Below are positions 1 through 64,000 of a stretch of DNA of 64,000 nt, piece after piece. Each line of letters opens with the position of its first letter. Position 1 is the first letter of the stretch. This DNA is from Bradyrhizobium septentrionale. Its GTDB lineage: Bacteria; Pseudomonadota; Alphaproteobacteria; Rhizobiales; Xanthobacteraceae. The DNA is taken from positions 7,458,501 to 7,522,500 of the forward strand of contig NZ_CP088285.1 in assembly GCF_011516645.4 (NCBI RefSeq), given 5' to 3'. The notes below the pieces were generated by a model, which searched no databases, was not told where the DNA came from, and saw only the letters and a list, made by a program, of their open reading frames with translations. A program made the position numbers and the translations under genes.

Positions 1-13
1 GGGTGCACCGGCA

Positions 14-1066
14 ATGACGGGTCATGACCAGACCTCGCCGTGGTGGACGCCGCAGCGCTATGCCGACCGCCGGCCATTCCTGCAGGCGCGGACCGCCATC
101 ACGCGGGCGCTCCGCGGCTGGTTCGAAGAGCAGAGATTCGCCGAGGTCGAGACCGCCATTCTGCAGATCTCGCCGGGCAACGAGACGCATCTGCACGCGC
201 CGCGCACTGAGCTGACGCGAGCCGACGGCTCGCATGCGACGCGCTATCTGCGCACCTCTCCAGAGTTCGCCTGCAAGAAGCTGCTCGCGGCCGGCGAGCC
301 CAAGATCTACGAGTTCGCGCGAGTGTTCCGCGATCGCGAGCGCGGCGATCTGCATTTGCCCGAATTCACCATGCTGGAATGGTACCGCGCCAATGCCCCC
401 TACGATGCCATCATGGCCGACACGATCGTCGTGATCGCGCATGCGGCGCAGGCGACCGGGATCGGGCGGTTTTCCTTTCGCGGCAGGATGGCCGATCCGT
501 TTGCCGAACCGGAGCTGCTGACGGTCGCGGCCGGCTTCGAGCGCTTCGCCGGCATTGACCTGCTGGCGACGATTGCGGGCCGCAAGGGTGATCGCGAGGC
601 GCTGGCGTCGGCGGCGAAGGGCCGGGTGCGGATCGCCGACGACGACACCTGGTCGGATATCTTCAGCAAGGTGCTGGTCGAGCATGTCGAGCCCAATCTC
701 GGGCAGGGCCGTCTGACCGTGCTGTTCGAATACCCGTCGCCCGAGGCCGCGCTGGCGCGCACCAAGGCTGGCGAACCACGCGTCGCGGAGCGTTTCGAGG
801 TCTATGCCTGCGGGGTCGAACTCGCCAACGGCTTTGGCGAGCTGACCGACGCGGTCGAGCAGCGCCATCGTTTCACCGCTGATATGGACGAGAAGGCCCG
901 CCGTTACGGCGAGCGCTATCCGCTCGACGAGGATTTCCTTGCCGCGGTCGGCGAGATGCCGGAGGCCAGCGGGGTTGCGCTCGGCTTCGACCGGCTGGTG
1001 ATGCTGGCGAGCGGCGCGCCACGAATTGATCAGGTGGTCTGGACACCGCCTGCAGGAGAGACATGA
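14..1066 (+). CDS. epmA: EF-P lysine--tRNA ligase-like protein EpmA
   Basis: 350 aa. This class II lysyl-tRNA synthetase paralogue attaches (R)-beta-lysine to a conserved lysine of elongation factor P and lacks the tRNA anticodon-binding domain, which fits its short length. Class II motif 2 is visible around residues 98-123 (YEFARVFRDRE, then PEFTMLEW) and motif 3 near 320-331 (GVALGFDRLVML). The gene overlaps epmB by four bases, so the two EF-P modification enzymes are translationally coupled. The efp gene itself is not in the window and may lie just upstream. Start taken as the first ATG; an in-frame upstream start outside the window cannot be excluded. Confidence 0.93.
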   Translation: MTGHDQTSPWWTPQRYADRRPFLQARTAITRALRGWFEEQRFAEVETAILQISPGNETHLHAPRTELTRADGSHATRYLRTSPEFACKKLLAAGEPKIYEFARVFRDRERGDLHLPEFTMLEWYRANAPYDAIMADTIVVIAHAAQATGIGRFSFRGRMADPFAEPELLTVAAGFERFAGIDLLATIAGRKGDREALASAAKGRVRIADDDTWSDIFSKVLVEHVEPNLGQGRLTVLFEYPSPEAALARTKAGEPRVAERFEVYACGVELANGFGELTDAVEQRHRFTADMDEKARRYGERYPLDEDFLAAVGEMPEASGVALGFDRLVMLASGAPRIDQVVWTPPAGET

Positions 1067-2154
1067 ACAGGATCGATCCGAAGATGGCGGCGACCCTGCG
1101 CCAGCCGCGCGAGCTGGTCGATGCCGGCCTCGCGCCGGTCGATGCGCTTGCCGGGCTCGAGCAGGTGGCCGCGCGCTACGCGGTCGCGGTGACGCCGGAG
1201 CTCGTCGCGCTGATCGATCCGGCCGACGAAAATGATCCGATCGCGCGGCAGTTCATCCCGAGCGCCGACGAACTCGTGGAGCAGCCGGGCGAGAACGCCG
1301 ATCCGATCGGCGACGATACGCATTCGCCGGTTGGGGGGATCGTGCATCGCTATCCTGATCGGGTCCTGTTCAAGCTCGTGCATGTCTGCGCGGTCTATTG
1401 CCGATTTTGTTTCCGGCGTGAAATGGTTGGTCCCGGCAAGGCCTCGGCCTTGTCCGACGACGCCTATCGCGCGGCGGTGGATTACATCCGGAGCCATGGG
1501 GAGATCTGGGAAGTCATCCTGACCGGCGGCGATCCGCTGATGCTGTCGCCGCGCCGGTTGACCGAGATCATGGCCGATCTCGGTGCCATCGATCATGTGA
1601 AGATCATCCGCATCCACACCCGCGTCCCGATCGCCGATCCCGGCCGCATCAATTCCGACATGATCGCGGCGCTGCGGGTCGAGGGCGCGACGACCTGGAT
1701 TGCTGTTCACGCCAACCATCCGCGTGAACTGGGCGTCAATGCCCGCGCGGCGTGTGCCCGCCTTGCCGATGCCGGCATCCCGCTGGTCAGCCAGTCGGTC
1801 CTGCTGCGCGGGGTCAACGACGATGCCGCGACCCTCGAGGCGCTGATGCGCGCCTTCGTCGAGTGCCGCATCAAGCCGTATTATCTGCATCATGGCGACC
1901 TCGCGCCCGGCACTGCACATCTGCGCACCACGATCGAAGCGGGGCAGGAGCTGATGCGGGCCTTGCGCGGCCGTGTCTCCGGACTGTGTCAGCCGGACTA
2001 CGTGCTCGACATCCCCGGCGGCCATGGCAAGGCGCCGATCGGCCCGGCCTATTTGTCGCAGTCGGCTTCGCGCGATCGTGAAGATTCCGCGGAACGGGGC
2101 TACCGTATCGTCGATTATTGCGGTGACGTTCATCTCTACCCACCGCAATCGTGA
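1063..2154 (+). CDS. epmB: EF-P beta-lysylation protein EpmB (lysine 2,3-aminomutase family)
   Basis: 363 aa. This radical-SAM, PLP-dependent enzyme converts L-lysine to (R)-beta-lysine, the substrate EpmA loads on EF-P. The radical SAM cluster motif CxxxCxxC is at C109, C113 and C116 (CAVYCRFC). It is shorter than classical KamA (about 410-420 aa), as expected for EpmB-type proteins. The ATG overlaps the epmA stop codon (ATGA). The C-terminal region keeps the conserved YYLHHGD and DIPGGHGK blocks of the family, the latter containing the presumed PLP-binding lysine. Confidence 0.92.
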   Translation: MNRIDPKMAATLRQPRELVDAGLAPVDALAGLEQVAARYAVAVTPELVALIDPADENDPIARQFIPSADELVEQPGENADPIGDDTHSPVGGIVHRYPDRVLFKLVHVCAVYCRFCFRREMVGPGKASALSDDAYRAAVDYIRSHGEIWEVILTGGDPLMLSPRRLTEIMADLGAIDHVKIIRIHTRVPIADPGRINSDMIAALRVEGATTWIAVHANHPRELGVNARAACARLADAGIPLVSQSVLLRGVNDDAATLEALMRAFVECRIKPYYLHHGDLAPGTAHLRTTIEAGQELMRALRGRVSGLCQPDYVLDIPGGHGKAPIGPAYLSQSASRDREDSAERGYRIVDYCGDVHLYPPQS

Positions 2155-2161
2155 TCCGATC

Positions 2162-2374
2162 ATGAGCGGGGCAGGGGACGGACGGCAGGAGCCGCCCGAG
2201 GAGGAGGGCAACCGCAGCATCGAAAATGCTGTGATGTTCGGCTTCTTTGCGGTGCTGGTCGCCGCGGGAATCTGGCTCCTTGGCACGATGGCGGATATAC
2301 GGAAAGTGCAGGATTGCGCAGCGCAAGGACGACGCAATTGTGCTACCGTCGACGTGCCGGAACGGGCGCGATAG
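2162..2374 (+). CDS. Small single-pass membrane protein
   Basis: 70 aa, function not recognised. It starts 7 bp after the epmB stop, so it is probably cotranscribed with epmA-epmB. The N-terminal 25 residues are acidic and hydrophilic, followed by one transmembrane helix (about residues 29-49, FGFFAVLVAAGIWLLG) and a short tail with two cysteines. No link to EF-P modification can be shown. Confidence 0.6.
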   Translation: MSGAGDGRQEPPEEEGNRSIENAVMFGFFAVLVAAGIWLLGTMADIRKVQDCAAQGRRNCATVDVPERAR

Positions 2375-2399
2375 GGTTGAGAAGCAGCGGAGACGCGAG

Positions 2400-2666
2400 A
2401 TGCGGAAGACAGTTTTGGTGATGGCTCTGATGATGGTTGCCCTTGGGGCGCCTCAAATCGGCGTACCCCAGGCTTGGGCGCAGCAGCAGGGCGGATCATC
2501 CTCCATGCAAAAGAGCGCGCCGCTGCCGGAGGCGCCGATCGGACACCGTCAGCCACGCCGCAGTGACACTCCCAATGAGAAGAATCTGAGCGATCCGAAC
2601 AGCGCGGCGAACAAGGAAGACGCCGCGCTCGACAGGAAGATCAAGAACATCTGCCGCGGCTGCTAG
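2400..2666 (+). CDS. Small secreted protein with signal peptide
   Basis: 88 aa, function not recognised. A clear Sec signal peptide (MRKTVLVMALMMVALG, then a plausible cleavage at AWA-QQ) is followed by a Gln/Pro/Asn-rich low-complexity stretch and a C-terminal charged segment (DRKIKNICRGC) with two cysteines. Such short periplasmic proteins are common in Bradyrhizobium. It starts 25 bp after the upstream small membrane protein, in the same direction. Confidence 0.65.
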   Translation: MRKTVLVMALMMVALGAPQIGVPQAWAQQQGGSSSMQKSAPLPEAPIGHRQPRRSDTPNEKNLSDPNSAANKEDAALDRKIKNICRGC

Positions 2667-2784
2667 GCTGAGTCCTCATCAACTTCGACGACGCCGGCTT
2701 CGCTCGATAGCGGCCATCTTGTGCCGGCGCGCTAAATAATGCGATCGGCCAAACTCGGAAGTCGCCGCAGCGTGACTTCCGGGT

Positions 2785-3645
2785 TCAAACTGGTCGAGCG
2801 CGTGGTCTTGCTTGGGTCATGGCGACGCCGGAGATCGCGAGCAGTCCACCGACAATCAACTTTGGCGTCATGCTGTCGCCAAGGAACACCACGCTCGAAA
2901 TCAAGGCGAACACCGGAAGCAGCAGGCCGAACGGTGCGACGCGGTTCATCGAGCAACGCCCGATCAGCCAGAACCAAAGGCCGAACCCGACAATTCCGCC
3001 GATGAAAATCGTGTAGCCGAGTGCCAGCCATCCACGTCCGTCCGCCGTGACAAGGCTCGTCATTTGTCCATGTTCAAGCAGCAGCGACATCAACATGACC
3101 TGTGGCACCGTGAGCAGCGACGACCACCCCATCAACATCAAGGGATCGAAAGGGCCGTAGCGCTTCGTCAGGACGTTGGACACCGCGAACGCGAAGGCTG
3201 CCCCGACCACAAGCAGCAGCGGAAGCGCATTTGCCGACAGGCCGGGCCCCGCTGCCAACACGACGACGCCGACGAAGGCTAGCACCACTCCGGCGGACGT
3301 GGTGAGAGACGGCCTCTCCGCGAGCAGCGGCCAGGCCAGCAGGACGGTGAAAGGCGGCGCGAGTTGATAGGCGACGGCCGACATGCTTCCCGAGCCGAGC
3401 CCAAGGCCAACATAGAACAGCCCGAAATTCAGTCCGCCAAGGAAAAGAGAAACAGCGGCAATCGGGCCGAACTGTTGACGCGTCGGCCTTTTGACGAACG
3501 GAACGAGCAGCAGCGCGATGGCCAGGAAGCGCAGTGCGAGGAAGAACAGCGGCGGAAACTCCGTAACGCCCACCTTGATGGCCACGAATTGATAACCCCA
3601 GAGCAACGGGACGGCCACCGCGCAGACGATCTGGATGGCAGACAT
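2785..3645 (-). CDS. EamA-family (DMT superfamily) transporter
   Basis: 286 aa. About ten hydrophobic helices in two EamA repeats (first near residues 1-130, second 140-280), with typical segments such as LLWGYQFVAIKVG and IFIGGIVGFGLWFWL. Family members export metabolites or drugs from the cytoplasm; the substrate here is unknown. The start at 3645 is chosen because the homologous N-terminus begins MSAIQIV. It lies 70 bp downstream of a TetR gene on the same strand, with an operator-like palindrome between them, so it is probably the target of that repressor. Confidence 0.85.
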   Translation of the reverse strand: MSAIQIVCAVAVPLLWGYQFVAIKVGVTEFPPLFFLALRFLAIALLLVPFVKRPTRQQFGPIAAVSLFLGGLNFGLFYVGLGLGSGSMSAVAYQLAPPFTVLLAWPLLAERPSLTTSAGVVLAFVGVVVLAAGPGLSANALPLLLVVGAAFAFAVSNVLTKRYGPFDPLMLMGWSSLLTVPQVMLMSLLLEHGQMTSLVTADGRGWLALGYTIFIGGIVGFGLWFWLIGRCSMNRVAPFGLLLPVFALISSVVFLGDSMTPKLIVGGLLAISGVAMTQARPRARPV

Positions 3646-3660
3646 GGCATCGTTCTTTTC

Positions 3661-3676
3661 AAGACCATTCGGTCTA
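3661..3676. promoter_or_regulatory. TetR operator-like palindrome upstream of the EamA gene
   Basis: AAGACCATTCGGTCTA is an inverted repeat (AGACC-N4-GGTCT) 15 bp upstream of the transporter start. It resembles the NemR-type box TAGACC-N4-GGTCTA used by some TetR regulators, and a second copy sits upstream of the neighbouring tetR gene. The function is inferred from position and symmetry. Confidence 0.6.
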
Positions 3677-3715
3677 GATATAGGCGTACGAACAGCGGAA
3701 ACGTCCATGGTTTGC

Positions 3716-4330
3716 CTACCTGATGAAGCGGTCGAGAAAAGCGTCGACGGTGGCTTGCGAAATGACCCGTGTCGGTGCCGTTTTGCCGACCACCCGCAGG
3801 CCCTCGACGAAACAGACGAGAATTCGGGCGGCACTCGAAGGCTCGACACCATCGGCCAACTTGCCCGCCGCCTTCGCACGGGAAAGTGCACCAGCCACCC
3901 GAGCCTCCATGGCTTTGAAAAAGCTCCCGATGCGACGATCAACGTCGGCATCACGGCCGGCCAGCTCCATGGCTGTGGCTACCAGCAGGCATCCACGCCG
4001 ACCATTGGCACCGCTGTTGCGGTCAACGTAGCCGGCAAGGTAGGCCCGCAGGCCGTCGACCGGCTCTCTGCTGTGGTCGAATTCGATATCCATCCGTGCC
4101 AAGGCAATGGCAATGTAGCGATCGAGCGCACGCAAGAACAGCGAGTGCTTGTCACCGAACGCGGCGTAAAGGCTGCCACGCGAGAGCTTGGTCGCACGAA
4201 GCAGGTCCGGCAGCGCGGTGGCGTGATAGCCACGCGACCAGAACACACCCATCGCTCGTTCGACAGCAGCGTCCATGTCGAAACTTCGGGGGCGGCCACG
4301 GGGCAGCTGCACTGGAGTTTGGCGGCTCAT
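3716..4330 (-). CDS. TetR/AcrR-family transcriptional regulator
   Basis: 204 aa. The N-terminal helix-turn-helix of the TetR family is clear: FDMDAAVERAMGVFWSRGY, then TALPDLLRATKLSRGSLYAAF with the typical KLSRGSLY recognition helix, residues about 17-62. The C-terminal half is a ligand-binding domain ending AFLDRFIR. It is cotranscribed with the downstream EamA transporter (70 bp gap). Palindromes of the same type lie upstream of both genes, suggesting autoregulation and control of the exporter. The inducer is unknown. Confidence 0.85.
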   Translation of the reverse strand: MSRQTPVQLPRGRPRSFDMDAAVERAMGVFWSRGYHATALPDLLRATKLSRGSLYAAFGDKHSLFLRALDRYIAIALARMDIEFDHSREPVDGLRAYLAGYVDRNSGANGRRGCLLVATAMELAGRDADVDRRIGSFFKAMEARVAGALSRAKAAGKLADGVEPSSAARILVCFVEGLRVVGKTAPTRVISQATVDAFLDRFIR

Positions 4331-4340
4331 CGCCAATATA

Positions 4341-4356
4341 TAGACCAATCGGTCGT
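4341..4356. promoter_or_regulatory. TetR operator-like palindrome upstream of tetR
   Basis: TAGACCAATCGGTCGT, 11 bp upstream of the tetR start codon on the minus strand. It carries the same GACC-N4-GGTC core as the site at 3661-3676, with the right half-site slightly degenerate. Probable autoregulatory operator. Confidence 0.55.
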
Positions 4357-4515
4357 GAAATAGCAAGTCGCCGCTTCGGGGGCATTTTCGTCCGCTTCAA
4401 CGGGATTGTCGGCTGGTTGTCCGCTTGGCCCTGACGAGTCCGCGGCCTCGCATGGAGGAGACCGGCGGAACGCACTATTTCGTCCCGTCGGCCGCGCTCT
4501 ATCGGTTCGTCTGGG

Positions 4516-5601
<1,086 letters not shown>

Positions 5602-5639
5602 GGCTGGCTCCTTTGGATTTTTGGGACCTGCCGGCGCAT

Positions 5640-5666
5640 AAAAAAAGCCGCCAGGTCTGGCGGCTT
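5640..5666 (-). terminator. Intrinsic terminator / attenuator in the aroG leader
   Basis: On the minus strand, AAGCCGCCA, a four-base loop, then TGGCGGCTT pair perfectly (9 bp) and run directly into seven T residues. It lies 39 bases upstream of the aroG start and 25 bases after the leader peptide stop. The 5' arm GCCGCCAG is also complementary to CTGGCGGC inside the leader peptide coding sequence (5713-5720), giving an alternative antiterminator pairing. Confidence 0.8.
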
Positions 5667-5690
5667 GTTTCGGACGTTTGCTGCAATTCT

Positions 5691-5771
5691 TCAGATTGAG
5701 CGCGATCCTCCTGCCGCCAGCGAGCTGTCGTAGCTAAAGTACCAAAAATAGCTGGTGGCGACGGTGATCAT
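5691..5771 (-). CDS. Aromatic amino acid leader peptide of aroG
   Basis: 26 codons, too short for routine gene calls: MITVATSYFWYFSYDSSLAA then GGSRSI and stop. Six of seven consecutive residues (YFWYFSY) are aromatic, including Phe, Tyr and Trp, the end products of the pathway begun by DAHP synthase. The codons after the aromatic run encode CTGGCGGC, which can pair with the terminator 5' arm. Ribosome stalling at the run would leave that segment free and block termination. Seen: the codons and complementarities. Inferred: attenuation, by analogy with trp/phe leaders. Confidence 0.75.
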   Translation of the reverse strand: MITVATSYFWYFSYDSSLAAGGSRSI

Positions 5772-5838
5772 GGGCGGCTCTATAGCGCAGGGATTTCTGC
5801 CTGTCACCCCCAAATCCGCGAGGGCAGCCGGTTCGCCG

Positions 5839-6411
5839 TCAGGTGTTGCGCGCCGCCAACGCCATACCTATCAGGGTCGCCCCTCCGAACATCAGATTGA
5901 GGCCGACCAGGAGGCCGATCGCCCATTCCGCCGAGCCCGGCAGGCCCGCGATGACGAAGAAGGCGATCACGATGTCCATCAGGCCGGCGATCAGGAGCCA
6001 GGACCACCGTCCTGACAATTCGCGGCGGTGCTCCAGCGCGTACATGATGGTGGCGACGCCTTCGGCGACGAAATAGGCGCCGATGACAATGGTCAGCGTC
6101 AGCACGCCCTGCATCGGACGGGCCAGCAGCACCATGCCGGCCAGCACGGCGAGCGCGGCCGAGATCAGCGACCACCAGAAGCCCGGCATGTTGCGCGCCC
6201 AGAACGTCACGATCAGCCCGCCGACGCCTGAGATCAGGAACATCCAGCCGAGGAAGATGGTGACGGCGAGGCTCGCGAGGGCCGGCACGATCATCGCCGC
6301 GATGCCGAGGATCGCGAGCAGGATGCCTTCGAACAGGAACGCCTTCCAGTGCTGCTTGACCGCGGCCTGCATCTCCGATCGCAGCTTGTCGAGGTCGTTG
6401 GACAGGGGCAT
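5839..6411 (-). CDS. HdeD family membrane protein
   Basis: 190 aa with six predicted transmembrane helices in three hairpins, each with the HdeD/DUF308 pattern (FLFEGILLAILGIAAMIVP, GWMFLISGVGGL, AYFVAEGVATIMYAL). HdeD in E. coli is linked to acid resistance at high cell density; for most members the function is unknown. It lies 48 bp downstream of a PrsW-like protease gene on the same strand, so they may be cotranscribed. Confidence 0.85.
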   Translation of the reverse strand: MPLSNDLDKLRSEMQAAVKQHWKAFLFEGILLAILGIAAMIVPALASLAVTIFLGWMFLISGVGGLIVTFWARNMPGFWWSLISAALAVLAGMVLLARPMQGVLTLTIVIGAYFVAEGVATIMYALEHRRELSGRWSWLLIAGLMDIVIAFFVIAGLPGSAEWAIGLLVGLNLMFGGATLIGMALAARNT

Positions 6412-6459
6412 CGCGGCTCTCCAAATCTGCGAACGAGAAGTTTGCGCGTGCGGCGTATC

Positions 6460-7497
6460 CTAGCTCTGGCGCGGCGCGGACGGGAAGCCCTCCGCGGCGG
6501 TCCGCATCCGGTTGCGGCCGAACAGGTAGACGGCGGTGGTCGCAATCAACAGCGCCAGCCCGATCAGGATCGAGGTGAAGCCGATCGGGACCAGGATGAA
6601 CGACGCATTGCGCTCGGGATTGACGTACCAGTGATGCAGTGAGGTGAGCAGGAAGCAGACGCCGGCAAAGCCGGTGCCGCCGCCGATCAAGAGCAGCGCC
6701 CACATCCGCCGCAACTGGCTGAGCCGCTCGCGCGCAACGTCGGTGCGCGGCGCATGATGCTTGCCGAGGCGGCGCACCAGGCGGATCGCAAAACCGATCG
6801 AGGAGAAGCCGATCAGCACGCTGGCCGAACCGAGCAGCAGCCGCGTGGTCGAGCCGAGATCGGGGATGCGCTGCAGCGCGAGCAACGGGAAGTCGAATGC
6901 CGCGTGCAGCGCGACCGGCGCGACCAGCACCAGCGCCCAGTTCGTGATGCGCGCCCAGTCGCGGTGGCCGCGGTAGGCGCCGAGCGCGCCGCCGGAGCGC
7001 GCGATCGCGAGATAGGCGCCGGCGATGATGCCAAGCGCGCCGTGGAACGGCACGGTGAGCACGCTGCGCAACGCCGCTAGCGCGCGCCACATGTCCTTGT
7101 GCTGGACCAGATAGGCGAGGTTCTCATAGGCGGCGAAGCCGAGACCGGCGGCCGCGCCATAGACCACCGTATCCATCGGATCGGCGAAGGCGCGGCGCCG
7201 CGTCGAGATCGCGACGATGACGAGGACCTTGACGATCTCCTCCGGCGCCGCGACGCCGAATGCCGCGCGCACCGCCTGTGTCGCCCAGGGATTGTCGGGA
7301 ATGGCGAGCAGCGCATTGAAGGGAATTCGCGCCAGGCCGAGCAGCGAGATGCTGGCCGCGCCGAGCACGAAGGCGAGCCACACCTTCACCGGCGGTCCGG
7401 GGCGCTCATCGGCAGCGATGACGAGCCACAACACAAGCAATGCGGGGGCAATGGCGGCGGCGCCGATTACGGTTGGAAGCGACTCAAGCAACAACAT
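6460..7497 (-). CDS. PrsW-family intramembrane protease
   Basis: 345 aa multi-pass membrane protein. The PrsW signature is visible: PEEIVK around residues 87-92 (the EExxK motif), FHGALG near 149-154 and HAAFD near 198-202, the expected metal or glutamic-protease motif positions. Bacillus PrsW cleaves an anti-sigma factor within the membrane; the substrate here is unknown. Two extra C-terminal hydrophobic segments follow the catalytic core. Upstream of the HdeD-like gene with a short gap. Confidence 0.8.
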   Translation of the reverse strand: MLLLESLPTVIGAAAIAPALLVLWLVIAADERPGPPVKVWLAFVLGAASISLLGLARIPFNALLAIPDNPWATQAVRAAFGVAAPEEIVKVLVIVAISTRRRAFADPMDTVVYGAAAGLGFAAYENLAYLVQHKDMWRALAALRSVLTVPFHGALGIIAGAYLAIARSGGALGAYRGHRDWARITNWALVLVAPVALHAAFDFPLLALQRIPDLGSTTRLLLGSASVLIGFSSIGFAIRLVRRLGKHHAPRTDVARERLSQLRRMWALLLIGGGTGFAGVCFLLTSLHHWYVNPERNASFILVPIGFTSILIGLALLIATTAVYLFGRNRMRTAAEGFPSAPRQS

Positions 7498-8142
7498 GAG
7501 CCGGACGGCCCCTTTGATGGCACCAAAGCGATGCGTCCCGAAGAAATGGCAGCAAGTTCAGCGGATTGCAAATCGAGCGATGGGGAGAATCGGTTCGACA
7601 GACGCCGTTCTCGTGTCCAAAATGCCACGGTACCCGCGAAAGCGCGGCGGAAGCGTTGCGTAGCGGGGTCACGATTAGCTCAAAGCAGAGGGCGGCTACC
7701 GGCCGCCGAGCGGGTTCCCGACGGCGCCCCATGCGGCGGTCCAGGCGCAAAGCTTCGTATAATGGGGATGGCGACCCGTAGGGCCTACCGGTTTCGCCTG
7801 AATGTCGCGAGCCGCACGGCGACGGCGTATCGCTGTGAGTTGGGGCGCGCACCGACAAGATGGCCCACGCGATGACGACATCACCGATCCACAAACCGCG
7901 GCGAATTTCACGGCGCGCGGCCGTGCGCCACGTGGCGGCGCCGATGGTCTCTCGCGGACGCAAGTCGCTTCTCTGTCAGGCAGACGATGCGTCAGCCCTT
8001 TCGCTTTGCCGAAGGACGCGATCCGCCGTCACGGCGAGCGCCGGTCCTTCGCAAAGCACAACCGCCGCAAGTTTTGGCACCGCATGCCTTTCGTTGCGCT
8101 ATAATGCCGCGGGCAAAGCGACTGATCCGGTAGAAGCCAAAG
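7498..8142. other. Intergenic region without a convincing gene
   Basis: 645 bp between the divergent PrsW and TauE genes. Several open frames of 70-160 codons run through it on both strands, but they overlap each other, have Arg-rich composition and no recognisable domain, so none is called. The last 40 bases before the TauE gene are relatively AT-rich (GCTATAATGCC) and may hold its promoter. Confidence 0.4.
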
Positions 8143-9048
8143 ATGCCTTCGATTGATTCTGCGGTGATCGTTCTTGCCGTGATCGCTCTGTTTGCGGCCT
8201 TTGTGAACGGGGCGCTTGGCTACGGGTTTTCCTCTCTCACCGTGCCGGTCGCGCTGGTCTTCTACACCAACCGCATTCTCAATCCTGCGGTCGTCATCGT
8301 CGAAGTCTTCGTCAACCTGTATGTCCTGTGCATCAATCTGAGCGGCGTGCCGGCCGTGTGGCGGCGCGTGCTGCCTATTCTCATCGGCATGCTGCCCGGC
8401 ATCGCAGTCGGAGCCTTTGCTCTGACGTCGCTCGAGCCCGGCTGGATCAAATTCGCCACCTACTCGATCATTCTGCCGCTCATCCTGCTGCAGGCGGCCG
8501 GTTGGCGGAAGCCGATGCAGTCGAAATGGCTCGTCGGTTTGCCCTTTGGCGCGGCGCTCGGGGTCCTGTACTCGGTCACGACCATCTCGGGACCGCCGCT
8601 GGCGATCCTTTTCAACAATCAGGGCCTCGTCAAAGATGAGTTTCGGGCCGGTCTCGCGCTGGTTCGGGTGACAGAGTCGAGCTTGACCGCGATCGCATAC
8701 TACAAGCTCGGCCTGTTCATCGAGGAGAGCCGGAGCATCCTGTTCGTGCTCGTTCCCTGCGTTGTCGTCGGCATACCGCTCGGTGCCTATCTCATCCGGC
8801 GGCTGGATGCGGAGACGTTTCGCCGGATCTGCATGAGCTTTGATGCGTGGGTCGTGGGATTCGGCCTGTCGCGCGTGTTGATCGAGGTCAAGCTGATGGA
8901 AAGCCCGTGGGCCTACAGCGTCATGGCCGGCACGATCCTGATCGACGTCTGCTTGTTGTACGTCTTCTTCACCGCACGGAGAGGGGCCGTGCAGAACTCG
9001 CACGCGTTGGCTTCGCTGAGATCGGGCAACCAGGGCGGTCCGACCTGA
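8143..9048 (+). CDS. TauE/SafE-family sulfite/anion exporter
   Basis: 301 aa with about eight transmembrane helices in two halves. Typical TauE/SafE features: the N-terminal GALGYGFSSLTVPVAL segment and the mid-protein TTISGPPLAILFNNQG segment. The family moves sulfite, sulfoacetate or other small organic anions out of the cell; substrate not predictable. Monocistronic, with a possible TATAAT-like promoter element about 40 bp upstream. A 36-bp gap separates it from the convergent amidohydrolase gene. Confidence 0.85.
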   Translation: MPSIDSAVIVLAVIALFAAFVNGALGYGFSSLTVPVALVFYTNRILNPAVVIVEVFVNLYVLCINLSGVPAVWRRVLPILIGMLPGIAVGAFALTSLEPGWIKFATYSIILPLILLQAAGWRKPMQSKWLVGLPFGAALGVLYSVTTISGPPLAILFNNQGLVKDEFRAGLALVRVTESSLTAIAYYKLGLFIEESRSILFVLVPCVVVGIPLGAYLIRRLDAETFRRICMSFDAWVVGFGLSRVLIEVKLMESPWAYSVMAGTILIDVCLLYVFFTARRGAVQNSHALASLRSGNQGGPT

Positions 9049-9084
9049 CGGCGACAATGCCGTGGGGCGGCTTCCGCAAGGTGG

Positions 9085-10317
9085 CTAACCTGCCAGCAGA
9101 CGCCGGCAGGTTTCGACGAAGACCTCGGCGCCGGTGACGATGTCGGCGTCGTCGGTGTTCTCGCTCCAGTGATGGCTGATGCCGCCGATCGACGGCACGA
9201 ACAGCATCGCCGCCGGCATGACGGTGGCGAGGACCTGGGCGTCATGGCCGGCGCCGCTCGGCATCCGGATCGATTTGCCGCCGGCGCAGGCTGCGCTCGC
9301 GGCCTCGATCGCATCCTGGAAGGCAGGCGTCATCATCGCAGGCACGCCGGTGCGGATGCGCTCGACCTTCACGTCGCAGCGGCCCTGCGCGGTGGCCTCG
9401 GCCGCCAGGCGATGCAGCTGTGCCTCGAGACGCGCGATCACCTCGGGATTGTCGTCGCGGATCTGGAACAGCATCTCGGCGCCGCCGGGGATGATGCTCG
9501 GCGCGCCCGGGTCCAGCGTGATGCGGCCGGTGGTCCACACCGTGCGCGGTCCGCACAAAGCAGGGAAGCTGTCGTCGATCGCGACACAGAACCGCGCCAG
9601 CGCCAGGCCGGCATCCCTGCGCACCGCCATCCGCGTGGTGCCGGCATGGTTCTGCGCGCCGGTGAAGCTGATGCGATACTGCCAGATGCCGACGATCGAG
9701 GTGACGACGCCGATCTTGAGCCCGCTGCTTTCCAGCGTGTCGCCTTGCTCGATATGGGCCTCGAGATAGCCGATGTGGCGGCTCGGCTCGGCGGTGAGGC
9801 GCGCTCGGCCGGCGAAGCCCGCATCGCGCAACGCCTGCCGCATCGTGCGATCGCTGGAGCGGTCGCGTGCCGCATCGATGTCGGCGTCGGTCACGGCGTC
9901 AACAAAGGACCGGCTGCCGAGGAAACTGCCGAAATGTCCTTCCTCGTCGCACCACGCCGCAACCTCGACTGCGCCGTTCGTGCCGGGATCGGTGTTGATG
10001 ACGCGCGCGGCTTCCAGCGCATAGATCACGCCGAGCGGCCCATCGAGCCAGCCGGCATGGTTCTGGCTCTCGAGATGCGAGCCGGCGAGCAGTTTCGGTC
10101 CCGCCTTCGCGCTGGTGCCAAGCACATTGCCGATGCCGTCGATCGTTGCGACAAGACCAGCGTCGGGCAACTGCTCGGCGAGCCAGTCCAGCGAACGCAG
10201 ATGCGGTTCCGAGAAGGTCGGCTTGTGCACGCCGGTCTTGTAGGCGCCGATCGCGCGCAACGCATTGAGATCGGCGAGCACGCGCTTGCCGTCGAAGCGA
10301 CTGTTGATGCCTGGCAT
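9085..10317 (-). CDS. M20-family Zn-dependent amidohydrolase (hydantoinase/carbamoylase type)
   Basis: 410 aa, the usual length for N-carbamoyl-L-amino-acid hydrolases, beta-ureidopropionases and allantoate amidohydrolases. Metal ligands of the family are visible: GSHLESQNHAGWLDG (His/Asp), WCDEEGHFGS (Glu-Glu), EAHIEQGDTL (His) and the C-terminal ISHHWSE. The central lid domain includes SIVGIWQYRISFTGAQNHAG. The cytoplasmic enzyme would hydrolyse a carbamoyl or ureido compound in nitrogen or pyrimidine/purine catabolism; exact substrate uncertain. Start set at MPGINSRF. Confidence 0.85.
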   Translation of the reverse strand: MPGINSRFDGKRVLADLNALRAIGAYKTGVHKPTFSEPHLRSLDWLAEQLPDAGLVATIDGIGNVLGTSAKAGPKLLAGSHLESQNHAGWLDGPLGVIYALEAARVINTDPGTNGAVEVAAWCDEEGHFGSFLGSRSFVDAVTDADIDAARDRSSDRTMRQALRDAGFAGRARLTAEPSRHIGYLEAHIEQGDTLESSGLKIGVVTSIVGIWQYRISFTGAQNHAGTTRMAVRRDAGLALARFCVAIDDSFPALCGPRTVWTTGRITLDPGAPSIIPGGAEMLFQIRDDNPEVIARLEAQLHRLAAEATAQGRCDVKVERIRTGVPAMMTPAFQDAIEAASAACAGGKSIRMPSGAGHDAQVLATVMPAAMLFVPSIGGISHHWSENTDDADIVTGAEVFVETCRRLLAG

Positions 10318-10477
10318 GAGTTGGACTCCGGATTTGCGTCTTGATCTTGCGCGTTGGCGCCTCAATCCCGTCTTGATGCCGTCGCGGTTGGATGCGACGG
10401 AACAATCAGGGCAAACGATTTCTTAGCGGTTCTGCTCTTAGGTCGCAGTACGACAGTACGAATAGCGTGTGAGTGTG

Positions 10478-10834
10478 ATGATGTCTGCATTCCGGAACTG
10501 GGCTCGCAAGGCCGCTGTGCTGTTTCTTCCGATCGCGCTCGGCGCCTGCGCGCAATATTCGCAGCAATACAGCATGACCACACCGTCGGCGGGGACCGGG
10601 CCGCTGGCTTGGGACGGTGCCGGACGGGACCCCAATCTCCCGCAGCCGCGGCGCCATGCGCGCAATGCGTCACCGGCCGTCGCGGAGACGTCGGATGCGC
10701 AGATGTCGGAAGCGGATGCGGACGCTCGGCTGGCGCGCAAGCTCGTGATCTGCAGCACCTGCATCAAGCAGACGCCCGTGGCGCAAGCGAACAATCGCCA
10801 GGGCCAGGACGTCGCGAGCGCGACCAATCACTAG
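10478..10834 (+). CDS. Putative lipoprotein, function unknown
   Basis: 118 aa. The N-terminus has a charged segment and hydrophobic helix ending in a lipobox-like LGACAQ, so the mature protein probably begins at that cysteine and is anchored in a membrane. The rest is polar and low in complexity, with a C-terminal CSTC pair. Two adjacent ATGs (10478 and 10481) and a GTG at 10469 are possible starts. No domain recognised. Confidence 0.6.
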   Translation: MMSAFRNWARKAAVLFLPIALGACAQYSQQYSMTTPSAGTGPLAWDGAGRDPNLPQPRRHARNASPAVAETSDAQMSEADADARLARKLVICSTCIKQTPVAQANNRQGQDVASATNH

Positions 10835-10836
10835 CG

Positions 10837-10909
10837 GCATGATCCGGAAAAGTGCGAAGCGGTTTTCCCTCGCGACAAACGCGGAACGCGTTTGCGCGGA
10901 GATCATGCC
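10837..10909. repeat. Rhizobial palindromic intergenic repeat
   Basis: The segment begins GCATGATCCGGAAAAGTG and ends GGAGATCATGCCC, giving an outer inverted repeat (GCATGATC / GATCATGC) with inner imperfect stems around GCGGTTTTCC and AACGCG repeats. I recognise this as the kind of dispersed palindrome found many times in Bradyrhizobium genomes. Copy number in this genome cannot be checked here. Confidence 0.6.
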
Positions 10910-10986
10910 CAAACAAGGCGAGGCGTGGGCCATTCCCAGATTTCGATCGATGTCCGCTGGCCTTAGTTAGGCCACGATATCGTTCG

Positions 10987-11148
10987 ATGCGCAGGCGCAT
11001 GTCGCTCCGAAGATTCATTGTTCCCGCCGTCGTCGTTGCGCTCGCAGCCGCCATCCTGATCCATGTGGGTGGTTCGCGGGCCCACGCGCATGTGCCGTCG
11101 CATTGCGGCTTCTGGACCTCGATCGAGGCCGGATTGTCGTGCCAGTGA
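10987..11148 (+). CDS. Small exported protein
   Basis: 53 aa. An N-terminal positively charged start (MRRRMSLRR) precedes a hydrophobic helix and likely signal peptide cleavage after AHA, leaving a peptide of about 20 residues with two cysteines (HCGF and LSCQ). Similar very short cysteine-pair peptides occur in Bradyrhizobium; no function known. It lies upstream of tRNA-Glu in the same direction. Confidence 0.5.
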   Translation: MRRRMSLRRFIVPAVVVALAAAILIHVGGSRAHAHVPSHCGFWTSIEAGLSCQ

Positions 11149-11295
11149 CCCCGGGGGCGGGGGATCCGGGAAAAGCATTCTCAGCGCTTGCCCGTCCGCC
11201 CAATCGCCACTATACGTTCGCCCGTCGCAGCCGTTCGCCGGTCGCGGCCAATCTGGCATGTCTCACGTCTAACGTATTGATTTGCCGGGAGTTTT

Positions 11296-11370
11296 GCTCC
11301 CTTCGTCTATCGGTTAGGACGCCACCCTTTCACGGTGGAGAGAGCGGTTCGATTCCGCTAGGGAGCGCCA
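11296..11370 (+). tRNA. tRNA-Glu (TTC)
   Basis: Full cloverleaf: acceptor arms GCTCCCT and AGGGAGC, anticodon loop with TTC (CCACCCTTTCACGGTGG), T arm CGGTTCGATTCCG, and encoded CCA at 11368-11370. It marks the left border of the prophage region. Confidence 0.95.
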
Positions 11371-11603
11371 TCGCGCGAACGCTCTAAAAGTCCTTAAATG
11401 ATTTCAAGCGGTTAAAGAGACGATCCATTTCGTGTTGGACGTTTTGTTGGACGCGACCAAGAGCTCCCTCGTTCTCGATAGGTTCTGCTTACTCGTGTAG
11501 AAATTGTGCTTGCCGTACCAAGCAGCGGTTCGCCTTAAGATGAGTTCCGAGCTCCCTGCAATTAATGGTAGTCATACGTCGGGTCCGGGGAGGCTCGCGT
11601 ATT
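11371..11603. other. Prophage left end, possible recombinase remnant
   Basis: No complete gene. On the minus strand a frame ending at 11387 reads GALGRVQQNVQHEMDRLF then NRLKSFKDF and stop, preceded by an in-frame stop at about 11486. A second minus frame contains AWYGKHNFYTSKQNLSRTRE. Either could be the tail of a truncated integrase, expected beside a tRNA, but I cannot assign a family. Confidence 0.3.
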
Positions 11604-12114
11604 GTGCCACTGAAATTCGATCATCCGCCGCTGCTTGCGCCGGGGCGGCATTATTTGAGCCTTCAGCAAATCGAAATCCTTTGCGTTCACCCTTTCACGG
11701 GTTACGCCAGAAGCAGGCGTGAACAGTTGTTCTACGCTTTAGAAGACGTCATTCAGCAACTACTAATCGTCAAATTGCCATGTGAAGTTTTCGTTGACGG
11801 AAGCTTTTTCACCGAAAAACCAGACCCCGGCGACGTCGATTGTCTTGTTGCTGTTGAGTATAGTGTTATGAAAATACTTACTCCGGAACAGCGAACACTG
11901 ATTGATGGACTGAACCAGGAAGTATATGTCGCTGGCGTAGACAGTCTTGCTGTTACAAAGTACCCTCCCTCGGGACCATCCATTTTTTGGATCGGCCCTC
12001 GACGTAGGGAACGGCGGCGAAGCTTACGGACTTGAGCACAGCAAGGTTTGGTTGAAGGGCTGCGGAGTTTTAAGGCTCGGAGAGACCAGTGTCGGACTTC
12101 GCATCTGCTGTTGA
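11604..12114 (+). pseudogene. DUF6932-like (nucleotidyltransferase-related) protein, frameshifted
   Basis: The N-terminal part (GTG at 11604, PLKFDHPPLLAPGRHYLS, then VFVDGSFFTEKPDPGDVDCL) resembles the DUF6932 family, whose GS-x-(T)-DxD-like core recalls minimal nucleotidyltransferases. In frame it continues to 12035 with Arg-rich nonsense. Dropping one G from GGG at 11972-11974 restores a sensible C-terminus (DHPFFGSALDVGNGGEAYGL, then EHSKVWLKGCGVLRLGE) ending at 12114, overlapping the start of the next gene. So it is frameshifted by +1, whether by mutation, sequencing error or programmed shift. Family assignment is from memory of the motif. Confidence 0.6.
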
Positions 12115-13051
12115 GCGGGCGCGCAACGCCTTTGCGTCGGTCTCCCGAATTGAGGCCGCACTTTCGCGCGACCCGAACGACGCGTCCTTGCAAGTAAACC
12201 TCGCGGCCATGTCAAAGTTGGCAAGGCAAAGCCAAGACCAGCTGCTCAGCTATTCGGGACAGCAACATGTCGAGGTATGCAATTATAGACTGCTGCCTGA
12301 GGCGGCCAATAGCTACGCACTTCCTTTTGTCTCGAACTCGCTTCTTGAATATCAAAACCTGTTCAGCCAAATCCACGACGCTATTAGGAACGGGCCGAAG
12401 GTCAACGCGATCATTGGGAAAGAAGCTTTAGAAGAAAGTCTCCTCGAATTTGCATACAGCTATAGTGGATCCCTCGGAGTTGTTTTGCTGGCGCAGAACG
12501 AGAAGGATTTTTTCGATGGGCGGCTCGATGAGTCCATTGATGCGCTATTCCAGGTAATGGATATCGATAGTCGCGATGCCGTGCGAGATATCGGAAAAAC
12601 CCTTGGCACCGCGGTTGTAAAAAGAATTCACGATTGGTCCGCTGCCAACATCAAAGGCGGCTTCGCCGCCGATGTTCGCTGGAATAAATCAGATGGTCGT
12701 CAAGTCGGTGAGGTGATCGAACGTCGCCGAATGGAAAACATCGTCGAGATCATTGAAGCGACCTCGGATAAAGAGACGGAAACGATCAGTGCAAGGGGTA
12801 TCCTGGTTGGCGGTGATCTTGCCAGTGGAGCTTTTCATTTCGTAGTTCCCAATGGGGAAGACTATCGGGGTCATCTTGCGGAGGAATTTTCCCACGATAC
12901 CGATATGACTTTGGGAAAGGTGTACGTCGCTTCGATCAGGGAAACGAGCACCACGACCTATGCCAGTCAGAAGGTAGATAGGAAGCGGGAGTTGCTAGGG
13001 TTGCGGCCTCTACCTAGCGCTTCTTATCCCGGTGACGTGGACCCGCTATAG
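12089..13051 (+). CDS. Uncharacterised 320-aa partner of the DUF6932-like gene
   Basis: 320 aa, GTG start with GGAGAG six bases upstream. No family recognised. The N-terminal 80 residues look helical and coil-like, the middle is mixed alpha/beta, and the C-terminal third (GILVGGDLASGAFHFVV, then GKVYVASIRETST) looks like a small beta-barrel. The start lies inside the restored 3' end of the upstream DUF6932-like gene, so the pair was probably one operon. Base composition is clearly lower in GC than the phage core, which suggests separate acquisition. A role in phage defence or exclusion is possible from its position at the prophage edge but unproven. Confidence 0.6.
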   Translation: MSDFASAVERARNAFASVSRIEAALSRDPNDASLQVNLAAMSKLARQSQDQLLSYSGQQHVEVCNYRLLPEAANSYALPFVSNSLLEYQNLFSQIHDAIRNGPKVNAIIGKEALEESLLEFAYSYSGSLGVVLLAQNEKDFFDGRLDESIDALFQVMDIDSRDAVRDIGKTLGTAVVKRIHDWSAANIKGGFAADVRWNKSDGRQVGEVIERRRMENIVEIIEATSDKETETISARGILVGGDLASGAFHFVVPNGEDYRGHLAEEFSHDTDMTLGKVYVASIRETSTTTYASQKVDRKRELLGLRPLPSASYPGDVDPL

Positions 13052-13144
13052 CTTCGAAGACCCTCTCAAAAGGTGCGCCGCTCCCTCAACGCCAAGCTCC
13101 CGGGCGATCTTCGCAAATCGCTCGGTCTCCAAAAGGACCAGCTG

Positions 13145-13354
13145 TCAGACTGGCGTTTGTTGCTGGCTATCCGCCAGGCGCCTTGAAAGGTGGCGTCGGG
13201 CGCGACTGATCGGATCGTCGTAGCATCTCAGAGTTTCGAGCTCTTGCTCGAGCCGATCGAGCAGGGGAGCATATTTGGTCCCATGCAGGATGATCACCTC
13301 GGAAACGACGGCGATCGCGTCTAGCAGCCGTTTCTCGGTGATCGGCGCGGTCAT
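13145..13354 (-). CDS. Small phage protein, last of a leftward four-gene cluster
   Basis: 69 aa, mostly helical (EKRLLDAIAVVSEVII, then LLDRLEQELETL), function unknown. Its ATG overlaps the stop of the gene before it (ATGA at 13351-13354). The C-terminus after HLSRRLA may be divergent, because the same frame resumes after the stop with a protein-like stretch (LETERFAKIARELGVEGAAH). Part of a leftward operon starting at 14028, probably controlled by the prophage repressor. Confidence 0.6.
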   Translation of the reverse strand: MTAPITEKRLLDAIAVVSEVIILHGTKYAPLLDRLEQELETLRCYDDPISRARRHLSRRLADSQQQTPV

Positions 13355-13521
13355 GCGCGGCGCTCGCTACGTTGGGCGTCGCTGTCTCCATAAACCCTGA
13401 TCGGTGGATAGAGGCGCTCTGCTGCCTCTACTCCACGTTCGAAGCCGCGGCGGTACCCGACGCGAAGGCCGGCCAGAAGGCCGACCATAAAGCTGGCTGC
13501 GATGAAGATCGCCGGCGTCAT
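13351..13521 (-). CDS. Small membrane-anchored phage protein
   Basis: 56 aa, short enough to be missed by length cut-offs. Begins MTPAIFIAASFMVGLLAGLR, a single hydrophobic helix that can anchor it in the inner membrane, followed by a basic/acidic tail (GYRRGFERGVEAAERL, then YPPIRVYGD). Both ends overlap neighbours by four bases: its ATG overlaps the stop of the gene at 13518-13727 and its stop overlaps the next ATG. This tight coupling supports it as real. Function unknown. Confidence 0.65.
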   Translation of the reverse strand: MTPAIFIAASFMVGLLAGLRVGYRRGFERGVEAAERLYPPIRVYGDSDAQRSERRA

Positions 13522-13727
13522 CGGCGAGACCTCGCAGATGCAGTCCGAAATACCGGCCGCAAAGTGTCGCCAATGATTTGCGCGCGGCCGCCGGCGATCA
13601 GGCGGTTGGCCATTTCGCTCGTGATCCTCCTGGCGCCAAACCGCCAGCCGCCGCGCGGATGCCGCTCGAAGGGGCTGTATTCGAGCAGCGAAAGCGCAAT
13701 GTAGTGATTTCGTTGGAGGCGCTTCAT
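13518..13727 (-). CDS. Small phage protein of the leftward cluster
   Basis: 69 aa, basic, beginning MKRLQRNHYIALSLLEYSPF. Similar small proteins occur in Bradyrhizobium prophages as far as I recall; function unknown. Start chosen at 13727 because upstream codons are Arg/Ser-rich shadow sequence and the methionine is 16 bp after the preceding gene. It is translationally coupled (ATGA) to the small membrane protein downstream. Confidence 0.65.
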   Translation of the reverse strand: MKRLQRNHYIALSLLEYSPFERHPRGGWRFGARRITSEMANRLIAGGRAQIIGDTLRPVFRTASARSRR

Positions 13728-13743
13728 CAGGGATGAGCCATTC

Positions 13744-14028
13744 TCAAAGGCTCGGCCCAGCGAGCTGCTGCGCCAATGCGCGGGCATCGGCCGCATGGGC
13801 CTTGATCTGCGCGCGCGTGAAGCCCTTCCGCTCGAGATCGTCTTCGGTGAGGCCGCCCTCGCGATACGACGCTTCACGCATGTCATCGGCCATGCGCTTG
13901 ACCGTCTCGCTCGCTGAGAGCGGCGCACGCGGCTTCACGAGCGCGGTATCAATGTAGGCAGGAACGATCGCGAGAGGGACAGGGGTGCGGCTTGCAGCAG
14001 GAAGGCGGTTGCAGGATGTACGTCGCAT
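13744..14028 (-). CDS. First gene of the leftward cluster, unknown function
   Basis: 94 aa. N-terminal 35 residues are poorly structured; the rest is helical and charged (RMADDMREASYREGGLTEDD, then LERKGFTRAQIKAHAADARA), with a pattern seen in small helix-turn-helix-like phage proteins (GGLTEDDLERKGFTRAQI). ATG at 14028 is preceded by GGGGA. The 5' region contains a parS-like palindrome and two repressor-type operators, so its expression is likely silenced in the lysogen. Confidence 0.6.
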   Translation of the reverse strand: MRRTSCNRLPAASRTPVPLAIVPAYIDTALVKPRAPLSASETVKRMADDMREASYREGGLTEDDLERKGFTRAQIKAHAADARALAQQLAGPSL

Positions 14029-14042
14029 TGGGGTTCCCCGTT

Positions 14043-14058
14043 TGTTTCACGGGAAACA
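14043..14058. promoter_or_regulatory. parS-like palindrome (candidate ParB site)
   Basis: TGTTTCACGGGAAACA matches the bacterial parS consensus TGTTTCACGTGAAACA at 15 of 16 positions. It lies within a longer inverted repeat (TTTGTTTC / GAAACAAA) 15 bp upstream of the leftward cluster start and 5 bp from a repressor operator. No parA or parB gene is in the window, so host ParB would be the candidate ligand. Alternatively it is an operator of an unknown regulator. Confidence 0.45.
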
Positions 14059-14062
14059 AAAT

Positions 14063-14101
14063 AGTCGGAAATATCCGACTGTCAATCGCCGGAAAAATCC
14101 G
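14063..14101. promoter_or_regulatory. Two repressor-type operators upstream of the leftward operon
   Basis: AGTCGGA-AATA-TCCGACT (14063-14080) is a perfect inverted repeat with a four-base centre, and CGGA-AAAA-TCCG (14090-14101) is a second, 24 bp away. Both share the CGGA-N4-TCCG core with three sites upstream of the repressor gene. They are placed to control the leftward four-gene operon starting at 14028. Confidence 0.7.
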
Positions 14102-14106
14102 ATCGA

Positions 14107-14739
14107 TTAGAGGTCGAGCACTGTCCGCTTGACCCTGCCGATTACCTCGAAATCATTCTTTCGTTTGATCATCCGAGGCTTGTTTAGCGGGTTGGTTGAG
14201 TAGGGTGCTAGATAAGGAGGATCGTCAGCTTGCCACATCTTGTATGTCGTCTCGCCGCGGATAGAAAACACGTAGTACTTTCCGCTCACGAGCTGTCTGT
14301 CGTCTTTGTTTACGACAATAATCGAGCCGTCCGGTGATACTCGATCCATTGAATCGCCAACGACACGTAACGCAAAAAAGTTTCCACGGCCGAGATCCGC
14401 GAACGCCAGTAAAGGCACGTCGTCCAAGGGAATCTGAGACGAAGGAGCCGTCAGCCGTCCAGCCGTCACAATGTCGATCAGTGGGACGAGATTTACCTTT
14501 GAGCCTGGCCGGTCCGAAATTATCCGCCGTCCAGGGCCTGTCAGTTCCTCGACGGTTAGATCGAGCGCCTCGGCGACGAGATGAATCTTCGCCTGGCTGA
14601 ACGAGCGCTTTTTCCCGCTTAGGAAATCGCTGATGTAGTTCCGTTCGAGGCCCGGCACCCTTCTGGCGGCCTCGACGGGTCCTAGCTGTAACTGACCAAG
14701 ACGGTCGCTAACTCGTTGTCGTAGCTCGGTTCCCTTCAT
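14107..14739 (-). CDS. Phage LexA-like repressor (HTH plus S24 peptidase)
   Basis: 210 aa. The N-terminal helix-turn-helix (residues about 7-67, GPVEAARRVPGLERNYISDF) binds DNA. The C-terminal S24 domain has the expected autocleavage layout: Ala93-Gly94 scissile pair (VTAGRL), nucleophile Ser130 (VVGDSMDRV) and general base Lys167 (TTYKMW). This is the likely master repressor of lysogeny, inactivated through RecA on DNA damage. ATG at 14739 chosen over a much longer open frame because CGGA-N4-TCCG operators begin just upstream at 14742. Divergent from the early operon. Confidence 0.9.
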   Translation of the reverse strand: MKGTELRQRVSDRLGQLQLGPVEAARRVPGLERNYISDFLSGKKRSFSQAKIHLVAEALDLTVEELTGPGRRIISDRPGSKVNLVPLIDIVTAGRLTAPSSQIPLDDVPLLAFADLGRGNFFALRVVGDSMDRVSPDGSIIVVNKDDRQLVSGKYYVFSIRGETTYKMWQADDPPYLAPYSTNPLNKPRMIKRKNDFEVIGRVKRTVLDL

Positions 14740-14741
14740 GG

Positions 14742-14821
14742 CGGAGTTATCCGATGGTGGATTAGTCAAAGCGAGCCGGATGTTTCCGACTTTATGGTCT
14801 CGACGAATCGGAAATTTCCGA
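14742..14821. promoter_or_regulatory. Divergent operator/promoter region of the prophage
   Basis: Three sites with the CGGA-N4-TCCG core lie between the repressor and the first rightward gene: 14742-14753 (GTTA centre), 14777-14788 (TGTT) and 14809-14820 (AATT, extended to the perfect palindrome TCGGAAATTTCCGA at 14808-14821). Centre spacings are 35 and 32 bp, about three helical turns. This is the expected OR-like switch. Confidence 0.75.
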
Positions 14822-14835
14822 CTAGCCGTCGAGCG

Positions 14836-15084
14836 ATGGAAAAGCAGCTGATTCTCAACCTGTTGGCCGTCGCTCGGGCGTTTGCAACGAGCCGCGGAAT
14901 TGAGCTTTCGACCGTGGGCCGCGTGGCAGCGGGCGACTGGCGCTTCTTCGATCATATCAGTGACGGCGCCAAAACGTTCACGGCGCGAAAGTATGACCTC
15001 GTCATGGTCTGGTTCTCCGAGAACTGGCCCGCAGGAGAGGCTTGGCCGGAGGGCGTTGCGCGTCCCAATCGGGCGCCTCAATGA
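14836..15084 (+). CDS. Probable Cro-like/early regulatory protein
   Basis: 82 aa from the ATG at 14836 (MEKQLILNLLAVARAFATSR); a longer start at 14794 would run into the operators. The first 45 residues could form a helix-turn-helix (ARAFATSRGIELSTVGRVAA), and position as the first gene divergent to the repressor fits a Cro-like protein. The C-terminus keeps FTARKYDLVMVWFSENWPAG. No family could be assigned. Its stop overlaps the next start (ATGA). Confidence 0.6.
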   Translation: MEKQLILNLLAVARAFATSRGIELSTVGRVAAGDWRFFDHISDGAKTFTARKYDLVMVWFSENWPAGEAWPEGVARPNRAPQ

Positions 15085-15473
15085 GCCCGCCCCGCGCAAA
15101 TCCGTCAAAAGTTGGAACCCGCACAACTGCGGGCAAACACCCTCACGCATGCGGGTGGTTTTCTCCTATCGCCTTGGAGTTGAAGCGCCTTTTCCCGCGA
15201 AATTGTGCGGCTGAAGTTTCCCACAGGTCAGGTCGATCCATCAGCGTTGTCGAACGCTGGCTGGCTGGGACGGTGTCCGGTCCAGACGGCGAGGCTCTGA
15301 CACGCTTGCTTCGCAGCGACATCGGCGACCGCGTCCATGACGCGATGATCGCCGGCGTTAAGTCGCCTTGGGCCGAGAACGTCCGCGCCGTGCGCGAGAT
15401 CGCACGCCTTCGCAAGCAGCAGGCAGATACGGCGCAGCGTCTCGCCGCGCTCGAAAGGGGCATCGAACCATGA
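15081..15473 (+). CDS. Early phage protein, unknown function
   Basis: 130 aa starting MSPPRANPSKVGTRTTAGKH. The N-terminal third is basic; residues from about 55 onward are helical, ending in a probable coiled coil (VRAVREIARLRKQQADTAQR, then LAALERG). ATGA overlap with the upstream gene and again with the downstream one indicates coupled translation. Not recognised. Confidence 0.55.
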   Translation: MSPPRANPSKVGTRTTAGKHPHACGWFSPIALELKRLFPRNCAAEVSHRSGRSISVVERWLAGTVSGPDGEALTRLLRSDIGDRVHDAMIAGVKSPWAENVRAVREIARLRKQQADTAQRLAALERGIEP

Positions 15474-15622
15474 TCACAGAGCGGCTTTCTGATCCGCAGC
15501 TCTACACGGTGATGGGAATTGTCCTCAGCCTTGCTTTGGCGGCCGCACTGAGCGTCATCGCATGGCTGCAGCGAGCTCCACAGCTCGACGCCGCTGCCGG
15601 TTTCCGCTGGGTGCGCCGATGA
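15470..15622 (+). CDS. Small membrane protein in the early operon
   Basis: 50 aa with a single transmembrane helix (LYTVMGIVLSLALAAALSVI) between short polar ends. Overlaps neighbouring genes on both sides by four bases (ATGA). Short membrane proteins of this type are common in phage early operons and sometimes act on the host membrane or in exclusion; no specific function visible. Confidence 0.55.
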   Translation: MITERLSDPQLYTVMGIVLSLALAAALSVIAWLQRAPQLDAAAGFRWVRR

Positions 15623-15882
15623 CCAGGCCGGCCGCAGAAACCCGCGCGACGACGATCGCAAAGGACCAGCTGAAATCGATCATCGAGCGCGTCGAGCGGC
15701 TGACCGAGGAGAAAAAGAACATCGCCGATGACATCCGCGACGTGTTCGCCGAGGCCAAGGGCAACGGTTTCGACGTCAAGGCGCTGCGCGCAATCATCAA
15801 GATCCGGCAACAGGACCCGATTGATCGCGAGGCCGAGGAGGCGATCCTCGAGACCTACATGCAGGCGCTGGGGATGCTGTGA
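15619..15882 (+). CDS. DUF2312 family protein
   Basis: 87 aa. The sequence follows the DUF2312 pattern: a helical coil (LKSIIERVERLTEEKKNIAD, then DIRDVFAEAKGNGFDVKALR) and a C-terminal (IIKIRQQDP) segment. DUF2312 proteins are small, alphaproteobacterial and often phage-borne; a regulatory or nucleic-acid role (GapR-like, related to the Caulobacter DNA-overtwisting protein GapR) is suggested for the family. Chained to both neighbours by ATGA/TGATG overlaps. Confidence 0.8.
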   Translation: MTRPAAETRATTIAKDQLKSIIERVERLTEEKKNIADDIRDVFAEAKGNGFDVKALRAIIKIRQQDPIDREAEEAILETYMQALGML

Positions 15883-16364
15883 TGCACGGCTCTTTCGCCA
15901 GCGTCCGGCCGAGCGAGACGGTCTCGATCGAGCGGCTGCTCGACTCCGGACTGACGCCTTGGCGCCGGATCATCCTCTCGGCGCGCGATAACGTCTGGTC
16001 GCTGGTCGACGCCTGCGATTACGAGTGGCTGTCGAAAAATACCTGGAATGTGTCTTGGGGCTCGCGGACGCCCTGGCAGCTCTACGCAAAGCGCAACGTC
16101 GGGCCGGAGCGCGCGACGCTGCGGCAACATCGCGAGATCAAGATTGTGCGAGATCCGCGCTCCGAGCGGTTCATGCGGACGCATCACGTCGACCACGGCA
16201 ACGGGCAGACGCTCGACAACCGCGACGACAATCTCTCGTGGTGTACCCACAAACAGAACATGAAAAACCGCCGGCCGCGTGCGGCGATCCCTTCGCTCGA
16301 GCAAATCGTCCTCGAGCTGATGCGCGCTCACGACATCCCGTTTCCGCAGGAGGTTCCGTTTTGA
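15882..16364 (+). CDS. HNH homing-type endonuclease
   Basis: 160 aa. An HNH core is visible near residues 100-130: HHVDHGNGQTLDNRDDNLSW followed by an Asn-containing CTHKQNMKNRR, typical of HNH enzymes with an associated AP2-like DNA-binding region. It could be a free-standing homing endonuclease or a nickase. ATG at 15882 overlaps the DUF2312 stop (TGATG); the stop overlaps the next TTG start. Being inside the coupled operon argues that it is fixed in this phage lineage. Confidence 0.75.
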   Translation: MHGSFASVRPSETVSIERLLDSGLTPWRRIILSARDNVWSLVDACDYEWLSKNTWNVSWGSRTPWQLYAKRNVGPERATLRQHREIKIVRDPRSERFMRTHHVDHGNGQTLDNRDDNLSWCTHKQNMKNRRPRAAIPSLEQIVLELMRAHDIPFPQEVPF

Positions 16365-16798
16365 CCGACGTTCCCGCATCCAATGGCATGGGGCTAACAG
16401 CCCGCATGGTCGACGCGTTGAAAGCGATCACTGAATTTGTCGGTCGCCACGGTGCGATGCCGACGCGCCGCGCGCTGGCCGACGTGATGGGCTGTAATCC
16501 GAACAACGCCAACCGCCTGATGGATAGCCTGGTCGAGCGGGGCGAGCTGTCGGCCGTGACGCGGCGCGGCTGGGTCGCGGTCGCTGGTTTCGGCCGCGAC
16601 GGCGTCCTGATCTCGGTCCGGCCGCATATCGCGGCGCGGCTCGCGGCCTATTGCGCGGCGAACGGCGAGAAGGTGACGGCCGTCGCCGATGACGCGATCC
16701 AGCTGCATCTCGACCAGCTCGAGGGCGACGTCGCTACTGTCGTGCCGTGCGGCGACGGTGTCGCCATTGTCGTCGACGACGAGGAGGGCGCCTCGTGA
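16361..16798 (+). CDS. Winged-helix DNA-binding protein, LexA-N-terminus-like
   Basis: 145 aa from a TTG start (TTGA overlap). Residues 12-65 (LTARMVDALKAITEFVGRHG, then MPTRRALADVMGCNPNNANR) match the wHTH of LexA N-terminal domains (search-for-promoter helix NPNNANRLMDSLVERG). There is no S24 peptidase domain; the C-terminal half instead contains a short helical/beta segment (AYCAANGEKVTAVADDAIQL). Probable early transcription regulator, coupled to the methyltransferase gene downstream. Confidence 0.65.
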   Translation: MTDVPASNGMGLTARMVDALKAITEFVGRHGAMPTRRALADVMGCNPNNANRLMDSLVERGELSAVTRRGWVAVAGFGRDGVLISVRPHIAARLAAYCAANGEKVTAVADDAIQLHLDQLEGDVATVVPCGDGVAIVVDDEEGAS

Positions 16799-18672
16799 CC
16801 GAGCTCGTCCGCTATGAAGCTGCGCGCCGCGCCCTGGCCGAGGCTGTCGCCGTCGATGAGGTCCTCGAGATCCGGGACGAATGGGAAGCGATCCGGCTCG
16901 CCGGGCTGGTCGCCAAGGATGTGGAGCTGCAGGTCCACGCGGCGAAGATCCGCTTTCGCGCTGAGCGCCGTCTCGGCGAGCTTGTCCGCGAGCAAAAGAA
17001 AACGGTCGGGCTCGCCAGGGGCGGTCAGCCCTACCAGTCCGAGCGGGAACAGGTAGACCGGCCGGCGACATTGGCGGAGGCCGGCATTGACAGGAAGCTG
17101 TCGGCGCGCGCGCAGCGGATCGCCGAGATGGAGCCCGACGAATTCGAGGGGGCGCTCGTCCAGCACGAAACCGAGATGCGGTCGGCGAAGGGCCGCGTTT
17201 CGATGGATCTGACCAAGGTCGCGGCCGAGGAAAGGGGCCGCGAGCATCGCCGCAACGTGGCGCAGGCGCTCTCTGATGCCTCGGCGCTGCAGCCGACCGG
17301 CCGCAAGTATCCGATCATTTACGCCGATCCGCCGTGGCATCGAAACCAGGGCGTCACCAGCCGCTCTTACGAGAACCATTATCCGACCATGCCGTGGTCG
17401 GAGATCTGCGATTTGCCGGTTAAGGACATGGTCCTGCCGGATGCCTGGCTGTTTCTCTGGATTCCGCGGGCGCATCTGCTGGCTTGGCATGAGGCCGAGA
17501 TCGAGGCGACGGATCTGCGGACCGGCGAGGTCATCAAGGTCCGCGCGCAGATGCCGCTCGCCTCGGCGGTCGCGCTGTCATGGGGCTTTGACTCGTACTC
17601 GACCGCGTTCGTTTGGACGAAAACCGACGAGGAGCACCCGACCGAGGCCGGCGGGGCCGTGCTGGTGCGCGACCAGGACGAGCTGCTGCTGCTGTTCAGG
17701 CGGGGGAAGGGCCTGCCGAAACCGGGGAGCGGCGAAAAGTTCGGCTCCAACCATCGCGAGCGCTCGAGGCCGCTCGGTCATTCGCGCAAGCCGGAGCATT
17801 ACCGGCGCATGATCGCAGCCATGAGCGGCGGAGTGCCGGCGCTCGAGCTGTTTGCGCGCGTCGACGCTGAGCATCCGCTGCCGCCTGGCTGGGATGCATG
17901 GGGCAACCAGGCGACAGCTGCGCTCGACAGGACTGCGGCCCGCGTCGCGGCCTTTTGCGCCGATGGTCCCGCCTGGGTGACGCGCGACGAAGTCATCGCG
18001 GCCGACCATGCCGCGTTTGAGCAATTCGATTCCCAAGCGATCGCGGGCGAGGGCTCGGCGCCTGACGGGGTGCCGGCGGGTATAGAGCTACCGCGCGATC
18101 GGACTGCCGATGGTCGGTCATCGGACGAGGCCGCAACGGGTAGCCATAGCGCTGCGGCCTCACAGTTAGCGGACACCGGAGCTCACGCCGGCGATCGTCC
18201 AGCCCTTTCGGCCGACGTTGCCTCGGTGCCGATCGGGAAAGTCGTTTCGAGCGTCGCCGTTTCCGGCCGCGCCGATACAGCCGAGCCGCCGGCGAACCGA
18301 CCTGGACGCGACATTCTCGACGACGGGCTCGATATCCCGGAATTTCTGCGCCGGACGCCGAAGCCGGCGCCGGATCTCGTCGTCTCGCAAACCGAAATGG
18401 ATCTCGCGCGTATCGACCGCGCGCCGGCCGAGGTCGTCGACGATCGTCTGCAAACGCGGTTGCCGCTGACCGAGGACGAGCTCGATATGCAGGCCGCGCT
18501 GCTCGCGATCGACGGCGGCGAGCAGATCGACGGCGACATGGTCCGGCATCTGGTCGGCGCAGGCTTCGCGCATTGCACGTCGACCAGGGTGATGGTGACC
18601 GATGCCGGCCGCGATTTCCTCGCGCAGCTGGTAGCGACGCCGGCGCAGCTCGATATCGAGGCGCGCGCGTGA
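16795..18672 (+). CDS. MT-A70 family adenine methyltransferase with long extensions
   Basis: 625 aa from GTG (GTGA overlap). Residues 1-165 form a helical, charged domain like those that precede MT-A70 domains in phages and plasmids. The catalytic MT-A70 domain follows at about 170-375 with the DPPW motif at 178-181 (YADPPW), plus LFLWIPRAHLL and SRKPEHYRRMI. The last 250 residues are disordered then helical, with no known domain. MT-A70 enzymes make N6-methyladenine in DNA (here presumably phage DNA, against host restriction). No cognate restriction enzyme is adjacent. Confidence 0.85.
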   Translation: MTELVRYEAARRALAEAVAVDEVLEIRDEWEAIRLAGLVAKDVELQVHAAKIRFRAERRLGELVREQKKTVGLARGGQPYQSEREQVDRPATLAEAGIDRKLSARAQRIAEMEPDEFEGALVQHETEMRSAKGRVSMDLTKVAAEERGREHRRNVAQALSDASALQPTGRKYPIIYADPPWHRNQGVTSRSYENHYPTMPWSEICDLPVKDMVLPDAWLFLWIPRAHLLAWHEAEIEATDLRTGEVIKVRAQMPLASAVALSWGFDSYSTAFVWTKTDEEHPTEAGGAVLVRDQDELLLLFRRGKGLPKPGSGEKFGSNHRERSRPLGHSRKPEHYRRMIAAMSGGVPALELFARVDAEHPLPPGWDAWGNQATAALDRTAARVAAFCADGPAWVTRDEVIAADHAAFEQFDSQAIAGEGSAPDGVPAGIELPRDRTADGRSSDEAATGSHSAAASQLADTGAHAGDRPALSADVASVPIGKVVSSVAVSGRADTAEPPANRPGRDILDDGLDIPEFLRRTPKPAPDLVVSQTEMDLARIDRAPAEVVDDRLQTRLPLTEDELDMQAALLAIDGGEQIDGDMVRHLVGAGFAHCTSTRVMVTDAGRDFLAQLVATPAQLDIEARA

Positions 18673-19055
18673 CCGACAAAGTCGCTCTGTTCCGACAGAT
18701 CGCTGCGATCGAGGCCGAAATCAAGGATCGCAGCGCCGGCGCGCGCTCGAGGCTCGATCGGTCGGCGTCGCAGCGCCAGTGCGACGGCCTCGAGGCCGGC
18801 GCGAAAACGCTGCGCTGGCTATCGCAGAACGCGGCGCGCATCGCTGCGGCGTCGCCGCTTCCGGCCTGCACAATTTCGATGACCAGGCAGGTCACTGCCG
18901 TCGAGACCGAGCTCAAGGATCGCCGCAGCGGCGCGCGGGCCAAGCTGAGCTCGTCCGCTGCGATCTACCAACGCGACGGCCTCGAGGCCGCTGCGAACAC
19001 GCTGCGCTGGCTGCAGCAGAACGAGGCGAGCATCAAAGGGGCATTGCGGCAATGA
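18669..19055 (+). CDS. Early protein made of two tandem repeats
   Basis: 128 aa from GTG. The two halves are duplicates: IAAIEAEIKDRSAGARSRLD...DGLEAGAKTLRWL and VTAVETELKDRRSGARAKLS...DGLEAAANTLRWL, about 50 residues each. Each unit looks like a helical hairpin. Function unknown. Overlaps neighbours through GTGA and ATGA. Confidence 0.6.
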   Translation: MTDKVALFRQIAAIEAEIKDRSAGARSRLDRSASQRQCDGLEAGAKTLRWLSQNAARIAAASPLPACTISMTRQVTAVETELKDRRSGARAKLSSSAAIYQRDGLEAAANTLRWLQQNEASIKGALRQ

Positions 19056-19603
19056 AGCAAACGAAACTGGCATCACTCGCGGAGAGCGCGATCAACGTCT
19101 TGGTTGGTTTCGTCATCAGCCTTGCGGCGCAGGTCTATTTCCTGCCGCTGCTCGGCGTCACGGTCTCGATCGCGCAGAACGTCACGTTTGCGCTGATCAT
19201 GACCGCAATCTCGATCTGCAGGTCGTACCTGCTGCGCCGGCTATTCGAGGCGCTGCATATTCGCCGGCCGCTGTCGTCGTTCATGCAGGCTGTTATCGCC
19301 GAGCGCTTTCGCCAGATCGAGCGGGAGGGTTGGTCGACCGAGCACGACGACGGATACGATCGCGGCACGCTGGGCCGAGCTGGTGCTGCGTTCATTTTGC
19401 ATGCCGGCACGGAATCGCCCGCGGTGCCGCACGAATGGCCCTGGACGCGCGAATGGTGGAAGCCGGCTGGCTATCGGCGTGACCTGGTCCGCGGTGTCGC
19501 CTTGGCGATCGCCGAGGGCGAGCGGTTCGATCGCAACCGGAATCCGACCGGCGTTCCGGCTCGATTGAGGCGACCGCTTGCTGCGCAGGAGCTGCAGCGA
19601 TGA
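19052..19603 (+). CDS. DUF7220-like membrane domain fused to a phage accessory domain
   Basis: 183 aa. Residues 1-70 (MKQTKLASLAESAINVLVGF, then LLRRLFEALHIRR) resemble DUF7220, a small two-helix membrane protein of phages. Residues 78-165 (ERFRQIEREGWSTEHDD, WPWTREWWKP, RDLVRGVALAIAEGERFDR) match a cytosolic phage/plasmid family of unknown role, usually a separate protein. The fusion tethers it to the membrane. Coupled by ATGA overlaps. Confidence 0.65.
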   Translation: MKQTKLASLAESAINVLVGFVISLAAQVYFLPLLGVTVSIAQNVTFALIMTAISICRSYLLRRLFEALHIRRPLSSFMQAVIAERFRQIEREGWSTEHDDGYDRGTLGRAGAAFILHAGTESPAVPHEWPWTREWWKPAGYRRDLVRGVALAIAEGERFDRNRNPTGVPARLRRPLAAQELQR

Positions 19604-19782
19604 CGCAGCTCGAGATCGCCGCGATCGCGGTCGGCGCGTTTGCGCTGTTCATGTTCGGTTATTCGCTCGCCTGGATACAGCGCGATCGGCTTGACCGGCG
19701 CGCGGCTGCGCTCGAGCCGCGTTTCGATGCCGGCGGCTCTGTCTGCGAGGATCTCGAGGCCCGCGTCCGGCGGGCCGCTTGA
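19600..19782 (+). CDS. Small membrane protein
   Basis: 60 aa with one N-terminal transmembrane helix (IAAIAVGAFALFMFGYSLAW) followed by a charged tail (RDRLDRRAAALEPRF). Overlaps the upstream gene by ATGA and the downstream by TGATG. Function unknown. Confidence 0.5.
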   Translation: MTQLEIAAIAVGAFALFMFGYSLAWIQRDRLDRRAAALEPRFDAGGSVCEDLEARVRRAA

Positions 19783-19997
19783 TGAGCTCGACGCGGCACA
19801 AGTGGGGCGAGAAGGTCCGATTTCCGCTCAAGACCGAACAGCAATGCATCCGCTGCGACATGGTCAAGGTCGGCCGGCGCGAGGGCGGTCCCGCGGGCTA
19901 TTGGGACGAGTTCTGGCGCGACGAGGAACGCATCCATTGCACGGCGACGCCGCCCTGCGATGCGCGGCGTGAGGCGGTTGCAGTTGCGGCGGCCTAA
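19782..19997 (+). CDS. Small zinc-ribbon-like protein
   Basis: 71 aa. CIRC (residues about 22-25) and a downstream HCTATPPC motif give four cysteines plus a histidine that could bind one zinc ion. Hydrophilic and basic otherwise. ATG at 19782 shares a base with the upstream stop (TGATG). Possible nucleic-acid or protein-binding accessory factor; not assigned. Confidence 0.5.
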   Translation: MSSTRHKWGEKVRFPLKTEQQCIRCDMVKVGRREGGPAGYWDEFWRDEERIHCTATPPCDARREAVAVAAA

Positions 19998-20037
19998 CGC
20001 GATCGTGTTCTGCCTGGCTGGCGAAGGGCCGGAGGCG

Positions 20038-20280
20038 ATGACTCTGGCCGAGGTCATCTGCCAGCTGGTCGTCAAGGGCGCGGAGCTCGGCGAGCTCGAG
20101 GAATACGAGATCCCGGATCGCGGCGCGATCGCCGCCGGCGCGGTCAATCCGCCACGGCTCAAGCGCCGCGGTTTCCGTCGCGAGTGGCTCGAGCGGCTCA
20201 GCGTCGCGATCGAGCGCGACGCGATCTCACGGCTATCGGCACAGGACATCGTTTTCCGTCTGCTGCAGCCGCGACCGTGA
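20038..20280 (+). CDS. Small early protein preceding the replication gene
   Basis: 80 aa (MTLAEVICQLVVKGAELGEL), acidic N-terminus and basic C-terminus with several Arg-rich helices (LKRRGFRREWLERLSVAIER). Earlier non-ATG starts (TTG at 19978, GTG at 20005) are possible. Last gene of the overlapping early operon; 58 bp separate it from the replication gene. Function unknown. Confidence 0.5.
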   Translation: MTLAEVICQLVVKGAELGELEEYEIPDRGAIAAGAVNPPRLKRRGFRREWLERLSVAIERDAISRLSAQDIVFRLLQPRP

Positions 20281-20338
20281 ATTTTCAGTGTTCCGTTGCG
20301 TCAGCGTTTTCCCGAATTCTCTTGGTTAGGAAGTTAAG

Positions 20339-21592
20339 ATGACCGCGAAAAGGCGGGCGCGACGCATTGCCTCGGACGAGGCCACTGCATGGGCGCGCAA
20401 TCTCGAGCTGGGCAATCCTTACGCAAAGAGCGTGCTGCGCGCGCTGGGCGAGTATGTCGACGGCGATGGCATCTGCTGGGTCGGCATTCCGTCGCTGGCG
20501 GGGGATTGCGATCTATCGCAGGACACGGTTCGACGGCGGCTCGCCTGGCTCGAGGAGATCGGCGCGATCGGTCGGACGCCGCAATGGCTCGATGAGAACG
20601 GCCGCCGCAATGGTGATGGTCGTGGCAAGCGCACCACGGATCTGATCCGGCTGCTTGTCGACGCGGATATCGACGCGATCGAGGCGCGGGCCGCCGGGCG
20701 CAACGTCGACGAAAATCAAGTAAATTCAAGGTCGATTAGCCCTAGCTGGCAGCAAGGGCTAAATTCCGGCGCCGACGACGTTAGCCCTCGGCCAGCCCTC
20801 GGCCAGCCCTCGCAGTGCAGCCAGGACCTAGACTCTTTTGAACCTGAACCTGAAGATCCCCCTAAGTCCCCCTCCGGGGGATTTCCGGATGATCGCGAGA
20901 CGATCGAGCAAAGCGAGCCTGTTGAGTTTGCAGCGGCATTCGAGGGCTATGTCGGCCATGAGGTCATGCGGCGCGACCTGGCGCTCGAGGAGTTCCGCCT
21001 CCTGACGCAGGAGGATCGCGTCTGGTGCGGGCATGCCGTGCCGCTCTACATGGCGAAACTGCGCGAGCTCAAACAGCGCCGGCCGATGAATTTTCATCTG
21101 TGGGTGCGGACGCGAGGTTTTCGTGAATTCCCTGCGCCTGGTGCTGCGCCGGCAAAGCCCGCGCCTCCGCAACGGCGGTTCGTGCAAGGGGATGAGCTCA
21201 AGGGCTTGGCGGTGGCGCCGCAGATCGCCGAGCGGCGCGAGCTGCGCATCTTCAGCGAAAAGGATCTCGGCGAGGGCGTCTGGGTGCAGCGCGGGCCGCA
21301 GGCTGACCTGGCGGCAATGGCCGAATTTGCGGGCACTGATCGCGACGCGTGGCAGGTCGTCGACCAGGGAACGCCGCAGTTTGCCGCCTGGCGCGATCGC
21401 CTGGCGTTCTGGATCGGCGCCGAGCCGCACGCCGAGCGGATCTTTCTCGAGCCGTTTGATCCGAGCGTTCACGGCGTCTCGGCGTCGCATCCAAATTTCC
21501 GGTTGAGGAAGGCAAAGCAGGGATTTCGCGTGCCGGCGCCGTGGCCGCCGCGACGCGATGGAACGTGGCAGGGCGCAGGGGAGAGCGAATGA
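20339..21592 (+). CDS. Phage replication initiator-like protein (helix-turn-helix)
   Basis: 417 aa. The N-terminal 95 residues are a winged helix of the replication-initiator/O-protein type (GEYVDGDGICWVGIPSLAGD, then LSQDTVRRRLAWLEEIGAIG). A disordered linker (about 125-185) is encoded by DNA with direct and inverted repeats that look like origin iterons. The C-terminal domain (from about 200) contains REFPAPGAAPAKP and several aromatic-rich blocks. ATG preceded by AGGAAG. By position and domain order it likely plays the role of lambda O. No helicase or loader gene is adjacent, so host DnaB loading is expected. Confidence 0.7.
   Translation: MTAKRRARRIASDEATAWARNLELGNPYAKSVLRALGEYVDGDGICWVGIPSLAGDCDLSQDTVRRRLAWLEEIGAIGRTPQWLDENGRRNGDGRGKRTTDLIRLLVDADIDAIEARAAGRNVDENQVNSRSISPSWQQGLNSGADDVSPRPALGQPSQCSQDLDSFEPEPEDPPKSPSGGFPDDRETIEQSEPVEFAAAFEGYVGHEVMRRDLALEEFRLLTQEDRVWCGHAVPLYMAKLRELKQRRPMNFHLWVRTRGFREFPAPGAAPAKPAPPQRRFVQGDELKGLAVAPQIAERRELRIFSEKDLGEGVWVQRGPQADLAAMAEFAGTDRDAWQVVDQGTPQFAAWRDRLAFWIGAEPHAERIFLEPFDPSVHGVSASHPNFRLRKAKQGFRVPAPWPPRRDGTWQGAGESE
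20711..20812. other. Candidate replication origin inside the initiator gene
   Basis: An AT-rich stretch (GAAAATCAAGTAAATTCAAG) is followed by the hexamer AGCCCT four times direct (20738, 20783, 20794, 20805) and once inverted (20755-20760, inside AGGGCTAA). The last three copies form an 11-bp tandem repeat AGCCCTCGGCC. TTAGCCCT at 20736 and AGGGCTAA at 20755 form a stem. Layout resembles lambda ori, with iterons in the middle of the O gene. Function is inferred. Confidence 0.5.
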
Positions 21593-22254
21593 ACATGCAA
21601 TACCGCAAGGGGCAGATCGTTGGATATGTCGAGACCAACGATCGATTGGCGGTGCCGGCGACGCCGGCGAGCTGGCGCGTGCTGCAGGTCATGCCTGGCC
21701 GCGACGCGAAGGTCATCAAGGCTTTCGGCGAGCGCTGCATCAGCGGCTGGTCGCCGACCGTCGTTCATTTCGTCGAGCGCGGTAGCGGTCAGGTGGCCCG
21801 GCGTCCGCATCTCGGCCGGCGGATCGAAAAGCCGTTTCTGCCCGGCCTGATCTTCCTGCCTGATTTCGAGCTAGGTCGTCTCGCCGAGATCCGCAGCATT
21901 CCTGACGTCGACAATCTGCTCGAGTTCGGAGAGCTGCGATCGTGGCTCAACGCGACCGAGATGCAGCTGCTGCGCGACATCGTCAAAATCGAGAACATGC
22001 TGCCGTCACGGCGCCGATGGGCACTTGCGCAGCTGTTCCTGCGGTATGGCTTCATCACGGTCGCCGAGGTCAAAGACGAAACGGAAATGAGAGTAGGGCG
22101 CGAGATCCGCGTCGCCGATGGCCTGTTCTCCGGCTTTCGAGCGCTGATCGAGCGAGTTGACTCAAAAGGCCGACTCAGCGTCTTAGTCAGCGACGGAAAG
22201 CACGGCGTCAAGGTAAGTGGTTTGACCGAGGCGCAGATCGAGCTGATCGACTAA
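21589..22254 (+). CDS. NusG-like transcription elongation/antitermination factor
   Basis: 221 aa. An NGN domain is recognisable (SWRVLQVMPGRDAKVIKAFG, then RIEKPFLPGLIFLP), and residues 165-205 form a KOW domain (VGREIRVADGLFSGFRALIE, RVDSKGRLSVLVS). NusG, RfaH and related paralogues bind the RNA polymerase clamp and alter pausing and termination. ATGA overlap with the replication gene. Immediately downstream lie three strong hairpins and then the packaging/structural genes, so a role in letting transcription run through into late genes is plausible. It is clearly not housekeeping nusG (no secE or ribosomal genes). Confidence 0.8.
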   Translation: MNMQYRKGQIVGYVETNDRLAVPATPASWRVLQVMPGRDAKVIKAFGERCISGWSPTVVHFVERGSGQVARRPHLGRRIEKPFLPGLIFLPDFELGRLAEIRSIPDVDNLLEFGELRSWLNATEMQLLRDIVKIENMLPSRRRWALAQLFLRYGFITVAEVKDETEMRVGREIRVADGLFSGFRALIERVDSKGRLSVLVSDGKHGVKVSGLTEAQIELID

Positions 22255-22348
22255 TTCGCGGTGCGGTGCATGCGCGGCAGCTCGGCTAAAAGTGCAGAGC
22301 CTGATTCCAGGCGGACGCGCGGAGCGCGCCTCAATCTTCGCCAGATCC

Positions 22349-22487
22349 AACGCCGATCGCAGCTGGTGCGGTCGGCGTTTTCATTAGCATAGGTTGCGCG
22401 GTAGCGCCTCGCGCTATCGCTGCCCTCCTTGGGCGTTTCCTCCCTAGACTTGAGGCCGATCATCGCAAGGTGGTCGGCCTTTCCTTT
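22349..22487 (+). terminator. Hairpin array between the NusG-like gene and the late genes
   Basis: Three hairpins in 140 bp: AACGCCGA/TCGGCGTT with a short T run (22349-22381); GCGGTAGCGC/GCGCTATCGC with a three-base loop, perfect except one G-U (22398-22420); and AGGCCGA/TCGGCCT followed by TTTCCTTTT (22453-22487). The first and third look like intrinsic terminators; the middle has no T tract and might be a recognition element. Terminators here would need antitermination for late expression. Confidence 0.6.
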
Positions 22488-22492
22488 TGTGG

Positions 22493-22774
22493 ATGACGCA
22501 GCCGCCCTGGAAAGCCTGGTACAAGCTCGCGCGCTGGCGAGCGCTCCGCCTGCGCATCTTCCTGCGCGATCTCTACACGTGCCAGCGCAAGGGCTGCGGC
22601 AGGGTCGAGCCGAATACGTCGCTCTTGGTCTGCGACCATGTCATCCCGCATCGTGGTGATGAGCACCTGTTCTGGGATGACGGCAACCTGCAGACACTTT
22701 GCAAGGCATGCCACGACAGCGCCAAGCAGGCCGAGGAGCAGGCGAGCCTGCACACGCGCGGCGTCTGGGATTGA
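22493..22774 (+). CDS. HNH endonuclease next to the terminase genes
   Basis: 93 aa. HNH motif is clear: CQRKGCG...CDHVIPHRGDEHLFWDDG then NLQTLCKACHDSAKQ, with paired cysteines for structural zinc. In HK97-like phages a small HNH protein encoded beside terminase is needed for cos cleavage and packaging, which matches this position. Distinct from the homing-type HNH at 15882. ATG at 22493 preferred over 22487. Confidence 0.88.
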   Translation: MTQPPWKAWYKLARWRALRLRIFLRDLYTCQRKGCGRVEPNTSLLVCDHVIPHRGDEHLFWDDGNLQTLCKACHDSAKQAEEQASLHTRGVWD

Positions 22775-22854
22775 GAGGGGTAGGGGGTGGGCATTTCCTC
22801 CGAGGGTGCCTCTCCGCGGACCGGCCCATCTCACATTGACGGTTTTTTTTCATC

Positions 22855-23349
22855 ATGGCCGAAGTTTTCGACCTGTTCGGTGATCCCGTGCCGGCCAATT
22901 GGGGCGGACGTGGTCGGCCGGAGCATGTCGCGAACCAGCAAAACCGGAATCGCGTCAGCCTGTTAGTCGCGCTCGGTTGGAGCAATCAACGGATCGCGGC
23001 GGCGCTGTTCATTACGCAACCGACGCTGCGCAAGCATTATTTTTCAGAGCTCAAATTCCGGGACGTCGCGCGCGATCGCCTGGTCGCGCAGGTCGGCGTC
23101 AAACTGATGGACGGCGTCAACGCCGGCAACGTCTCGGCGATCCGAGAATTCCAGAAGTATCTCGAGCGCAACGATCTCATGCTGTACGGCCAGACGCAGA
23201 AGCCAGCCAAGGCCGCGCCGGCTGAAAAGGCGCCGGCTGAAAAGGTCGGCAAGAAAGCCGCCGCGCTCGCCGCCGCGCATCAGCCAGACGCCGGCACGCC
23301 GCTCGGCGAGCTCATGATGCGCCGTCAGCAGGCAGGGATCTCGCACTAA
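22855..23349 (+). CDS. Terminase small subunit (putative)
   Basis: 164 aa. It has an N-terminal helix-turn-helix (SLLVALGWSNQRIAAALFIT, then QPTLRKHYFSELKFRDVAR), followed by a helical segment and an Ala/Lys-rich C-terminus (AEKAPAEKVGKKAAALAAAH). Position directly before the large subunit, with start/stop overlap at 23349, and small size fit TerS, the DNA-recognition component of the packaging motor. Family call is from context and HTH, not from a signature motif. Confidence 0.75.
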   Translation: MAEVFDLFGDPVPANWGGRGRPEHVANQQNRNRVSLLVALGWSNQRIAAALFITQPTLRKHYFSELKFRDVARDRLVAQVGVKLMDGVNAGNVSAIREFQKYLERNDLMLYGQTQKPAKAAPAEKAPAEKVGKKAAALAAAHQPDAGTPLGELMMRRQQAGISH

Positions 23350-25106
23350 TGCTGCCCTCGATCGAGGCCGCGGCGCCGGCCGCTGCGACGTGGGATCTGT
23401 CCCGCGTTGATTGGCAGGAGCGCATCCGCGACGGCCGCTCGCTGATGCCGGATATGCCGCTGTTCGCCGGCGAGGCGGACATGGCGCAGGCGTTCTATGA
23501 CGAGATCCAGCTGCCTGACGTGCCTGGCAAGCCAAAAATGCGGACTGCGTCCGGTCCGTGGTTCCGCGAGCTGGTGCGCGCGGCATTCGGCAGCTGGGAC
23601 GCGGCCAACCAGGTCCGATATATCCGCGACATCCTCGCGCTGGTGCCGAAAGGATCGTCAAAGACGACCAACTCGGCGGCGCTGCTGATCGTCGCGATGC
23701 TGATGAACTATCGGCCGCGCGGTAAAGCGCTGTTTGTCGGTCCGACGCAGGCGATCTCGACGCGCGCCTATGACCAGGCGGTCGGCATGATCGAGGAGTC
23801 GCCGGATCTCAAACGGCGTTTTCGCACTCACGATCATGAGATGATGATCGAGGACCTGGTCACCAAGGCCGAGGCGCAGGTCAAAACTTTCGACGTCAAC
23901 ATCCTAACCGGCGCGATGGGCCTGTTTTTCGTGCTGCTCGACGAGATCCATTTGCTCGGATTCAACGCAAAGGGCGCCAAAGTGCTGCGCCAGATCCGCG
24001 GCGGCCTCGACAAGACGCCGGAGGGCCTGCTCGTCATGACGACGACGCAGAGCGACGACATTCCGGCCGGAATTTTCAAGTCGGAGCTGAAATTTGCGCG
24101 CAACGTTCGTGACGGGAAGTATCGCGGCAAGGTCATTCGGCCGATGCTGCCGCTGCTCTACGAATTTCCGCAGGACATCGCGACGTTGACGCGCGAGGAG
24201 CGGAAAAACGGCGTCGAGCCGCGCTGGATGAACCCGGTCAACTGGCCGATGGTGATGCCGAACCTCGGCCGCTCCGGTCCGGCCCTGGCGGAGCTCGTCG
24301 CAGATTGGGAAGGCGAGCGCGACAAGGGCGAGGAAGCGATCCGGATCTGGGCGTCGCAGCATCTCAATATCGAGATCGGCCAGGGCATCAATAACGAGGG
24401 CTGGGGCGGCGCGGATCTCTGGGATGCGCAGGTCATCAAGGGACTCGACCTTGATGCGATCCTGGCGCGCTGCGAGGTCGTCACGATCGGAATCGACTCC
24501 GGCGGCCGTGACGACCTGCTCGGCCTTGCGGTGATAGGCCGCGAGCGCGGTACGCGGCATTGGCTGTCCTGGTCCTACGCCTGGGCAGACCCGATCGTCC
24601 TCGAGCGGCGGAAAGACATCGCCAACCAGCTGCAGGATTTCGTCGAGGAAGGGTCGATGACGATCGTCGACATGGCCGACGCGATCGCGGATCTCGGCGT
24701 TCTGGTCGCCCGCATCGTCGCGAGCGGTCTGCTACCGCAGAAAAACGGCGTCGGCATCGATCCGAACCAGGCTGCAGCGATTATCGAGGCTTTGCTCGCT
24801 GTCGGCGTGACCGACGACATGCTGCGGCGCCTGCTGCAGGGCTCGGCGCTCGCGCCGGCGGTCTATGGCCTCGATTTCAAGCTCGCCGACGCAACGTTCT
24901 GGCATGCCGGGCAGGGCCTTATGTCTTGGGTTGTCGGCAACGCCAAAACCGAGCGGCGCGGTAACGCCGACATGGTGACCAAGCAAGTCGCCGGCTCGGC
25001 CAAGATCGATCCGTTTATCGCGTTGCTCGAGGCCGCGATCCTCATGAGCTGGAATCCAACGGCCGGGCTGCTCGTGACCGGCGCTGACATCCTGACGGTG
25101 GTCTGA
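23349..25106 (+). CDS. Terminase large subunit
   Basis: 585 aa, the packaging ATPase and nuclease. A divergent Walker A (VPKGSSKTT, residues 99-107), Walker B with catalytic Glu (LFFVLLDEI, 192-200), the coupling motif TTTQS (230-235) and the start of the RNase H-like nuclease domain (GIDSGGRDD, about 381-389) are all visible. Coupled to TerS by a shared base and to the portal gene by the same kind of overlap (TGATG), the standard order TerS-TerL-portal. Confidence 0.92.
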   Translation: MLPSIEAAAPAAATWDLSRVDWQERIRDGRSLMPDMPLFAGEADMAQAFYDEIQLPDVPGKPKMRTASGPWFRELVRAAFGSWDAANQVRYIRDILALVPKGSSKTTNSAALLIVAMLMNYRPRGKALFVGPTQAISTRAYDQAVGMIEESPDLKRRFRTHDHEMMIEDLVTKAEAQVKTFDVNILTGAMGLFFVLLDEIHLLGFNAKGAKVLRQIRGGLDKTPEGLLVMTTTQSDDIPAGIFKSELKFARNVRDGKYRGKVIRPMLPLLYEFPQDIATLTREERKNGVEPRWMNPVNWPMVMPNLGRSGPALAELVADWEGERDKGEEAIRIWASQHLNIEIGQGINNEGWGGADLWDAQVIKGLDLDAILARCEVVTIGIDSGGRDDLLGLAVIGRERGTRHWLSWSYAWADPIVLERRKDIANQLQDFVEEGSMTIVDMADAIADLGVLVARIVASGLLPQKNGVGIDPNQAAAIIEALLAVGVTDDMLRRLLQGSALAPAVYGLDFKLADATFWHAGQGLMSWVVGNAKTERRGNADMVTKQVAGSAKIDPFIALLEAAILMSWNPTAGLLVTGADILTVV

Positions 25107-26452
25107 TGGGAATTTTGAGGAGCGGGCTGGGCTCGGCGTTCCGCGCCGTCGCCAACGCGTTTGATCCTGGCGCGCCGCGCGACATGAGCGATCCGCAATA
25201 TTGGGCTGATTTCGGCGGTCGTATGTCGCTCGCCGGCGTCGACGTCACGGACAGCAACGTCAGCCAGCTCGGTGCCGTCCAGGCGGTGCGTCACGGCCTT
25301 TCCTCGGCCATGAAATCGCTGCCGGCGTCGGTCTACCGGCGCGGCGCGAACGGCGCGCGCGAGGCGCTGCCGGATCATCCTGTCACCAGGCTATTTGCGG
25401 CCAGTCCGAACGGTCGCCAGACGCCGGCCGAGCTGGTCGGCGAGCTCGCCTGGAACGTTTCTTATTATCGTAATGCCTATTGTGCGATCGTGCCGCCGGG
25501 AGATCCCCGCGCCTCGAACTATTACGCGGTCGGCGGCCTCGAATGGCTGCATCCGCGGCGCCTGGCGATGGTCGAGCGCGGGATCGACGGTCACCTGTAT
25601 TACACGTTCAATCCGCCGACGACCCTCGTCCAGGGCGCGCAGCTCAAACAGACGACCTATCGCGACGACGAGCTCTGGCATATCCGCTCGAATCCGCTGC
25701 GCGAGGATGGCCTGCTCGGCGAGCCGATTTTCCATAGTGCGCGGAACGTCTTTGCGCGCGCGATCGCCGTGCATGACTACGGGGACATCTGGTTCAAGAA
25801 TAACGGCCAGTCCGGCGGCACGCTCGAGCATCCCGGCGTGTTCAAGGACAAGGAAGAACGAAACACATTCCTCGAAAACTGGCGCGCTGCAGGGACCGGG
25901 CTGAATAGGCACAAGGATCGGTTGCTGACGCATGGCGTCAAATATAATCCGATCAAGGTGACCAATTCCGAGGCGCAGCTGCTCGAGACCGAGGACGCCG
26001 CCGACACTGCAGTTTTCGGCCTATGGAGTTACCCGCCGCATCGCGCCTCGCGCCTGAAACGCGCGACAAATAACAACGTCGAGCAGCAGTCGCTCGATTT
26101 TGTCGTCGGCTGTATGGCGCCGCTTGCGATCGAGCTCGAGCAGGGCGTCGAGCGGGATTTGCTGCTCGACAATGAGCGCGGCGATCTGTTTTTCGAGTTC
26201 AACTTTTTCGGCCTGCTGCGCGGCGACCTGCTCAATCGTTACCGCGCCTATCTGATCGGCCGCCAGGGCGAATGGTTGTCCGCAAACGACATCCTGCGGT
26301 TTGAGAACATGTCGCCGCGGACCGATGCCGGCGGCGACGAGTACAAAAACCCGCTGACAAAGGACTCCGCCGGCGGCGCGCAAGGCGTCGACGACAAGGC
26401 CGGCGGCAATGGCGGCTCGAGCTCTCCAAACGAGGACGGCAACGATGATTAA
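25106..26452 (+). CDS. Phage portal protein (HK97 type)
   Basis: 448 aa, a usual length for HK97-family portals that form the dodecameric ring at one vertex. Typical blocks: QLGAVQAVRHGLSSAMKSLP, the YRDDELWHIRSNPLREDGLL segment and GVERDLLLDNERGDLFFEFN. The C-terminus is Gly/Asp-rich and disordered. Overlaps the protease gene by 8 bp (26445-26452). Confidence 0.92.
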   Translation: MGILRSGLGSAFRAVANAFDPGAPRDMSDPQYWADFGGRMSLAGVDVTDSNVSQLGAVQAVRHGLSSAMKSLPASVYRRGANGAREALPDHPVTRLFAASPNGRQTPAELVGELAWNVSYYRNAYCAIVPPGDPRASNYYAVGGLEWLHPRRLAMVERGIDGHLYYTFNPPTTLVQGAQLKQTTYRDDELWHIRSNPLREDGLLGEPIFHSARNVFARAIAVHDYGDIWFKNNGQSGGTLEHPGVFKDKEERNTFLENWRAAGTGLNRHKDRLLTHGVKYNPIKVTNSEAQLLETEDAADTAVFGLWSYPPHRASRLKRATNNNVEQQSLDFVVGCMAPLAIELEQGVERDLLLDNERGDLFFEFNFFGLLRGDLLNRYRAYLIGRQGEWLSANDILRFENMSPRTDAGGDEYKNPLTKDSAGGAQGVDDKAGGNGGSSSPNEDGNDD

Positions 26453-27314
26453 GGTTGAAACCGTGGCGCCGGATCTGCGCCAAGCCGTGACGCAGATCAC
26501 GTCAATCGACGCCCTGGTCGCGCTCGAGGTCTCGGCGCTCGCCGATTGCCTGGCGCGCGCCGAGCAGCGCCAGGCGCAAGCTGCTGCTGCGGCGGCGCAG
26601 GCCTCGAGCTCGGCCGGCAAGATCGCGCTGATCTCTGTCGCCGGCGGCCTGACGCCGCGCGGTAGCTGGTTCGGCTCGAGCCTTTACGGCATCGCCGTGC
26701 AGGTGACGCGGGCGGCCGATGACCAGGACGTCGCCGGCGTCGTTCTCGACGTCGACAGTCCAGGCGGAACGGTCGCCGGCACGGTCGAGGCCGCGAATGC
26801 GATCGCGTCGGCCGCAGCTAAGAAGCCGATTGTTGCCGTCGCGAATACGCTGATGGGCTCGGCGGCCTATTGGCTAGGTTCGCAGGGCACTGAGCTCGTC
26901 ATGGCGCCGTCTGCCGATGCCGGCTCGATCGGCGCGATGATTATGCATCAGGATATTTCCGGGTGGCTCGACCAAGTCGGCCTCAAGATGACGATCGTCC
27001 GCTCGGAGCAGTCGCCGCTGAAAAACGAGGCGCATCCGTTTGCGCCGCTATCGGCCGACGCTCTGACCTATCTGCAGGGTCGCGCAAACGAGGCCGGCGC
27101 CGATTTCATCAAGGCGGTTGCGAGCGGCCGGCGCGTGACGCAGACCAAAGTCCGCGAGGAGTTCGGCCAGGGCCGCATGGTCGGTGCGCGCGAGGCTGTC
27201 GCGCGGGGTATGGCCGACCGGATCGCGACGCTCGACCAGGTCATCAGCGGCATGCTGCAGCAGCGGTCGCAGCGGCCGAGCTCGCGCCGGCGATCGGCGC
27301 TGGCGTTTGACTAG
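26445..27314 (+). CDS. Phage head maturation protease, S49 (SppA-like) family
   Basis: 289 aa. The S49 core is clear: VVLDVDSPGGTVAGT (101-113), catalytic Ser139 in LMGSAAYW and general-base Lys193 in SPLKNEAH. Such proteases cleave capsid scaffold or delta domains during head assembly. In most phages of this type the capsid gene follows directly; here a 1.9-kb cassette of host-like genes intervenes. The last 25 residues are Arg/Ser-rich. Confidence 0.9.
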   Translation: MIKVETVAPDLRQAVTQITSIDALVALEVSALADCLARAEQRQAQAAAAAAQASSSAGKIALISVAGGLTPRGSWFGSSLYGIAVQVTRAADDQDVAGVVLDVDSPGGTVAGTVEAANAIASAAAKKPIVAVANTLMGSAAYWLGSQGTELVMAPSADAGSIGAMIMHQDISGWLDQVGLKMTIVRSEQSPLKNEAHPFAPLSADALTYLQGRANEAGADFIKAVASGRRVTQTKVREEFGQGRMVGAREAVARGMADRIATLDQVISGMLQQRSQRPSSRRRSALAFD

Positions 27315-27458
27315 GGCGTGTCGTAAGTCCGGCATTGTCCGCTTATAGGCGTAGAGCAGACATGGCTTGGCGGGCCCGAAACGTCTGCAATTGACCCTCA
27401 GCGGACACCGGTAGGCGCCCATAGGTGGCCTCTCGCAGTGGTGAGATCATTATCGTGT

Positions 27459-27755
27459 CTAACGCTCGCAGATCACGCGAGTGATTTTGTAACCGCACTG
27501 GCCGCCCGCTCTGGTGTCTTCGGCCGCTGGCATCACAGCATATTTTCGGCACACGGTCTGTGCAAAGGCGTCTATGTTGCTATCGCACCCTAGAAAGTTT
27601 GTGTGAGCCGGACAGGCAGCTTCCCGCTCGCCCTCACATACGACCAAATCGGACGAATGCTTGCCGGCGTATTGAAACGAAACGAGGGCAAGCCAAAGGC
27701 CGCCAATGGCAACGAGAAGCAGCGCGATCCATTTGATTTCCAAGAGCGACTTCAA
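27459..27755 (-). CDS. Cargo: small exported cysteine-rich protein
   Basis: 98 aa from a TTG start (MKSLLEIKWIALLLVAIGGL). One N-terminal transmembrane/signal helix, then a domain with six cysteines (VVCEGEREAAC, LGCDSNID, TVCRKY, GQCGYKI, VICER) probably folded in the periplasm. Encoded against the phage genes within a lower-GC cassette. Similar small proteins are common in Bradyrhizobium. Function unknown. Confidence 0.6.
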   Translation of the reverse strand: MKSLLEIKWIALLLVAIGGLWLALVSFQYAGKHSSDLVVCEGEREAACPAHTNFLGCDSNIDAFAQTVCRKYAVMPAAEDTRAGGQCGYKITRVICER

Positions 27756-27781
27756 GGTGACAAACTCAGAGCGACTGTCGG

Positions 27782-27976
27782 CTAGAGGAAGTGGGTCCGA
27801 AGGGAGCGAGTGTCTTTCCCCTCGCGATTGAAATTTGAGAGCAATCGCTTGTTGAGTTCTCGCATGAACGCGCTGCGACTGTGCCAGCCGACAACGCCAT
27901 TTTGAACTTTTGCGTATCGTCTGAGCCAATAGATTAACAGCCCTGCTATCGCGCCCAAACAAATAAGTTCGATCAT
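27782..27976 (-). CDS. Cargo: small membrane protein
   Basis: 64 aa (MIELICLGAIAGLLIYWLRR) with one N-terminal membrane helix and a basic C-terminal half that would face the cytoplasm. The longer open frame upstream to 28072 is Arg-rich and probably not translated. Leftward, 26 bp upstream of the exported protein gene, so possibly one transcript. Function unknown. Confidence 0.5.
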   Translation of the reverse strand: MIELICLGAIAGLLIYWLRRYAKVQNGVVGWHSRSAFMRELNKRLLSNFNREGKDTRSLRTHFL

Positions 27977-28250
27977 CAGCGTGCCAGCCTGTACTGCACG
28001 ACGTAAACGGCGGCGCCCGACGGGTACAGCCCTGACTACGCCATGCGACGCGGCGTCTCGCCAAAAGAACAATATGGCGCTTTACGCGTTCGGCAAACGC
28101 CGCCTGCGATGTTTTTAGAGGAATCGGACCTAGCGCTTCGCCATGAAGGTCCGCAACGCGATTGGCCGCCTGTTCTAGAAGTGGGGTCGTCCTTGGTTCC
28201 GGGTTCTTCAGGGAAGGAGTGAAGGAACAGTCCGGCTCAGTGAGTGGAAC

Positions 28251-28379
28251 TTATTTGTCAGGTGCGTTGACGGGGGGCAGCGGCTGTGTGGGTTGGATGT
28301 GCCTGTCCGTCTGATGCCCGCGCGACAGAGCCAACGCCAACGCCAATACGCCTACGGTTATGATGATCGCCCCACGCAT
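28251..28379 (-). CDS. Cargo: 42-aa membrane/exported peptide
   Basis: 42 codons, MRGAIIITVGVLALALALSR then a polar Pro-rich tail (QPTQPLPPVNAPDK). A single hydrophobic helix with a positive start. It is too short for typical gene finders, but codon use and ending are clean. Lies within the same cassette and on the same strand as its neighbours. No function known. Confidence 0.45.
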   Translation of the reverse strand: MRGAIIITVGVLALALALSRGHQTDRHIQPTQPLPPVNAPDK

Positions 28380-28568
28380 GCCGACATCCTGAGCCCTCCA
28401 GGCAATATGCTCAATCGGACTGAAGTCGAAGAGCGCCTAGACCGCCTCCGTTGGCGGCCCTTTTCAGTTGGAAGCGTCGCCTATTGGCCCTTTTCGGACG
28501 TGCCGCACTGGCTATCGAAAGTCCGGTATCGGACCTGAAGCGGACCTCACGGCTCCCACTGCGGGGAA

Positions 28569-28790
28569 CTACGACACCAGATGTCGGCGCACTTCTCCGG
28601 GTTCCATGTCCAGAGCTGCGGCGTGTTCGGTAGCAAGTTGTCGTTGAATGAGCCCGACCGTCCAGCCTTCGGGGATGGCATCCAGCACCGAGTTTAGCGC
28701 TTCCTCGCGTGAAGTCGCGGCGAGCCAGATCTGGACCTCACCGTTATCGGTCGTCACGCGGACAAGATGAACCTCGGTGGCTTTCTCCAT
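28569..28790 (-). CDS. Cargo: small conserved Bradyrhizobium-type protein
   Basis: 73 aa, MEKATEVHLVRVTTDNGEVQ, then IWLAATSREEALNSVLDAIP. It reads as a compact alpha/beta domain (beta strand, TSREEALNSVL helix, EGWTVGLI strand). I recall near-identical small proteins occurring in multiple copies in Bradyrhizobium genomes. Leftward, like the rest of the cassette. Function unknown. Confidence 0.6.
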   Translation of the reverse strand: MEKATEVHLVRVTTDNGEVQIWLAATSREEALNSVLDAIPEGWTVGLIQRQLATEHAAALDMEPGEVRRHLVS

Positions 28791-28870
28791 GAGCCGTAAA
28801 ATCGATGGTGGGAATTTTGTTTCTAACCAAAACCAAGGCGAACGTTTGGCGGTTAGGACAGACCATGCGC

Positions 28871-29068
28871 CTAGCGCGCCATCTCTATTGGCACGCCGGG
28901 CGCCCGATCAAGCGGTGGATGCGGCGTAGCTAGCCCCATCGCGCCGGGCGGCGTCTCATTGATAGCCACACGCGTGTTGACGTTTTTCAGCGTCGTAATC
29001 GTCGCTGCGATAACCGCCATCGCGAGAGCCACCGCAAAGAGGATCAGCGCCGTTCGGTGGTTGGTCAT
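28871..29068 (-). CDS. Cargo: small membrane protein
   Basis: 65 aa starting MTNHRTALILFAVALAMAVI, one transmembrane helix, and a Pro-rich tail outside (PPGAMGLATPHPPLDRAPG). First gene of the leftward cargo set, 180 bp upstream of the capsid gene on the opposite strand. Function unknown. Confidence 0.55.
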   Translation of the reverse strand: MTNHRTALILFAVALAMAVIAATITTLKNVNTRVAINETPPGAMGLATPHPPLDRAPGVPIEMAR

Positions 29069-29248
29069 TGCAATGCACTCCAACCCAAAGCGACTCAACG
29101 CGGCACCGCGCGGGCAGGTTCCAATCCGTTGAAGCTATTCAGCTTTTAGTTCCTGAGTTGCTCGACCCGCGCCGTCGCCTGGACAGCGGGAACGCGGGCT
29201 CTTTCTCCGTCCAGGCAAACCAGACAACCAACCAGGAGTCACAGATCC

Positions 29249-30562
29249 ATGCGAGTGGACATCAAGCAGCTGCGCCAGGCCCGCGCCAACAAGGCAAAGG
29301 AAGGCAAAACCGCGCTCGAGCAGCTCAACGCGCTGCAGGGCAAGGCCAATCCGACCGAGGGCGAGACCGCGCAGGTCGGCGAACTCGAGACCAAGGTCGA
29401 CGCGCTCGAGGCCGAGGTCGCCGAGCTCGACAAGCAGATCTCGGCCGAGGAAAAGAAGCTGCGCCGGACGGCACTGTTCGGCTCCTCGACCGCGCTCGGC
29501 GGTCCGGCGCTGGCGACCGTCGTCAACGACATCAATCCGGAGCGGACCGGCGGCTTCCGCAGCGTCGCGGAATTCGCCGTTTCGGTTCGCAATGCCATGA
29601 CCGGCGGCGGCCTCGATCCGCGTCTCGGCGCGGCGCCGAGCAATTTCCAGCAGAACCAGGGCGGCAGCGGCGAGGGCTTCCTGGTGCCGACCGAGTATCG
29701 CGAGCAGATCTGGGCGCTCGTTTTCGACGACCAGAACCTGCTCGGTTTCTGCAATCCGGAGCCGACGCAGGGTAACTCGATCGCGATCGCAAAGGACGAG
29801 ACCACGCCCTGGGGCGCGTCCGGCGTCCAGGCGGCCTGGCGCTCCGAGGGCACTCAGCTGATCGCGACAAAGGCCGCGATGACCGGCGAGATCATCCAGC
29901 TGCATGAGCTCTATGCCTTCGTGCTGGCGTCGCAGGAGGTCCTCGACGATGCGCCGCGGTTGCAGAACCGCATCTTTAACCAGGCCGCAAACGCGATCCG
30001 CTGGAAAGCGTTTGAGGCGGTCATGACCGGCGACGGCAAGGGCAAGCCGCTCGGTTTCATGAACGCCGCCGCGCTGGTGACCGTCTCGAAGGAAGCGGGC
30101 CAGGCGGCCGACACGATCAACGTCGCGAACGTCCTTAAGATGTATTCGCGGCTGCTGCGGATGGGCGGCCGGCCGATGTGGCTCGGCAATTCCGACATCC
30201 TGCCGCAGATCGGTCAGCTGACGATCGGCAACGTGCCGGCCTGGCTGCCGCTGAATCAGCCGCTTGCCGGCGCGCCGGATGGCGGCGTTTTCCTCGGCCG
30301 TCCGCTGATCTTCAACGAGCACAGTGCCACGCTCGGCGACCTAGGCGATCTGACCTGCGTCGACCTCTCGGGCTATGCGCTCGCGACCAAGGCCGGCGGC
30401 GGCATCGATTTCGCCGCCTCGATCCATCTGTTCTTTGACTACAACCTGGCGGCCTTCCGCTGGATCTTCCGGATGGGCGGTCAGCCTTACCTGTCGGCGC
30501 CGGTCGCGCCGGCCAAGGGCGCTAACACCAAGTCGCATTTCGTCGCGCTCGAGGCGCGCTGA
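29249..30562 (+). CDS. Major capsid protein, HK97 gp5 family
   Basis: 437 aa. The first 75 residues form a coiled-coil delta (scaffold) domain (KTALEQLNALQGKANPTEGE, then ALEAEVAELDKQISAEEKKL), followed by the HK97 fold (GEGFLVPTEYREQIWALVFD, TTPWGASGVQAAW, NRIFNQAANAIRWKAFEAVM, GKPLGFMN). Processing by the S49 protease near residue 75-100 is expected. AGGAG 14 bases upstream of the ATG. A stem-loop follows the stop. Confidence 0.92.
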   Translation: MRVDIKQLRQARANKAKEGKTALEQLNALQGKANPTEGETAQVGELETKVDALEAEVAELDKQISAEEKKLRRTALFGSSTALGGPALATVVNDINPERTGGFRSVAEFAVSVRNAMTGGGLDPRLGAAPSNFQQNQGGSGEGFLVPTEYREQIWALVFDDQNLLGFCNPEPTQGNSIAIAKDETTPWGASGVQAAWRSEGTQLIATKAAMTGEIIQLHELYAFVLASQEVLDDAPRLQNRIFNQAANAIRWKAFEAVMTGDGKGKPLGFMNAAALVTVSKEAGQAADTINVANVLKMYSRLLRMGGRPMWLGNSDILPQIGQLTIGNVPAWLPLNQPLAGAPDGGVFLGRPLIFNEHSATLGDLGDLTCVDLSGYALATKAGGGIDFAASIHLFFDYNLAAFRWIFRMGGQPYLSAPVAPAKGANTKSHFVALEAR

Positions 30563-30594
30563 TCGAGCTCGGCGAGCTCGTCGGACAATGACGG

Positions 30595-30614
30595 CGCGCC
30601 GGCTGGCCGGCGCG
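30595..30614 (+). terminator. Stem-loop after the capsid gene
   Basis: CGCGCCGG-CTGG-CCGGCGCG, a perfect 8-bp GC stem with a four-base loop, 32 bp after the capsid stop and 41 bp before the next gene. There is no T tract, so it may stabilise the 3' end or slow polymerase rather than terminate. Confidence 0.5.
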
Positions 30615-30655
30615 AGTAACAGCCGCGTTTCGTTTCCCAACCATGAGGAGTGCAA

Positions 30656-31105
30656 ATGCACACCAATCTCAAACCGTCGCAGCGCGTCAGCGTCGTCGAC
30701 TCGATCAACCCGCAATCGTCCGCTGCCGCGCTGACCACGGGCTGGATCGATGCCGGCAAGTTCCACAACTACATGGCCGTGATCTCGCTCGGCGCGCTCG
30801 GCGCTGCAGCGACAGTCGACGCCAAGATCCAGCAGGCGACCTCGGCCGCCGGCGCCGGCGCAAAGGACATCGCCGGCAAGGCGATCACACAGCGCACGAA
30901 AGCCGGCGCGGACGATAACAAACAGGTCCTGATTAACCTCAAGCAGGAAGATCTGGACATCAATAACGGCTTTGGCTTTTTCCAGGTGCAGGTGACGCCT
31001 GCCGTCGCCGCGAGCCTGGTCGGCTGCTCCGTGCTCGGTTTCGATCCGCGGTACGGGTTCGCAACCGACAACGATGCGGCGTCAGTCGCCGAGTTCGTCG
31101 GCTGA
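30656..31105 (+). CDS. Putative head decoration or head fibre protein
   Basis: 149 aa (MHTNLKPSQRVSVVDSINPQ). Pattern of beta strands and small residues (GWIDAGKFHNYMAVISLGAL, then KQVLINLKQEDLDINNGFGF) is seen in phage proteins encoded directly after the major capsid protein, which often decorate the shell. Not assigned to a named family. Good ribosome site (GAGGAG). A strong terminator follows. Confidence 0.55.
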   Translation: MHTNLKPSQRVSVVDSINPQSSAAALTTGWIDAGKFHNYMAVISLGALGAAATVDAKIQQATSAAGAGAKDIAGKAITQRTKAGADDNKQVLINLKQEDLDINNGFGFFQVQVTPAVAASLVGCSVLGFDPRYGFATDNDAASVAEFVG

Positions 31106-31112
31106 TCCAGCT

Positions 31113-31154
31113 GGCGCCTCGGCCGCACCAGGCCGAGGCGCCTCTTTTCCTTTT
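31113..31154 (+). terminator. Rho-independent terminator after the head genes
   Basis: GGCGCCTCGGCC, six-base loop, GGCCGAGGCGCC (perfect 12-bp stem), followed by TCTTTTCCTTTT. Starts 8 bp after the decoration-like gene. It would partly cut off transcription into the connector and tail genes unless antitermination acts, giving more capsid than tail mRNA. Confidence 0.8.
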
Positions 31155-31172
31155 CCGGCAGGGCTTCCCGAC

Positions 31173-31793
31173 ATGCTCCGCATCTCTCAGCGTCCGGCGG
31201 GCTATCCCGTCACACTCGACGAGGCCAAGGCGCAGCTGCGCGTCTCGAGCACGAAAAACGACGCTTTGATCTCCGGCCTGATCGGCGCGGCAACGGGGCA
31301 CTGTGAGGCCCTGGTCCAGCGCGCTTTTGTGCCGCGGACGTTCCAATGGGTGCTGCCGTGCTGGCGGCCTGTGATCGAGATCCCGATCGCGCCGGTCGTC
31401 TATGATGCGATCCATTCGATCAAGTTTGTCGATTGGGCGACCGAGACGCAGCAGACGCTCGATCCGGCGAGCTATGTCGTGCAAACCGCAGGCGACAGCG
31501 TCCGCATCTTCCCGAAATTCGGCGTGTCCTGGCCGCTCGCGTTCTCGCATGCGCCGGAGCCGATCGTCATCGAATTCGATGCCGGTTACGAGGATCTCGA
31601 CGACCTGCCGGCGATCGTCAAAACCTGCATCCTGTTGCAGATCCGGCATCTCTACAGCATCGGCGAGACAAATCCCGCGCTGGTGCGCGATCTCGTCATC
31701 GGCGTCAGCGACAAGGCCTGGCAATTGTCGCCAGACGTCAAAACGCTGATCCCTGACGCGGTCTCGCTCCTCATGCTGTCGGAGGTCTGGTGA
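31173..31793 (+). CDS. Head-tail connector protein (gp6-like)
   Basis: 206 aa. The opening (GYPVTLDEAKAQLRVSSTKN, then DALISGLIGAATGHCEALVQ) is the signature of the HK97 gp6/gp15-type connector family, and PIAPVVYDAIHSIKFVDWAT with the DAGYEDLDDLPAIVKTCIL segment matches too. These form a ring under the portal. Start chosen 18 bp after the terminator. Overlaps the next gene by one base. Confidence 0.85.
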   Translation: MLRISQRPAGYPVTLDEAKAQLRVSSTKNDALISGLIGAATGHCEALVQRAFVPRTFQWVLPCWRPVIEIPIAPVVYDAIHSIKFVDWATETQQTLDPASYVVQTAGDSVRIFPKFGVSWPLAFSHAPEPIVIEFDAGYEDLDDLPAIVKTCILLQIRHLYSIGETNPALVRDLVIGVSDKAWQLSPDVKTLIPDAVSLLMLSEVW

Positions 31794-32152
31794 TGGCCGA
31801 TCGCATCCTCAAGGCGCCGCGCAACGTGCGGACGCTGCTGTTCTGGCCGGCCAAGGCGCCGGAGGAAGTCGTCGAGCGGGGTTTCGATTGGTCCGACGTT
31901 CTGCTCTCGCCGGCCGAGCGCGCGCGCCTGGCGGCCGGCGAGACCGTGACGCCGGCGGACGGCATCAAGGCCTCGAGCTATGTGCTGCCGCAGGGCATCG
32001 TCGCCAGCGCCTCGAGCAACACGGCGACCGTCGCGCTGGTGACGCTGACCGGCGGTGAGCTCGGCCGCGTCTACAGCGTCGCAAACCGGATCGAGACTGC
32101 AAAAGGTCAGCAGCTCGAGCGCGTCGTCAAGCTGCGCATCCGCGCGAAATGA
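31793..32152 (+). CDS. Putative head-tail adaptor/structural protein
   Basis: 119 aa. Predicted beta-rich with DWSDVLLSPAERARLAAGET and GIVASASSNTATVALVTLTG segments, a layout seen in adaptor proteins that sit between connector and tail completion genes. TGATG overlap with the connector gene. Family not assigned with certainty. Confidence 0.55.
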   Translation: MADRILKAPRNVRTLLFWPAKAPEEVVERGFDWSDVLLSPAERARLAAGETVTPADGIKASSYVLPQGIVASASSNTATVALVTLTGGELGRVYSVANRIETAKGQQLERVVKLRIRAK

Positions 32153-32159
32153 GCTCGCG

Positions 32160-32555
32160 ATGGACCGCGTCACGGCGCTGGTCGCGATCGCGCATCTGAA
32201 ATTGCGGCTCGAGCTGCTCGAGCGGCATCCGGAGATCCTGGAGGGAATCGACATGATCGACATCAAACGGCCGATCGAGCTCGCCGGCATGCGCTCGCGC
32301 CTGGCGCGGGCAAAGAAGCTCGAGACGGATATCGGCGTCACGGGCCAGCGCTATGATCGCGTCCTCGACAAGATCGACGAGCAGCATAAGGCGCTGCAGG
32401 GGCACGCCGGCGAGCTCGAGAACAACTCGGCGCAGCTCGAGCAGCTGCTCGGCTCCATGATCGCGGGGGACAATGGCGGCCCAAACGATGGCGAGGCCGG
32501 CTCGAGCGGCTCCGAGGTCGGCCAGGTCATTACCAGCAAGGTTGACGGCCAGTGA
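32160..32555 (+). CDS. Phage protein of the connector region, unknown
   Basis: 131 aa. Strongly helical and charged (HLKLRLELLERHPEILEGID, then DKIDEQHKALQGHAGELENN), ending in a Gly/Ser/Asp-rich disordered tail. Likely a coiled-coil minor structural or assembly protein. Overlaps the next gene by four bases (GTGA). Confidence 0.5.
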   Translation: MDRVTALVAIAHLKLRLELLERHPEILEGIDMIDIKRPIELAGMRSRLARAKKLETDIGVTGQRYDRVLDKIDEQHKALQGHAGELENNSAQLEQLLGSMIAGDNGGPNDGEAGSSGSEVGQVITSKVDGQ

Positions 32556-32929
32556 CGCCGGACGAGTCCCTCGACCAGCATATCCGCGCGCTCGAGGAGA
32601 ACGGCGAGACCGTCCTGGTCCGACGTTACGCCGGCGTCGGGCCGGCGCGGGCCGTCGCGAAAGAGGCGGCCGTCCTGGCGAAGGTCAAGGGCTATCAGCC
32701 GGCGGAGATCGTCGGCGAGATCCGCCAGGGCGACAGACATGTCATCCTGCTGAATGATCCCTCGGCGGCGGTGCCGGACGGCAAGGTTGCCTTGTCGACC
32801 ATGCTGCCTCTGACGGATCGAGATTTCCTGGTGATCGCCGGCGCCGAGGTCAGCATCAAGGGCGTCGACGACGCGACCAGGTGCGTCCAGGGCCAGATCA
32901 TCGCTTTCGAGATTCAGGTCCGCGGCTGA
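32552..32929 (+). CDS. Phage protein of the connector region, possible head closure
   Basis: 125 aa from GTG. Charged helix at the N-terminus, then beta-rich stretch (VALSTMLPLTDRDFLVIAGA, then EVSIKGVDDATRCVQGQIIA). The ALSTM...IKGVD pattern recalls head-closure or stopper proteins. Start/stop overlaps on both sides. Moderate support. Confidence 0.5.
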   Translation: MTPDESLDQHIRALEENGETVLVRRYAGVGPARAVAKEAAVLAKVKGYQPAEIVGEIRQGDRHVILLNDPSAAVPDGKVALSTMLPLTDRDFLVIAGAEVSIKGVDDATRCVQGQIIAFEIQVRG

Positions 32930-33219
32930 TGGGCAAGGTATTCGACGAGGCCGATTACCAGCGCAGGCTCGACGCGGCGCGCAATGGGATCTCGACCAGT
33001 GAGGAGCTCCGTTTCGTCATCACGGGCGACCTGGCCGGCCTCAACGCGCGCAAGGCGTTCCAGGAGGCGAAAGAGCGCGCGCTGCAAAAGGCGCGGGCCA
33101 AGATGCTGCAGCGTATCGACCAGGAGATGACCGATCGCGACCGCGACGGCGTTTTGCCGACAGAGGTCGAGGAGATCGTCACAGGTCCGCATGATGAGCT
33201 CGTTTCGGTCGATGGTTGA
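32929..33219 (+). CDS. Phage protein of the connector region, unknown
   Basis: 96 aa. Long charged helix (ARKAFQEAKERALQKARAKM, then LQRIDQEMTDRDRDG) with an acidic C-terminus. Overlaps the previous gene (TGATG) and the next. No family recognised; context suggests a connector or tail assembly component. Confidence 0.5.
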   Translation: MGKVFDEADYQRRLDAARNGISTSEELRFVITGDLAGLNARKAFQEAKERALQKARAKMLQRIDQEMTDRDRDGVLPTEVEEIVTGPHDELVSVDG

Positions 33220-33686
33220 TGCGCATCGTTTTCCGCTACCTGGCGATGCAGGACATCGTCGATTTCGCGATCGAGACGCTGCGACAGCGATCGCCGGTCG
33301 GATCTGTCGACGATCCGCATCCCGGTCTCTACCGGGATAGTCACACGGTTTTCCTAAGTGGTCATGTCGTCAGCGACGTTTCGGCTTTTCGGCGCGGCGA
33401 CCAGATCAATATCTCCAACCCGGTCCCTTACGCGCGCAAGATCGAGATCGGCCGGATGAAAATGAAGGTCGAGCCGAAGGTCTATCAGGAAACCGCGCTG
33501 CTGGTCGCGGCGCGGTTCGGCAATCGCGCCGCAGTGAAATTTACGTTCATGCCGGTCCGGTTCGGCGACGTCGCGGCCTATGCCGCGTTCTCGCAGCAGA
33601 TCAAGGCCGGCCGGCGCCGCATGTCGGACAAGGCGCGCCAGGACTGGCTCGTCCGGCAGCCGGCCCTCGAGATCCGGGCACGCTAG
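33219..33686 (+). CDS. Tail completion protein, HK97 gp10-like
   Basis: 155 aa. The middle contains SNPVPYARKIEIGRMKMKVE and the ending RFGNRAAVKFTFMPVRFGD, resembling the HK97 gp10 family, whose core is a NPVPYAxxxExG motif. These proteins help form the tail-to-head joining complex. ATG at 33219 preferred over TTG at 33216. Confidence 0.7.
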   Translation: MRIVFRYLAMQDIVDFAIETLRQRSPVGSVDDPHPGLYRDSHTVFLSGHVVSDVSAFRRGDQINISNPVPYARKIEIGRMKMKVEPKVYQETALLVAARFGNRAAVKFTFMPVRFGDVAAYAAFSQQIKAGRRRMSDKARQDWLVRQPALEIRAR

Positions 33687-33697
33687 AGGTTATTCCC

Positions 33698-34153
33698 ATG
33701 GCTGATTATGCCGGCGCCGTCGCAGCGATGCGCGCGCGCTATGTAGACGGGTTCATGGCGGCGCCGAGCTCGTTCCAGAATGAAGATCCGCCGCAGACGC
33801 CCTGGCCGCCGCAGGGCGCGCCCTGGTGCTATTTCGAGGTCGTCGAGACCTTGCGGCGCAAGCGCGGCGTCGGCACGCCTGGCAATCAAACCTGGCTCGT
33901 TACTGGCAACATCTTCGTGCATGTGTTCGTGCCGAAGGGCTACGGGTTCGCCGCGCATCTCGCGCTCGCCGGCCAGGCCGGCGACCTGTTCAAAGACGCG
34001 ACGTTCTACAACGCCGAGCCTGGCGCTTGCGTGCGCTGCTGGGGCGAGAACGGCGAGGGGCCGACCGTCCAGGGCGGCGACGGCGCCTCCGACGACGGCA
34101 ACTGGTTCGGCCTGGTTGTCGTGATTCCTTTCCAGTTCTTTTTCATCGGCTGA
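33698..34153 (+). CDS. Tail terminator-like protein
   Basis: 151 aa. Starts MADYAGAVAAMRARYVDGFM; typical tail-terminator features are WCYFEVVETLRRKRGVGTPG, NIFVHVFVPKGYG and the closing VVVIPFQFFFIG. The protein caps the growing tail tube and joins it to the head. Sits directly before the tube gene, the normal order. Confidence 0.7.
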   Translation: MADYAGAVAAMRARYVDGFMAAPSSFQNEDPPQTPWPPQGAPWCYFEVVETLRRKRGVGTPGNQTWLVTGNIFVHVFVPKGYGFAAHLALAGQAGDLFKDATFYNAEPGACVRCWGENGEGPTVQGGDGASDDGNWFGLVVVIPFQFFFIG

Positions 34154-34174
34154 TCCAAACAGGAGACTGATCGC

Positions 34175-35401
34175 ATGGTCTATCAAAGCAATTCTGCCGG
34201 CCGCATCGCCTATAAGGCGCAGGCTGGCCTCGGCCAGATCGCCGCGGGCGGCGCCGGCGCTACTGTGCTGCCGATCTCCGGCGGTGCAGGTGCCAAGCTG
34301 TCGAAAGCTGCGACGGAATCGCAGACGATCCGTAACGACGGCATGTCGATCCGCGGCCGGCACGGCACGCAGAAAACCTCGTCGAGCTACAACGCCGAAA
34401 TGTGGCTCGGCTCGCATGACGCGATCCTCGAGGCGATCATGCGCGGCACGTGGGATGCGACGGCGCTCAGCAAGACGCAGGCCGATTTCACGTCATTGAC
34501 GACGGTCGCGGACGGCATTGTTTTCGCCAGCGGCTCGCCGATCGATATGGGCTTCAAGGTCGGCGATATCATCCGCGCGACCAATCTACCGGACGCAGGC
34601 AACAATGGCCGCAATCTGCGGATCTCGGCGCTGTCCTCGACCAAGATCACGGTGCCGGAGACGCTGGTCGTCAATGCGGCGCCGGATACGAATTGCACGA
34701 TCGCGCGGCCAGGCAAGCGCCTGGTCAACCCGGCCGCACTGGTCCGCCGCTATTTCGGGATCGAGGAATTCGAGAGCGACATCGGCAAGTCGACGGTCCT
34801 CGACGATTTCGTCTGGGGCACGGGCAAATTCTCGATGGCGCCGAACGGAATCATCACGTTCGATCCCGGCGGCATCGGGACCGGCAAGATCCGGCCGTTG
34901 AATGCCGGCGTCCCGTATTTCACTGATCCGCAAGGCACCAACGGCACGCCGTTCGCCGTCGTCGACGCAACCATCCGCCTCGGCGGCGTCGACCTGGTCG
35001 AGCTGACGTCGTTCGATCTGTCGCTCGATATCCAGCCGAGCGCGCCGGATGCGTTCGGCTCTGGCAACATCAAGTATGCGCCGGACGTGTTCACTGGCCC
35101 GCTGCGGGTGTCGCTCAACCTGACCATGCTGCGCAAGGATCTGCAGCTGTTGACCGATTTCGTCAGCGAAACGCAGTATTCCCTCAACATCCTGGCCGTC
35201 GACAACATGAGCGAGCCGAGAGACTTCATGTCGATCACGGTGCCGAATTTCACGCTCGGCGGCGTCGATCCCTCGGCACTCTCCAAGCAGGGCGGCGGTC
35301 GCACGCAGACGATCACGATCCCGCCCGCGCTGGTCGGCATCGATACCTCGGCGACCGGCAATAACAGCATGATCTCGTTTCAGACCACTGCTGCAGCGTA
35401 G
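34175..35401 (+). CDS. Phage tail tube protein
   Basis: 408 aa. The start (MVYQSNSAGRIAYKAQAGLG) and the repeating beta patterns, such as DDFVWGTGKFSMAPNGIITF and SLDIQPSAPDAFGSGNIKYA, match the long type of siphoviral tail tube (major tail) proteins found in alphaproteobacterial phages. Longer than lambda gpV (246 aa), probably because of an extra domain. A stem-loop follows the stop. Confidence 0.85.
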   Translation: MVYQSNSAGRIAYKAQAGLGQIAAGGAGATVLPISGGAGAKLSKAATESQTIRNDGMSIRGRHGTQKTSSSYNAEMWLGSHDAILEAIMRGTWDATALSKTQADFTSLTTVADGIVFASGSPIDMGFKVGDIIRATNLPDAGNNGRNLRISALSSTKITVPETLVVNAAPDTNCTIARPGKRLVNPAALVRRYFGIEEFESDIGKSTVLDDFVWGTGKFSMAPNGIITFDPGGIGTGKIRPLNAGVPYFTDPQGTNGTPFAVVDATIRLGGVDLVELTSFDLSLDIQPSAPDAFGSGNIKYAPDVFTGPLRVSLNLTMLRKDLQLLTDFVSETQYSLNILAVDNMSEPRDFMSITVPNFTLGGVDPSALSKQGGGRTQTITIPPALVGIDTSATGNNSMISFQTTAAA

Positions 35402-35454
35402 CGTTTTGAGTGATCGGCGCCGACAGAGGCCGATGGAATGTTCTCGCGAGAACC

Positions 35455-35482
35455 GGCCGCAGGGTTGTCGGACCCTGCGGCC
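35455..35482 (+). terminator. Stem-loop after the tail tube gene
   Basis: GGCCGCAGGGT, six-base loop, ACCCTGCGGCC: perfect 11-bp stem, 27 bp upstream of the next gene and followed by AACCTTTCC. Weak T tract; may act as a partial terminator or 3' end stabiliser for the abundant tube mRNA. Confidence 0.6.
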
Positions 35483-35508
35483 AACCTTTCCGACAAAAGG
35501 CACCCGAC

Positions 35509-35970
35509 ATGACTGAATCAACTGCAATCCTCGATCTCTCCGCGCATTTGCCGGTCGACACGTTCCGGCTGCAGATCCGCAAGCCTGGCACGGATACGCC
35601 GCTCGGTTGGGCGATCGATCTCGCCGGGCCTGCGCATCCGCAGACGATCGCGCTCAACAATGAATCGACCCGCGACGCGATCGAAAAGGAGAAGGCGATC
35701 GAGTTCGCGCAGGTCAATGGCCGCAAGTGGAAAACCGAGGATGAGACGGTCGCCGATCGGCGCCGGCAGAACGTGACAAAGGTTTGCCGGCGCATCGTGG
35801 GATGGTCGCCAAATCCGACCTTCAGGACGGTTTCGCCAGATCCGATCCCGTTCTCGATCGAGAGTGCCGTCGACCTGTTCCTGCGGCCGGAGCTCGGCAG
35901 CTTCTTTGTCCAGGTGACTGACTACCTGACGAGCGAGCGGGCTTTTACGAGGCCCTCAAGTCAGACTTGA
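35509..35970 (+). CDS. Tail assembly chaperone (gpG-like)
   Basis: 153 aa. Opening MTESTAILDLSAHLPVDTFR, a fold of tail tube-associated chaperones; it lies between the tube and the tape measure genes, the fixed place for gpG. Its end overlaps the downstream frame: TTTT at 35943-35946 could allow a -1 slip so that the downstream frame is fused (gpGT), and the next gene also begins by a TTGA overlap. Confidence 0.75.
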   Translation: MTESTAILDLSAHLPVDTFRLQIRKPGTDTPLGWAIDLAGPAHPQTIALNNESTRDAIEKEKAIEFAQVNGRKWKTEDETVADRRRQNVTKVCRRIVGWSPNPTFRTVSPDPIPFSIESAVDLFLRPELGSFFVQVTDYLTSERAFTRPSSQT

Positions 35971-36332
35971 GGGCATTCGCCGAGCGCAGCTTTCTGCTGT
36001 CCTCGAGAGCCGGCGACGCCGGCGAGACCTATCGGCAGGTCCTCGAGGGCCTCGTCCTGCGAACGCGAGATCCAAAGCGGAGGGCCGAGCGGGAAGCGAT
36101 CCTGACGGTCCCGCCGATTCCGCGAGCGCTGAGCTACCTCTGGCGCATCTATGACCGGCTGCGCCGGCGCAAGGGCGGCAATGGCTTCGCGCTGTCGCCG
36201 ATCGAATGGCAGGACATCGACGCTTTCCTGCGTCGGACACAAACCGACCTGGCTCCGTGGGAGCTCGAGATCCTCGAAATGCTCGATGATCTCTATCTGG
36301 TCGATTACTCAAAACTGCAGACGGAGGAGTGA
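35967..36332 (+). CDS. Tail assembly chaperone, gpT-like domain
   Basis: 121 aa from TTG (TTGA overlapping the upstream stop); or, by frameshift at 35943, a C-terminal extension of the upstream gene (reading FYEALKSDLRAFAERSFLLS). Helical and charged with SPIEWQDIDAFLRRTQTDLA and WELEILEMLDDLYL. Position and overlap fit the G/GT pair needed to assemble the tube around the tape measure. Confidence 0.7.
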   Translation: MRAFAERSFLLSSRAGDAGETYRQVLEGLVLRTRDPKRRAEREAILTVPPIPRALSYLWRIYDRLRRRKGGNGFALSPIEWQDIDAFLRRTQTDLAPWELEILEMLDDLYLVDYSKLQTEE

Positions 36333-38548
36333 TGGCCGACCAGGTCGTGACCGAGCTCGTCATCGATGCGAACACGCAGGGCGCATCCGATTACCAGCGG
36401 GCGATGGACAGCGCCGCCGGCGCCGCGCAGCGCGGCACGGACGCGGCTACCGGCTTTAACGTCGGCCTGGTCGCGCTCGGCGCCGGCGCTATCGCGGCGG
36501 CGGCCACGGTCAACAAGGCGCTGGACTATATCGTCAGCTTCAACAAGTCGCTGGCCGACCTGTCCTCGCTCGCCGATCGCGTCGGGCTTTCGCTCAAGGA
36601 TCTGCAGGGTATCCAGTTCGGCGGCCAGATCGCCGGGCTGACCGAAAGCCAGATCAATGCGGGGCTGGAAAAGTCGGCGCAGCTGCTCAACGACGCGCAG
36701 CGCAACGCTAATTCGCTGTCGAAAGAGTTCGATGCCAACGGCATCAGCCTGCGCAATGCTAACGGGCAGCTGATTAGCCAGAACCAGCTGCTGCAGATCG
36801 CCGCCGACCTGGTCAGCCGTGCGCGCAGTCCGCAGGACGCGATCGCGATCGCGCAGATGCTTGGCTTTACCAAGGAATGGGTGCCGCTGCTGCAGCAGGG
36901 TGCAGGCGCGATGGCGGATATCGGCAACCAGGCGCAGGCTGCCGGCGCCGTCATCGACGACGAGACGGTCAAGCGCGCCTCCGATTTCGATGCGGAGTGG
37001 CGCAAGAGCTCGATCCAGTGGTCGCTCTACATGAAAGAGGCTGCCGCAGGCCTGCTGCCGGTCATGGATGACCTGATCGAACGGGCCGCCAAGTTCTTTA
37101 AGTCGCTCGACCGTGACTCGATCGAGAAGGCCGCAAGCGAGCAGCTCAGCGCTTTGTCCAACAGTGTCGGCGGTCCTAACGCAGATCAAACGGTCGGGCT
37201 TAGGATCGATATCACGCCGGAGGCAAAACAGGCGGTCGACGAGCTCTCGAATGCCGGCTCGCTGTGGGACGGCTGGGTTAAGCTGCTCGGCATCGTTTCC
37301 GCCAACCAGCCGTTAGCCAACATCAGGACGCTCTCGCCTGATGAGATCAAGTGGTACGCCGGGACCGGCTCCTCGATCTCCGACACAAGCAACGCGCAGA
37401 GCGATTGGGCCTGGCAGAACCAGGCTGCATCGCTCAAGTCGATGCAGGCAGGCCTGAACGGCCTGCAGTTCGGTTCGCGGTCTAACGTCGCATCGAAGGA
37501 CACGGCGGATGATCCGGTCGATCGCGCGATCAATACGCTGCGTCGTCATACCGAGACGCAGGAGGCCGATACCAGGGCAGTCGGCCTCGGCGATGCCGCG
37601 CTCGCGGCCTTCCGCGCGACGGCCGCCGAGACCTCGGCAGTGCAGGCCAACGGCGGTAAGGAAACCGCCGACCAGGCGGCGCGGTTCGCAGATCTGCGCG
37701 ATCGCGCCGCGGAGGCTGCCGACGCCCTGGCGCGCGCCAAGGTGAGCTCGCAGATCGATTTCAGCAGTAAGACGGCGTTCCTGTCCTCCGACGACGTCGC
37801 GATCGCGACGCAGCTCAAGGGGATCTATGGAAACGACGTTCCGGCGGCGCTGGATAGCACCTATGCCGCTGCGATCCGGACCAACAGTGCCTTTAAGGGG
37901 ATCTCGGGGGCGATCGAGAGCGACCTGGTCAACGGCCTGGCCGATATCACGACGGGCGCCAAGTCGGCCGGCCAGGGCTTTGCCGACATGTCGAACCAGA
38001 TCATCCGCGCGATCGAGCAGATGATTATCAAGATCACGATCGTCGAGCCGCTGATGCGATCGCTACAGTCGGCGGCCGGCGGCCTCGGCGGGTTTTCGAT
38101 CGGCGGCGCGTCCGCCGGCGGCGCATCGTCGACCGGCTTTACTGGCGGCCTCGGCGGCCTCTACCACACGGGCGGCATCATTGGTTCGGAGCCGACGTCG
38201 ATGCGCTACATTCATTCGGCGTATTTCGAGGACGCGAAGCGTTTCCATAGCGGCGGCATCGCCGGCAACGAGGTCCCGATCATCGCGCAGCGCGGCGAGG
38301 GCGTCTTTACGCCTGGCCAGATGGCTGCGCTCGGAGCTGCCGCCGGCGCCGGCGGCGGCCGTTCGCCGCAAGTCACTATCAACAATTACACGGATGCCGC
38401 GCCGAGCGTCGAGCAGGCGCCGAACGGCGACATCACGGTAACACTGCGCAAGATGGTCGACGGCGCTGTCGGCGACTCGCTGTCGACCGGCACTGGCCGG
38501 CGCGTGCTCGGCGACCAGTACGGCGTCAAACCGTTCACGGGGCAATAA
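36332..38548 (+). CDS. Phage tail tape measure protein
   Basis: 738 aa. N-terminal tape-measure pattern (VTELVIDANTQGASDYQRAM, DSAAGAAQRGTDAATGFN) then a hydrophobic helix (GAGAIAAAATVNKALDYIV), long helical region and C-terminal transmembrane-like Gly/Ser-rich segment (LMRSLQSAAGGLGGFSIGGA) as usual, and GEGVFTPGQMAALGAAAG near the end. Length would correspond to a tail of roughly 100 nm (1.5 angstrom per residue), typical of a moderate siphovirus. TGATG overlap upstream. Confidence 0.92.
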   Translation: MADQVVTELVIDANTQGASDYQRAMDSAAGAAQRGTDAATGFNVGLVALGAGAIAAAATVNKALDYIVSFNKSLADLSSLADRVGLSLKDLQGIQFGGQIAGLTESQINAGLEKSAQLLNDAQRNANSLSKEFDANGISLRNANGQLISQNQLLQIAADLVSRARSPQDAIAIAQMLGFTKEWVPLLQQGAGAMADIGNQAQAAGAVIDDETVKRASDFDAEWRKSSIQWSLYMKEAAAGLLPVMDDLIERAAKFFKSLDRDSIEKAASEQLSALSNSVGGPNADQTVGLRIDITPEAKQAVDELSNAGSLWDGWVKLLGIVSANQPLANIRTLSPDEIKWYAGTGSSISDTSNAQSDWAWQNQAASLKSMQAGLNGLQFGSRSNVASKDTADDPVDRAINTLRRHTETQEADTRAVGLGDAALAAFRATAAETSAVQANGGKETADQAARFADLRDRAAEAADALARAKVSSQIDFSSKTAFLSSDDVAIATQLKGIYGNDVPAALDSTYAAAIRTNSAFKGISGAIESDLVNGLADITTGAKSAGQGFADMSNQIIRAIEQMIIKITIVEPLMRSLQSAAGGLGGFSIGGASAGGASSTGFTGGLGGLYHTGGIIGSEPTSMRYIHSAYFEDAKRFHSGGIAGNEVPIIAQRGEGVFTPGQMAALGAAAGAGGGRSPQVTINNYTDAAPSVEQAPNGDITVTLRKMVDGAVGDSLSTGTGRRVLGDQYGVKPFTGQ

Positions 38549-38551
38549 GCG

Positions 38552-38923
38552 ATGGCCTTGCCGGCATTTCCGATCGCAAACGCCGTCATCCTCAAAGACG
38601 GCTTCAATCTGCAGCGCTCGCGAGATCCCATCGCGACCGATATGGAGCAGGGCAACACGCGGCAGCGTGCGCGGCCTGGCGACAATGTCGGCACGGTGAC
38701 GCAGACGGTGCGTTTCTATGCGGCCGATTATGACGCTTTCGTCGAGTGGGTTAAGACGACGCTCAATCTCGGAACGGCGCGTTTCACCATTGATGTTTGG
38801 CTCGGAACGTCCCTGGCGAACAAGGTCTGCCAGTTTATCAAGCCGGGCACGACGCTCGTCGCCAGCTGGCCTAATCCGGGCCAGGTCGACGTCCGCATGA
38901 CGCTCCGGGTTTACGACGTCTAG
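38552..38923 (+). CDS. Phage distal tail protein, minor
   Basis: 123 aa. Beta-rich with RFYAADYDAFVEWVKTTLNL and SWPNPGQVDVRMTLRVYDV. Matches a small minor tail protein always found just after the tape measure in this phage type. Separated from it by 3 bp and followed by the DUF1833-like gene after 2 bp. Confidence 0.65.
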   Translation: MALPAFPIANAVILKDGFNLQRSRDPIATDMEQGNTRQRARPGDNVGTVTQTVRFYAADYDAFVEWVKTTLNLGTARFTIDVWLGTSLANKVCQFIKPGTTLVASWPNPGQVDVRMTLRVYDV

Positions 38924-38925
38924 CC

Positions 38926-39450
38926 ATGCCGACGCACAATGAAGCGCTGCTCGAGGCCTATGCCTCATGTCCACCTAGCGCGCGGATCTACTACACGCTC
39001 GAGCTCTGGCAGTCGTCATTCGATCAGCCGGCGCGGGTCGTCGCCAATGTCGGCGATGATATGGCCTTTGGGCTCGAGGCTGGTGCGCCGCGCAACGCCG
39101 GCGAGGCCGCGACATTCATCGCTTGCCCTTTCGAGGCCGGCTATCCGGAGCAAAAGGAAGGCCAGCCGCCGTCGACGACGATCAAGATCGACAACGTCAA
39201 CCGCGAGCTGGTGCCAAAGATCCGCGCGGCGCAGGGGACGCGGGAATATATCCAGGTGCTCTATCGCGAGTATCTCGGCAGCGACCTGACCGAGCCGGCC
39301 TATGGGCCGATCGAATTCGAGCTGCGCAGTGTGCAGATGGTCGGGGCGTCGCTGACCGGAACGGTCATGGTGAAAAACCTGCAGAACAAGCGGTTTCCGC
39401 GCATCACCAAGAATTATGATTATGTGCAGTTTCCATCCTTACTGGCTTAA
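38926..39450 (+). CDS. DUF1833-like distal tail protein
   Basis: 174 aa. Typical features: YYTLELWQSSFDQPARVVAN, PPSTTIKIDNVNRELVPKIR and TREYIQVLYREYLGSDLTEP, ending in NYDYVQFPSLLA. DUF1833 proteins precede the NlpC/P60 peptidase and tail-tip genes in many phages. Here the peptidase gene comes only after a 1.4-kb cassette inserted directly after this gene's stop. Confidence 0.75.
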   Translation: MPTHNEALLEAYASCPPSARIYYTLELWQSSFDQPARVVANVGDDMAFGLEAGAPRNAGEAATFIACPFEAGYPEQKEGQPPSTTIKIDNVNRELVPKIRAAQGTREYIQVLYREYLGSDLTEPAYGPIEFELRSVQMVGASLTGTVMVKNLQNKRFPRITKNYDYVQFPSLLA

Positions 39451-39649
39451 GGTGCCGAAGTCCGCTTTAGCTTCACAAAGCGACCTTGCACAAGGTATCG
39501 TCGAATGTCAGCCTTGGGCCACTTCCGGACTCATGCACCTTAAACAAGGACTCACTCGATCGGCAGGCCTTGGTGGCTATCGAACGGTCCCAGTCAGTAA
39601 TTGCACCCTTTGGAGCGGTTCAACGCAACCGGGGAAGCGGCTTTCCACC

Positions 39650-39841
39650 CTAAGCTCCCCTGCCATCCTGTTTGCCGATCACGCAGCGCCATGCCGCAAG
39701 GCGTTCGGCCGGGTGCTCCTTCATCCACGCAGCGAGTTGCGGCGCACCCATCAGACAGGACTGCATCGAGACGTCGGCGAAGTCTGAGGTGGTAACGGTC
39801 TGCTCGTGGCAATTTGCCGGAGAGGAGAGCTTGCAGAGCAC
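39650..39841 (-). CDS. Cargo: small conserved protein
   Basis: 63 aa from GTG (MLCKLSSPANCHEQTVTTSD, then FADVSMQSCLMGAPQLAAWM). I recognise it as a small Bradyrhizobium-type protein with the SPANCHEQTV...CLMGAPQLAxWMKEHPAERLxxWRC pattern. Relatives seem to start a few residues earlier (KIIAVLC), where this copy has ATC instead of a start codon, so the start is uncertain. Leftward. Confidence 0.5.
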   Translation of the reverse strand: MLCKLSSPANCHEQTVTTSDFADVSMQSCLMGAPQLAAWMKEHPAERLAAWRCVIGKQDGRGA

Positions 39842-39855
39842 GGCGATGATCTTGA

Positions 39856-40317
39856 TTACGGCTGGAGAGCCCCATCGCTGCGATGAGCATTTGCCCGGAT
39901 GATCTTGATGGCCTTGGCCACCGTGCGCGGATTCAGGCCTAGCGCGCGGATCACTTCCTTCTTCTTGCAGCCGAGGTTGCATTCGAGGTAGCCGCGCACA
40001 CGCTCGACGTTGAATGCCTCCAGCTCCTTGGAGCCGGGGCGCAGGTTCAGCGCTTCAATGGTACAGAATTCGGGGGACATGTTTGAAGCGGCCCACCCGG
40101 TCATGCACGCCATTCGACGTTCAGCGCTAGCAGCCGATCGGGCGAATGCTTTGGCCGCATCAACATGCGAAGCAGCCTTCTCAGCTCGCCGCTCGTAGTC
40201 GTCGGCAAGGGCCTTGAGCTGACCCGCACTCGCTGAGTCGGTCATGGTTTGGGCTGCGCGGAGCAAAGTCCATGCTGTCTCTAAATATGCCTTGCCTCGC
40301 TGTGAGACCTCGACCAT
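39856..40317 (-). CDS. Cargo: helical protein with C-terminal HTH-like segment
   Basis: 153 aa (MVEVSQRGKAYLETAWTLLR). The N-terminal half is helical and Ala-rich (ADDYERRAEKAASHVDAAKA). Near the end, LECNLGCKKKEVIRALGLNP, then RTVAKAIKIIRA, resembles a helix-turn-helix. ATG overlaps the stop of the zinc-finger gene by one base (TGATG), so the two are coupled. Function unknown; possibly a regulator of its own cassette. Confidence 0.55.
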   Translation of the reverse strand: MVEVSQRGKAYLETAWTLLRAAQTMTDSASAGQLKALADDYERRAEKAASHVDAAKAFARSAASAERRMACMTGWAASNMSPEFCTIEALNLRPGSKELEAFNVERVRGYLECNLGCKKKEVIRALGLNPRTVAKAIKIIRANAHRSDGALQP

Positions 40318-40538
40318 CACAAAGTCCTCGCGCGGTGCTCTAGCAGCTGGTTGAAGGTGATCCGGAGCCAACCCACCCAATTGCGGTCACTTTCCCTGCG
40401 AGCTCTGAAGCGATCGGCGCACTTCTTGGAACAAAGAGGTGTTCGCCACGAGTAGTGCCGGACGAGACCGAACTTGCCATCACAAACTGCGCATCGTGCG
40501 GCACTGCCAGATTTAATGCTTTCGGAGCAGTTGAGCAT
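40317..40538 (-). CDS. Cargo: small zinc-finger protein
   Basis: 73 aa with CAVC...CSKKC (four cysteines about 16-20 residues apart), a likely zinc knuckle, followed by DRFRARRESDRNWVGW. Common in Bradyrhizobium, often next to a regulator-like gene. Starts the leftward pair; stop overlaps the next gene (TGATG). Confidence 0.6.
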   Translation of the reverse strand: MLNCSESIKSGSAARCAVCDGKFGLVRHYSWRTPLCSKKCADRFRARRESDRNWVGWLRITFNQLLEHRARTL

Positions 40539-40847
40539 TGTAGTCTCCTCTTGGCCTTATCGCAGCTGTTCGTCGATCATCCTTTTTCACTGTCGCACTT
40601 GATGAGCCTGTGCGCCGTTCCAAACGCATGCAGCCTAAGACGATCACGATCAACAGCTCAACTGAACGTAGGTAATCGTCCGGCATCTAGAGGGGTGAAC
40701 GGAACGATACGAAGGTTTAGGGCGCCCCCCGTTTCCGCAATGGTCCAAAAGCCGCCCATGGCGGTCAAGCTGACCGACGTCCGCTCTTTCTCAATGAGCT
40801 GACCTACGTCGAGTTATCCGCCCAGTCGTTTGGAAGGAAACGGGCTC
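40539..40847. other. Right end of the tail-module cassette, no gene seen
   Basis: 309 bp of lower GC sequence without a supported gene; a 115-codon forward frame (40455-40802) overlaps the zinc-finger gene and has no domain. It ends with GGAAGGAAA, the ribosome site of the peptidase gene. The segment from 40790 (CTCAATGAGCTGACC) may be the restored phage junction. Confidence 0.4.
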
Positions 40848-41279
40848 TTGTCTATTGATCGTTCGTCATTCCTGTCGCCGCTGATCGGCGAGCTATGGGC
40901 CTGGCAGTCCCGCAACTGCTGGGATTTCGCCTGCCATGTGCAGCGCGAGCTGTTCGGCCGCGAGCTGCCACAAATCGCGGTGCCGGCGGATTTCAGCAGG
41001 CGTTGGGTGCTCGAGGAGTTCGCCGGCCATCCGGAGCGCGCGCGCTGGCGCCCGGTGCCGGACGGTCCTGGCGGCCTGGTGATGGCCGCTGACGGCGCCC
41101 TGGTCCTGATGGCCCATGCGCGGTTTCCCGCGCATATCGGCGTCTGGCTGCGCCAGGAGGGCCGGGTGATCCATTGCGATAGCCAGGCCGGCGTCGCCTG
41201 CGAAACCGTCCTGGCGCTGCGCCAGGTCGGTTGGAAAAACCTTATGTTCTTCGAGCCGGTGACATGCACGGATCTGTGA
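40848..41279 (+). CDS. NlpC/P60-like tail peptidase
   Basis: 143 aa from a TTG start preceded by GGAAGGAAA. Catalytic Cys24 in the NCWDFACHVQRELFG motif and a downstream His in ARFPAHIGVWL fit the NlpC/P60 fold of tail-tip peptidases (as in lambda gpK) that open peptidoglycan on infection. Its upstream neighbours are cassette genes; the first codons adjoin the cassette border. Confidence 0.75.
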   Translation: MSIDRSSFLSPLIGELWAWQSRNCWDFACHVQRELFGRELPQIAVPADFSRRWVLEEFAGHPERARWRPVPDGPGGLVMAADGALVLMAHARFPAHIGVWLRQEGRVIHCDSQAGVACETVLALRQVGWKNLMFFEPVTCTDL

Positions 41280-41489
41280 AGCGATTGCCCAAGCCGCCGG
41301 CGAGCTCGCCGGAGCGTCCGCGAGCTCGTCGCGAGCGCCGCAGCGACGCCGCGCGTCAGCCGGTGCTGGCTCGAGGTCGGTCGCGCCGAGCCGCGGCCGA
41401 GGGAGACCGTCGCGGCCTTCCTGCGGCGTACAGGCTGGGCAACGCGCGATCGGGCTTTCGGCTGGCAGTTCAAGAAAGGCCTGCCGACC

Positions 41490-44400
41490 GTGCTCGAGAT
41501 CAACGGCGAAGCCGTGCTGCGCAGGGATTGGCAGTCGCGCCGCATCGGGCCGGCCGATGCGGTTCGCTTCATGTCCTATCCGCTCGGCGGCGGCCAGGGC
41601 GGCAATACGGCCAAACAGATCATCGGCCTGGTCGCGTTGGTCGCGGTCTCGGCCTTCGCCATTTGGGCCGGCCCTGCGCTGTTTGGCGCCGGTACGTTTG
41701 GCGCGCTCGCGACGACCGCGGGGATCGGCATCGGCGGCTCGCTGCTCGTCAACGCCCTCGTGGCGCCAAAGGCCGGCGCGACCAATACGCCGAGCGCAAC
41801 GCAGGACCAGATTTACTCGGTCGCAGCGCAGGGCAACGTCGCCAAGCTCGGCCAGCCTTTGCCGGTCTGGTATGGGCGCGTCAAGGACTATCCGGATTTC
41901 GCCGCGACGCCCTGGGGCGAGTTCATTGCCAACGATCAATACCTCAACGTCCTGCTGTCGCCGACGATGGGCAGCATGCAGTATGAGGCCGTCTATATCG
42001 ACGATACCGTTTTCTGGGACGCGACCAACGGGATCGCGGCAGCGTTCTCGGATGCGCAGATCGCCTTTTATGAGCCTGGCAGCGCGGTCGCCTTGTTTCC
42101 GACCAACGTCGACCAGTCCGCCGAGGTCAGCGGCCAGCAGCTGCCATCGGGGACGGGGACGTCAGGCGGACAATATGACGCCAACGGCCTGCCGTTCGGG
42201 GCCTCGGCGAGAACGCCTGGCGCCTGGATTGGACCATTCGCGGCAAACCCGGCCGGAACATTGGCGCAATCGCTGGCCGTCGATTTCGTCTTTGCGGCCG
42301 GCTGCTACACGGTCAACGGCCAGGATGGCTCTATCGGTTATTCTAACGTCGGCCTGACCGCAGAATATGCGACCTGCGACAACGCCGGCGCGCAAACCGG
42401 ACCGTTCAACCCGCTGTTTTCGATCGTGCGGCAGTATGCATCGCAGGCGCCGGCCCGCGACAGCGTCAAGGTCGACGTCGCACCTGGCCGTTATCTTGTC
42501 CGCTTTCGCCGCGAGGACGCCGAGCTGTCCGGGACCGCGGGCAGTAATTCCGTGCTCTGGGCCGGCCTGCGCTCGTTCCTGAAAGGCAGCAATTCGTTTC
42601 CGGACGTCTCGACGATCGCGATCCGGTTGAAGGCGTCGCAGTCGACGCAGGGCGCCTATAAATTCGGCGTGCTGGGCACGCGCAAAGTGCCGGTTTGGAA
42701 TGGGGCGGCCTTCGTCACGCAGGCAACCCGTAACCCGGCTTGGGCCTTCCTCGACGCAGTCACCAGCGGTCAGTATGGATCTGGGCTGTCGATCGCCAAG
42801 GTCGACTTTAACGCCGTTGTGGCGCATGCGGCCGGCTGCGACGCGCGCGGCGACACATTCGACTATCGGTTTACGACGGCCGTCGCCGTGCCGGATGCGC
42901 TTAACAAGATCCTGGCGCCGTCTCGAGCGCAGCATTACTGGCTCGGCGATACTGTCTCGATCGTCCGCGACGAGTGGCGCGACGTGCCAACCATGCTGAT
43001 GACCGATCGCGAGATCGTGCGGGATTCGATGCAGGTCAGTTTCACCATGCTCGGCGAGGAAGATCCCGACGCCGTCGTGGTTGAGTATGTCGACGAGAGC
43101 ACCTGGCGCCCGGCGCAGGTGCAATATCCGCCTGACAGCGACGCGTTTACGTCGGTCAATGCCGAGACCAAGCGCGTCGACGGCATCGTCAACCGTGACC
43201 AGGCATTCCGGGAGTGCGCATTCTATTATCTGCAATCGATCTATCGGCGGGAAAACGTCGCGCTCGGCTCGGAATATGAGGGCAGGGCGATCACGCGCGG
43301 ATCTGTGGTCAGGGTTCAGTCCGATCTGCCGGAGAGCTATGGATACGGCGGCGCCGTCGTCAGCGCCGCCGGCGCGACGCTGACGCTCAATCCGGCGCCG
43401 GTCTGGGACAGCGGGCCGTTCTATATCCGGTTGCGGAAACCGAACGGGAAATTCTTTGGCCCTGTGCTTTGCAGCCGCGGCGTCGACGCGGGGCATGCCG
43501 TCCTCGACGCCGCCAGCCTAGCGGCGACCGAGGCAGCGCAAGCGACGACGCTGACGGCCGTCCTGGCCCGCGAGGATGGTGCGGAATATCCGTCATTTGA
43601 CCTCGGCACGGGTGCAAGCCAATCGCGGCTGTGCGTTGTCCTCGACGGCTCGCCGAACGGCGACCAGTTCACGCTCAACATGGTGGTTGATGACGAGCGG
43701 GTTCACGCGACGGATCTCGGCAACCCGCCGGTGCTGCCGAGCGCGCAGTATCCGTCAAACGACAAGGTCCCGCTGGTCTTTGGGCTCAATGCCTACATCA
43801 GCCAGGGCACGGCCGAGCCGCGGCTGTTCGCCAGCTGGTTTCCGACCGCCGGCGCGCTCTACTACGTCGCCGGCGTCTCCTATGACGAGGGCAAGAATTG
43901 GACGCAGGTCTTTGAGGCTGCCGAAAACCAGTTCGATACGGTCGTCAGCCTGGCCGCGGTGAGGCTCCGCGTCCAGGCGGTCAATGCGACGATGCGCGGC
44001 GCGTATTCGACCGTCGACCTCGAGGCGCCGACCGTCAAGCTGTCGCCGGGCATGGTCACACTCGAGTCCTTCAATGCGGCCCTGAAAAATCAGGTCACGG
44101 CGGTCGCGGATCAAAATAACGACGAGATCAATGCGGCCCTGCAGCTGATCTCGTCGACCGCTGCCAACCAGGACGCCCGCAACTGGCTGGACAAAAAGTC
44201 GATCCGCTCGGAAATGTCATCCCGTGTCGGAGCCGCGTTCGCGCAGATCGCTGTCGTTCAGATGGTCGCCGTCGATGCGCAGCAGGCCGTCGCCGATCTC
44301 GATACGTCGGTTTCGGCTCAATTTGGTGACGTCAACGCTTCGATAGACGAGCACAGTACGGCGATCGCTAGGATCGACGGCTATGCCGCCGCGGCGTGGT

Positions 44401-44753
44401 CGCTAACCCTCAACGTGAACGGCTACATTTCCGGAATTCAATTGGTCAATGGCGGATCTGGCGTCTCGGCCTTCACGGTCGTCGCCGACAAGTTCCAGAT
44501 CCAGCTGCCGGGCTACAACGGGAATGCACCAAAGGCTGTTTTTACGGTTGGCACGATCAACGGCGTCGCCTCGATCGGCATCACGGCGAATATGTATCTC
44601 GACGGCGTGCTGACGGCACGAATGATGAACGTCGGCACATTGAGCGCGATCACGGCAAACGTTGGCACGCTGACGGCAGGCACCATTCAGAGTACGTCGG
44701 GCCTGATGGTCATCAATCTGACGGCCGGCACCATCACGATCTCAGACTCGTGA
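41490..44753 (+). CDS. Tail tip / host specificity protein J
   Basis: 1087 aa from GTG. It has tail-tip features (FMSYPLGGGQGGNTAKQIIG, WYGRVKDYPDFAATPWGEFI) followed by a long beta-rich central region and a C-terminal DUF1983-like segment. Sequence that looks like its natural N-terminus (LEVGRAEPRPRETVAAFL, then RRTGWATRDRAFGWQFKKGL) lies in the same frame upstream to about 41360, but no start codon occurs there and an in-frame TGA is at 41277. Either a frameshift near 41330-41345 joins it to the ATG at 41263, or a rare start is used. It is the main host-range protein. Confidence 0.85.
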   Translation: MLEINGEAVLRRDWQSRRIGPADAVRFMSYPLGGGQGGNTAKQIIGLVALVAVSAFAIWAGPALFGAGTFGALATTAGIGIGGSLLVNALVAPKAGATNTPSATQDQIYSVAAQGNVAKLGQPLPVWYGRVKDYPDFAATPWGEFIANDQYLNVLLSPTMGSMQYEAVYIDDTVFWDATNGIAAAFSDAQIAFYEPGSAVALFPTNVDQSAEVSGQQLPSGTGTSGGQYDANGLPFGASARTPGAWIGPFAANPAGTLAQSLAVDFVFAAGCYTVNGQDGSIGYSNVGLTAEYATCDNAGAQTGPFNPLFSIVRQYASQAPARDSVKVDVAPGRYLVRFRREDAELSGTAGSNSVLWAGLRSFLKGSNSFPDVSTIAIRLKASQSTQGAYKFGVLGTRKVPVWNGAAFVTQATRNPAWAFLDAVTSGQYGSGLSIAKVDFNAVVAHAAGCDARGDTFDYRFTTAVAVPDALNKILAPSRAQHYWLGDTVSIVRDEWRDVPTMLMTDREIVRDSMQVSFTMLGEEDPDAVVVEYVDESTWRPAQVQYPPDSDAFTSVNAETKRVDGIVNRDQAFRECAFYYLQSIYRRENVALGSEYEGRAITRGSVVRVQSDLPESYGYGGAVVSAAGATLTLNPAPVWDSGPFYIRLRKPNGKFFGPVLCSRGVDAGHAVLDAASLAATEAAQATTLTAVLAREDGAEYPSFDLGTGASQSRLCVVLDGSPNGDQFTLNMVVDDERVHATDLGNPPVLPSAQYPSNDKVPLVFGLNAYISQGTAEPRLFASWFPTAGALYYVAGVSYDEGKNWTQVFEAAENQFDTVVSLAAVRLRVQAVNATMRGAYSTVDLEAPTVKLSPGMVTLESFNAALKNQVTAVADQNNDEINAALQLISSTAANQDARNWLDKKSIRSEMSSRVGAAFAQIAVVQMVAVDAQQAVADLDTSVSAQFGDVNASIDEHSTAIARIDGYAAAAWSLTLNVNGYISGIQLVNGGSGVSAFTVVADKFQIQLPGYNGNAPKAVFTVGTINGVASIGITANMYLDGVLTARMMNVGTLSAITANVGTLTAGTIQSTSGLMVINLTAGTITISDS

Positions 44754-45181
44754 CCAAGCGCATCTATATCGCCGCGGATCGCGTCACGGTCTCAAAGCCG
44801 GGCTATGACGCAGAGAATCCGCCGGCCGTCGACTACAAATACTTGTCGCTGGATTCGCGTTTGAACCAGGGGCGGCCGCTCGAGATCGGGCTGTTTCCGA
44901 GCAATGTGTTCGGCGGCGGCAAGGTGTTTTACTCGACGACCTATCCGCATCCGCCGGCGATCGACATCGTCGCCTATAACATCCCGCCCGCTGGCGTTGC
45001 CACGTACTCAAAAGCGATGGTTTGCCGCGACGCGAATTCGAGCATCGCTTATCAGCGGTCGAGCTGGGTGCCGATCCTCTATCGGGATGGTTTTCAAATC
45101 TCCGACGATTTCCAGTTTCGACACTCGCGGATCTGGGGCCTGACGCTCAACCTCTATTACATCGCGTGGCAGGTCTGGTGA
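44750..45181 (+). CDS. Tail-tip-associated protein, paralogue 1
   Basis: 143 aa from GTG (GTGA overlap with J). Begins MTKRIYIAADRVTVSKPGYD and contains KYLSLDSRLNQGRPLEIGLF, a pattern shared in weaker form by the next two genes (xxPGxDV...LDSR...GxL). Predicted beta-sandwich. Probable receptor-binding or baseplate-associated accessory protein. Confidence 0.6.
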   Translation: MTKRIYIAADRVTVSKPGYDAENPPAVDYKYLSLDSRLNQGRPLEIGLFPSNVFGGGKVFYSTTYPHPPAIDIVAYNIPPAGVATYSKAMVCRDANSSIAYQRSSWVPILYRDGFQISDDFQFRHSRIWGLTLNLYYIAWQVW

Positions 45182-45182
45182 G

Positions 45183-45620
45183 ATGACCCGGCGCTTTCAC
45201 GCGGGCTACAACTCGTTTCTTGGTGCCTATGGGGTGTGGCTGTCGCGGCCAGGTGTCGACGTGCTGGCGACCTCGAGCAACGCGGATTTTTTGCTGCGGT
45301 CGGAAACTAAGAATGACCAGGTTGTCATGTCGGGATCGATCTATCTGCCGATTGGCAGCGGCGACCAGAACATCCCTTATCCGGCGACGTTCACCAAAAC
45401 GCCCTATGTCTGGTTCGAGGCCTATATCGACAGCGGCGTCGTCGCGTACCCCTACAATCAGGGCATGGCCGCGCGCGAGATCACGATCGGCGGCATCCTG
45501 ACCTATGAGGTCGGGATTGGCCTGACGTTCTGGAACAACAAGATCACGCTCAATAACCAGAACGAGGATTACAATTTTTACGTGGACTACATGATCTTTC
45601 ATCGGAGCCTTGGTCTCTGA
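45183..45620 (+). CDS. Tail-tip-associated protein, paralogue 2
   Basis: 145 aa. Sequence FHAGYNSFLGAYGVWLSRPG, DVLATSSNADFLLRSE, then VVMSGSIYLPIGSGDQNIP follows the same layout as its neighbours. Aromatic and Asn-rich at the C-terminus (NQNEDYNFYVDYMIFH). Starts 1 bp after the previous stop and overlaps the next by one base. Confidence 0.6.
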   Translation: MTRRFHAGYNSFLGAYGVWLSRPGVDVLATSSNADFLLRSETKNDQVVMSGSIYLPIGSGDQNIPYPATFTKTPYVWFEAYIDSGVVAYPYNQGMAAREITIGGILTYEVGIGLTFWNNKITLNNQNEDYNFYVDYMIFHRSLGL

Positions 45621-46024
45621 TGGTCAACCGTGTGTTGTTCCAGGCGGGCGCCGGCGCGGCGATGAGCGTCAGTCTGCCGGGCGTCGACGTGACCGCGGCA
45701 AACATCGACCAAATGGTTTTTGATTCACGCTGGTCGGGACATCAGTTCTACGCGTCGGGGACGCTCGACAGCTCGAATGATTCCGTCGCGACGTTTGTCT
45801 TTCCGGCGGCGCTCGACGCAGTGCCGTTCCTGGCGGGCTACACGGACACAAACATCACGCTTAGCCCTGGGACGCAGTACCTCGGCTTTACCAATTTCCG
45901 GGGCAACAGCTCGGACTATTGGGTTTATGCGCAGGTCACGACGACGTCGCTGCAGTTCCGGTTCAAATTCGGCAACGCGGTCGGTCGCCTGTACTACGCG
46001 CTTTTCAGGAGGATCGCAGGATGA
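45620..46024 (+). CDS. Tail-tip-associated protein, paralogue 3
   Basis: 134 aa. RVLFQAGAGAAMSVSLPGVD, then QMVFDSRWSGHQFYASGTLD, echoes the two upstream genes. Beta-rich. Overlaps the downstream gene by ATGA. Together the three look like duplicated and diverged receptor-binding modules. Confidence 0.6.
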   Translation: MVNRVLFQAGAGAAMSVSLPGVDVTAANIDQMVFDSRWSGHQFYASGTLDSSNDSVATFVFPAALDAVPFLAGYTDTNITLSPGTQYLGFTNFRGNSSDYWVYAQVTTTSLQFRFKFGNAVGRLYYALFRRIAG

Positions 46025-46575
46025 CGGGGGTAACGCTTGATGCGGCGTGGGCCGTCGCCGGGTATATCCCGGCCGGCGGTGACGCGCAGGCGCCCATGGT
46101 CGGCGCTGAGCCGGCCGCAATCGAGGAGCCGGCAGCCGCCAGCAAGCCGAAAGTGATCGTCAGGCATGACGACAACGGCGTGATTACAGCCGTCACGCTG
46201 CAAGTCGAGATGGGCATCGACGCGCTCTCCGAGCGATATGCGGAGATGGGCATCCCGCACATTCTCTATGACGGCGAGGTCGATATCGCTGACGCCTGGG
46301 TGAAGGACGGCCAGGTGGTGCCGAAACTCGACGTCGAGATCTCCGGCGAGGCGCGGCAGGTCAAGGCGGACGGCGAGGATCTCCTCGAGCTCACGGTTTC
46401 GCCGGCGGAGTTCGATGCGACCGTCGCGCTCGACGGCGCGATGGTGCATTTCGAGCATGTGACTGATGGAAAGCTCGAGTTCTCGGTCGATCATCCGGGC
46501 AGCTACGCGATTTTCGTCGTGCCGGCGCATCCCTATCGCGTCAAGCGGCTGGACGTCGAGGCGATCGCGCCATGA
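46021..46575 (+). CDS. Tail-region protein, unknown
   Basis: 184 aa (MTGVTLDAAWAVAGYIPAGG). Acidic; a central region HILYDGEVDIADAWVKDGQV and ELTVSPAEFDATVALDGAMV suggests beta structure. No signature found. Coupled to neighbours by overlapping start/stop codons, so it belongs to the tail operon. Possible tail fibre connector. Confidence 0.5.
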   Translation: MTGVTLDAAWAVAGYIPAGGDAQAPMVGAEPAAIEEPAAASKPKVIVRHDDNGVITAVTLQVEMGIDALSERYAEMGIPHILYDGEVDIADAWVKDGQVVPKLDVEISGEARQVKADGEDLLELTVSPAEFDATVALDGAMVHFEHVTDGKLEFSVDHPGSYAIFVVPAHPYRVKRLDVEAIAP

Positions 46576-46943
46576 AGGTCAGTGTAATCGAGGTCAAGCG
46601 GAAGCGCGTCGAGGCGATCGTCAATCAGCGTTACATGGCTGACGGCCACGACATCGCTCATGATCGAAAGCGGACGCTGGCAGCTGCCGTTGCTGCAGGC
46701 GCCGAGCCATCGGCCGAATTTGCCGAGGCCGCGGCTGTCGAGGGTGTCACGCCGCAAGCGCTCGCGCAGACGATCCTGGCGAAGCCGGACGAGCTGATGA
46801 CCAAAGAAAACAAGCGTCGATCGATGGTCGTTCGGACGCGCGCGGCAAAGACCGTCGCCGAGCTCGAGGCGATCCAGGCCGAGGCCGACGCGACCGCGGC
46901 GCCGCCGCTGACGTCGCGCATCTTTTTGCAGGAAGGACGGTAA
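46572..46943 (+). CDS. Tail-region protein, unknown
   Basis: 123 aa, basic and helical (VIEVKRKRVEAIVNQRYMAD, then PDELMTKENKRRSMVVRTRA). ATGA overlap with the gene before, 4 bp before the fibre gene. Probable assembly or fibre chaperone; not recognised. Confidence 0.5.
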   Translation: MKVSVIEVKRKRVEAIVNQRYMADGHDIAHDRKRTLAAAVAAGAEPSAEFAEAAAVEGVTPQALAQTILAKPDELMTKENKRRSMVVRTRAAKTVAELEAIQAEADATAAPPLTSRIFLQEGR

Positions 46944-46947
46944 CCAC

Positions 46948-48879
46948 ATGACTGCGCTCGCGAGCTATTCGACCGGAACGATCTCAATCGCGGCGAACGG
47001 AACGGCCGTCACGGGAGTCGGGACGATCTGGTCCGGGACCAATGTCCGGCCTGGCGACATCCTGCAGGTCGGCAATCTTCAGACGATCATCTCTGACGTT
47101 ACCGACCCGACGCATCTCGTCATTCCGCCTTGGGGCGGCGGCGCGCAGGCCGGCGTCGCCTATGTCGTTTGGAAAGTATCGCCGCAGCGCATCGCCGGCG
47201 CGCAGGCGATGGCGGACGTTTCGACGCTGGTCGCGGCGCTGAATACGACGGGCTTCTTTTGGTTCGTTGATGCGTCGCTCGCCGCGCCTGATTCGTCGCT
47301 CGGTTCAGATGGTCAGTTCGCACTGCAGCCGGCCACGGGAAAAATGTGGGTTCATGCCGCCGGCGTTTGGTTCTATCTCGGGATTTATCGAGGGCTTGGC
47401 GTTCCGGCGCCCTATGACAACGCGAAAACCTACAACCTGATGGACGTCGCCACGATCAGCGGCTCGTCCTACGTCTGGATCAACCTCACGCCGGGATCGG
47501 GCCTCGCGCCGCCCAACGCGATCTATTGGGCGCTGCTCGCCAGCAAGGGCGACCAGGGACCGCAGGGCATTCAGGGGGCGGGCTACGGCGGAACATCGAT
47601 GACGTCGCTCACGATCGGCACGGGCGCGCAAGCGTTCACGACGCAGGCCGGCTTGGCTTACCAAAACGGCGCGCGTGTTCGTGCGAGCTCGACGGCCAAT
47701 CCGTCGAATTGGATGGAGGGCCTCGCGACCTATGCCGGCACGACGCTGACGATCACAGTCGACAAGACCAACGGCGCCGGCACGATCGCGAGCTGGAATT
47801 TCAACATCGTCGGCCAGCCTGGCGCCGGCGATCTGAGCTCGGCGAACAATCTCTCCGACGTGGCAAGCCCTGCGACGGCGCGCCTCAATCTCGGCATCCG
47901 CCAGGTGATCGATTTGAGCGGTCCAGGCTGGGACTTCAACGCCGTTGCGAATACCGGCAGCTATCAGGTCAGCAACACGACAAACACAAACGCGCCGTTC
48001 GCTGGCGCGCTGTGGTACCTCGAAGTGCTGGCCTATAGTCTCGCAGGTTATGTCGAGCAGCGCGCAGTTGTCCTCAACGGCACGCCTACCAATACGCAAA
48101 CCTATTTCAGGGTGCAGCAGGCCGGCACGTGGTATCCGTGGCGCCTGTTGCTTGCACATGACGACAACCTGGCCGCTCTGGCGAACAAGGCTACCGCCAG
48201 GACAAACCTCGGCGCGGTCGGCCGGCTCAACCTGCTGCGGTTCACGGCGTCAGGCACATACAATCCGTCCGCGAATATCATCGGTGCACTGGTTGAAGCG
48301 CTCGGCGGGGGCGGCGCCGGCGGCGGCGTTTCGCCGAATGCGTCTTATGTGCTCGCCGGGCCTGGCGGCGGCGCCGGCGGAAGGTCGCTCCGATGGCTGA
48401 CAGCCGCGCAGCTCGGCGCCGCGCAGACGGTTGCGATCGGCGCCGGCGGAGCGGGCAACTCCGCCGGCGCCGGCGGCACGGGTTCGCCGACGAGCCTAGG
48501 ATCGCTCGTCGTCGCTGCCGGCGGTCTCGGAGGCGGCGCCATGTCGACCGGCTCGGTTGGCGCGCCAGGTGGCGGCGGCACCATCACGACAGGCGATTAT
48601 GGCTTTACGGGAAACACGGGAGACAACGGCCACTATCAGCAGATGGCCTCGACGACAAACATCATCGTCGGCAAGGGCAAGGGTGCTGATAGCCCGTATG
48701 GCAGCGGCGGCGTCGGGATCATGGGCAACGCAACGGCCTATCAATCGAACGGGAACGCGGCAACCGGGTTCGGCGCCGGCGGCGGCGGCGGTCTCTCTAA
48801 CCAGTCGGCCGCGTCCAACATTGCCGGCGGCGCGGGCTCGTCCGGCTTAATCAACATCTGGGAGTTTCTCGCACAATGA
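46948..48879 (+). CDS. Tail fibre protein with glycine-rich C-terminus
   Basis: 643 aa. N-terminal region (residues 1-90) has the TISIAANGTAVTGVGTIWSG type of fibre/baseplate-binding repeat. A short collagen-like GDQGPQGIQG follows around 207-216. The last 220 residues are very Gly-rich (ALGGGGAGGGVSPNASYVLA, AGGLGGGAMSTGSVGAPGGG), a tip domain seen in phage fibres that bind glycans. The final residues WEFLAQ are typical of this group. Confidence 0.8.
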   Translation: MTALASYSTGTISIAANGTAVTGVGTIWSGTNVRPGDILQVGNLQTIISDVTDPTHLVIPPWGGGAQAGVAYVVWKVSPQRIAGAQAMADVSTLVAALNTTGFFWFVDASLAAPDSSLGSDGQFALQPATGKMWVHAAGVWFYLGIYRGLGVPAPYDNAKTYNLMDVATISGSSYVWINLTPGSGLAPPNAIYWALLASKGDQGPQGIQGAGYGGTSMTSLTIGTGAQAFTTQAGLAYQNGARVRASSTANPSNWMEGLATYAGTTLTITVDKTNGAGTIASWNFNIVGQPGAGDLSSANNLSDVASPATARLNLGIRQVIDLSGPGWDFNAVANTGSYQVSNTTNTNAPFAGALWYLEVLAYSLAGYVEQRAVVLNGTPTNTQTYFRVQQAGTWYPWRLLLAHDDNLAALANKATARTNLGAVGRLNLLRFTASGTYNPSANIIGALVEALGGGGAGGGVSPNASYVLAGPGGGAGGRSLRWLTAAQLGAAQTVAIGAGGAGNSAGAGGTGSPTSLGSLVVAAGGLGGGAMSTGSVGAPGGGGTITTGDYGFTGNTGDNGHYQQMASTTNIIVGKGKGADSPYGSGGVGIMGNATAYQSNGNAATGFGAGGGGGLSNQSAASNIAGGAGSSGLINIWEFLAQ

Positions 48880-49298
48880 TCGGTTACATTCTCGACGCGC
48901 AGGGAAGCATTGTCAGCGCGCTTGTGTTCGACGACGAGCCTGCGGAGTTCACGCCGCCAGACGGCCACACGCTCGTCATGGGCGGAGAGTACGCGATCGG
49001 CGGCACGCTGGTCGGCGGCGTGTACTCGCCGCCGGGGCCCCCGGCAGCTGATCCGCTGCCGCCTCCGCCTCCGCCGGATTCCTGCACGAAGCTCGGCCTG
49101 AAACGCGCCTTTGATGAGCTCGGCAATTGGGCCACGGTCAAGGCCGAGATCGCGGCGGATGCGGCCGTCCAGGAGGAATGGGATCTCGCGACCGAGATCC
49201 GGCGAGCTGATCCTCTGGTGCAGCACATGATCGCGGTCGTCGACCTCTCCGACGAGCAGGTCGACCAACTGCTGATTCGCGCGAACACGCTGGTCTAA
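48876..49298 (+). CDS. Tail fibre assembly-like protein
   Basis: 140 aa, ATGA overlap with the fibre gene. N-terminal beta domain (MIGYILDAQGSIVSALVFDD), a poly-Pro linker (PLPPPPPPDSC) and a C-terminal helical domain (SDEQVDQLLIRANTLV). The last 16 codons occur again, diverged, at 50419-50466 just before the endolysin gene, showing a rearrangement behind this gene. Confidence 0.6.
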   Translation: MIGYILDAQGSIVSALVFDDEPAEFTPPDGHTLVMGGEYAIGGTLVGGVYSPPGPPAADPLPPPPPPDSCTKLGLKRAFDELGNWATVKAEIAADAAVQEEWDLATEIRRADPLVQHMIAVVDLSDEQVDQLLIRANTLV

Positions 49299-49606
49299 CC
49301 GGGCGGCGTGCGGCCCCTGCGCGGATATCGACACGCGCCCGCAACCGAAGTCGGATTTCTTAGCGGGCATCGGCCTATCCAATGCTCCGTTCAGTCATGC
49401 TGCTGACGCAATCTCTGCGTTAGTTGGTGAGAACTAAGAACACTGTGCGAGGGGCCGCCCTGGTTCCCTCATCGGTTCCATCTCCACGATCGGCACGAAT
49501 CCGCAAAAAAATTGGCGCAAGTTCGAGAACGCCTCCGCGTTCGTTTGGCCATGTTTTGCGGCATCGGGAACCGAACAATCGAAAACAATCAGTCAAGGAG
49601 TTATGA
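49299..49606. other. Start of the RlpA cassette, no gene seen
   Basis: 308 bp. Low-GC patches (GCAAAAAAATTGGCGCAAG), no supported gene. Contains GAAGTCGGATTTCTTAGCGG, one of the degenerate AGTCGG/GCGG-type motifs that also appear in the other cassettes. It ends with AAGGAG, the ribosome site for the RlpA-like gene. Confidence 0.4.
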
Positions 49607-50098
49607 ATGCTGTTTCGCTCGAGCGCCGCAACTTGCGGCGCCGTAGTCGCGTTTGCCGTTTCCGTAACCGTTGCTCGAAGTGAAATCGAAGCAGTTCATT
49701 CTAGCGCCGTCGTCAATGATGCTTGTGGGGATGCGATCGTTGGCGCTGCATCAATGTACAACCCGTTCCGGCCCGGATCGCAGGAGGGCGGCCCGAACAC
49801 AGCCTCCGGCGAGCGCTATGATCCCTCCGTCTGGGCGGCTGCCATCAAGACGAGCTTGCGTCAGAAATTTGGTGGGGTCCAATATGGCGCGAGGCCGAAG
49901 TATGCCCTCGTTGAGGCTGTAGGCAAGAAGGTCATCGTCAAGATAAATGACGTGGGGCCACTAACGCCTGGTCGCGTCATTGACCTCAATGAGCAGACTA
50001 TGCGCTATTTCGATCCAAGCCTGCAGCTCGGGGTGATTCATGGCGTAACAGTTAGGCCGCTGTCCGGCGACTATTGGATCCCCGGACCGGTTGGCTGA
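49607..50098 (+). CDS. Cargo: RlpA-like secreted double-psi beta-barrel protein
   Basis: 163 aa. Signal peptide (MLFRSSAATCGAVVAFAVSV), then an RlpA-type DPBB domain: ASMYNPFRPGSQEGGPNTAS, GERYDP and VIVKINDVGPLTPGRVIDLN, with the catalytic-type Asp in the INDVGPL motif. RlpA proteins are septal lytic transglycosylases acting on denuded glycan strands. In this phage setting it may aid lysis or wall remodelling. Lies in the cassette between fibre and endolysin genes. Confidence 0.75.
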   Translation: MLFRSSAATCGAVVAFAVSVTVARSEIEAVHSSAVVNDACGDAIVGAASMYNPFRPGSQEGGPNTASGERYDPSVWAAAIKTSLRQKFGGVQYGARPKYALVEAVGKKVIVKINDVGPLTPGRVIDLNEQTMRYFDPSLQLGVIHGVTVRPLSGDYWIPGPVG

Positions 50099-50418
50099 AC
50101 ATCGCTCGCGAAAGAGGTATAGGTAGAGCACGGCCCCTCCTGGACGGTGGGAACGCCTCGATGGCCTGCTCGCTACTGCATCTTTGAGACGATGCTACTT
50201 TCGCGACAATGCGCCGGCCGAGGCGGGCGCAATTTTCGTTGCCATCAGCTCTGAATGTAGAGAACCAGTCCGAATGTCCCTCGTGCCCCTGAGCGGACAT
50301 CGGCGCATTGGCCACCGAAGTCGGCTTTTGACCGAAGTCGACCATCCGCTCCGTTGACCGGCGGACCCAGCTACTCAGATCAAGCGATCTACGGCCTGTT
50401 GCAGCGGGTGATCGCGGC
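50099..50418. other. Cassette end, no gene seen
   Basis: 320 bp of non-coding-looking sequence with degenerate repeats (CCAGTCCGAATGTCC, CTGAGCGGACATCGGCGC, CCGAAGTCGGC), similar to motifs in the other insertion cassettes. It runs into the relic gene end at 50419. Confidence 0.45.
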
Positions 50419-50466
50419 CCCTCCGACAGCGACCAATTGCTGATACGCGCAAACGCTCTGGTCTGA
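50419..50466 (+). pseudogene. Relic 3' end of a tail fibre assembly-like gene
   Basis: Sixteen codons ending in a stop: PSDSDQLLIRANALV. They align with the end of the gene at 48876-49298 (SDEQVDQLLIRANTLV), and the bases after both stops also match (CCGGGC-GCG). The relic lies 39 bp before the endolysin start, where the intact gene presumably once ended. Confidence 0.7.
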
Positions 50467-50505
50467 CCGGGCCGCGCTCCTTCATTCCACAAAAGGATTA
50501 TCACG

Positions 50506-51756
50506 ATGACCAACGCAGCGGTTTCTGCGAGCGCTATCGATTTGCATGGGATCTCGCGTGCGGCCTTCGATCTGATCGTCGCCGCCGAGGTCACCAGCGA
50601 AGCCTGGTATTCAAAGCATCTGAGCGGGCCGACCTGGCCGGGCGAACAGTCCGGCGTGACGATTGGCTGCGGCTATGACGTCGGCCAGACGGCGCGGCAG
50701 CAGTTCCTGGCCGATTGGTCCGGCAAGATCCCGGATGCCATGCTCAAGGCACTGGCGAAGTGCTGCGGCGTCACGGGGCAGGCCGCGGCTGCGCTGGCGC
50801 GCCAGCTGCGCGGCGTCGTCGATATCCCGTGGGACGTCGCGCTCGAGGTTTTCGGAAACCATGACATTCCGCGCTATCTCGCGATTTGCCGCCGGCTGCT
50901 GCCAGGCTTCGACGAGCTCTCGCCGGACTGCAAAGGCGTCGTTCTCTCGATCGCGTTTAATCGCGACGCCGGCGGGTTCAATAAACCCGGCACGCGCTGG
51001 ACCGAGATGCGCCAGATCAAGGCGGCGATCGGCAGCGGCGAGCTCGCCAAGATCCCTGGCCTGATCCGGTCGATGAAACGGCTCTGGCCGGACAGCAGGG
51101 GCCTGCGCCTGCGCCGCGACGACGAGACGGCGCTATTCGAGCACGGCCTCGCGACGTCGCATCCGCAAGAGCATGCGAAGCTCGCGACGACGCCGGCGCC
51201 GGTAGATCCTGACGTCGTCGCGCATGTCCAGGCGCGGCTGCGCGAGCTCGGCTATTACGACGTCGGCCAGGTCGACGGCGAGCAATCGCCGCAGGGCCGG
51301 ACCGAGGGCATGGTCCTGGCCTATCGCAACGCGCGCGGCCTGCCGCTCACGCCCGCAATCGACGACCAGCTGATCGCCGAGCTCGGCAAGCCGCAGGCGC
51401 CGCGCCAGGTCGCCGAGACGCGGGCGGCTGCGACCGTCGAGGATCTCCGCGACGAGGGCTCGCAGACGATCGCGCTGACCGATCGGGCCAAGGGTTGGGC
51501 CGGCAAGATCTTCGGCGGCTCGAGCGGCCTCGGCACAGCCGGCGCGCTCGCCTGGGTGACCGATCGCGCGACGCAGGTCTCGGCGGCAAAGGAAGCGGTC
51601 GGCGGCCTCGGCCTGACGCATGGCGCGGTCCAGGCGATCGCGATCGGCGTCGCCGCCCTGGTCGTCGTCGCCGGCGTCGGCGTCCTGGTCTGGTTTGTGG
51701 CCGACACGCTCGAGCAGCGCCGCCTGGCTGATTATCGCGCGGGGAAACACGCATGA
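50506..51756 (+). CDS. Endolysin: GH24-like lysozyme, PG-binding domain, C-terminal TM helix
   Basis: 416 aa. Residues 15-200 resemble pesticin/GH24-type lysozyme: an early Glu in AAEVTSEAWYSKHL and GVTIGCGYDVGQT, with later SIAFNRDAGG. A PG_binding_1 repeat follows (VQARLRELGYYDVGQVDG, residues 240-285), then a linker and a C-terminal transmembrane helix (AIAIGVAALVVVAGVGVLVW). The last feature is unusual for an endolysin and suggests tethering or export control. ATGA overlap with the spanin gene. Confidence 0.8.
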   Translation: MTNAAVSASAIDLHGISRAAFDLIVAAEVTSEAWYSKHLSGPTWPGEQSGVTIGCGYDVGQTARQQFLADWSGKIPDAMLKALAKCCGVTGQAAAALARQLRGVVDIPWDVALEVFGNHDIPRYLAICRRLLPGFDELSPDCKGVVLSIAFNRDAGGFNKPGTRWTEMRQIKAAIGSGELAKIPGLIRSMKRLWPDSRGLRLRRDDETALFEHGLATSHPQEHAKLATTPAPVDPDVVAHVQARLRELGYYDVGQVDGEQSPQGRTEGMVLAYRNARGLPLTPAIDDQLIAELGKPQAPRQVAETRAAATVEDLRDEGSQTIALTDRAKGWAGKIFGGSSGLGTAGALAWVTDRATQVSAAKEAVGGLGLTHGAVQAIAIGVAALVVVAGVGVLVWFVADTLEQRRLADYRAGKHA

Positions 51757-52154
51757 GCTGGATCGTCGCAATCGTCATGCGCCTGGCGGGCTTCGCCGGC
51801 GTCAGCCTCTCGCCATTTGCCGCCGGCGCGTTGTTCGCCGGCAGCCTGGCCGTGCTCGCCGGCGGCGCTGCAATCGCCAGCGGCGCGCATCTCTACAACG
51901 CCGGCTTTAGCTCGGCGGATGCCAAGTGCGAGGCGGCGCAGGTCGCCGAGCAGAATGCGCAATTGCAGGCGCGCCTAGAGGAAAAGGATCGCCAGCTCGT
52001 TTTCGCCAACGCCCTGCAACAGCGCGACGCCAAACGCGCCGCGGAGGCCGAGGCGCAGATCAAGTCTAACCAGGGGGCAATCGATGCAACGCCAGCTAAC
52101 GCTAACAAGTGTTTTACTCGCGACATGTCTCGCCGGGTGCGCGGGGTTCGGTAG
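51753..52154 (+). CDS. Inner-membrane spanin (Rz-like)
   Basis: 133 aa. N-terminal membrane region (AGVSLSPFAAGALFAGSLAV, then LAGGAAIASGAHLYN) followed by a coiled coil (AAQVAEQNAQLQARLEEKDR, then AKRAAEAEAQIK), the Rz layout. The Rz1-like lipoprotein gene starts inside its 3' end in another frame. Spanins fuse the inner and outer membranes in the last step of lysis. Confidence 0.7.
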   Translation: MSWIVAIVMRLAGFAGVSLSPFAAGALFAGSLAVLAGGAAIASGAHLYNAGFSSADAKCEAAQVAEQNAQLQARLEEKDRQLVFANALQQRDAKRAAEAEAQIKSNQGAIDATPANANKCFTRDMSRRVRGVR

Positions 52155-52467
52155 CCAGGAGCGGCTGCAGGCTCCGCCTCCTGACGCGCCGAACATTCCG
52201 GCGATGCCTGCGGACCTTGCTGCATGCGAGCGGACGCCGGTCGATACGCCGGACCGCGACCTCAACGCCGGCGAGATCGAGCGGCTCTGGAAAACCGACC
52301 GCGCGGCGCTGGCAAAGGTCAATGCCTGCCTGCGCCGTGCCGTTTGCCAATACCAGGACGTCCGCGAGGGCATCGGCCGCGTCGAAGGCGCGGCCTGCGA
52401 GAACATCACGCCGGCGGAAAAGCCGACGCCGCGGCTCGGTCTGTTCAAGCGAAAGAAGGCGAAATGA
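52084..52467 (+). CDS. Outer-membrane spanin lipoprotein (Rz1-like)
   Basis: 127 aa. A lipoprotein signal (LTSVLLATCLAGCAGFG) with lipobox LAGC gives an outer-membrane-anchored protein with a Pro-rich mature N-terminus (QAPPPDAPNIPAMP), as in Rz1. The reading frame differs from the Rz-like gene, which it overlaps by 71 bp. Longer than most Rz1 proteins. Confidence 0.7.
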   Translation: MQRQLTLTSVLLATCLAGCAGFGSQERLQAPPPDAPNIPAMPADLAACERTPVDTPDRDLNAGEIERLWKTDRAALAKVNACLRRAVCQYQDVREGIGRVEGAACENITPAEKPTPRLGLFKRKKAK

Positions 52468-52841
52468 GCGGCGACGACACGGCCAGCGTAAACACTGCGC
52501 TGCTGCAAATGGCCGCCAAGATCGGCGGTCTCGAGTCGACCGTCTCGACGCTGCTGCAGACCTGGCAACGGATGGAAGAGAAGGCATCCGAGGGCCGCAA
52601 GGATCTGCATCAAAAGGTCGATGCGCTGCGCGCTGAGATGACGACAATGGGGGCGCAGGTCGCGACGGCGACCAAAGACATCGCCGACATGAAACCGACC
52701 GTCCAGGCCGTTCAGAATGTGCAAGTGCAGGCGGCCGGCGTGAGAAACGTCAGCCGCTGGCTGTATTGGGTCGCCGTTGGTTTGAGCGGCGGCGGCGTCT
52801 GGGTGGTGAGCAACTTCGTCGACATTCACGTCAAACACTGA
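52464..52841 (+). CDS. DUF1515-like protein, possible holin or regulator
   Basis: 125 aa. Long N-terminal coiled coil (LLQMAAKIGGLESTVSTLLQ, then RKDLHQKVDALRAEMTTMGA) and a C-terminal transmembrane helix (WLYWVAVGLSGGGVWVVSNF). The layout resembles DUF1515 phage proteins. Single C-terminal helix and position in the lysis cluster make a holin-associated role possible, but no holin is certain in this phage. Confidence 0.55.
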   Translation: MSGDDTASVNTALLQMAAKIGGLESTVSTLLQTWQRMEEKASEGRKDLHQKVDALRAEMTTMGAQVATATKDIADMKPTVQAVQNVQVQAAGVRNVSRWLYWVAVGLSGGGVWVVSNFVDIHVKH

Positions 52842-53242
52842 TGTTTCGCATCGTCGTCGCGCTCGCGCTGATCTGCTCGAGCTGGGCGACCGCGAGGCGC
52901 GGCCCCGCCTGGCCGGCGCCGCAAACGCTCGGCGGCCGGCCGCCTTGCTGTCCGCATGCGTTCTGCGGCTGCGGTGCCAGCCTCTACCTGTTCGGCCGCA
53001 ACATCCCACGGCTCAACCTGGCGGCGGCCTGGCTCGCTTTCCCACGAGCGGGGCCGGCGCCGCGCATGGCGGCCGTGCGCCGGCATCACGGTTTCGTCCT
53101 GGTCGAGCAGCCCGGGGCGGGCGTCTGGCTCGCTCACGAATTCGGGCGCAACATTCGGAAGCAAAGCCGGTTTCGTTGGCGATCCCGGCAGGAGGACCAC
53201 ACCTTTCGAAATCAGTGCCTTGCACTGGATTACGTCGCGTAA
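52841..53242 (+). CDS. Small phage peptidoglycan-related protein
   Basis: 133 aa. Signal-like start (MFRIVVALALICSSWATARR) and a Cys-rich motif (RPPCCPHAFCGCGASLYLFG, then NLAAAWLAF and HHGFVLVEQ) resembling phage proteins with the RPxxWCGC...NLA-W pattern, probably CHAP/NlpC-like wall-associated enzymes. The C-terminal 35 residues look degenerate. Last gene of the conserved phage core. Confidence 0.5.
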   Translation: MFRIVVALALICSSWATARRGPAWPAPQTLGGRPPCCPHAFCGCGASLYLFGRNIPRLNLAAAWLAFPRAGPAPRMAAVRRHHGFVLVEQPGAGVWLAHEFGRNIRKQSRFRWRSRQEDHTFRNQCLALDYVA

Positions 53243-53355
53243 TGCTTCATTGCGCGGCCTTACGATTTCAATCCACTGAATACCCCCAAAGATCAATTCG
53301 GAGTATCGTCCCGTGGGCTACGCTACCGCTAGTTTGTCTTGTTTGGAGGCAGGGG

Positions 53356-54123
53356 ATGCAGAGGGGTGACCAGGGCTTCGGGGCTGCGGGCCTCTTGGTC
53401 CTAGCTTCATTATTGGTCTATTTGATTGTGATCGCTCTCCCGATAATTAAAGCCGACACTGTGCGTCTCTCGGATTGGCTCTGCTTCTACGGTGCCGTTG
53501 TCAGCGGCAGTATGACGTTAGTCGGCGCGGGTGCAGCTTGGTTCGCGGTCCGAAGGCAGATCAATGAGCAGCGGAAACTCGCCGATGAGCGAGCAGACAA
53601 GGAGCGAGCATCATTGAGCGCTAGCATCTACGCCGAGATTGCGGACCGAGCCGCGAGATGCCTGAACGATTACATAAGGCCGTGGAGCGTTTGGGAGGAC
53701 AGGCAAATAGAACCGACCGTCAGAGCATTTTTGCCTGAGAGAGCTGTGGTGTATCCCGGGGCTGTCGAGAAGTTGGGGCTGTTAGATCAACCTGTCGTGG
53801 TCGGTGCCGTGCAATTTTACTCTCGTCTTTCCGCCGTAGCGCAAGCGATGGAATTCATAGCAGCCGATAAAGAAAGGCTTTGGGAAACGGTTCAGAAGTC
53901 ACCCGCAACGGCGCAGTGGATCGATCCACTTCGTAACACGCACGCACGGCTAATCACCGAGCGACTGCAAAGCTGTTTCCAGCCAGCGCTTGCTGCGTTG
54001 AAAGGACTAGGGGAGCGGCCATCGGTCGATGCTGACACCGTCAAGGTCTACCCGTATCTTCGGGAAACCGGGCTGACGCTGCATCAGGCTCTTGAGAAAT
54101 ACAAGATGGAGTTGATTGAGTAG
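53356..54123 (+). CDS. Cargo: membrane protein with cytoplasmic domain
   Basis: 255 aa. Two hydrophobic helices (GLLVLASLLVYLIVIALPII and WLCFYGAVVSGSMTLVGAGA), then a charged coil (RRQINEQRKLADERADKER) and a helical globular domain. Lower-GC codon use than the phage core. Such two-helix plus cytosolic domain proteins at prophage edges often act in exclusion or stress, but function is not known. Weak coding start evidence; ATG 53356 chosen. Confidence 0.55.
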   Translation: MQRGDQGFGAAGLLVLASLLVYLIVIALPIIKADTVRLSDWLCFYGAVVSGSMTLVGAGAAWFAVRRQINEQRKLADERADKERASLSASIYAEIADRAARCLNDYIRPWSVWEDRQIEPTVRAFLPERAVVYPGAVEKLGLLDQPVVVGAVQFYSRLSAVAQAMEFIAADKERLWETVQKSPATAQWIDPLRNTHARLITERLQSCFQPALAALKGLGERPSVDADTVKVYPYLRETGLTLHQALEKYKMELIE

Positions 54124-54184
54124 TTGGGATCAGCTTGCCCGTCTCACGCTCCTAAGCGTAGCTGACACGGCAGGAGGGCAATCA

Positions 54185-54388
54185 ATGCAAGACTTTGCGC
54201 GCTACATCGCGAAGAGCCAGCTTTTGACGTTGGTGACACTCATCCTCATGGTTGTGCCCTTTTTCTACCAACCTTGGTATTTTGCTGTGGCCATCGCCAT
54301 CGGCGTGCAGGTCGCATCTTGGATCATCCGTGCTGCATTTACGTCCATCGCAGCGCGAAGCAGTAGCAATGACGTGGGGGGCTATTGA
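54185..54388 (+). CDS. Cargo: small membrane protein
   Basis: 67 aa (MQDFARYIAKSQLLTLVTLI, then LMVVPFFYQPWYFAVAIAIG), two membrane helices. 61 bp after the previous cargo gene and in the same direction, so possibly one unit. Function unknown. Confidence 0.5.
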   Translation: MQDFARYIAKSQLLTLVTLILMVVPFFYQPWYFAVAIAIGVQVASWIIRAAFTSIAARSSSNDVGGY

Positions 54389-54481
54389 TGTAGCACACGA
54401 CCCGTTCGTCGCACCGAATCCCGAGCGCGAGAAGCCGCTAGTCTTGGGGGCGCGCTGGGGCCCAACGGCACGAGCCTTTGG

Positions 54482-55438
54482 TCAATCGCCATTGTTGTCT
54501 TTGAGATTGTTCCACCAGTCGGAAACGACTTTGATCGAATCCGTGACAGGCGCGCCGCCCACAAGCACTCCTGAAATCGTCGCGGCCAGGTTTGGTTCGA
54601 CGTGCATCAGCGAAGCACAGATTGCAGTAGCCGATACGAACACGCCGACCTTAAAGGTGCCGTCAAAAACGTCAGTCAGTATCTTCTCGTGGTTTTTGTC
54701 GAACCACGAGCGGACGTAGTTGCCCAATGATCTAGCGGCCTGTTCGGCAGCGTCTGGAGGGACCCGCCCGCTTTCCACGGCAACCGTAGTGTTCCTGACC
54801 TCATCGAGTTTCTGCTCGAGCTCCTCAAGCTCACGAAGATCTGGATTGTCGTTGATGCGCAACTGGCGCAGTCGATCTGCTTCGCTCCGAAGCAGAAGCA
54901 ACAGAGCGTCGACCTGTAATATAACGACTGCGGGGATTCTTGTGGGGGTGGACCGCCGCTCGGAACCCGGGCCGGCGATCACAACGCCGCCGGGCGGCAC
55001 ATCATTCGAAATGGCCGGCCTGATCTCGCCGGCGGCGCCATCTGCCTGAACGCCTCTGAGACCGACCGCGTTTGACTCGGGCGCATGCTCCAACGCCTCC
55101 GCAAACGTGACGGTTCCGCCGACCATATTGCGCTGGTGCTCATCGTTGAGCTGCTTCAGGCGTTGACGTCCCGCGGGAGTTAGATCGCTGACCAGGACCT
55201 GATCGATTTCCCCCGAGCGACTGGATTTATGAGGCTTCGGACCACTGTAGAGGCCTTCTTCATGCATAGAGGCGAGGTGATCCAGCGCGTCTTGAGGGTC
55301 CACTCCGTCGACGTCGACTGGCGCAGCAGCTCGGCTGCGCTTAGCCTCGATGGCGAGGAGAATGCGCCGATCAACACCCTTGTCACGGCGCATGGGGTAT
55401 TGGCCTCCAATTTTGCCATCTCCGGTCGACATTACCAT
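54482..55438 (-). CDS. Cargo: large unknown protein at the prophage right end
   Basis: 318 aa from ATG at 55438; a longer frame to 55492 is possible. N-terminal part (DALDHLASMHEEGLYSGPKP, then DQVLVSDLTPAGRQRLKQLN) resembles a winged-helix-like regulatory segment. The middle is low complexity. The C-terminal half is helical with ESGRVPPDAAEQAARSLGNY and a hydrophobic patch (TFKVGVFVSATAICASLMHV). Convergent with the two cargo genes before it; lies against tRNA-Cys. Not recognised. Confidence 0.5.
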   Translation of the reverse strand: MVMSTGDGKIGGQYPMRRDKGVDRRILLAIEAKRSRAAAPVDVDGVDPQDALDHLASMHEEGLYSGPKPHKSSRSGEIDQVLVSDLTPAGRQRLKQLNDEHQRNMVGGTVTFAEALEHAPESNAVGLRGVQADGAAGEIRPAISNDVPPGGVVIAGPGSERRSTPTRIPAVVILQVDALLLLLRSEADRLRQLRINDNPDLRELEELEQKLDEVRNTTVAVESGRVPPDAAEQAARSLGNYVRSWFDKNHEKILTDVFDGTFKVGVFVSATAICASLMHVEPNLAATISGVLVGGAPVTDSIKVVSDWWNNLKDNNGD

Positions 55439-55579
55439 AGCATCCCGGCAGGAGCCAGAACAGACCGGGCACGCCAGTTTCAGAAATCCCACGGTTTTAG
55501 AGATTCAGAACTGTGCGGGAAACGACGTGAGGGGAGTTGCCTAAGCCCTTGAAGGTCTATATTGATCCGCCCGCGTTGG

Positions 55580-55653
55580 GGCCACGTGGCGGAGTGGTGA
55601 CGCAACGGTCTGCAAAACCGTGTACACCGGTTCAATTCCGGTCGTGGCCTCCA
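55580..55653 (+). tRNA. tRNA-Cys (GCA)
   Basis: Cloverleaf with acceptor GGCCACG/CGTGGCC, anticodon loop CTGCAAA (GCA) and T arm CCGGTTCAATTCCGG; encoded CCA at 55651-55653. Marks the right border of the prophage region. Confidence 0.95.
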
Positions 55654-55696
55654 CTCATCTCATCAATGGCTTGCAGCCAACACATGAGAAGCCGCA

Positions 55697-55879
55697 TCAG
55701 CTTGCGGCGTACCAACCTTCAGGAAACGGAATCAGCGGCCACGGCGCCTGGTTGTCATTGGCAGCGCGCGGCGGCGGCTGAATACGGGGCGACGGCTGGG
55801 CCACGAAATCCTCCTGAGCAATGGGCGCGATCGCCGTTCGCACGGCGTCCAGCAGCAGATCAAATTCGACGTCGCTCAT
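55697..55879 (-). CDS. Small conserved hypothetical protein
   Basis: 60 aa, starting MSDVEFDLLLDAVRTAIAPI and ending with a Pro-rich tail (PSPRIQPPPRAANDNQAPWP). The AANDNQ motif is a common C-terminal feature of rhizobial small proteins. Function unknown. Just downstream of tRNA-Cys, opposite strand. Confidence 0.5.
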   Translation of the reverse strand: MSDVEFDLLLDAVRTAIAPIAQEDFVAQPSPRIQPPPRAANDNQAPWPLIPFPEGWYAAS

Positions 55880-56305
55880 CGCGCTCTCCGAGGTTCGAGA
55901 GCGCCATGGTCGCAAAACTGTCTTCGGTCCGGATTGAGCGAATCGTTCGAATTTTATGAAAAGAACGATGGCGCCCGCTTTGGTTAATGAATCCCTGACC
56001 CCGTGGGGAACCTAGGTCGGCATGGCCGCACCTCGTGTGGGACAAATCACATCTTGCGAAAAACTCTTCCCGGAATTCCCGGCGATATTGATAGCCGTCA
56101 AATATCGCAGCAATTTTAGGAAGCCGTGACAGTGAGACAAGGATCGCAGGATAGTCGCCAATCGCATGCAGCATCGATCCTCGGCATGGTTCGCCAGCGC
56201 GACAGTGTTGGGCGCCGCGGGCAGGGTCCCGAACGGCGTAATCGTGTAGGCCCGCTGTCTATCGCCTCTGCGCAGAGGAAATTCCCGACGTCTGTGCGAT
56301 TGTGG
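55880..56305. other. Intergenic region without a supported gene
   Basis: 426 bp. Only short frames with no domain run through it. It contains AT-rich stretches (TTTTATGAAAAGAACG; TATTGATAGCCGTCAAATAT) but no repeat or RNA that I can identify. Confidence 0.35.
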
Positions 56306-56971
56306 TCACGTCAGCCTGGCAAGGTCCTGCGGCAGCAGGGTCTTAAATTGCGTCAGCACCTGGCGGGCCTTCTTCGGCGGCAGCGTGATTGCGTGACGCA
56401 CGGCGGCGGCGATCAGCGTCATGGTCAGCCCTGAGAATGTGGTCAGGGTGGCGGCCGGCATGCCGGGCGCAACCCGTCTGACCGCGTCGGACAGCAGGGC
56501 GGAGAGCACGGCCATGTCGTCCGCATCGAGTTTTTGCAGGGCGCGGTCGGCTTGCGTCGCCTGCCAGATGTCGCGCATGACAGGCTCGCGCATGAACATC
56601 TCGTGGTAGCTGTCGACGATCCGGCACAGCGCCGGGTGCAGGTCGCACGCGGCCGTCACACTGGCCAGATCGCGCCGGACGCAATCGCGCCCGATTGCGT
56701 TATGGCGTTCCGCCAGCGTGCCGATGATCGCGGCCTTGTCGGGGAAATATTGGTAGAGCGAGCCGAATGCGACGCCGCTGCGTTCGACGATGTCGCTCAT
56801 GCGGAACGCCTCGCTGCCCTTTTCCGCCATGATCTCGGTCGCGCAGGCGAGGATGCGCTCGAAGCGCTCGCGGCTGCGCTGCTGCGTCGGGGCAAGCCGC
56901 GCCAGCCCGGGCAGGGGAGCCTCTCCCGCGGGCGCGGCCTTTGCCGCTGCCGCGGCCTTTCGTCTCGCCAT
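56306..56971 (-). CDS. TetR-family repressor
   Basis: 221 aa. Helix-turn-helix in the N-terminal third (ATEIMAEKGSEAFRMSDIVE, then RSGVAFGSLYQYFPDKAAII) with the typical SGVAFGSLYQYF recognition segment. An Ala-rich N-terminal leader precedes it. Divergent from a DUF1772 membrane protein; two copies of an inverted-repeat operator lie between the genes, so it probably regulates both. ATG at 56971. Confidence 0.85.
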   Translation of the reverse strand: MARRKAAAAAKAAPAGEAPLPGLARLAPTQQRSRERFERILACATEIMAEKGSEAFRMSDIVERSGVAFGSLYQYFPDKAAIIGTLAERHNAIGRDCVRRDLASVTAACDLHPALCRIVDSYHEMFMREPVMRDIWQATQADRALQKLDADDMAVLSALLSDAVRRVAPGMPAATLTTFSGLTMTLIAAAVRHAITLPPKKARQVLTQFKTLLPQDLARLT

Positions 56972-57003
56972 CCTTCTCCTCCGCAATCGGGGTTGACGCT
57001 TCT

Positions 57004-57051
57004 AATACGAGAGTTTATCGCATTTCACAAATACGAGTATCCCTCGCATTT
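57004..57051. promoter_or_regulatory. Two tandem TetR operators
   Basis: Two 22-bp sites, 57004-57025 and 57030-57051, each with AATACGAG on the left and TCGCATTT on the right (inverted repeat, six-base centre, one mismatch). They lie 26 bp apart, in the 92-bp gap between the divergent tetR and DUF1772 genes, the second 12 bp upstream of the DUF1772 start. Confidence 0.75.
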
Positions 57052-57063
57052 GGAGCTGGAACG

Positions 57064-57549
57064 ATGCGCCATGTCCTGACCTCGGGCTTGCTGTGGTTTT
57101 CCGCGCTCGGCTGCGGCCTGCTCGCCGGGCTCTATTTCGCCTTTTCCGCGTTCGTCATGACCGCGCTCGGCCGCATCGACCAGGCCGCCGGGATCTCGGC
57201 GATGAACGCGATCAATGTCGACATCGTCCGCTCGCTGTTCATGCCGGTCTTCTTCGGCACCACGCTGTCCTGCGCCACGCTGGTCGTGCTCGGCGCCCTG
57301 CGATGGCAGGAGCCGGGTGCGATTGCGATGATTGGCGGCGGCGTCATCTATGTCGTCGGCATGTTCGTCGTCACTGTTGTCTTCAACGTGCCGCTGAACG
57401 ACCAGCTTGCGGCGACGGCCCCCGCAAGCGCGGCGGCGGCACCGTTCTGGGCGCGCTATCTGACCGATTGGACCTTGTGGAACCACGTGCGGACGGGGGC
57501 CTCGATTGCCGCGACCGCGCTGTTCATCGTGGCGATCGCCGCGCGCTAA
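57064..57549 (+). CDS. DUF1772 (anthrone oxygenase-like) membrane protein
   Basis: 161 aa with four hydrophobic helices (LLWFSALGCGLLAGLYFAFS, and the last GASIAATALFIVAIAAR) and NVPLNDQLAA between helices 3 and 4, characteristic of DUF1772, a family including fungal anthrone oxygenases. In bacteria the role is undefined; often beside a TetR regulator, as here. Operators immediately upstream suggest repression by the TetR. Confidence 0.8.
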   Translation: MRHVLTSGLLWFSALGCGLLAGLYFAFSAFVMTALGRIDQAAGISAMNAINVDIVRSLFMPVFFGTTLSCATLVVLGALRWQEPGAIAMIGGGVIYVVGMFVVTVVFNVPLNDQLAATAPASAAAAPFWARYLTDWTLWNHVRTGASIAATALFIVAIAAR

Positions 57550-57652
57550 ACCCAGCTCTTCGCATTCTGTGCACGATTTGTACTCGTTCGGCACGGTCGC
57601 TAAGGAGGTGACGCCGCACGCCGATGTGCGGCCGACTGCCAGGAGGATTTCG

Positions 57653-58021
57653 ATGAAGTCTATTTTGCCGGCATTGCTTGTGATGGGACTGGCGCTGGTC
57701 ACGACACCCGCGCGGGCCGCCGATAACCGCAACGTCTCCGTGGTCAACGAGACCGGATATGCCATCAAGTTTCTCGGCTTCAACGGGCCCGACGACGGCC
57801 TCGACGAATGGGAGAACGAACTCGAGGCCACGCTGAAGAACCAGGACACCGCCTATGTCGAGTTCGGCAACGACGACGAAGGCTGCGTCTGGAACATCAA
57901 GGTCGATTGGGCCAACTACGACGAGTCGGTGCTGTGGAAGAACGTCAACCTGTGCAAGCTGAACGTCCTCAGGCTGCGCTACGACCCCGGCACCAAGACG
58001 ACCTCGTTCATTGCGGAGTGA
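57653..58021 (+). CDS. Secreted protein of unknown function
   Basis: 122 aa. Signal peptide (MKSILPALLVMGLALVTTPA-RAA) with cleavage after ARA. The mature part is acidic with VVNETGYAIKFLGFNGPDDG and two cysteines (GCVWNI, NLCKLN), suggesting a small beta-sandwich periplasmic protein. Strong ribosome site AGGAGG. About 100 bp after the DUF1772 gene but probably separately expressed. Confidence 0.65.
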   Translation: MKSILPALLVMGLALVTTPARAADNRNVSVVNETGYAIKFLGFNGPDDGLDEWENELEATLKNQDTAYVEFGNDDEGCVWNIKVDWANYDESVLWKNVNLCKLNVLRLRYDPGTKTTSFIAE

Positions 58022-58311
58022 TGTCGGGGGCGGGCGGTGCCCAAGACGGGATCCAAGACAAGAATCCGAAGACAGAATCACGGGCGCGGCGCGATCGCCG
58101 CGCCGGCGTTGTTTCCTGGCCCTGCAGCATGGGCGGCCGGGGCGGGCGGGGCGGGCGGGCCAGGCATATTTCGCGCCGGGATGGGGGCAAACCCTTGTAC
58201 GTCAGCGGTTTACCGTCTCCGCTAAAGTTTCACCGGGTCCCCCATTTGGTTCTTTGCAAGGCCGAAAGGCTTTGTTATACGCTGCCCGCTCGCGAACATA
58301 TGTTCGCCTAT

Positions 58312-58386
58312 TCCTCGGTAGCTCAGCGGTAGAGCATTCGACTGTTAATCGAATGGTCGCTGGTTCGAATCCAGCCCGGGGAGCCA
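58312..58386 (+). tRNA. tRNA-Asn (GTT)
   Basis: Cloverleaf: acceptor TCCTCGG/CCGGGGA (one G-T pair), anticodon loop CTGTTAA (GTT), T arm CTGGTTCGAATCCAG, encoded CCA at 58384-58386. Confidence 0.95.
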
Positions 58387-58511
58387 GTTTTGGCCCCATC
58401 AACATCGTCGATCACAAGCCCGTGGCCTGCTGCGGACAGAGAAGAAACGTCGTCAAATCGACTCAATAGCGGTCGACACTTCCTCTCGCCGGGTCTTGAG
58501 AGGTGATTTCG

Positions 58512-58691
58512 ATGCCCATTAACCTGATCGACCTGTCGATGCCGCAGCCGACGCTCGTTCCGAATGATGCCCCTGACATCAGCGACGATGAATGCGTCCG
58601 CCGGCTCGCGAAAGCTGTCGAGGAGCATGATTCCGAGCATCTCGATGAAGTGGCCCGCCTGATCGGCCGGCTTGCCGTCACGATCGAATAG
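58512..58691 (+). CDS. Small conserved hypothetical protein
   Basis: 59 aa (MPINLIDLSMPQPTLVPNDA), acidic, with a C-terminal helix (LDEVARLIGRLAVTIE). Starts after tRNA-Asn, before the PIMT-like gene. No known function; codon use fits the chromosome. Confidence 0.5.
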   Translation: MPINLIDLSMPQPTLVPNDAPDISDDECVRRLAKAVEEHDSEHLDEVARLIGRLAVTIE

Positions 58692-58813
58692 ACGGCACAG
58701 CGGAGCGCATTTTGCACGCCAACGGCGTGTTGCGTTTTGGCGGAGCTTGTTTCAAAAGATGGCCCTGTTCTAGCTTCTCCAGCGGCAATGCCGCGCCTTG
58801 CAGGGTCCAGCCA

Positions 58814-59479
58814 ATGACCGGTTTTTCGACCGCGCGCCAGTACATGGTCGATGGTCAGGTGCGTCCGAGCGACGTGACCGATGATCGCATTCTCGAAGCC
58901 ATGCTGACGGTGCCCCGCGAGGTGTTCGTGCCGGCCAGCAAGCAGGCCCTGGCCTATCTCGACCTCGATCTAGATGTGGCCGAGGGCGGCGCAGCCAAGC
59001 GCTATTTGATCACGCCGGCGCTGCTCGCCAGGATGCTGCAGGCCGCCGAGATCAAGGCCTCCGACCGCGTCCTGGTGGTCGGCTGCGCAACCGGGTACGC
59101 CGCCGCCATCGTGGGGCGCTTCGCCGCCGAGGTCAGCGCGACCGAGAGCGATCCGGCGCTGGCGGCAAAGGCGACCGCAGCGGTCGCCCAGCTCGGGATC
59201 CAGAATGTGACGGTCAAGACCGCAGCGGCCGCCGACGGCGATGCCGCAGGCGCGCCGTTTGACGTCATCGTCCTGAATGGCGCGACCGAGATCATTCCGG
59301 CCGGGCTGTTTGGCCAGCTCAAGGAGGGGGGCCGGCTGGTCGGGGTGTTCGGCCTGACGCCGCCGCCACGGGCCACCCTGGTGACTCGTTCCCACGGCGA
59401 TTTCGGACATCGCGAGCTGTTCGACGCAACGGCCCCCGTTTTGCCCGGATTTGAGCGGCTTCCCGCCTTCGTCTTCTGA
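58814..59479 (+). CDS. Protein-L-isoaspartate O-methyltransferase-like protein
   Basis: 221 aa. Class I methyltransferase with the PIMT layout: N-terminal QVRPSDVTDDRILEAMLTVP, the SAM-binding region VLVVGCATGYAAAIVGRFAA, then FDVIVLNGATEIIPAGLF. PIMTs repair isoaspartyl residues; in this alphaproteobacterial group a PIMT-like protein precedes tolC. The catalytic region differs from canonical Pcm (ALAYLDLDLDV replaces the usual AYxDxPLPIG), so activity is uncertain. Confidence 0.8.
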   Translation: MTGFSTARQYMVDGQVRPSDVTDDRILEAMLTVPREVFVPASKQALAYLDLDLDVAEGGAAKRYLITPALLARMLQAAEIKASDRVLVVGCATGYAAAIVGRFAAEVSATESDPALAAKATAAVAQLGIQNVTVKTAAAADGDAAGAPFDVIVLNGATEIIPAGLFGQLKEGGRLVGVFGLTPPPRATLVTRSHGDFGHRELFDATAPVLPGFERLPAFVF

Positions 59480-59674
59480 CCGTTACCGTGGCCCAGTGGC
59501 TGATAAAATCCCGTTCCGAATCAGAAGTGTGGCCCGTTTGCCCCATGTGAAGAGTTTCGACCGTGATCCGTTGCGGGGTGGTTCCGTTGGCCTTAGCTGC
59601 GGACTAAGGTGAGGCCGGACTCACTTCGACTGAAGCGACCGCCGGACTTACATGCGTGGGGAGACGGCGACTAA

Positions 59675-61075
59675 ATGATTGGATTACCGGGGATGCGAGG
59701 GGTGAAGCTTATCACCGCGGCTGCGACTGCCGTCCTTCTGTTGGCGGAGATGGGCCCTGTGCCCGCACTCGCCGAAACGATCGAGTCCGCGCTGGTGCGG
59801 TCCTACCAGAACAATCCCCAGCTCAACGCACAACGTGCGTTGGTGCGCTCGACTGACGAAAACGTTCCGCAAGCGCTCTCGGGTTACCGCCCGAAGGTCT
59901 CGCTGACCGCGACTGCCGGGGGACAATACACCGATGAGCAATTGACGCCGGGGACCGCGGCTCTATCCGGCGTTAGCAGGCAGCGGAGCGTTGGCATCAC
60001 CGCCAGCCAGTCGCTGTACAACGCGCAGAACGCGCCGAGGGTGCGCGCTGCCGAAAGCCAGGTATCGTCGGCACGTGAAGCTTTGCGTGCGCTCGAGCAG
60101 ACCGTGCTCTTGAGCGCGGCCACCATCTACATGGACTATCTCCGCGACTCCGCCATCGTCGAAGTCCAGCGCAGCAATACGCGCGTGCTGGAACAAACGC
60201 TGAAGCAGACCCAGGACCGCTTCAATGTCGGCGAAGTGACGCGGACCGACGTTGCGCAATCCGAGGCCCAGCTCGCGGCCGGCAAGACCCAGCAACTCAC
60301 CGCGGAATCCAACCTGACGACGACGCGGTCGAACTATCGCCGCATCATCGGCACCGAGCCGCAGAATCTCGCGCCGGGCTCACCGGTCGACCGGTTCCTG
60401 CCGGCGACGCTCTCGGCTGCTGTCGATCTCGGCCTGACCCAGAACCCGAACGTCACCTCCGCGATGTACGGCGTCGACATTAATTACCTGCAGACCAAGG
60501 TTGCCGAGGGCGCGCTGCTGCCGACAGTTGGGCTGCAGTTGTCGGTCAGCCAGGGCTATGAAACGCAGTTGACCGTGTACCGCCTCTTCAATGCCTCGGC
60601 GGGGGTTCAAGTGTCGCTGCCGATCTATCAGGGCGGCGCCGAATACTCGCTGATCCGGCAGTCCAAGGAATCGCTGGCGCAGCAGCGCCAGGTTCTGGAA
60701 CAGACGCGGGATCAGGCGCGCGCCAACGTGGTCACCGCATGGGGCCAGCTGGTCGCCGGCAAATCGCAGGTGGCATCGGCGCAGGCCCAGGTGTCCGCGT
60801 CCGAGATCGCGCTGAACGGCGTCCGTGAAGAGGCCAAGGCCGGCCAACGCACCACGCTCGACGTGCTCAACGCGCAGCAGGCGCTCGTCAACGCCCGCAA
60901 TTCGCTCGTCACCGCGCAGCACGACCGCGTCGTCGCGTCGTACAACGTGCTGAACTACATCGGTCGTCTGTCGCCGCAGGTGATGGGCCTTCCGACCAGT
61001 GTCTACGATCCGAGCGTGCATTATCAGCAGGTTCGTGACAATTGGGCCGGCGTGCGCACGCCCGACGGCCGCTAA
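59675..61075 (+). CDS. tolC: TolC-family outer membrane efflux protein
   Basis: 466 aa, typical length. Signal peptide (MIGLPGMRGVKLITAAATAV, cleavage after ALA), then two outer-membrane efflux repeats: LVRSYQNNPQLNAQRALVRS in the first, TLDVLNAQQALVNARNSLVT in the second. It forms the outer-membrane channel for type I secretion and RND pumps. Between the PIMT-like and popZ genes, a conserved order in the group. Confidence 0.9.
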   Translation: MIGLPGMRGVKLITAAATAVLLLAEMGPVPALAETIESALVRSYQNNPQLNAQRALVRSTDENVPQALSGYRPKVSLTATAGGQYTDEQLTPGTAALSGVSRQRSVGITASQSLYNAQNAPRVRAAESQVSSAREALRALEQTVLLSAATIYMDYLRDSAIVEVQRSNTRVLEQTLKQTQDRFNVGEVTRTDVAQSEAQLAAGKTQQLTAESNLTTTRSNYRRIIGTEPQNLAPGSPVDRFLPATLSAAVDLGLTQNPNVTSAMYGVDINYLQTKVAEGALLPTVGLQLSVSQGYETQLTVYRLFNASAGVQVSLPIYQGGAEYSLIRQSKESLAQQRQVLEQTRDQARANVVTAWGQLVAGKSQVASAQAQVSASEIALNGVREEAKAGQRTTLDVLNAQQALVNARNSLVTAQHDRVVASYNVLNYIGRLSPQVMGLPTSVYDPSVHYQQVRDNWAGVRTPDGR

Positions 61076-61409
61076 ACAGCTTCACGTCATCTTCGCTTGT
61101 CGCGCCATGTTTGTGGTTCTGAGTTAATCAGGACCACGAACTGGCGCGTCTGCTTGCAATCGATAATTGCCCTGACATACCGTTTTGTCGGGCAGCAAGG
61201 CGATTCGCGGCGAGCTGACGCAGCGTGATGACAGGTGCGACGCCACCTGTGATCACGCTGCGTTGGACGACACGAAGCTTGCACAAAGCCTCGGGCGGGC
61301 TTGATCTGGGGACAAGTCGGGCGGGAGCAATGAAATTCTCCGCACGCATCATCGGAACCGGCGAATCCTCTCGGGCTTGATGTAAAATCGTTTCGATGTG
61401 GAGTCGGAG
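61076..61409. other. Intergenic region with a large palindrome
   Basis: 334 bp between tolC and popZ. The main element is an imperfect palindrome at 61219-61262: arms CGCAGCGTGAT and ATCACGCTGCG pair perfectly, then inner ACAGGT/ACCTGT. No gene seen. The popZ promoter should lie to the right of it. Confidence 0.55.
61219..61262. repeat. Long inverted repeat (possible terminator or regulator site)
   Basis: 44 nt: 11-bp outer stem, one mismatch (G-G), 6-bp inner stem, 8-nt loop; adding A at 61218 and T at 61263 makes the outer stem 12 bp. No T tract follows, so it is not a standard terminator for tolC. It could bind a dimeric regulator or fold in RNA. Confidence 0.6.
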
Positions 61410-62144
61410 ATGACGCAACCTGCGAAGGTCCAAGAGCCCTCGATGGAGGAGATCCTGGCGTCGATCCGTCGCATCATTGCCGACGACGAGGCGAAGCCGG
61501 CCGCGGCCGACAAGCCGGCAGCTGCCGCTGCACCGTCGCCGAAGGTCGAGCCGGCACCACCCGCAGCCAAGCCCGTGATCAAGAGCCCGCCGCCCGCACC
61601 ACCCCCGGCCGCGAAGGCCGCCGCGCCCGCGCCGAAGGCACCGCCGCCTGCGCCTGCTGCGGCCAGCAACAGCCAGGACGATATCGATTCGCTGTTGGCG
61701 AGCCTCGACGAGGCGACGCCCGCAGCCGAGATCAGGCCATCGCAGCCCGAAGCCGATGTGTTCGAGCTGACCGACGACATGGCGCTGCCGGACCCGGCAC
61801 CCGCGCCCTCGTTCCGCAAGGTCGAGCCACAGGACGATGTCGAGTTCACGGAAGCCCGGACCCGGGTGCCGGCTTCCGAACCAGCGCGAGAACCTGTCCG
61901 CGAGCCGCCGGCGATCGAGACCGCGCCGATGCAGCAGATCATCTCGGGAACCACGATGCGGGCGGTCGAATCCGCCTTCAACTCGCTGGCCAACACCGTG
62001 CTGAGCAACAATGCCCGGACGCTGGAGGATCTCGTCAAGGAGATGCTGCGGCCGATGCTGAAGTCCTGGCTGGACGACAATTTGCCGGGGCTGGTCGAGC
62101 GGATCGTCAAGGCCGAGATCGAGCGGGTATCCCGCGGGCGGTAA
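61410..62144 (+). CDS. popZ: PopZ-family polar organising protein (DUF2497)
   Basis: 244 aa. N-terminal client-binding helix (PSMEEILASIRRIIADDE), a long Pro/Ala-rich disordered linker and the C-terminal oligomerisation domain (MRAVESAFNSLANTVLSNNA, then LEDLVKEMLRPMLKSWLDDN), exactly the PopZ layout. PopZ self-assembles at the cell pole and tethers ParB/parS in alphaproteobacteria. A GTG start four codons earlier (61398) is possible. Upstream of valS, as usual. Confidence 0.88.
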   Translation: MTQPAKVQEPSMEEILASIRRIIADDEAKPAAADKPAAAAAPSPKVEPAPPAAKPVIKSPPPAPPPAAKAAAPAPKAPPPAPAAASNSQDDIDSLLASLDEATPAAEIRPSQPEADVFELTDDMALPDPAPAPSFRKVEPQDDVEFTEARTRVPASEPAREPVREPPAIETAPMQQIISGTTMRAVESAFNSLANTVLSNNARTLEDLVKEMLRPMLKSWLDDNLPGLVERIVKAEIERVSRGR

Positions 62145-62193
62145 CTCCTGCCGCAGGGGCTTGGCAGCCCTCATTCAGCCCCCAAATGCCCCA

Positions 62194-62228
62194 GAGTTTC
62201 GGTTCCGATTGAATCCGAACCGAAACTC
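62194..62228 (+). terminator. Inverted repeat downstream of popZ
   Basis: GAGTTTCGGTTC and GAACCGAAACTC pair perfectly over 12 bp with an 11-nt spacer, 50 bp after the popZ stop. No run of T immediately after, so it may be a factor-assisted terminator or an mRNA-stabilising structure. Confidence 0.5.
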
Positions 62229-62245
62229 CAGCTTCCTGTTTTGAC

Positions 62246-62289
62246 GCGTTTTCTTCGCGCGAACCGGTGCCCGCTTCGCGCGAAAACGC
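62246..62289. repeat. Bradyrhizobium-type palindromic repeat
   Basis: GCGTTTTC...CGCGCGAACCGGTGCCCGCTT...GCGCGAAAACGC forms a long imperfect hairpin. I recognise the ACGCGTTTTC...CGCGAACCGGT...GCGAAAACGC pattern as a common dispersed palindrome in Bradyrhizobium. Copy number not testable here. Confidence 0.65.
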
Positions 62290-62377
62290 TCTCAACGCCG
62301 TTTTGACGTGCCGGTCCGGTTGACTTGGTGCGCTCCGGCGGCTTTCTAGCCTTTCCCATGGTCCACAGCGCATTGTC

Positions 62378-64000
<1,623 letters not shown>

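What the first reader, a model, noticed from the sequence alone, without database searches (positions are those of the whole stretch)
20711..20880. Putative phage replication origin inside the initiator gene
Within the disordered-linker part of the replication gene (20339-21592), the DNA holds AGCCCT four times direct and once inverted, three of them as an 11-bp tandem repeat, next to an AT-rich stretch. Eleven is not a multiple of three, so the repeat is odd for a coding tandem repeat but fits one DNA-helix turn per binding site. Lambda and related phages place ori as iterons in the middle of gene O. Here the protein has an initiator-like winged helix at its N-terminus. Together this suggests a self-binding initiator with an intragenic origin.
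Basis: partly seen in the sequence, partly recalled or inferred. Interest (0 to 1): 0.7.

Follow-up and report, generated by a model that had tools for sequence, protein, structure and literature searches.

The report
Phage origin hidden inside initiator gene
A Bradyrhizobium prophage appears to keep its replication start site inside the gene for the protein that starts replication, and in related phages one residue of that protein changes together with the repeated DNA letters it is thought to read, so the pairing can be tested directly.

Summary
The repeats are real. They are one part of a roughly 150-bp DNA element (about 20729-20881) inside an O-like initiator gene of a Bradyrhizobium prophage: a 27-bp dyad TTAGCCCT-N11-AGGGCTAA, AGCCCT half-sites every 11 bp, a low-stability GAACCT-repeat stretch, and a C5/G5 palindrome. 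Within this gene alone the repeat is only modestly unlikely (p 0.02). Relatives make the case. In 46 representative genes, hexamer repeats at offset 11 number 195 against 10.7 in synonymous shuffles. Excess codon conservation is confined to residues 131-180. Half-sites switch together (AGCCCT to GACCCT) although read in three frames, and the switch tracks wing residue 97 of the same protein: K in 122 of 131 AGCCCT-type proteins, R in 22 of 22 GACCCT-type ones. Best reading: a lambda-like intragenic origin bound by the N-terminal winged helix of its own product. Binding and replication are inferred, not shown. Two details change: the conserved low-stability stretch lies downstream of the repeats, and the site is a fixed dyad plus half-site array, unlike lambda's iterons. 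New variant of a known kind. The same dyad also occurs outside initiator genes, in pairs in some integrative islands.

The parts
20339..21592 (+). O-like replication initiator gene, 417 aa
   Evidence: Open frame; Pfam HTH_36 at residues 26-75, E 1.3e-5; phrog_1032 replication initiation protein E 1.1e-12, phrog_391 O-like E 3.6e-8
20372..20692 (+). Winged-helix DNA-binding domain, residues 12-118
   Evidence: AlphaFold2 model, pLDDT about 79-93 over these blocks; helices 12-21, 27-38, 50-57, 61-74, strands 77-80 and 102-105, helix 111-118
20627..20629 (+). Codon of wing residue K97, which co-varies with the half-site letters
   Evidence: Top of 125 columns by mutual information
20729..20878 (+). 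Stretch under selection at DNA level (residues 131-180)
   Evidence: Synonymous codon identity 0.30-0.47 above expectation in its five windows, 0.04-0.19 in the 36 other windows, 45 genes; residues 125-190 disordered in the model
20736..20762 (.). 27-bp dyad TTAGCCCT-N11-AGGGCTAA
   Evidence: fixed centre in relatives; exact copies in the own genome only here and in the second prophage initiator
20781..20810 (+). Array of three AGCCCT half-sites (20783, 20794, 20805), 11 bp apart and in three reading frames
   Evidence: offset-11 excess in 46 genes
20823..20831 (.). Degenerate inverted half-site; most relatives shown read AGGGCCTAA at this place
   Evidence: By eye; window letters
20828..20857 (.). 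Candidate unwinding stretch with GAACCT repeats
   Evidence: Among the 0.3% least stable 30-mers of the prophage; least stable place of the gene in 26 of 45 relatives; near-frozen codons at residues 164-172
20867..20881 (.). C/G palindrome TCCCCCTCCGGGGGA
   Evidence: a palindrome 15-35 nt after the anchor in 41 of 45 relatives

Best explanation
The element at about 20729-20881 is the prophage's replication origin, placed in the part of the initiator gene that codes for a disordered linker. The N-terminal winged helix of the gene product binds the half-sites: two face each other in the fixed 27-bp dyad, three stand in line, one per helical turn, in the array. Assembly there would melt the adjacent GAACCT stretch, and the C-terminal part would help bring in the host helicase. 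Shown here: the repeats, their geometry, DNA-level selection, concerted change of half-sites, covariation with wing residue 97. Inferred: binding, melting, helicase recruitment and origin function.
For: Offset-11 hexamer repeats 195 against mean 10.7, maximum 21 in 60 synonymous shuffles; inverted offsets 17, 19 and 21 (one centre) 59, 59 and 49 against about 8, in 46 genes. Fixed dyad centre with changing arms, exact at the corresponding place in 32 of 46 genes. Codon freezing only in residues 131-180. Three array copies in three frames. Half-site letters switch together. Residue 97: GL-K 122, GL-R 9, GS-R 22, GS-K 0 of 153 proteins; 8 independent pairs on supported branches, same way 6.9 on average, opposite 0, median p 0.016; later-found proteins 9 of 9 GS with R and 14 of 16 GL with K. 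O-like families and winged helix plus disordered linker. Lambda keeps iterons and an AT-rich stretch in the middle of gene O (passages of PMC7466680 and PMC3349717).
Against: No binding or replication data. In this gene alone p is only 0.02. 9 of 131 GL proteins have R97; the AGCCTC type is mixed K/R. With all 153 rows on fast trees only 2 or 4 supported independent pairs remain, too few for significance. 12 of 46 genes have no exact dyad. The unwinding stretch is least stable in 26 of 45 only. GC skew shows no turn. No lambda P-like gene among the ten neighbouring ORFs scanned.
Confidence: 0.85

Rival explanations
1. The sites bind the initiator, but as an autoregulatory, copy-control or incompatibility site; the true origin is elsewhere in the prophage.
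For: The covariation shows recognition by the protein at most, not origin use. Dyads outside initiator genes in islands show that the site can stand alone.
Against: The frozen stretch goes beyond binding sites to a low-stability tract and a palindrome in fixed order, as an origin would need; lambda-type origins have iterons next to an AT-rich tract (PMC7466680 passages).
Confidence: 0.09
2. The dyad and palindrome act as RNA hairpins in the initiator message.
For: The arms can pair and change in a compensating way; the C/G palindrome has variable loops.
Against: The dyad spacer is fixed at 11 although loops could vary in steps of 3; the direct array, which needs no pairing, changes with the dyad; the change follows a residue of a DNA-binding wing.
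Confidence: 0.03
3. The sites bind another phage or host protein, for example small terminase, a recombination factor or a regulator.
For: In L160 the dyad pair lies just after a small-terminase gene, and the islands L160 and L163 share a serine recombinase.
Against: Half-site type follows a residue of the initiator itself across independent switches. L163 carries the dyads after its own initiator gene with no small-terminase match in the stretch tested.
Confidence: 0.02
4. Chance or a by-product of a repetitive linker peptide.
For: p 0.02 for this gene alone; the linker is disordered.
Against: Synonymous shuffles do not reach the observed counts, codons are frozen, and one DNA word is kept in three frames.
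Confidence: 0.01

Closest known systems
Lambdoid phage origin within gene O (lambda, P27, 933W)
   Same: Origin in the middle of the initiator gene, repeated sites bound by the gene's own product, adjacent easily melted tract (PMC7466680, PMC3349717 passages). CCCT/AGGG core letters also occur in lambda iterons (primer table of PMC7466680).
   Different: Lambda has four 18-bp inverted-repeat iterons and a 38-bp AT-rich tract, each iteron bound by two O proteins (PMC6022878 passage). Here a 27-bp dyad with 11-bp spacer plus single half-sites every 11 bp, HTH_36 in place of the Pfam O family, and an antiterminator-like gene downstream.
RepA_N plasmid replicons such as pSK41
   Different: No RepA_N match in Pfam; the fold match is tied with unrelated winged helices; phage setting.
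Other HTH_36 / phrog_1032-type phage initiators
   Same: 6 of 15 testable genes also hold intragenic hexamer clusters beyond synonymous shuffles (L126, L130, L135, L136, L012, L013), in part 22-24 or 10-12 bp apart.
   Different: Other repeat letters and spacing; 9 of 15 show no significant cluster.

Membership tests
Lambdoid O / ori-in-O | Initiator of O-like sequence family | tested here: met
   phrog_391 and phrog_345 replication initiation O-like, E 3.6e-8 and 2.3e-6; Foldseek BFVD match to a putative replication protein O, E 8.1e-7, with low TM scores
Lambdoid O / ori-in-O | Pfam family of lambda O proteins (Phage_rep_O, name recalled) | tested here: not met
   Only HTH_36, HVO_A0261_N and HTH_DeoR listed at E up to 1
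Lambdoid O / ori-in-O | DNA-level repeats in the middle of the initiator gene | tested here: met
Lambdoid O / ori-in-O | Iterons as 18-19-bp inverted repeats | tested here: not met
   27-bp dyad and 11-bp direct half-site array
Lambdoid O / ori-in-O | Easily melted tract beside the iterons | tested here: met
   20828-20857, 0.3% least stable; 26 of 45 relatives
Lambdoid O / ori-in-O | Helicase-loader gene P directly downstream | tested here: not met
   The next ORF scanned, 21541-22254, matches NusG and a transcription antiterminator
Lambdoid O / ori-in-O | Protein binds the repeats and fires theta replication | not testable with these tools
   Needs bench work
RepA_N plasmid initiators | RepA_N domain by sequence | tested here: not met
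   No RepA_N match at E up to 1 in Pfam
RepA_N plasmid initiators | Fold of the N-terminal domain | tested here: inconclusive

The most novel reading that the evidence does not exclude
One wing residue (K97 or R97) is the specificity key of a self-recognising origin: K reads AGCCCT, R reads GACCCT. Because the origin sits in the initiator's own gene, its sites switch with the protein, splitting these Bradyrhizobium phages into replication groups that do not fire each other's origins. Integrative islands that carry the same dyad outside any initiator gene exploit or titrate the initiator of a phage of the matching type.
Probability: 0.35. Interest if true: 0.78.

Novelty: new variant of a known kind. 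Interest (0 to 1): 0.62.

Why it matters
If true, a phage initiator family that databases mostly name hypothetical or helix-turn-helix protein (also hypothetical protein in the phage record ppBeUSDA76-1) gets a function and a mapped origin. The paired change of one wing residue and many DNA sites is a natural experiment on how a self-contained replicator changes its specificity, and it predicts from sequence which prophages can activate each other.

Tried and rejected
Rejected: coding-repeat by-product; RNA hairpin as the main function (fixed spacer); the upstream AT-rich stretch as the conserved unwinding element; GC skew as a marker, flat. A sequence search of solved structures with A1 gave two chance-level matches. 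Fold searches gave general winged helices. In IMG/VR the exact dyad occurs in 31 stretches, 24 in initiators; the other 7 look, by eye, like unrelated hairpins in mostly AT-rich DNA. The shorter GACCCT pattern gave 10 places in 9 of 265 genomes: 3 in initiators, 1 in an island-like stretch (L198), 6 apparently unrelated. Seven genomes carry an initiator at least 86% identical to that of island L160; the dyad was seen beside it in G109 and G130, not in the five others fetched; none of the 13 stretches fetched has a dyad with up to 3 mismatches. The AGCCTC type (L027 and kin) was not resolved. A rough scan of wider initiators used wrong ORFs for some loci and was replaced, where 5 of 20 loci were too short to test. 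Seven paper searches listed, among the rows shown, no paper whose title or abstract start describes this origin; only open papers are held. Passages seen: PMC7466680, PMC3349717, PMC6022878, PMC5703833, PMC10127595 (one irrelevant hit). PMC4488673 was seen in the search listing only.

Full report
What is there. The window is part of a Bradyrhizobium genome (G000, contig C2; closest proteins are from Bradyrhizobium). The gene lies in a prophage: an IMG/VR contig of 41,650 bases holds a 100% identical copy. It codes for 417 residues. Pfam finds HTH_36 at residues 26-75; PHROGs finds replication-initiation and O-like families. AlphaFold2 gives a confident winged helix, a disordered stretch (125-190) and a confident C-terminal part. 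AGCCCT lies at 20738, 20783, 20794, 20805 and inverted at 20755. For this gene alone the cluster is modest, p 0.02 against 100 synonymous shuffles.

Anatomy across relatives. 59 unique loci have an N-terminal match; 46 representatives were used for repeat statistics. Four modules recur in most linkers in one order: a dyad TTAGCCCT-N11-AGGGCTAA, sometimes doubled; half-sites 11 bp apart; CTAATCTCTGAACCTGAACCTGAA; a C-run/G-run palindrome. Direct hexamer repeats at offset 11 number 195 against a mean of 10.7 and a maximum of 21 in 60 synonymous shuffles; offset 22, 65 against 7; inverted pairs at offsets 17, 19 and 21, which share one centre, 59, 59 and 49 against about 8. Offsets 6 and 12 are also in excess, from the GAACCT repeats. 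The N-terminal and C-terminal parts show some other offsets in excess (for example 26 and 27) but not offset 11. Exact 8-nt arms with spacer 9, 11 or 13 occur in 34 of 46 genes, in 32 of them at the corresponding place (L025 and L080 elsewhere); 12 have none. The arms differ (TTAGCCCT, CTGACCCT, TTAGCCTC, TTAGCCCC, TTGCCCCT) while the spacing does not.

Selection on DNA. In 45 codon-aligned genes, synonymous codon identity exceeds the codon-usage expectation by 0.30-0.47 in the five ten-residue windows from 131 to 180 (20729-20878) and by 0.04-0.19 in the 36 others. The three array copies sit in three reading frames (phases 0, 2, 1), so one DNA word is read as S-P, A-L and Q-P-S. Selection on the peptide alone does not explain this.

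Concerted switching. In several relatives the half-sites are GACCCT/AGGGTC in place of AGCCCT/AGGGCT. The peptide reports it: SP...GL becomes DP...GS in the dyad. Of parsed proteins the last array copy reads Q in 103 of 103 GL types and R in 17 of 18 GS types; 32 of 153 could not be parsed. The middle copy reads A or G in all 103 GL, and T, G or A in GS.

Covariation with the protein. The GACCCT-type (DP/GS) proteins of the first set all carry R at position 97, between the two main strands of the wing, while nearest AGCCCT types carry K; for three of them (P0053, P0054, P0062) the domain is 93-94% identical. Column 97 has the highest mutual information of 125 columns, 0.335 against 0.227 for the next. 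In 153 unique proteins: GL-K 122, GL-R 9, GS-R 22, GS-K 0. In 28 proteins found after the hypothesis was written down, 9 of 9 GS have R (7 are plain DP/GS; one was classed by eye) and 14 of 16 GL have K (one classed by eye); 3 were unparsed, all R. Three of the nine look like near copies of loci already seen, and the search was made with GACCCT-type queries, so this is only partly independent. By DNA, K97 loci have more AGCCCT than GACCCT in 36 of 37 (one tie); R97 loci have more GACCCT in 12 of 17, more AGCCCT in 1, ties in 4; L027 counts as GACCCT by one stray hit although its sites are AGCCTC. GGGACT occurs in 7 R97 loci and 1 K97 locus; AGGACT in 11 K97 and 4 R97 loci. On a quick IQ-TREE of 69 chosen rows there are 8 independent pairs on supported branches; residue 97 goes the same way in 6.9 on average, the other way in none, median p 0.016, range 0.008-0.06. 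On fast trees of all 153 rows 2 or 4 supported pairs remain, with nearly all going the same way and none the other, too few for significance. The nearest GL row has K in 21 of 22 GS rows. Arginine reading guanine is established knowledge of protein-DNA contacts, and A to G at the first half-site base fits it; the contact itself is inference.

Low-stability stretch and palindrome. In relatives the least stable place is at the GAACCT stretch in 26 of 45, upstream of the dyad in 8 of 45, elsewhere in 11; in the window the GAACCT stretch (20828-20857) is among the 0.3% least stable of the prophage (prophage limits are my arithmetic from the contig). A palindrome lies 15-35 nt after the anchor in 41 of 45; loops run from 2 to 12, partly because the script could pick the first of two C-runs.

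Specificity in genomes. The exact dyad occurs at two places in the own genome, both initiators; the second initiator is 82% identical. In 265 Bradyrhizobium genomes it occurs at 23 places in 19 genomes; the pattern read backwards occurs at none. By coordinates, and for G208 by sequence, 16 are in initiator genes or remnants. The other 7, in 6 genomes, start in no kept ORF of 100 aa or more, though small ORFs of 102 and 119 aa overlap parts of them in L160 and L163. L160 and L161 share a 6.9-kb core at 84.6% identity; in L160 it holds a serine recombinase, an HTH_36 initiator, a ParB-methyltransferase and a small terminase, then two dyads 134 bp apart (the second with 2 mismatches), then cargo; L161 has one dyad within 3 mismatches. 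L163 has an HTH_36 initiator, then two exact dyads 120 bp apart; L165 shares that segment (393 bp, 84%) and L198 resembles it by eye, its first dyad being of GACCCT type. L162 and L164 have single dyads in ordinary surroundings and may be chance or hairpins. The island initiators of L160, L161 and L163 show no hexamer cluster of 4 or more. This suggests, no more, that some islands exploit or titrate a phage initiator; ectopic lambda origins are reported to arrest the phage (PMC4488673, title and abstract start in a search listing).

Wider family. Of 15 other testable HTH_36-type initiators, 6 have intragenic hexamer clusters beyond 100 synonymous shuffles (p 0.01 each), in part with 22-24 or 10-12 bp steps; 9 do not. 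So the intragenic plan reaches beyond this group, with other letters and geometry.

Verdict. Observation confirmed; interpretation supported, with the unwinding element moved downstream. It works like lambda's ori in O, but the iteron form, the Pfam family and the downstream loader gene were tested and not met, so it is not filed as a lambda-type origin.

Noticed in passing
L160:10000-10160, L161:9989-10015, L163:9977-10123, L165:9992-10138, L198:1501-1655: Dyads of the phage origin type outside initiator genes, in pairs 120-134 bp apart in four of the five, in island-like stretches; L160 carries serine recombinase, own initiator and small terminase. Possible phage satellites.
   Followed up: partly
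L136 linker: A wider relative has a long intragenic repeat array with 22/23-bp period inside its HTH initiator gene.
   Followed up: partly
G145:C37, G162:C1:2522117-2523350, G249:C1:258389-259653 (L078/L087, L090/L084, L079/L086): In three genomes the initiator is split into an N-terminal and a C-terminal frame at or after the linker; broken copies or natural split genes, not decided.
   Followed up: no
window 21541-22254: NusG/antiterminator-like ORF overlapping the end of the initiator gene (Pfam NusG 1.7e-4, phrog_6386 9.4e-9).
   Followed up: no
G000:C2:7932817-7934064: A second prophage in the same genome has an initiator 82% identical with the same half-site type, so the two could cross-react.
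   Followed up: partly
L027 and P0058, P0085, P0094, P0096, P0099, P0108, P0111: A third half-site type, AGCCTC/GAGGCT, seen in DNA in L027 and inferred from peptides in the others; they share LSDDT in the recognition helix, but residue 97 is mixed.
   Followed up: partly
L061 linker: GACCCT half-sites spaced 12 rather than 11 bp, in frame, an exception to the 11-bp rule.
   Followed up: no
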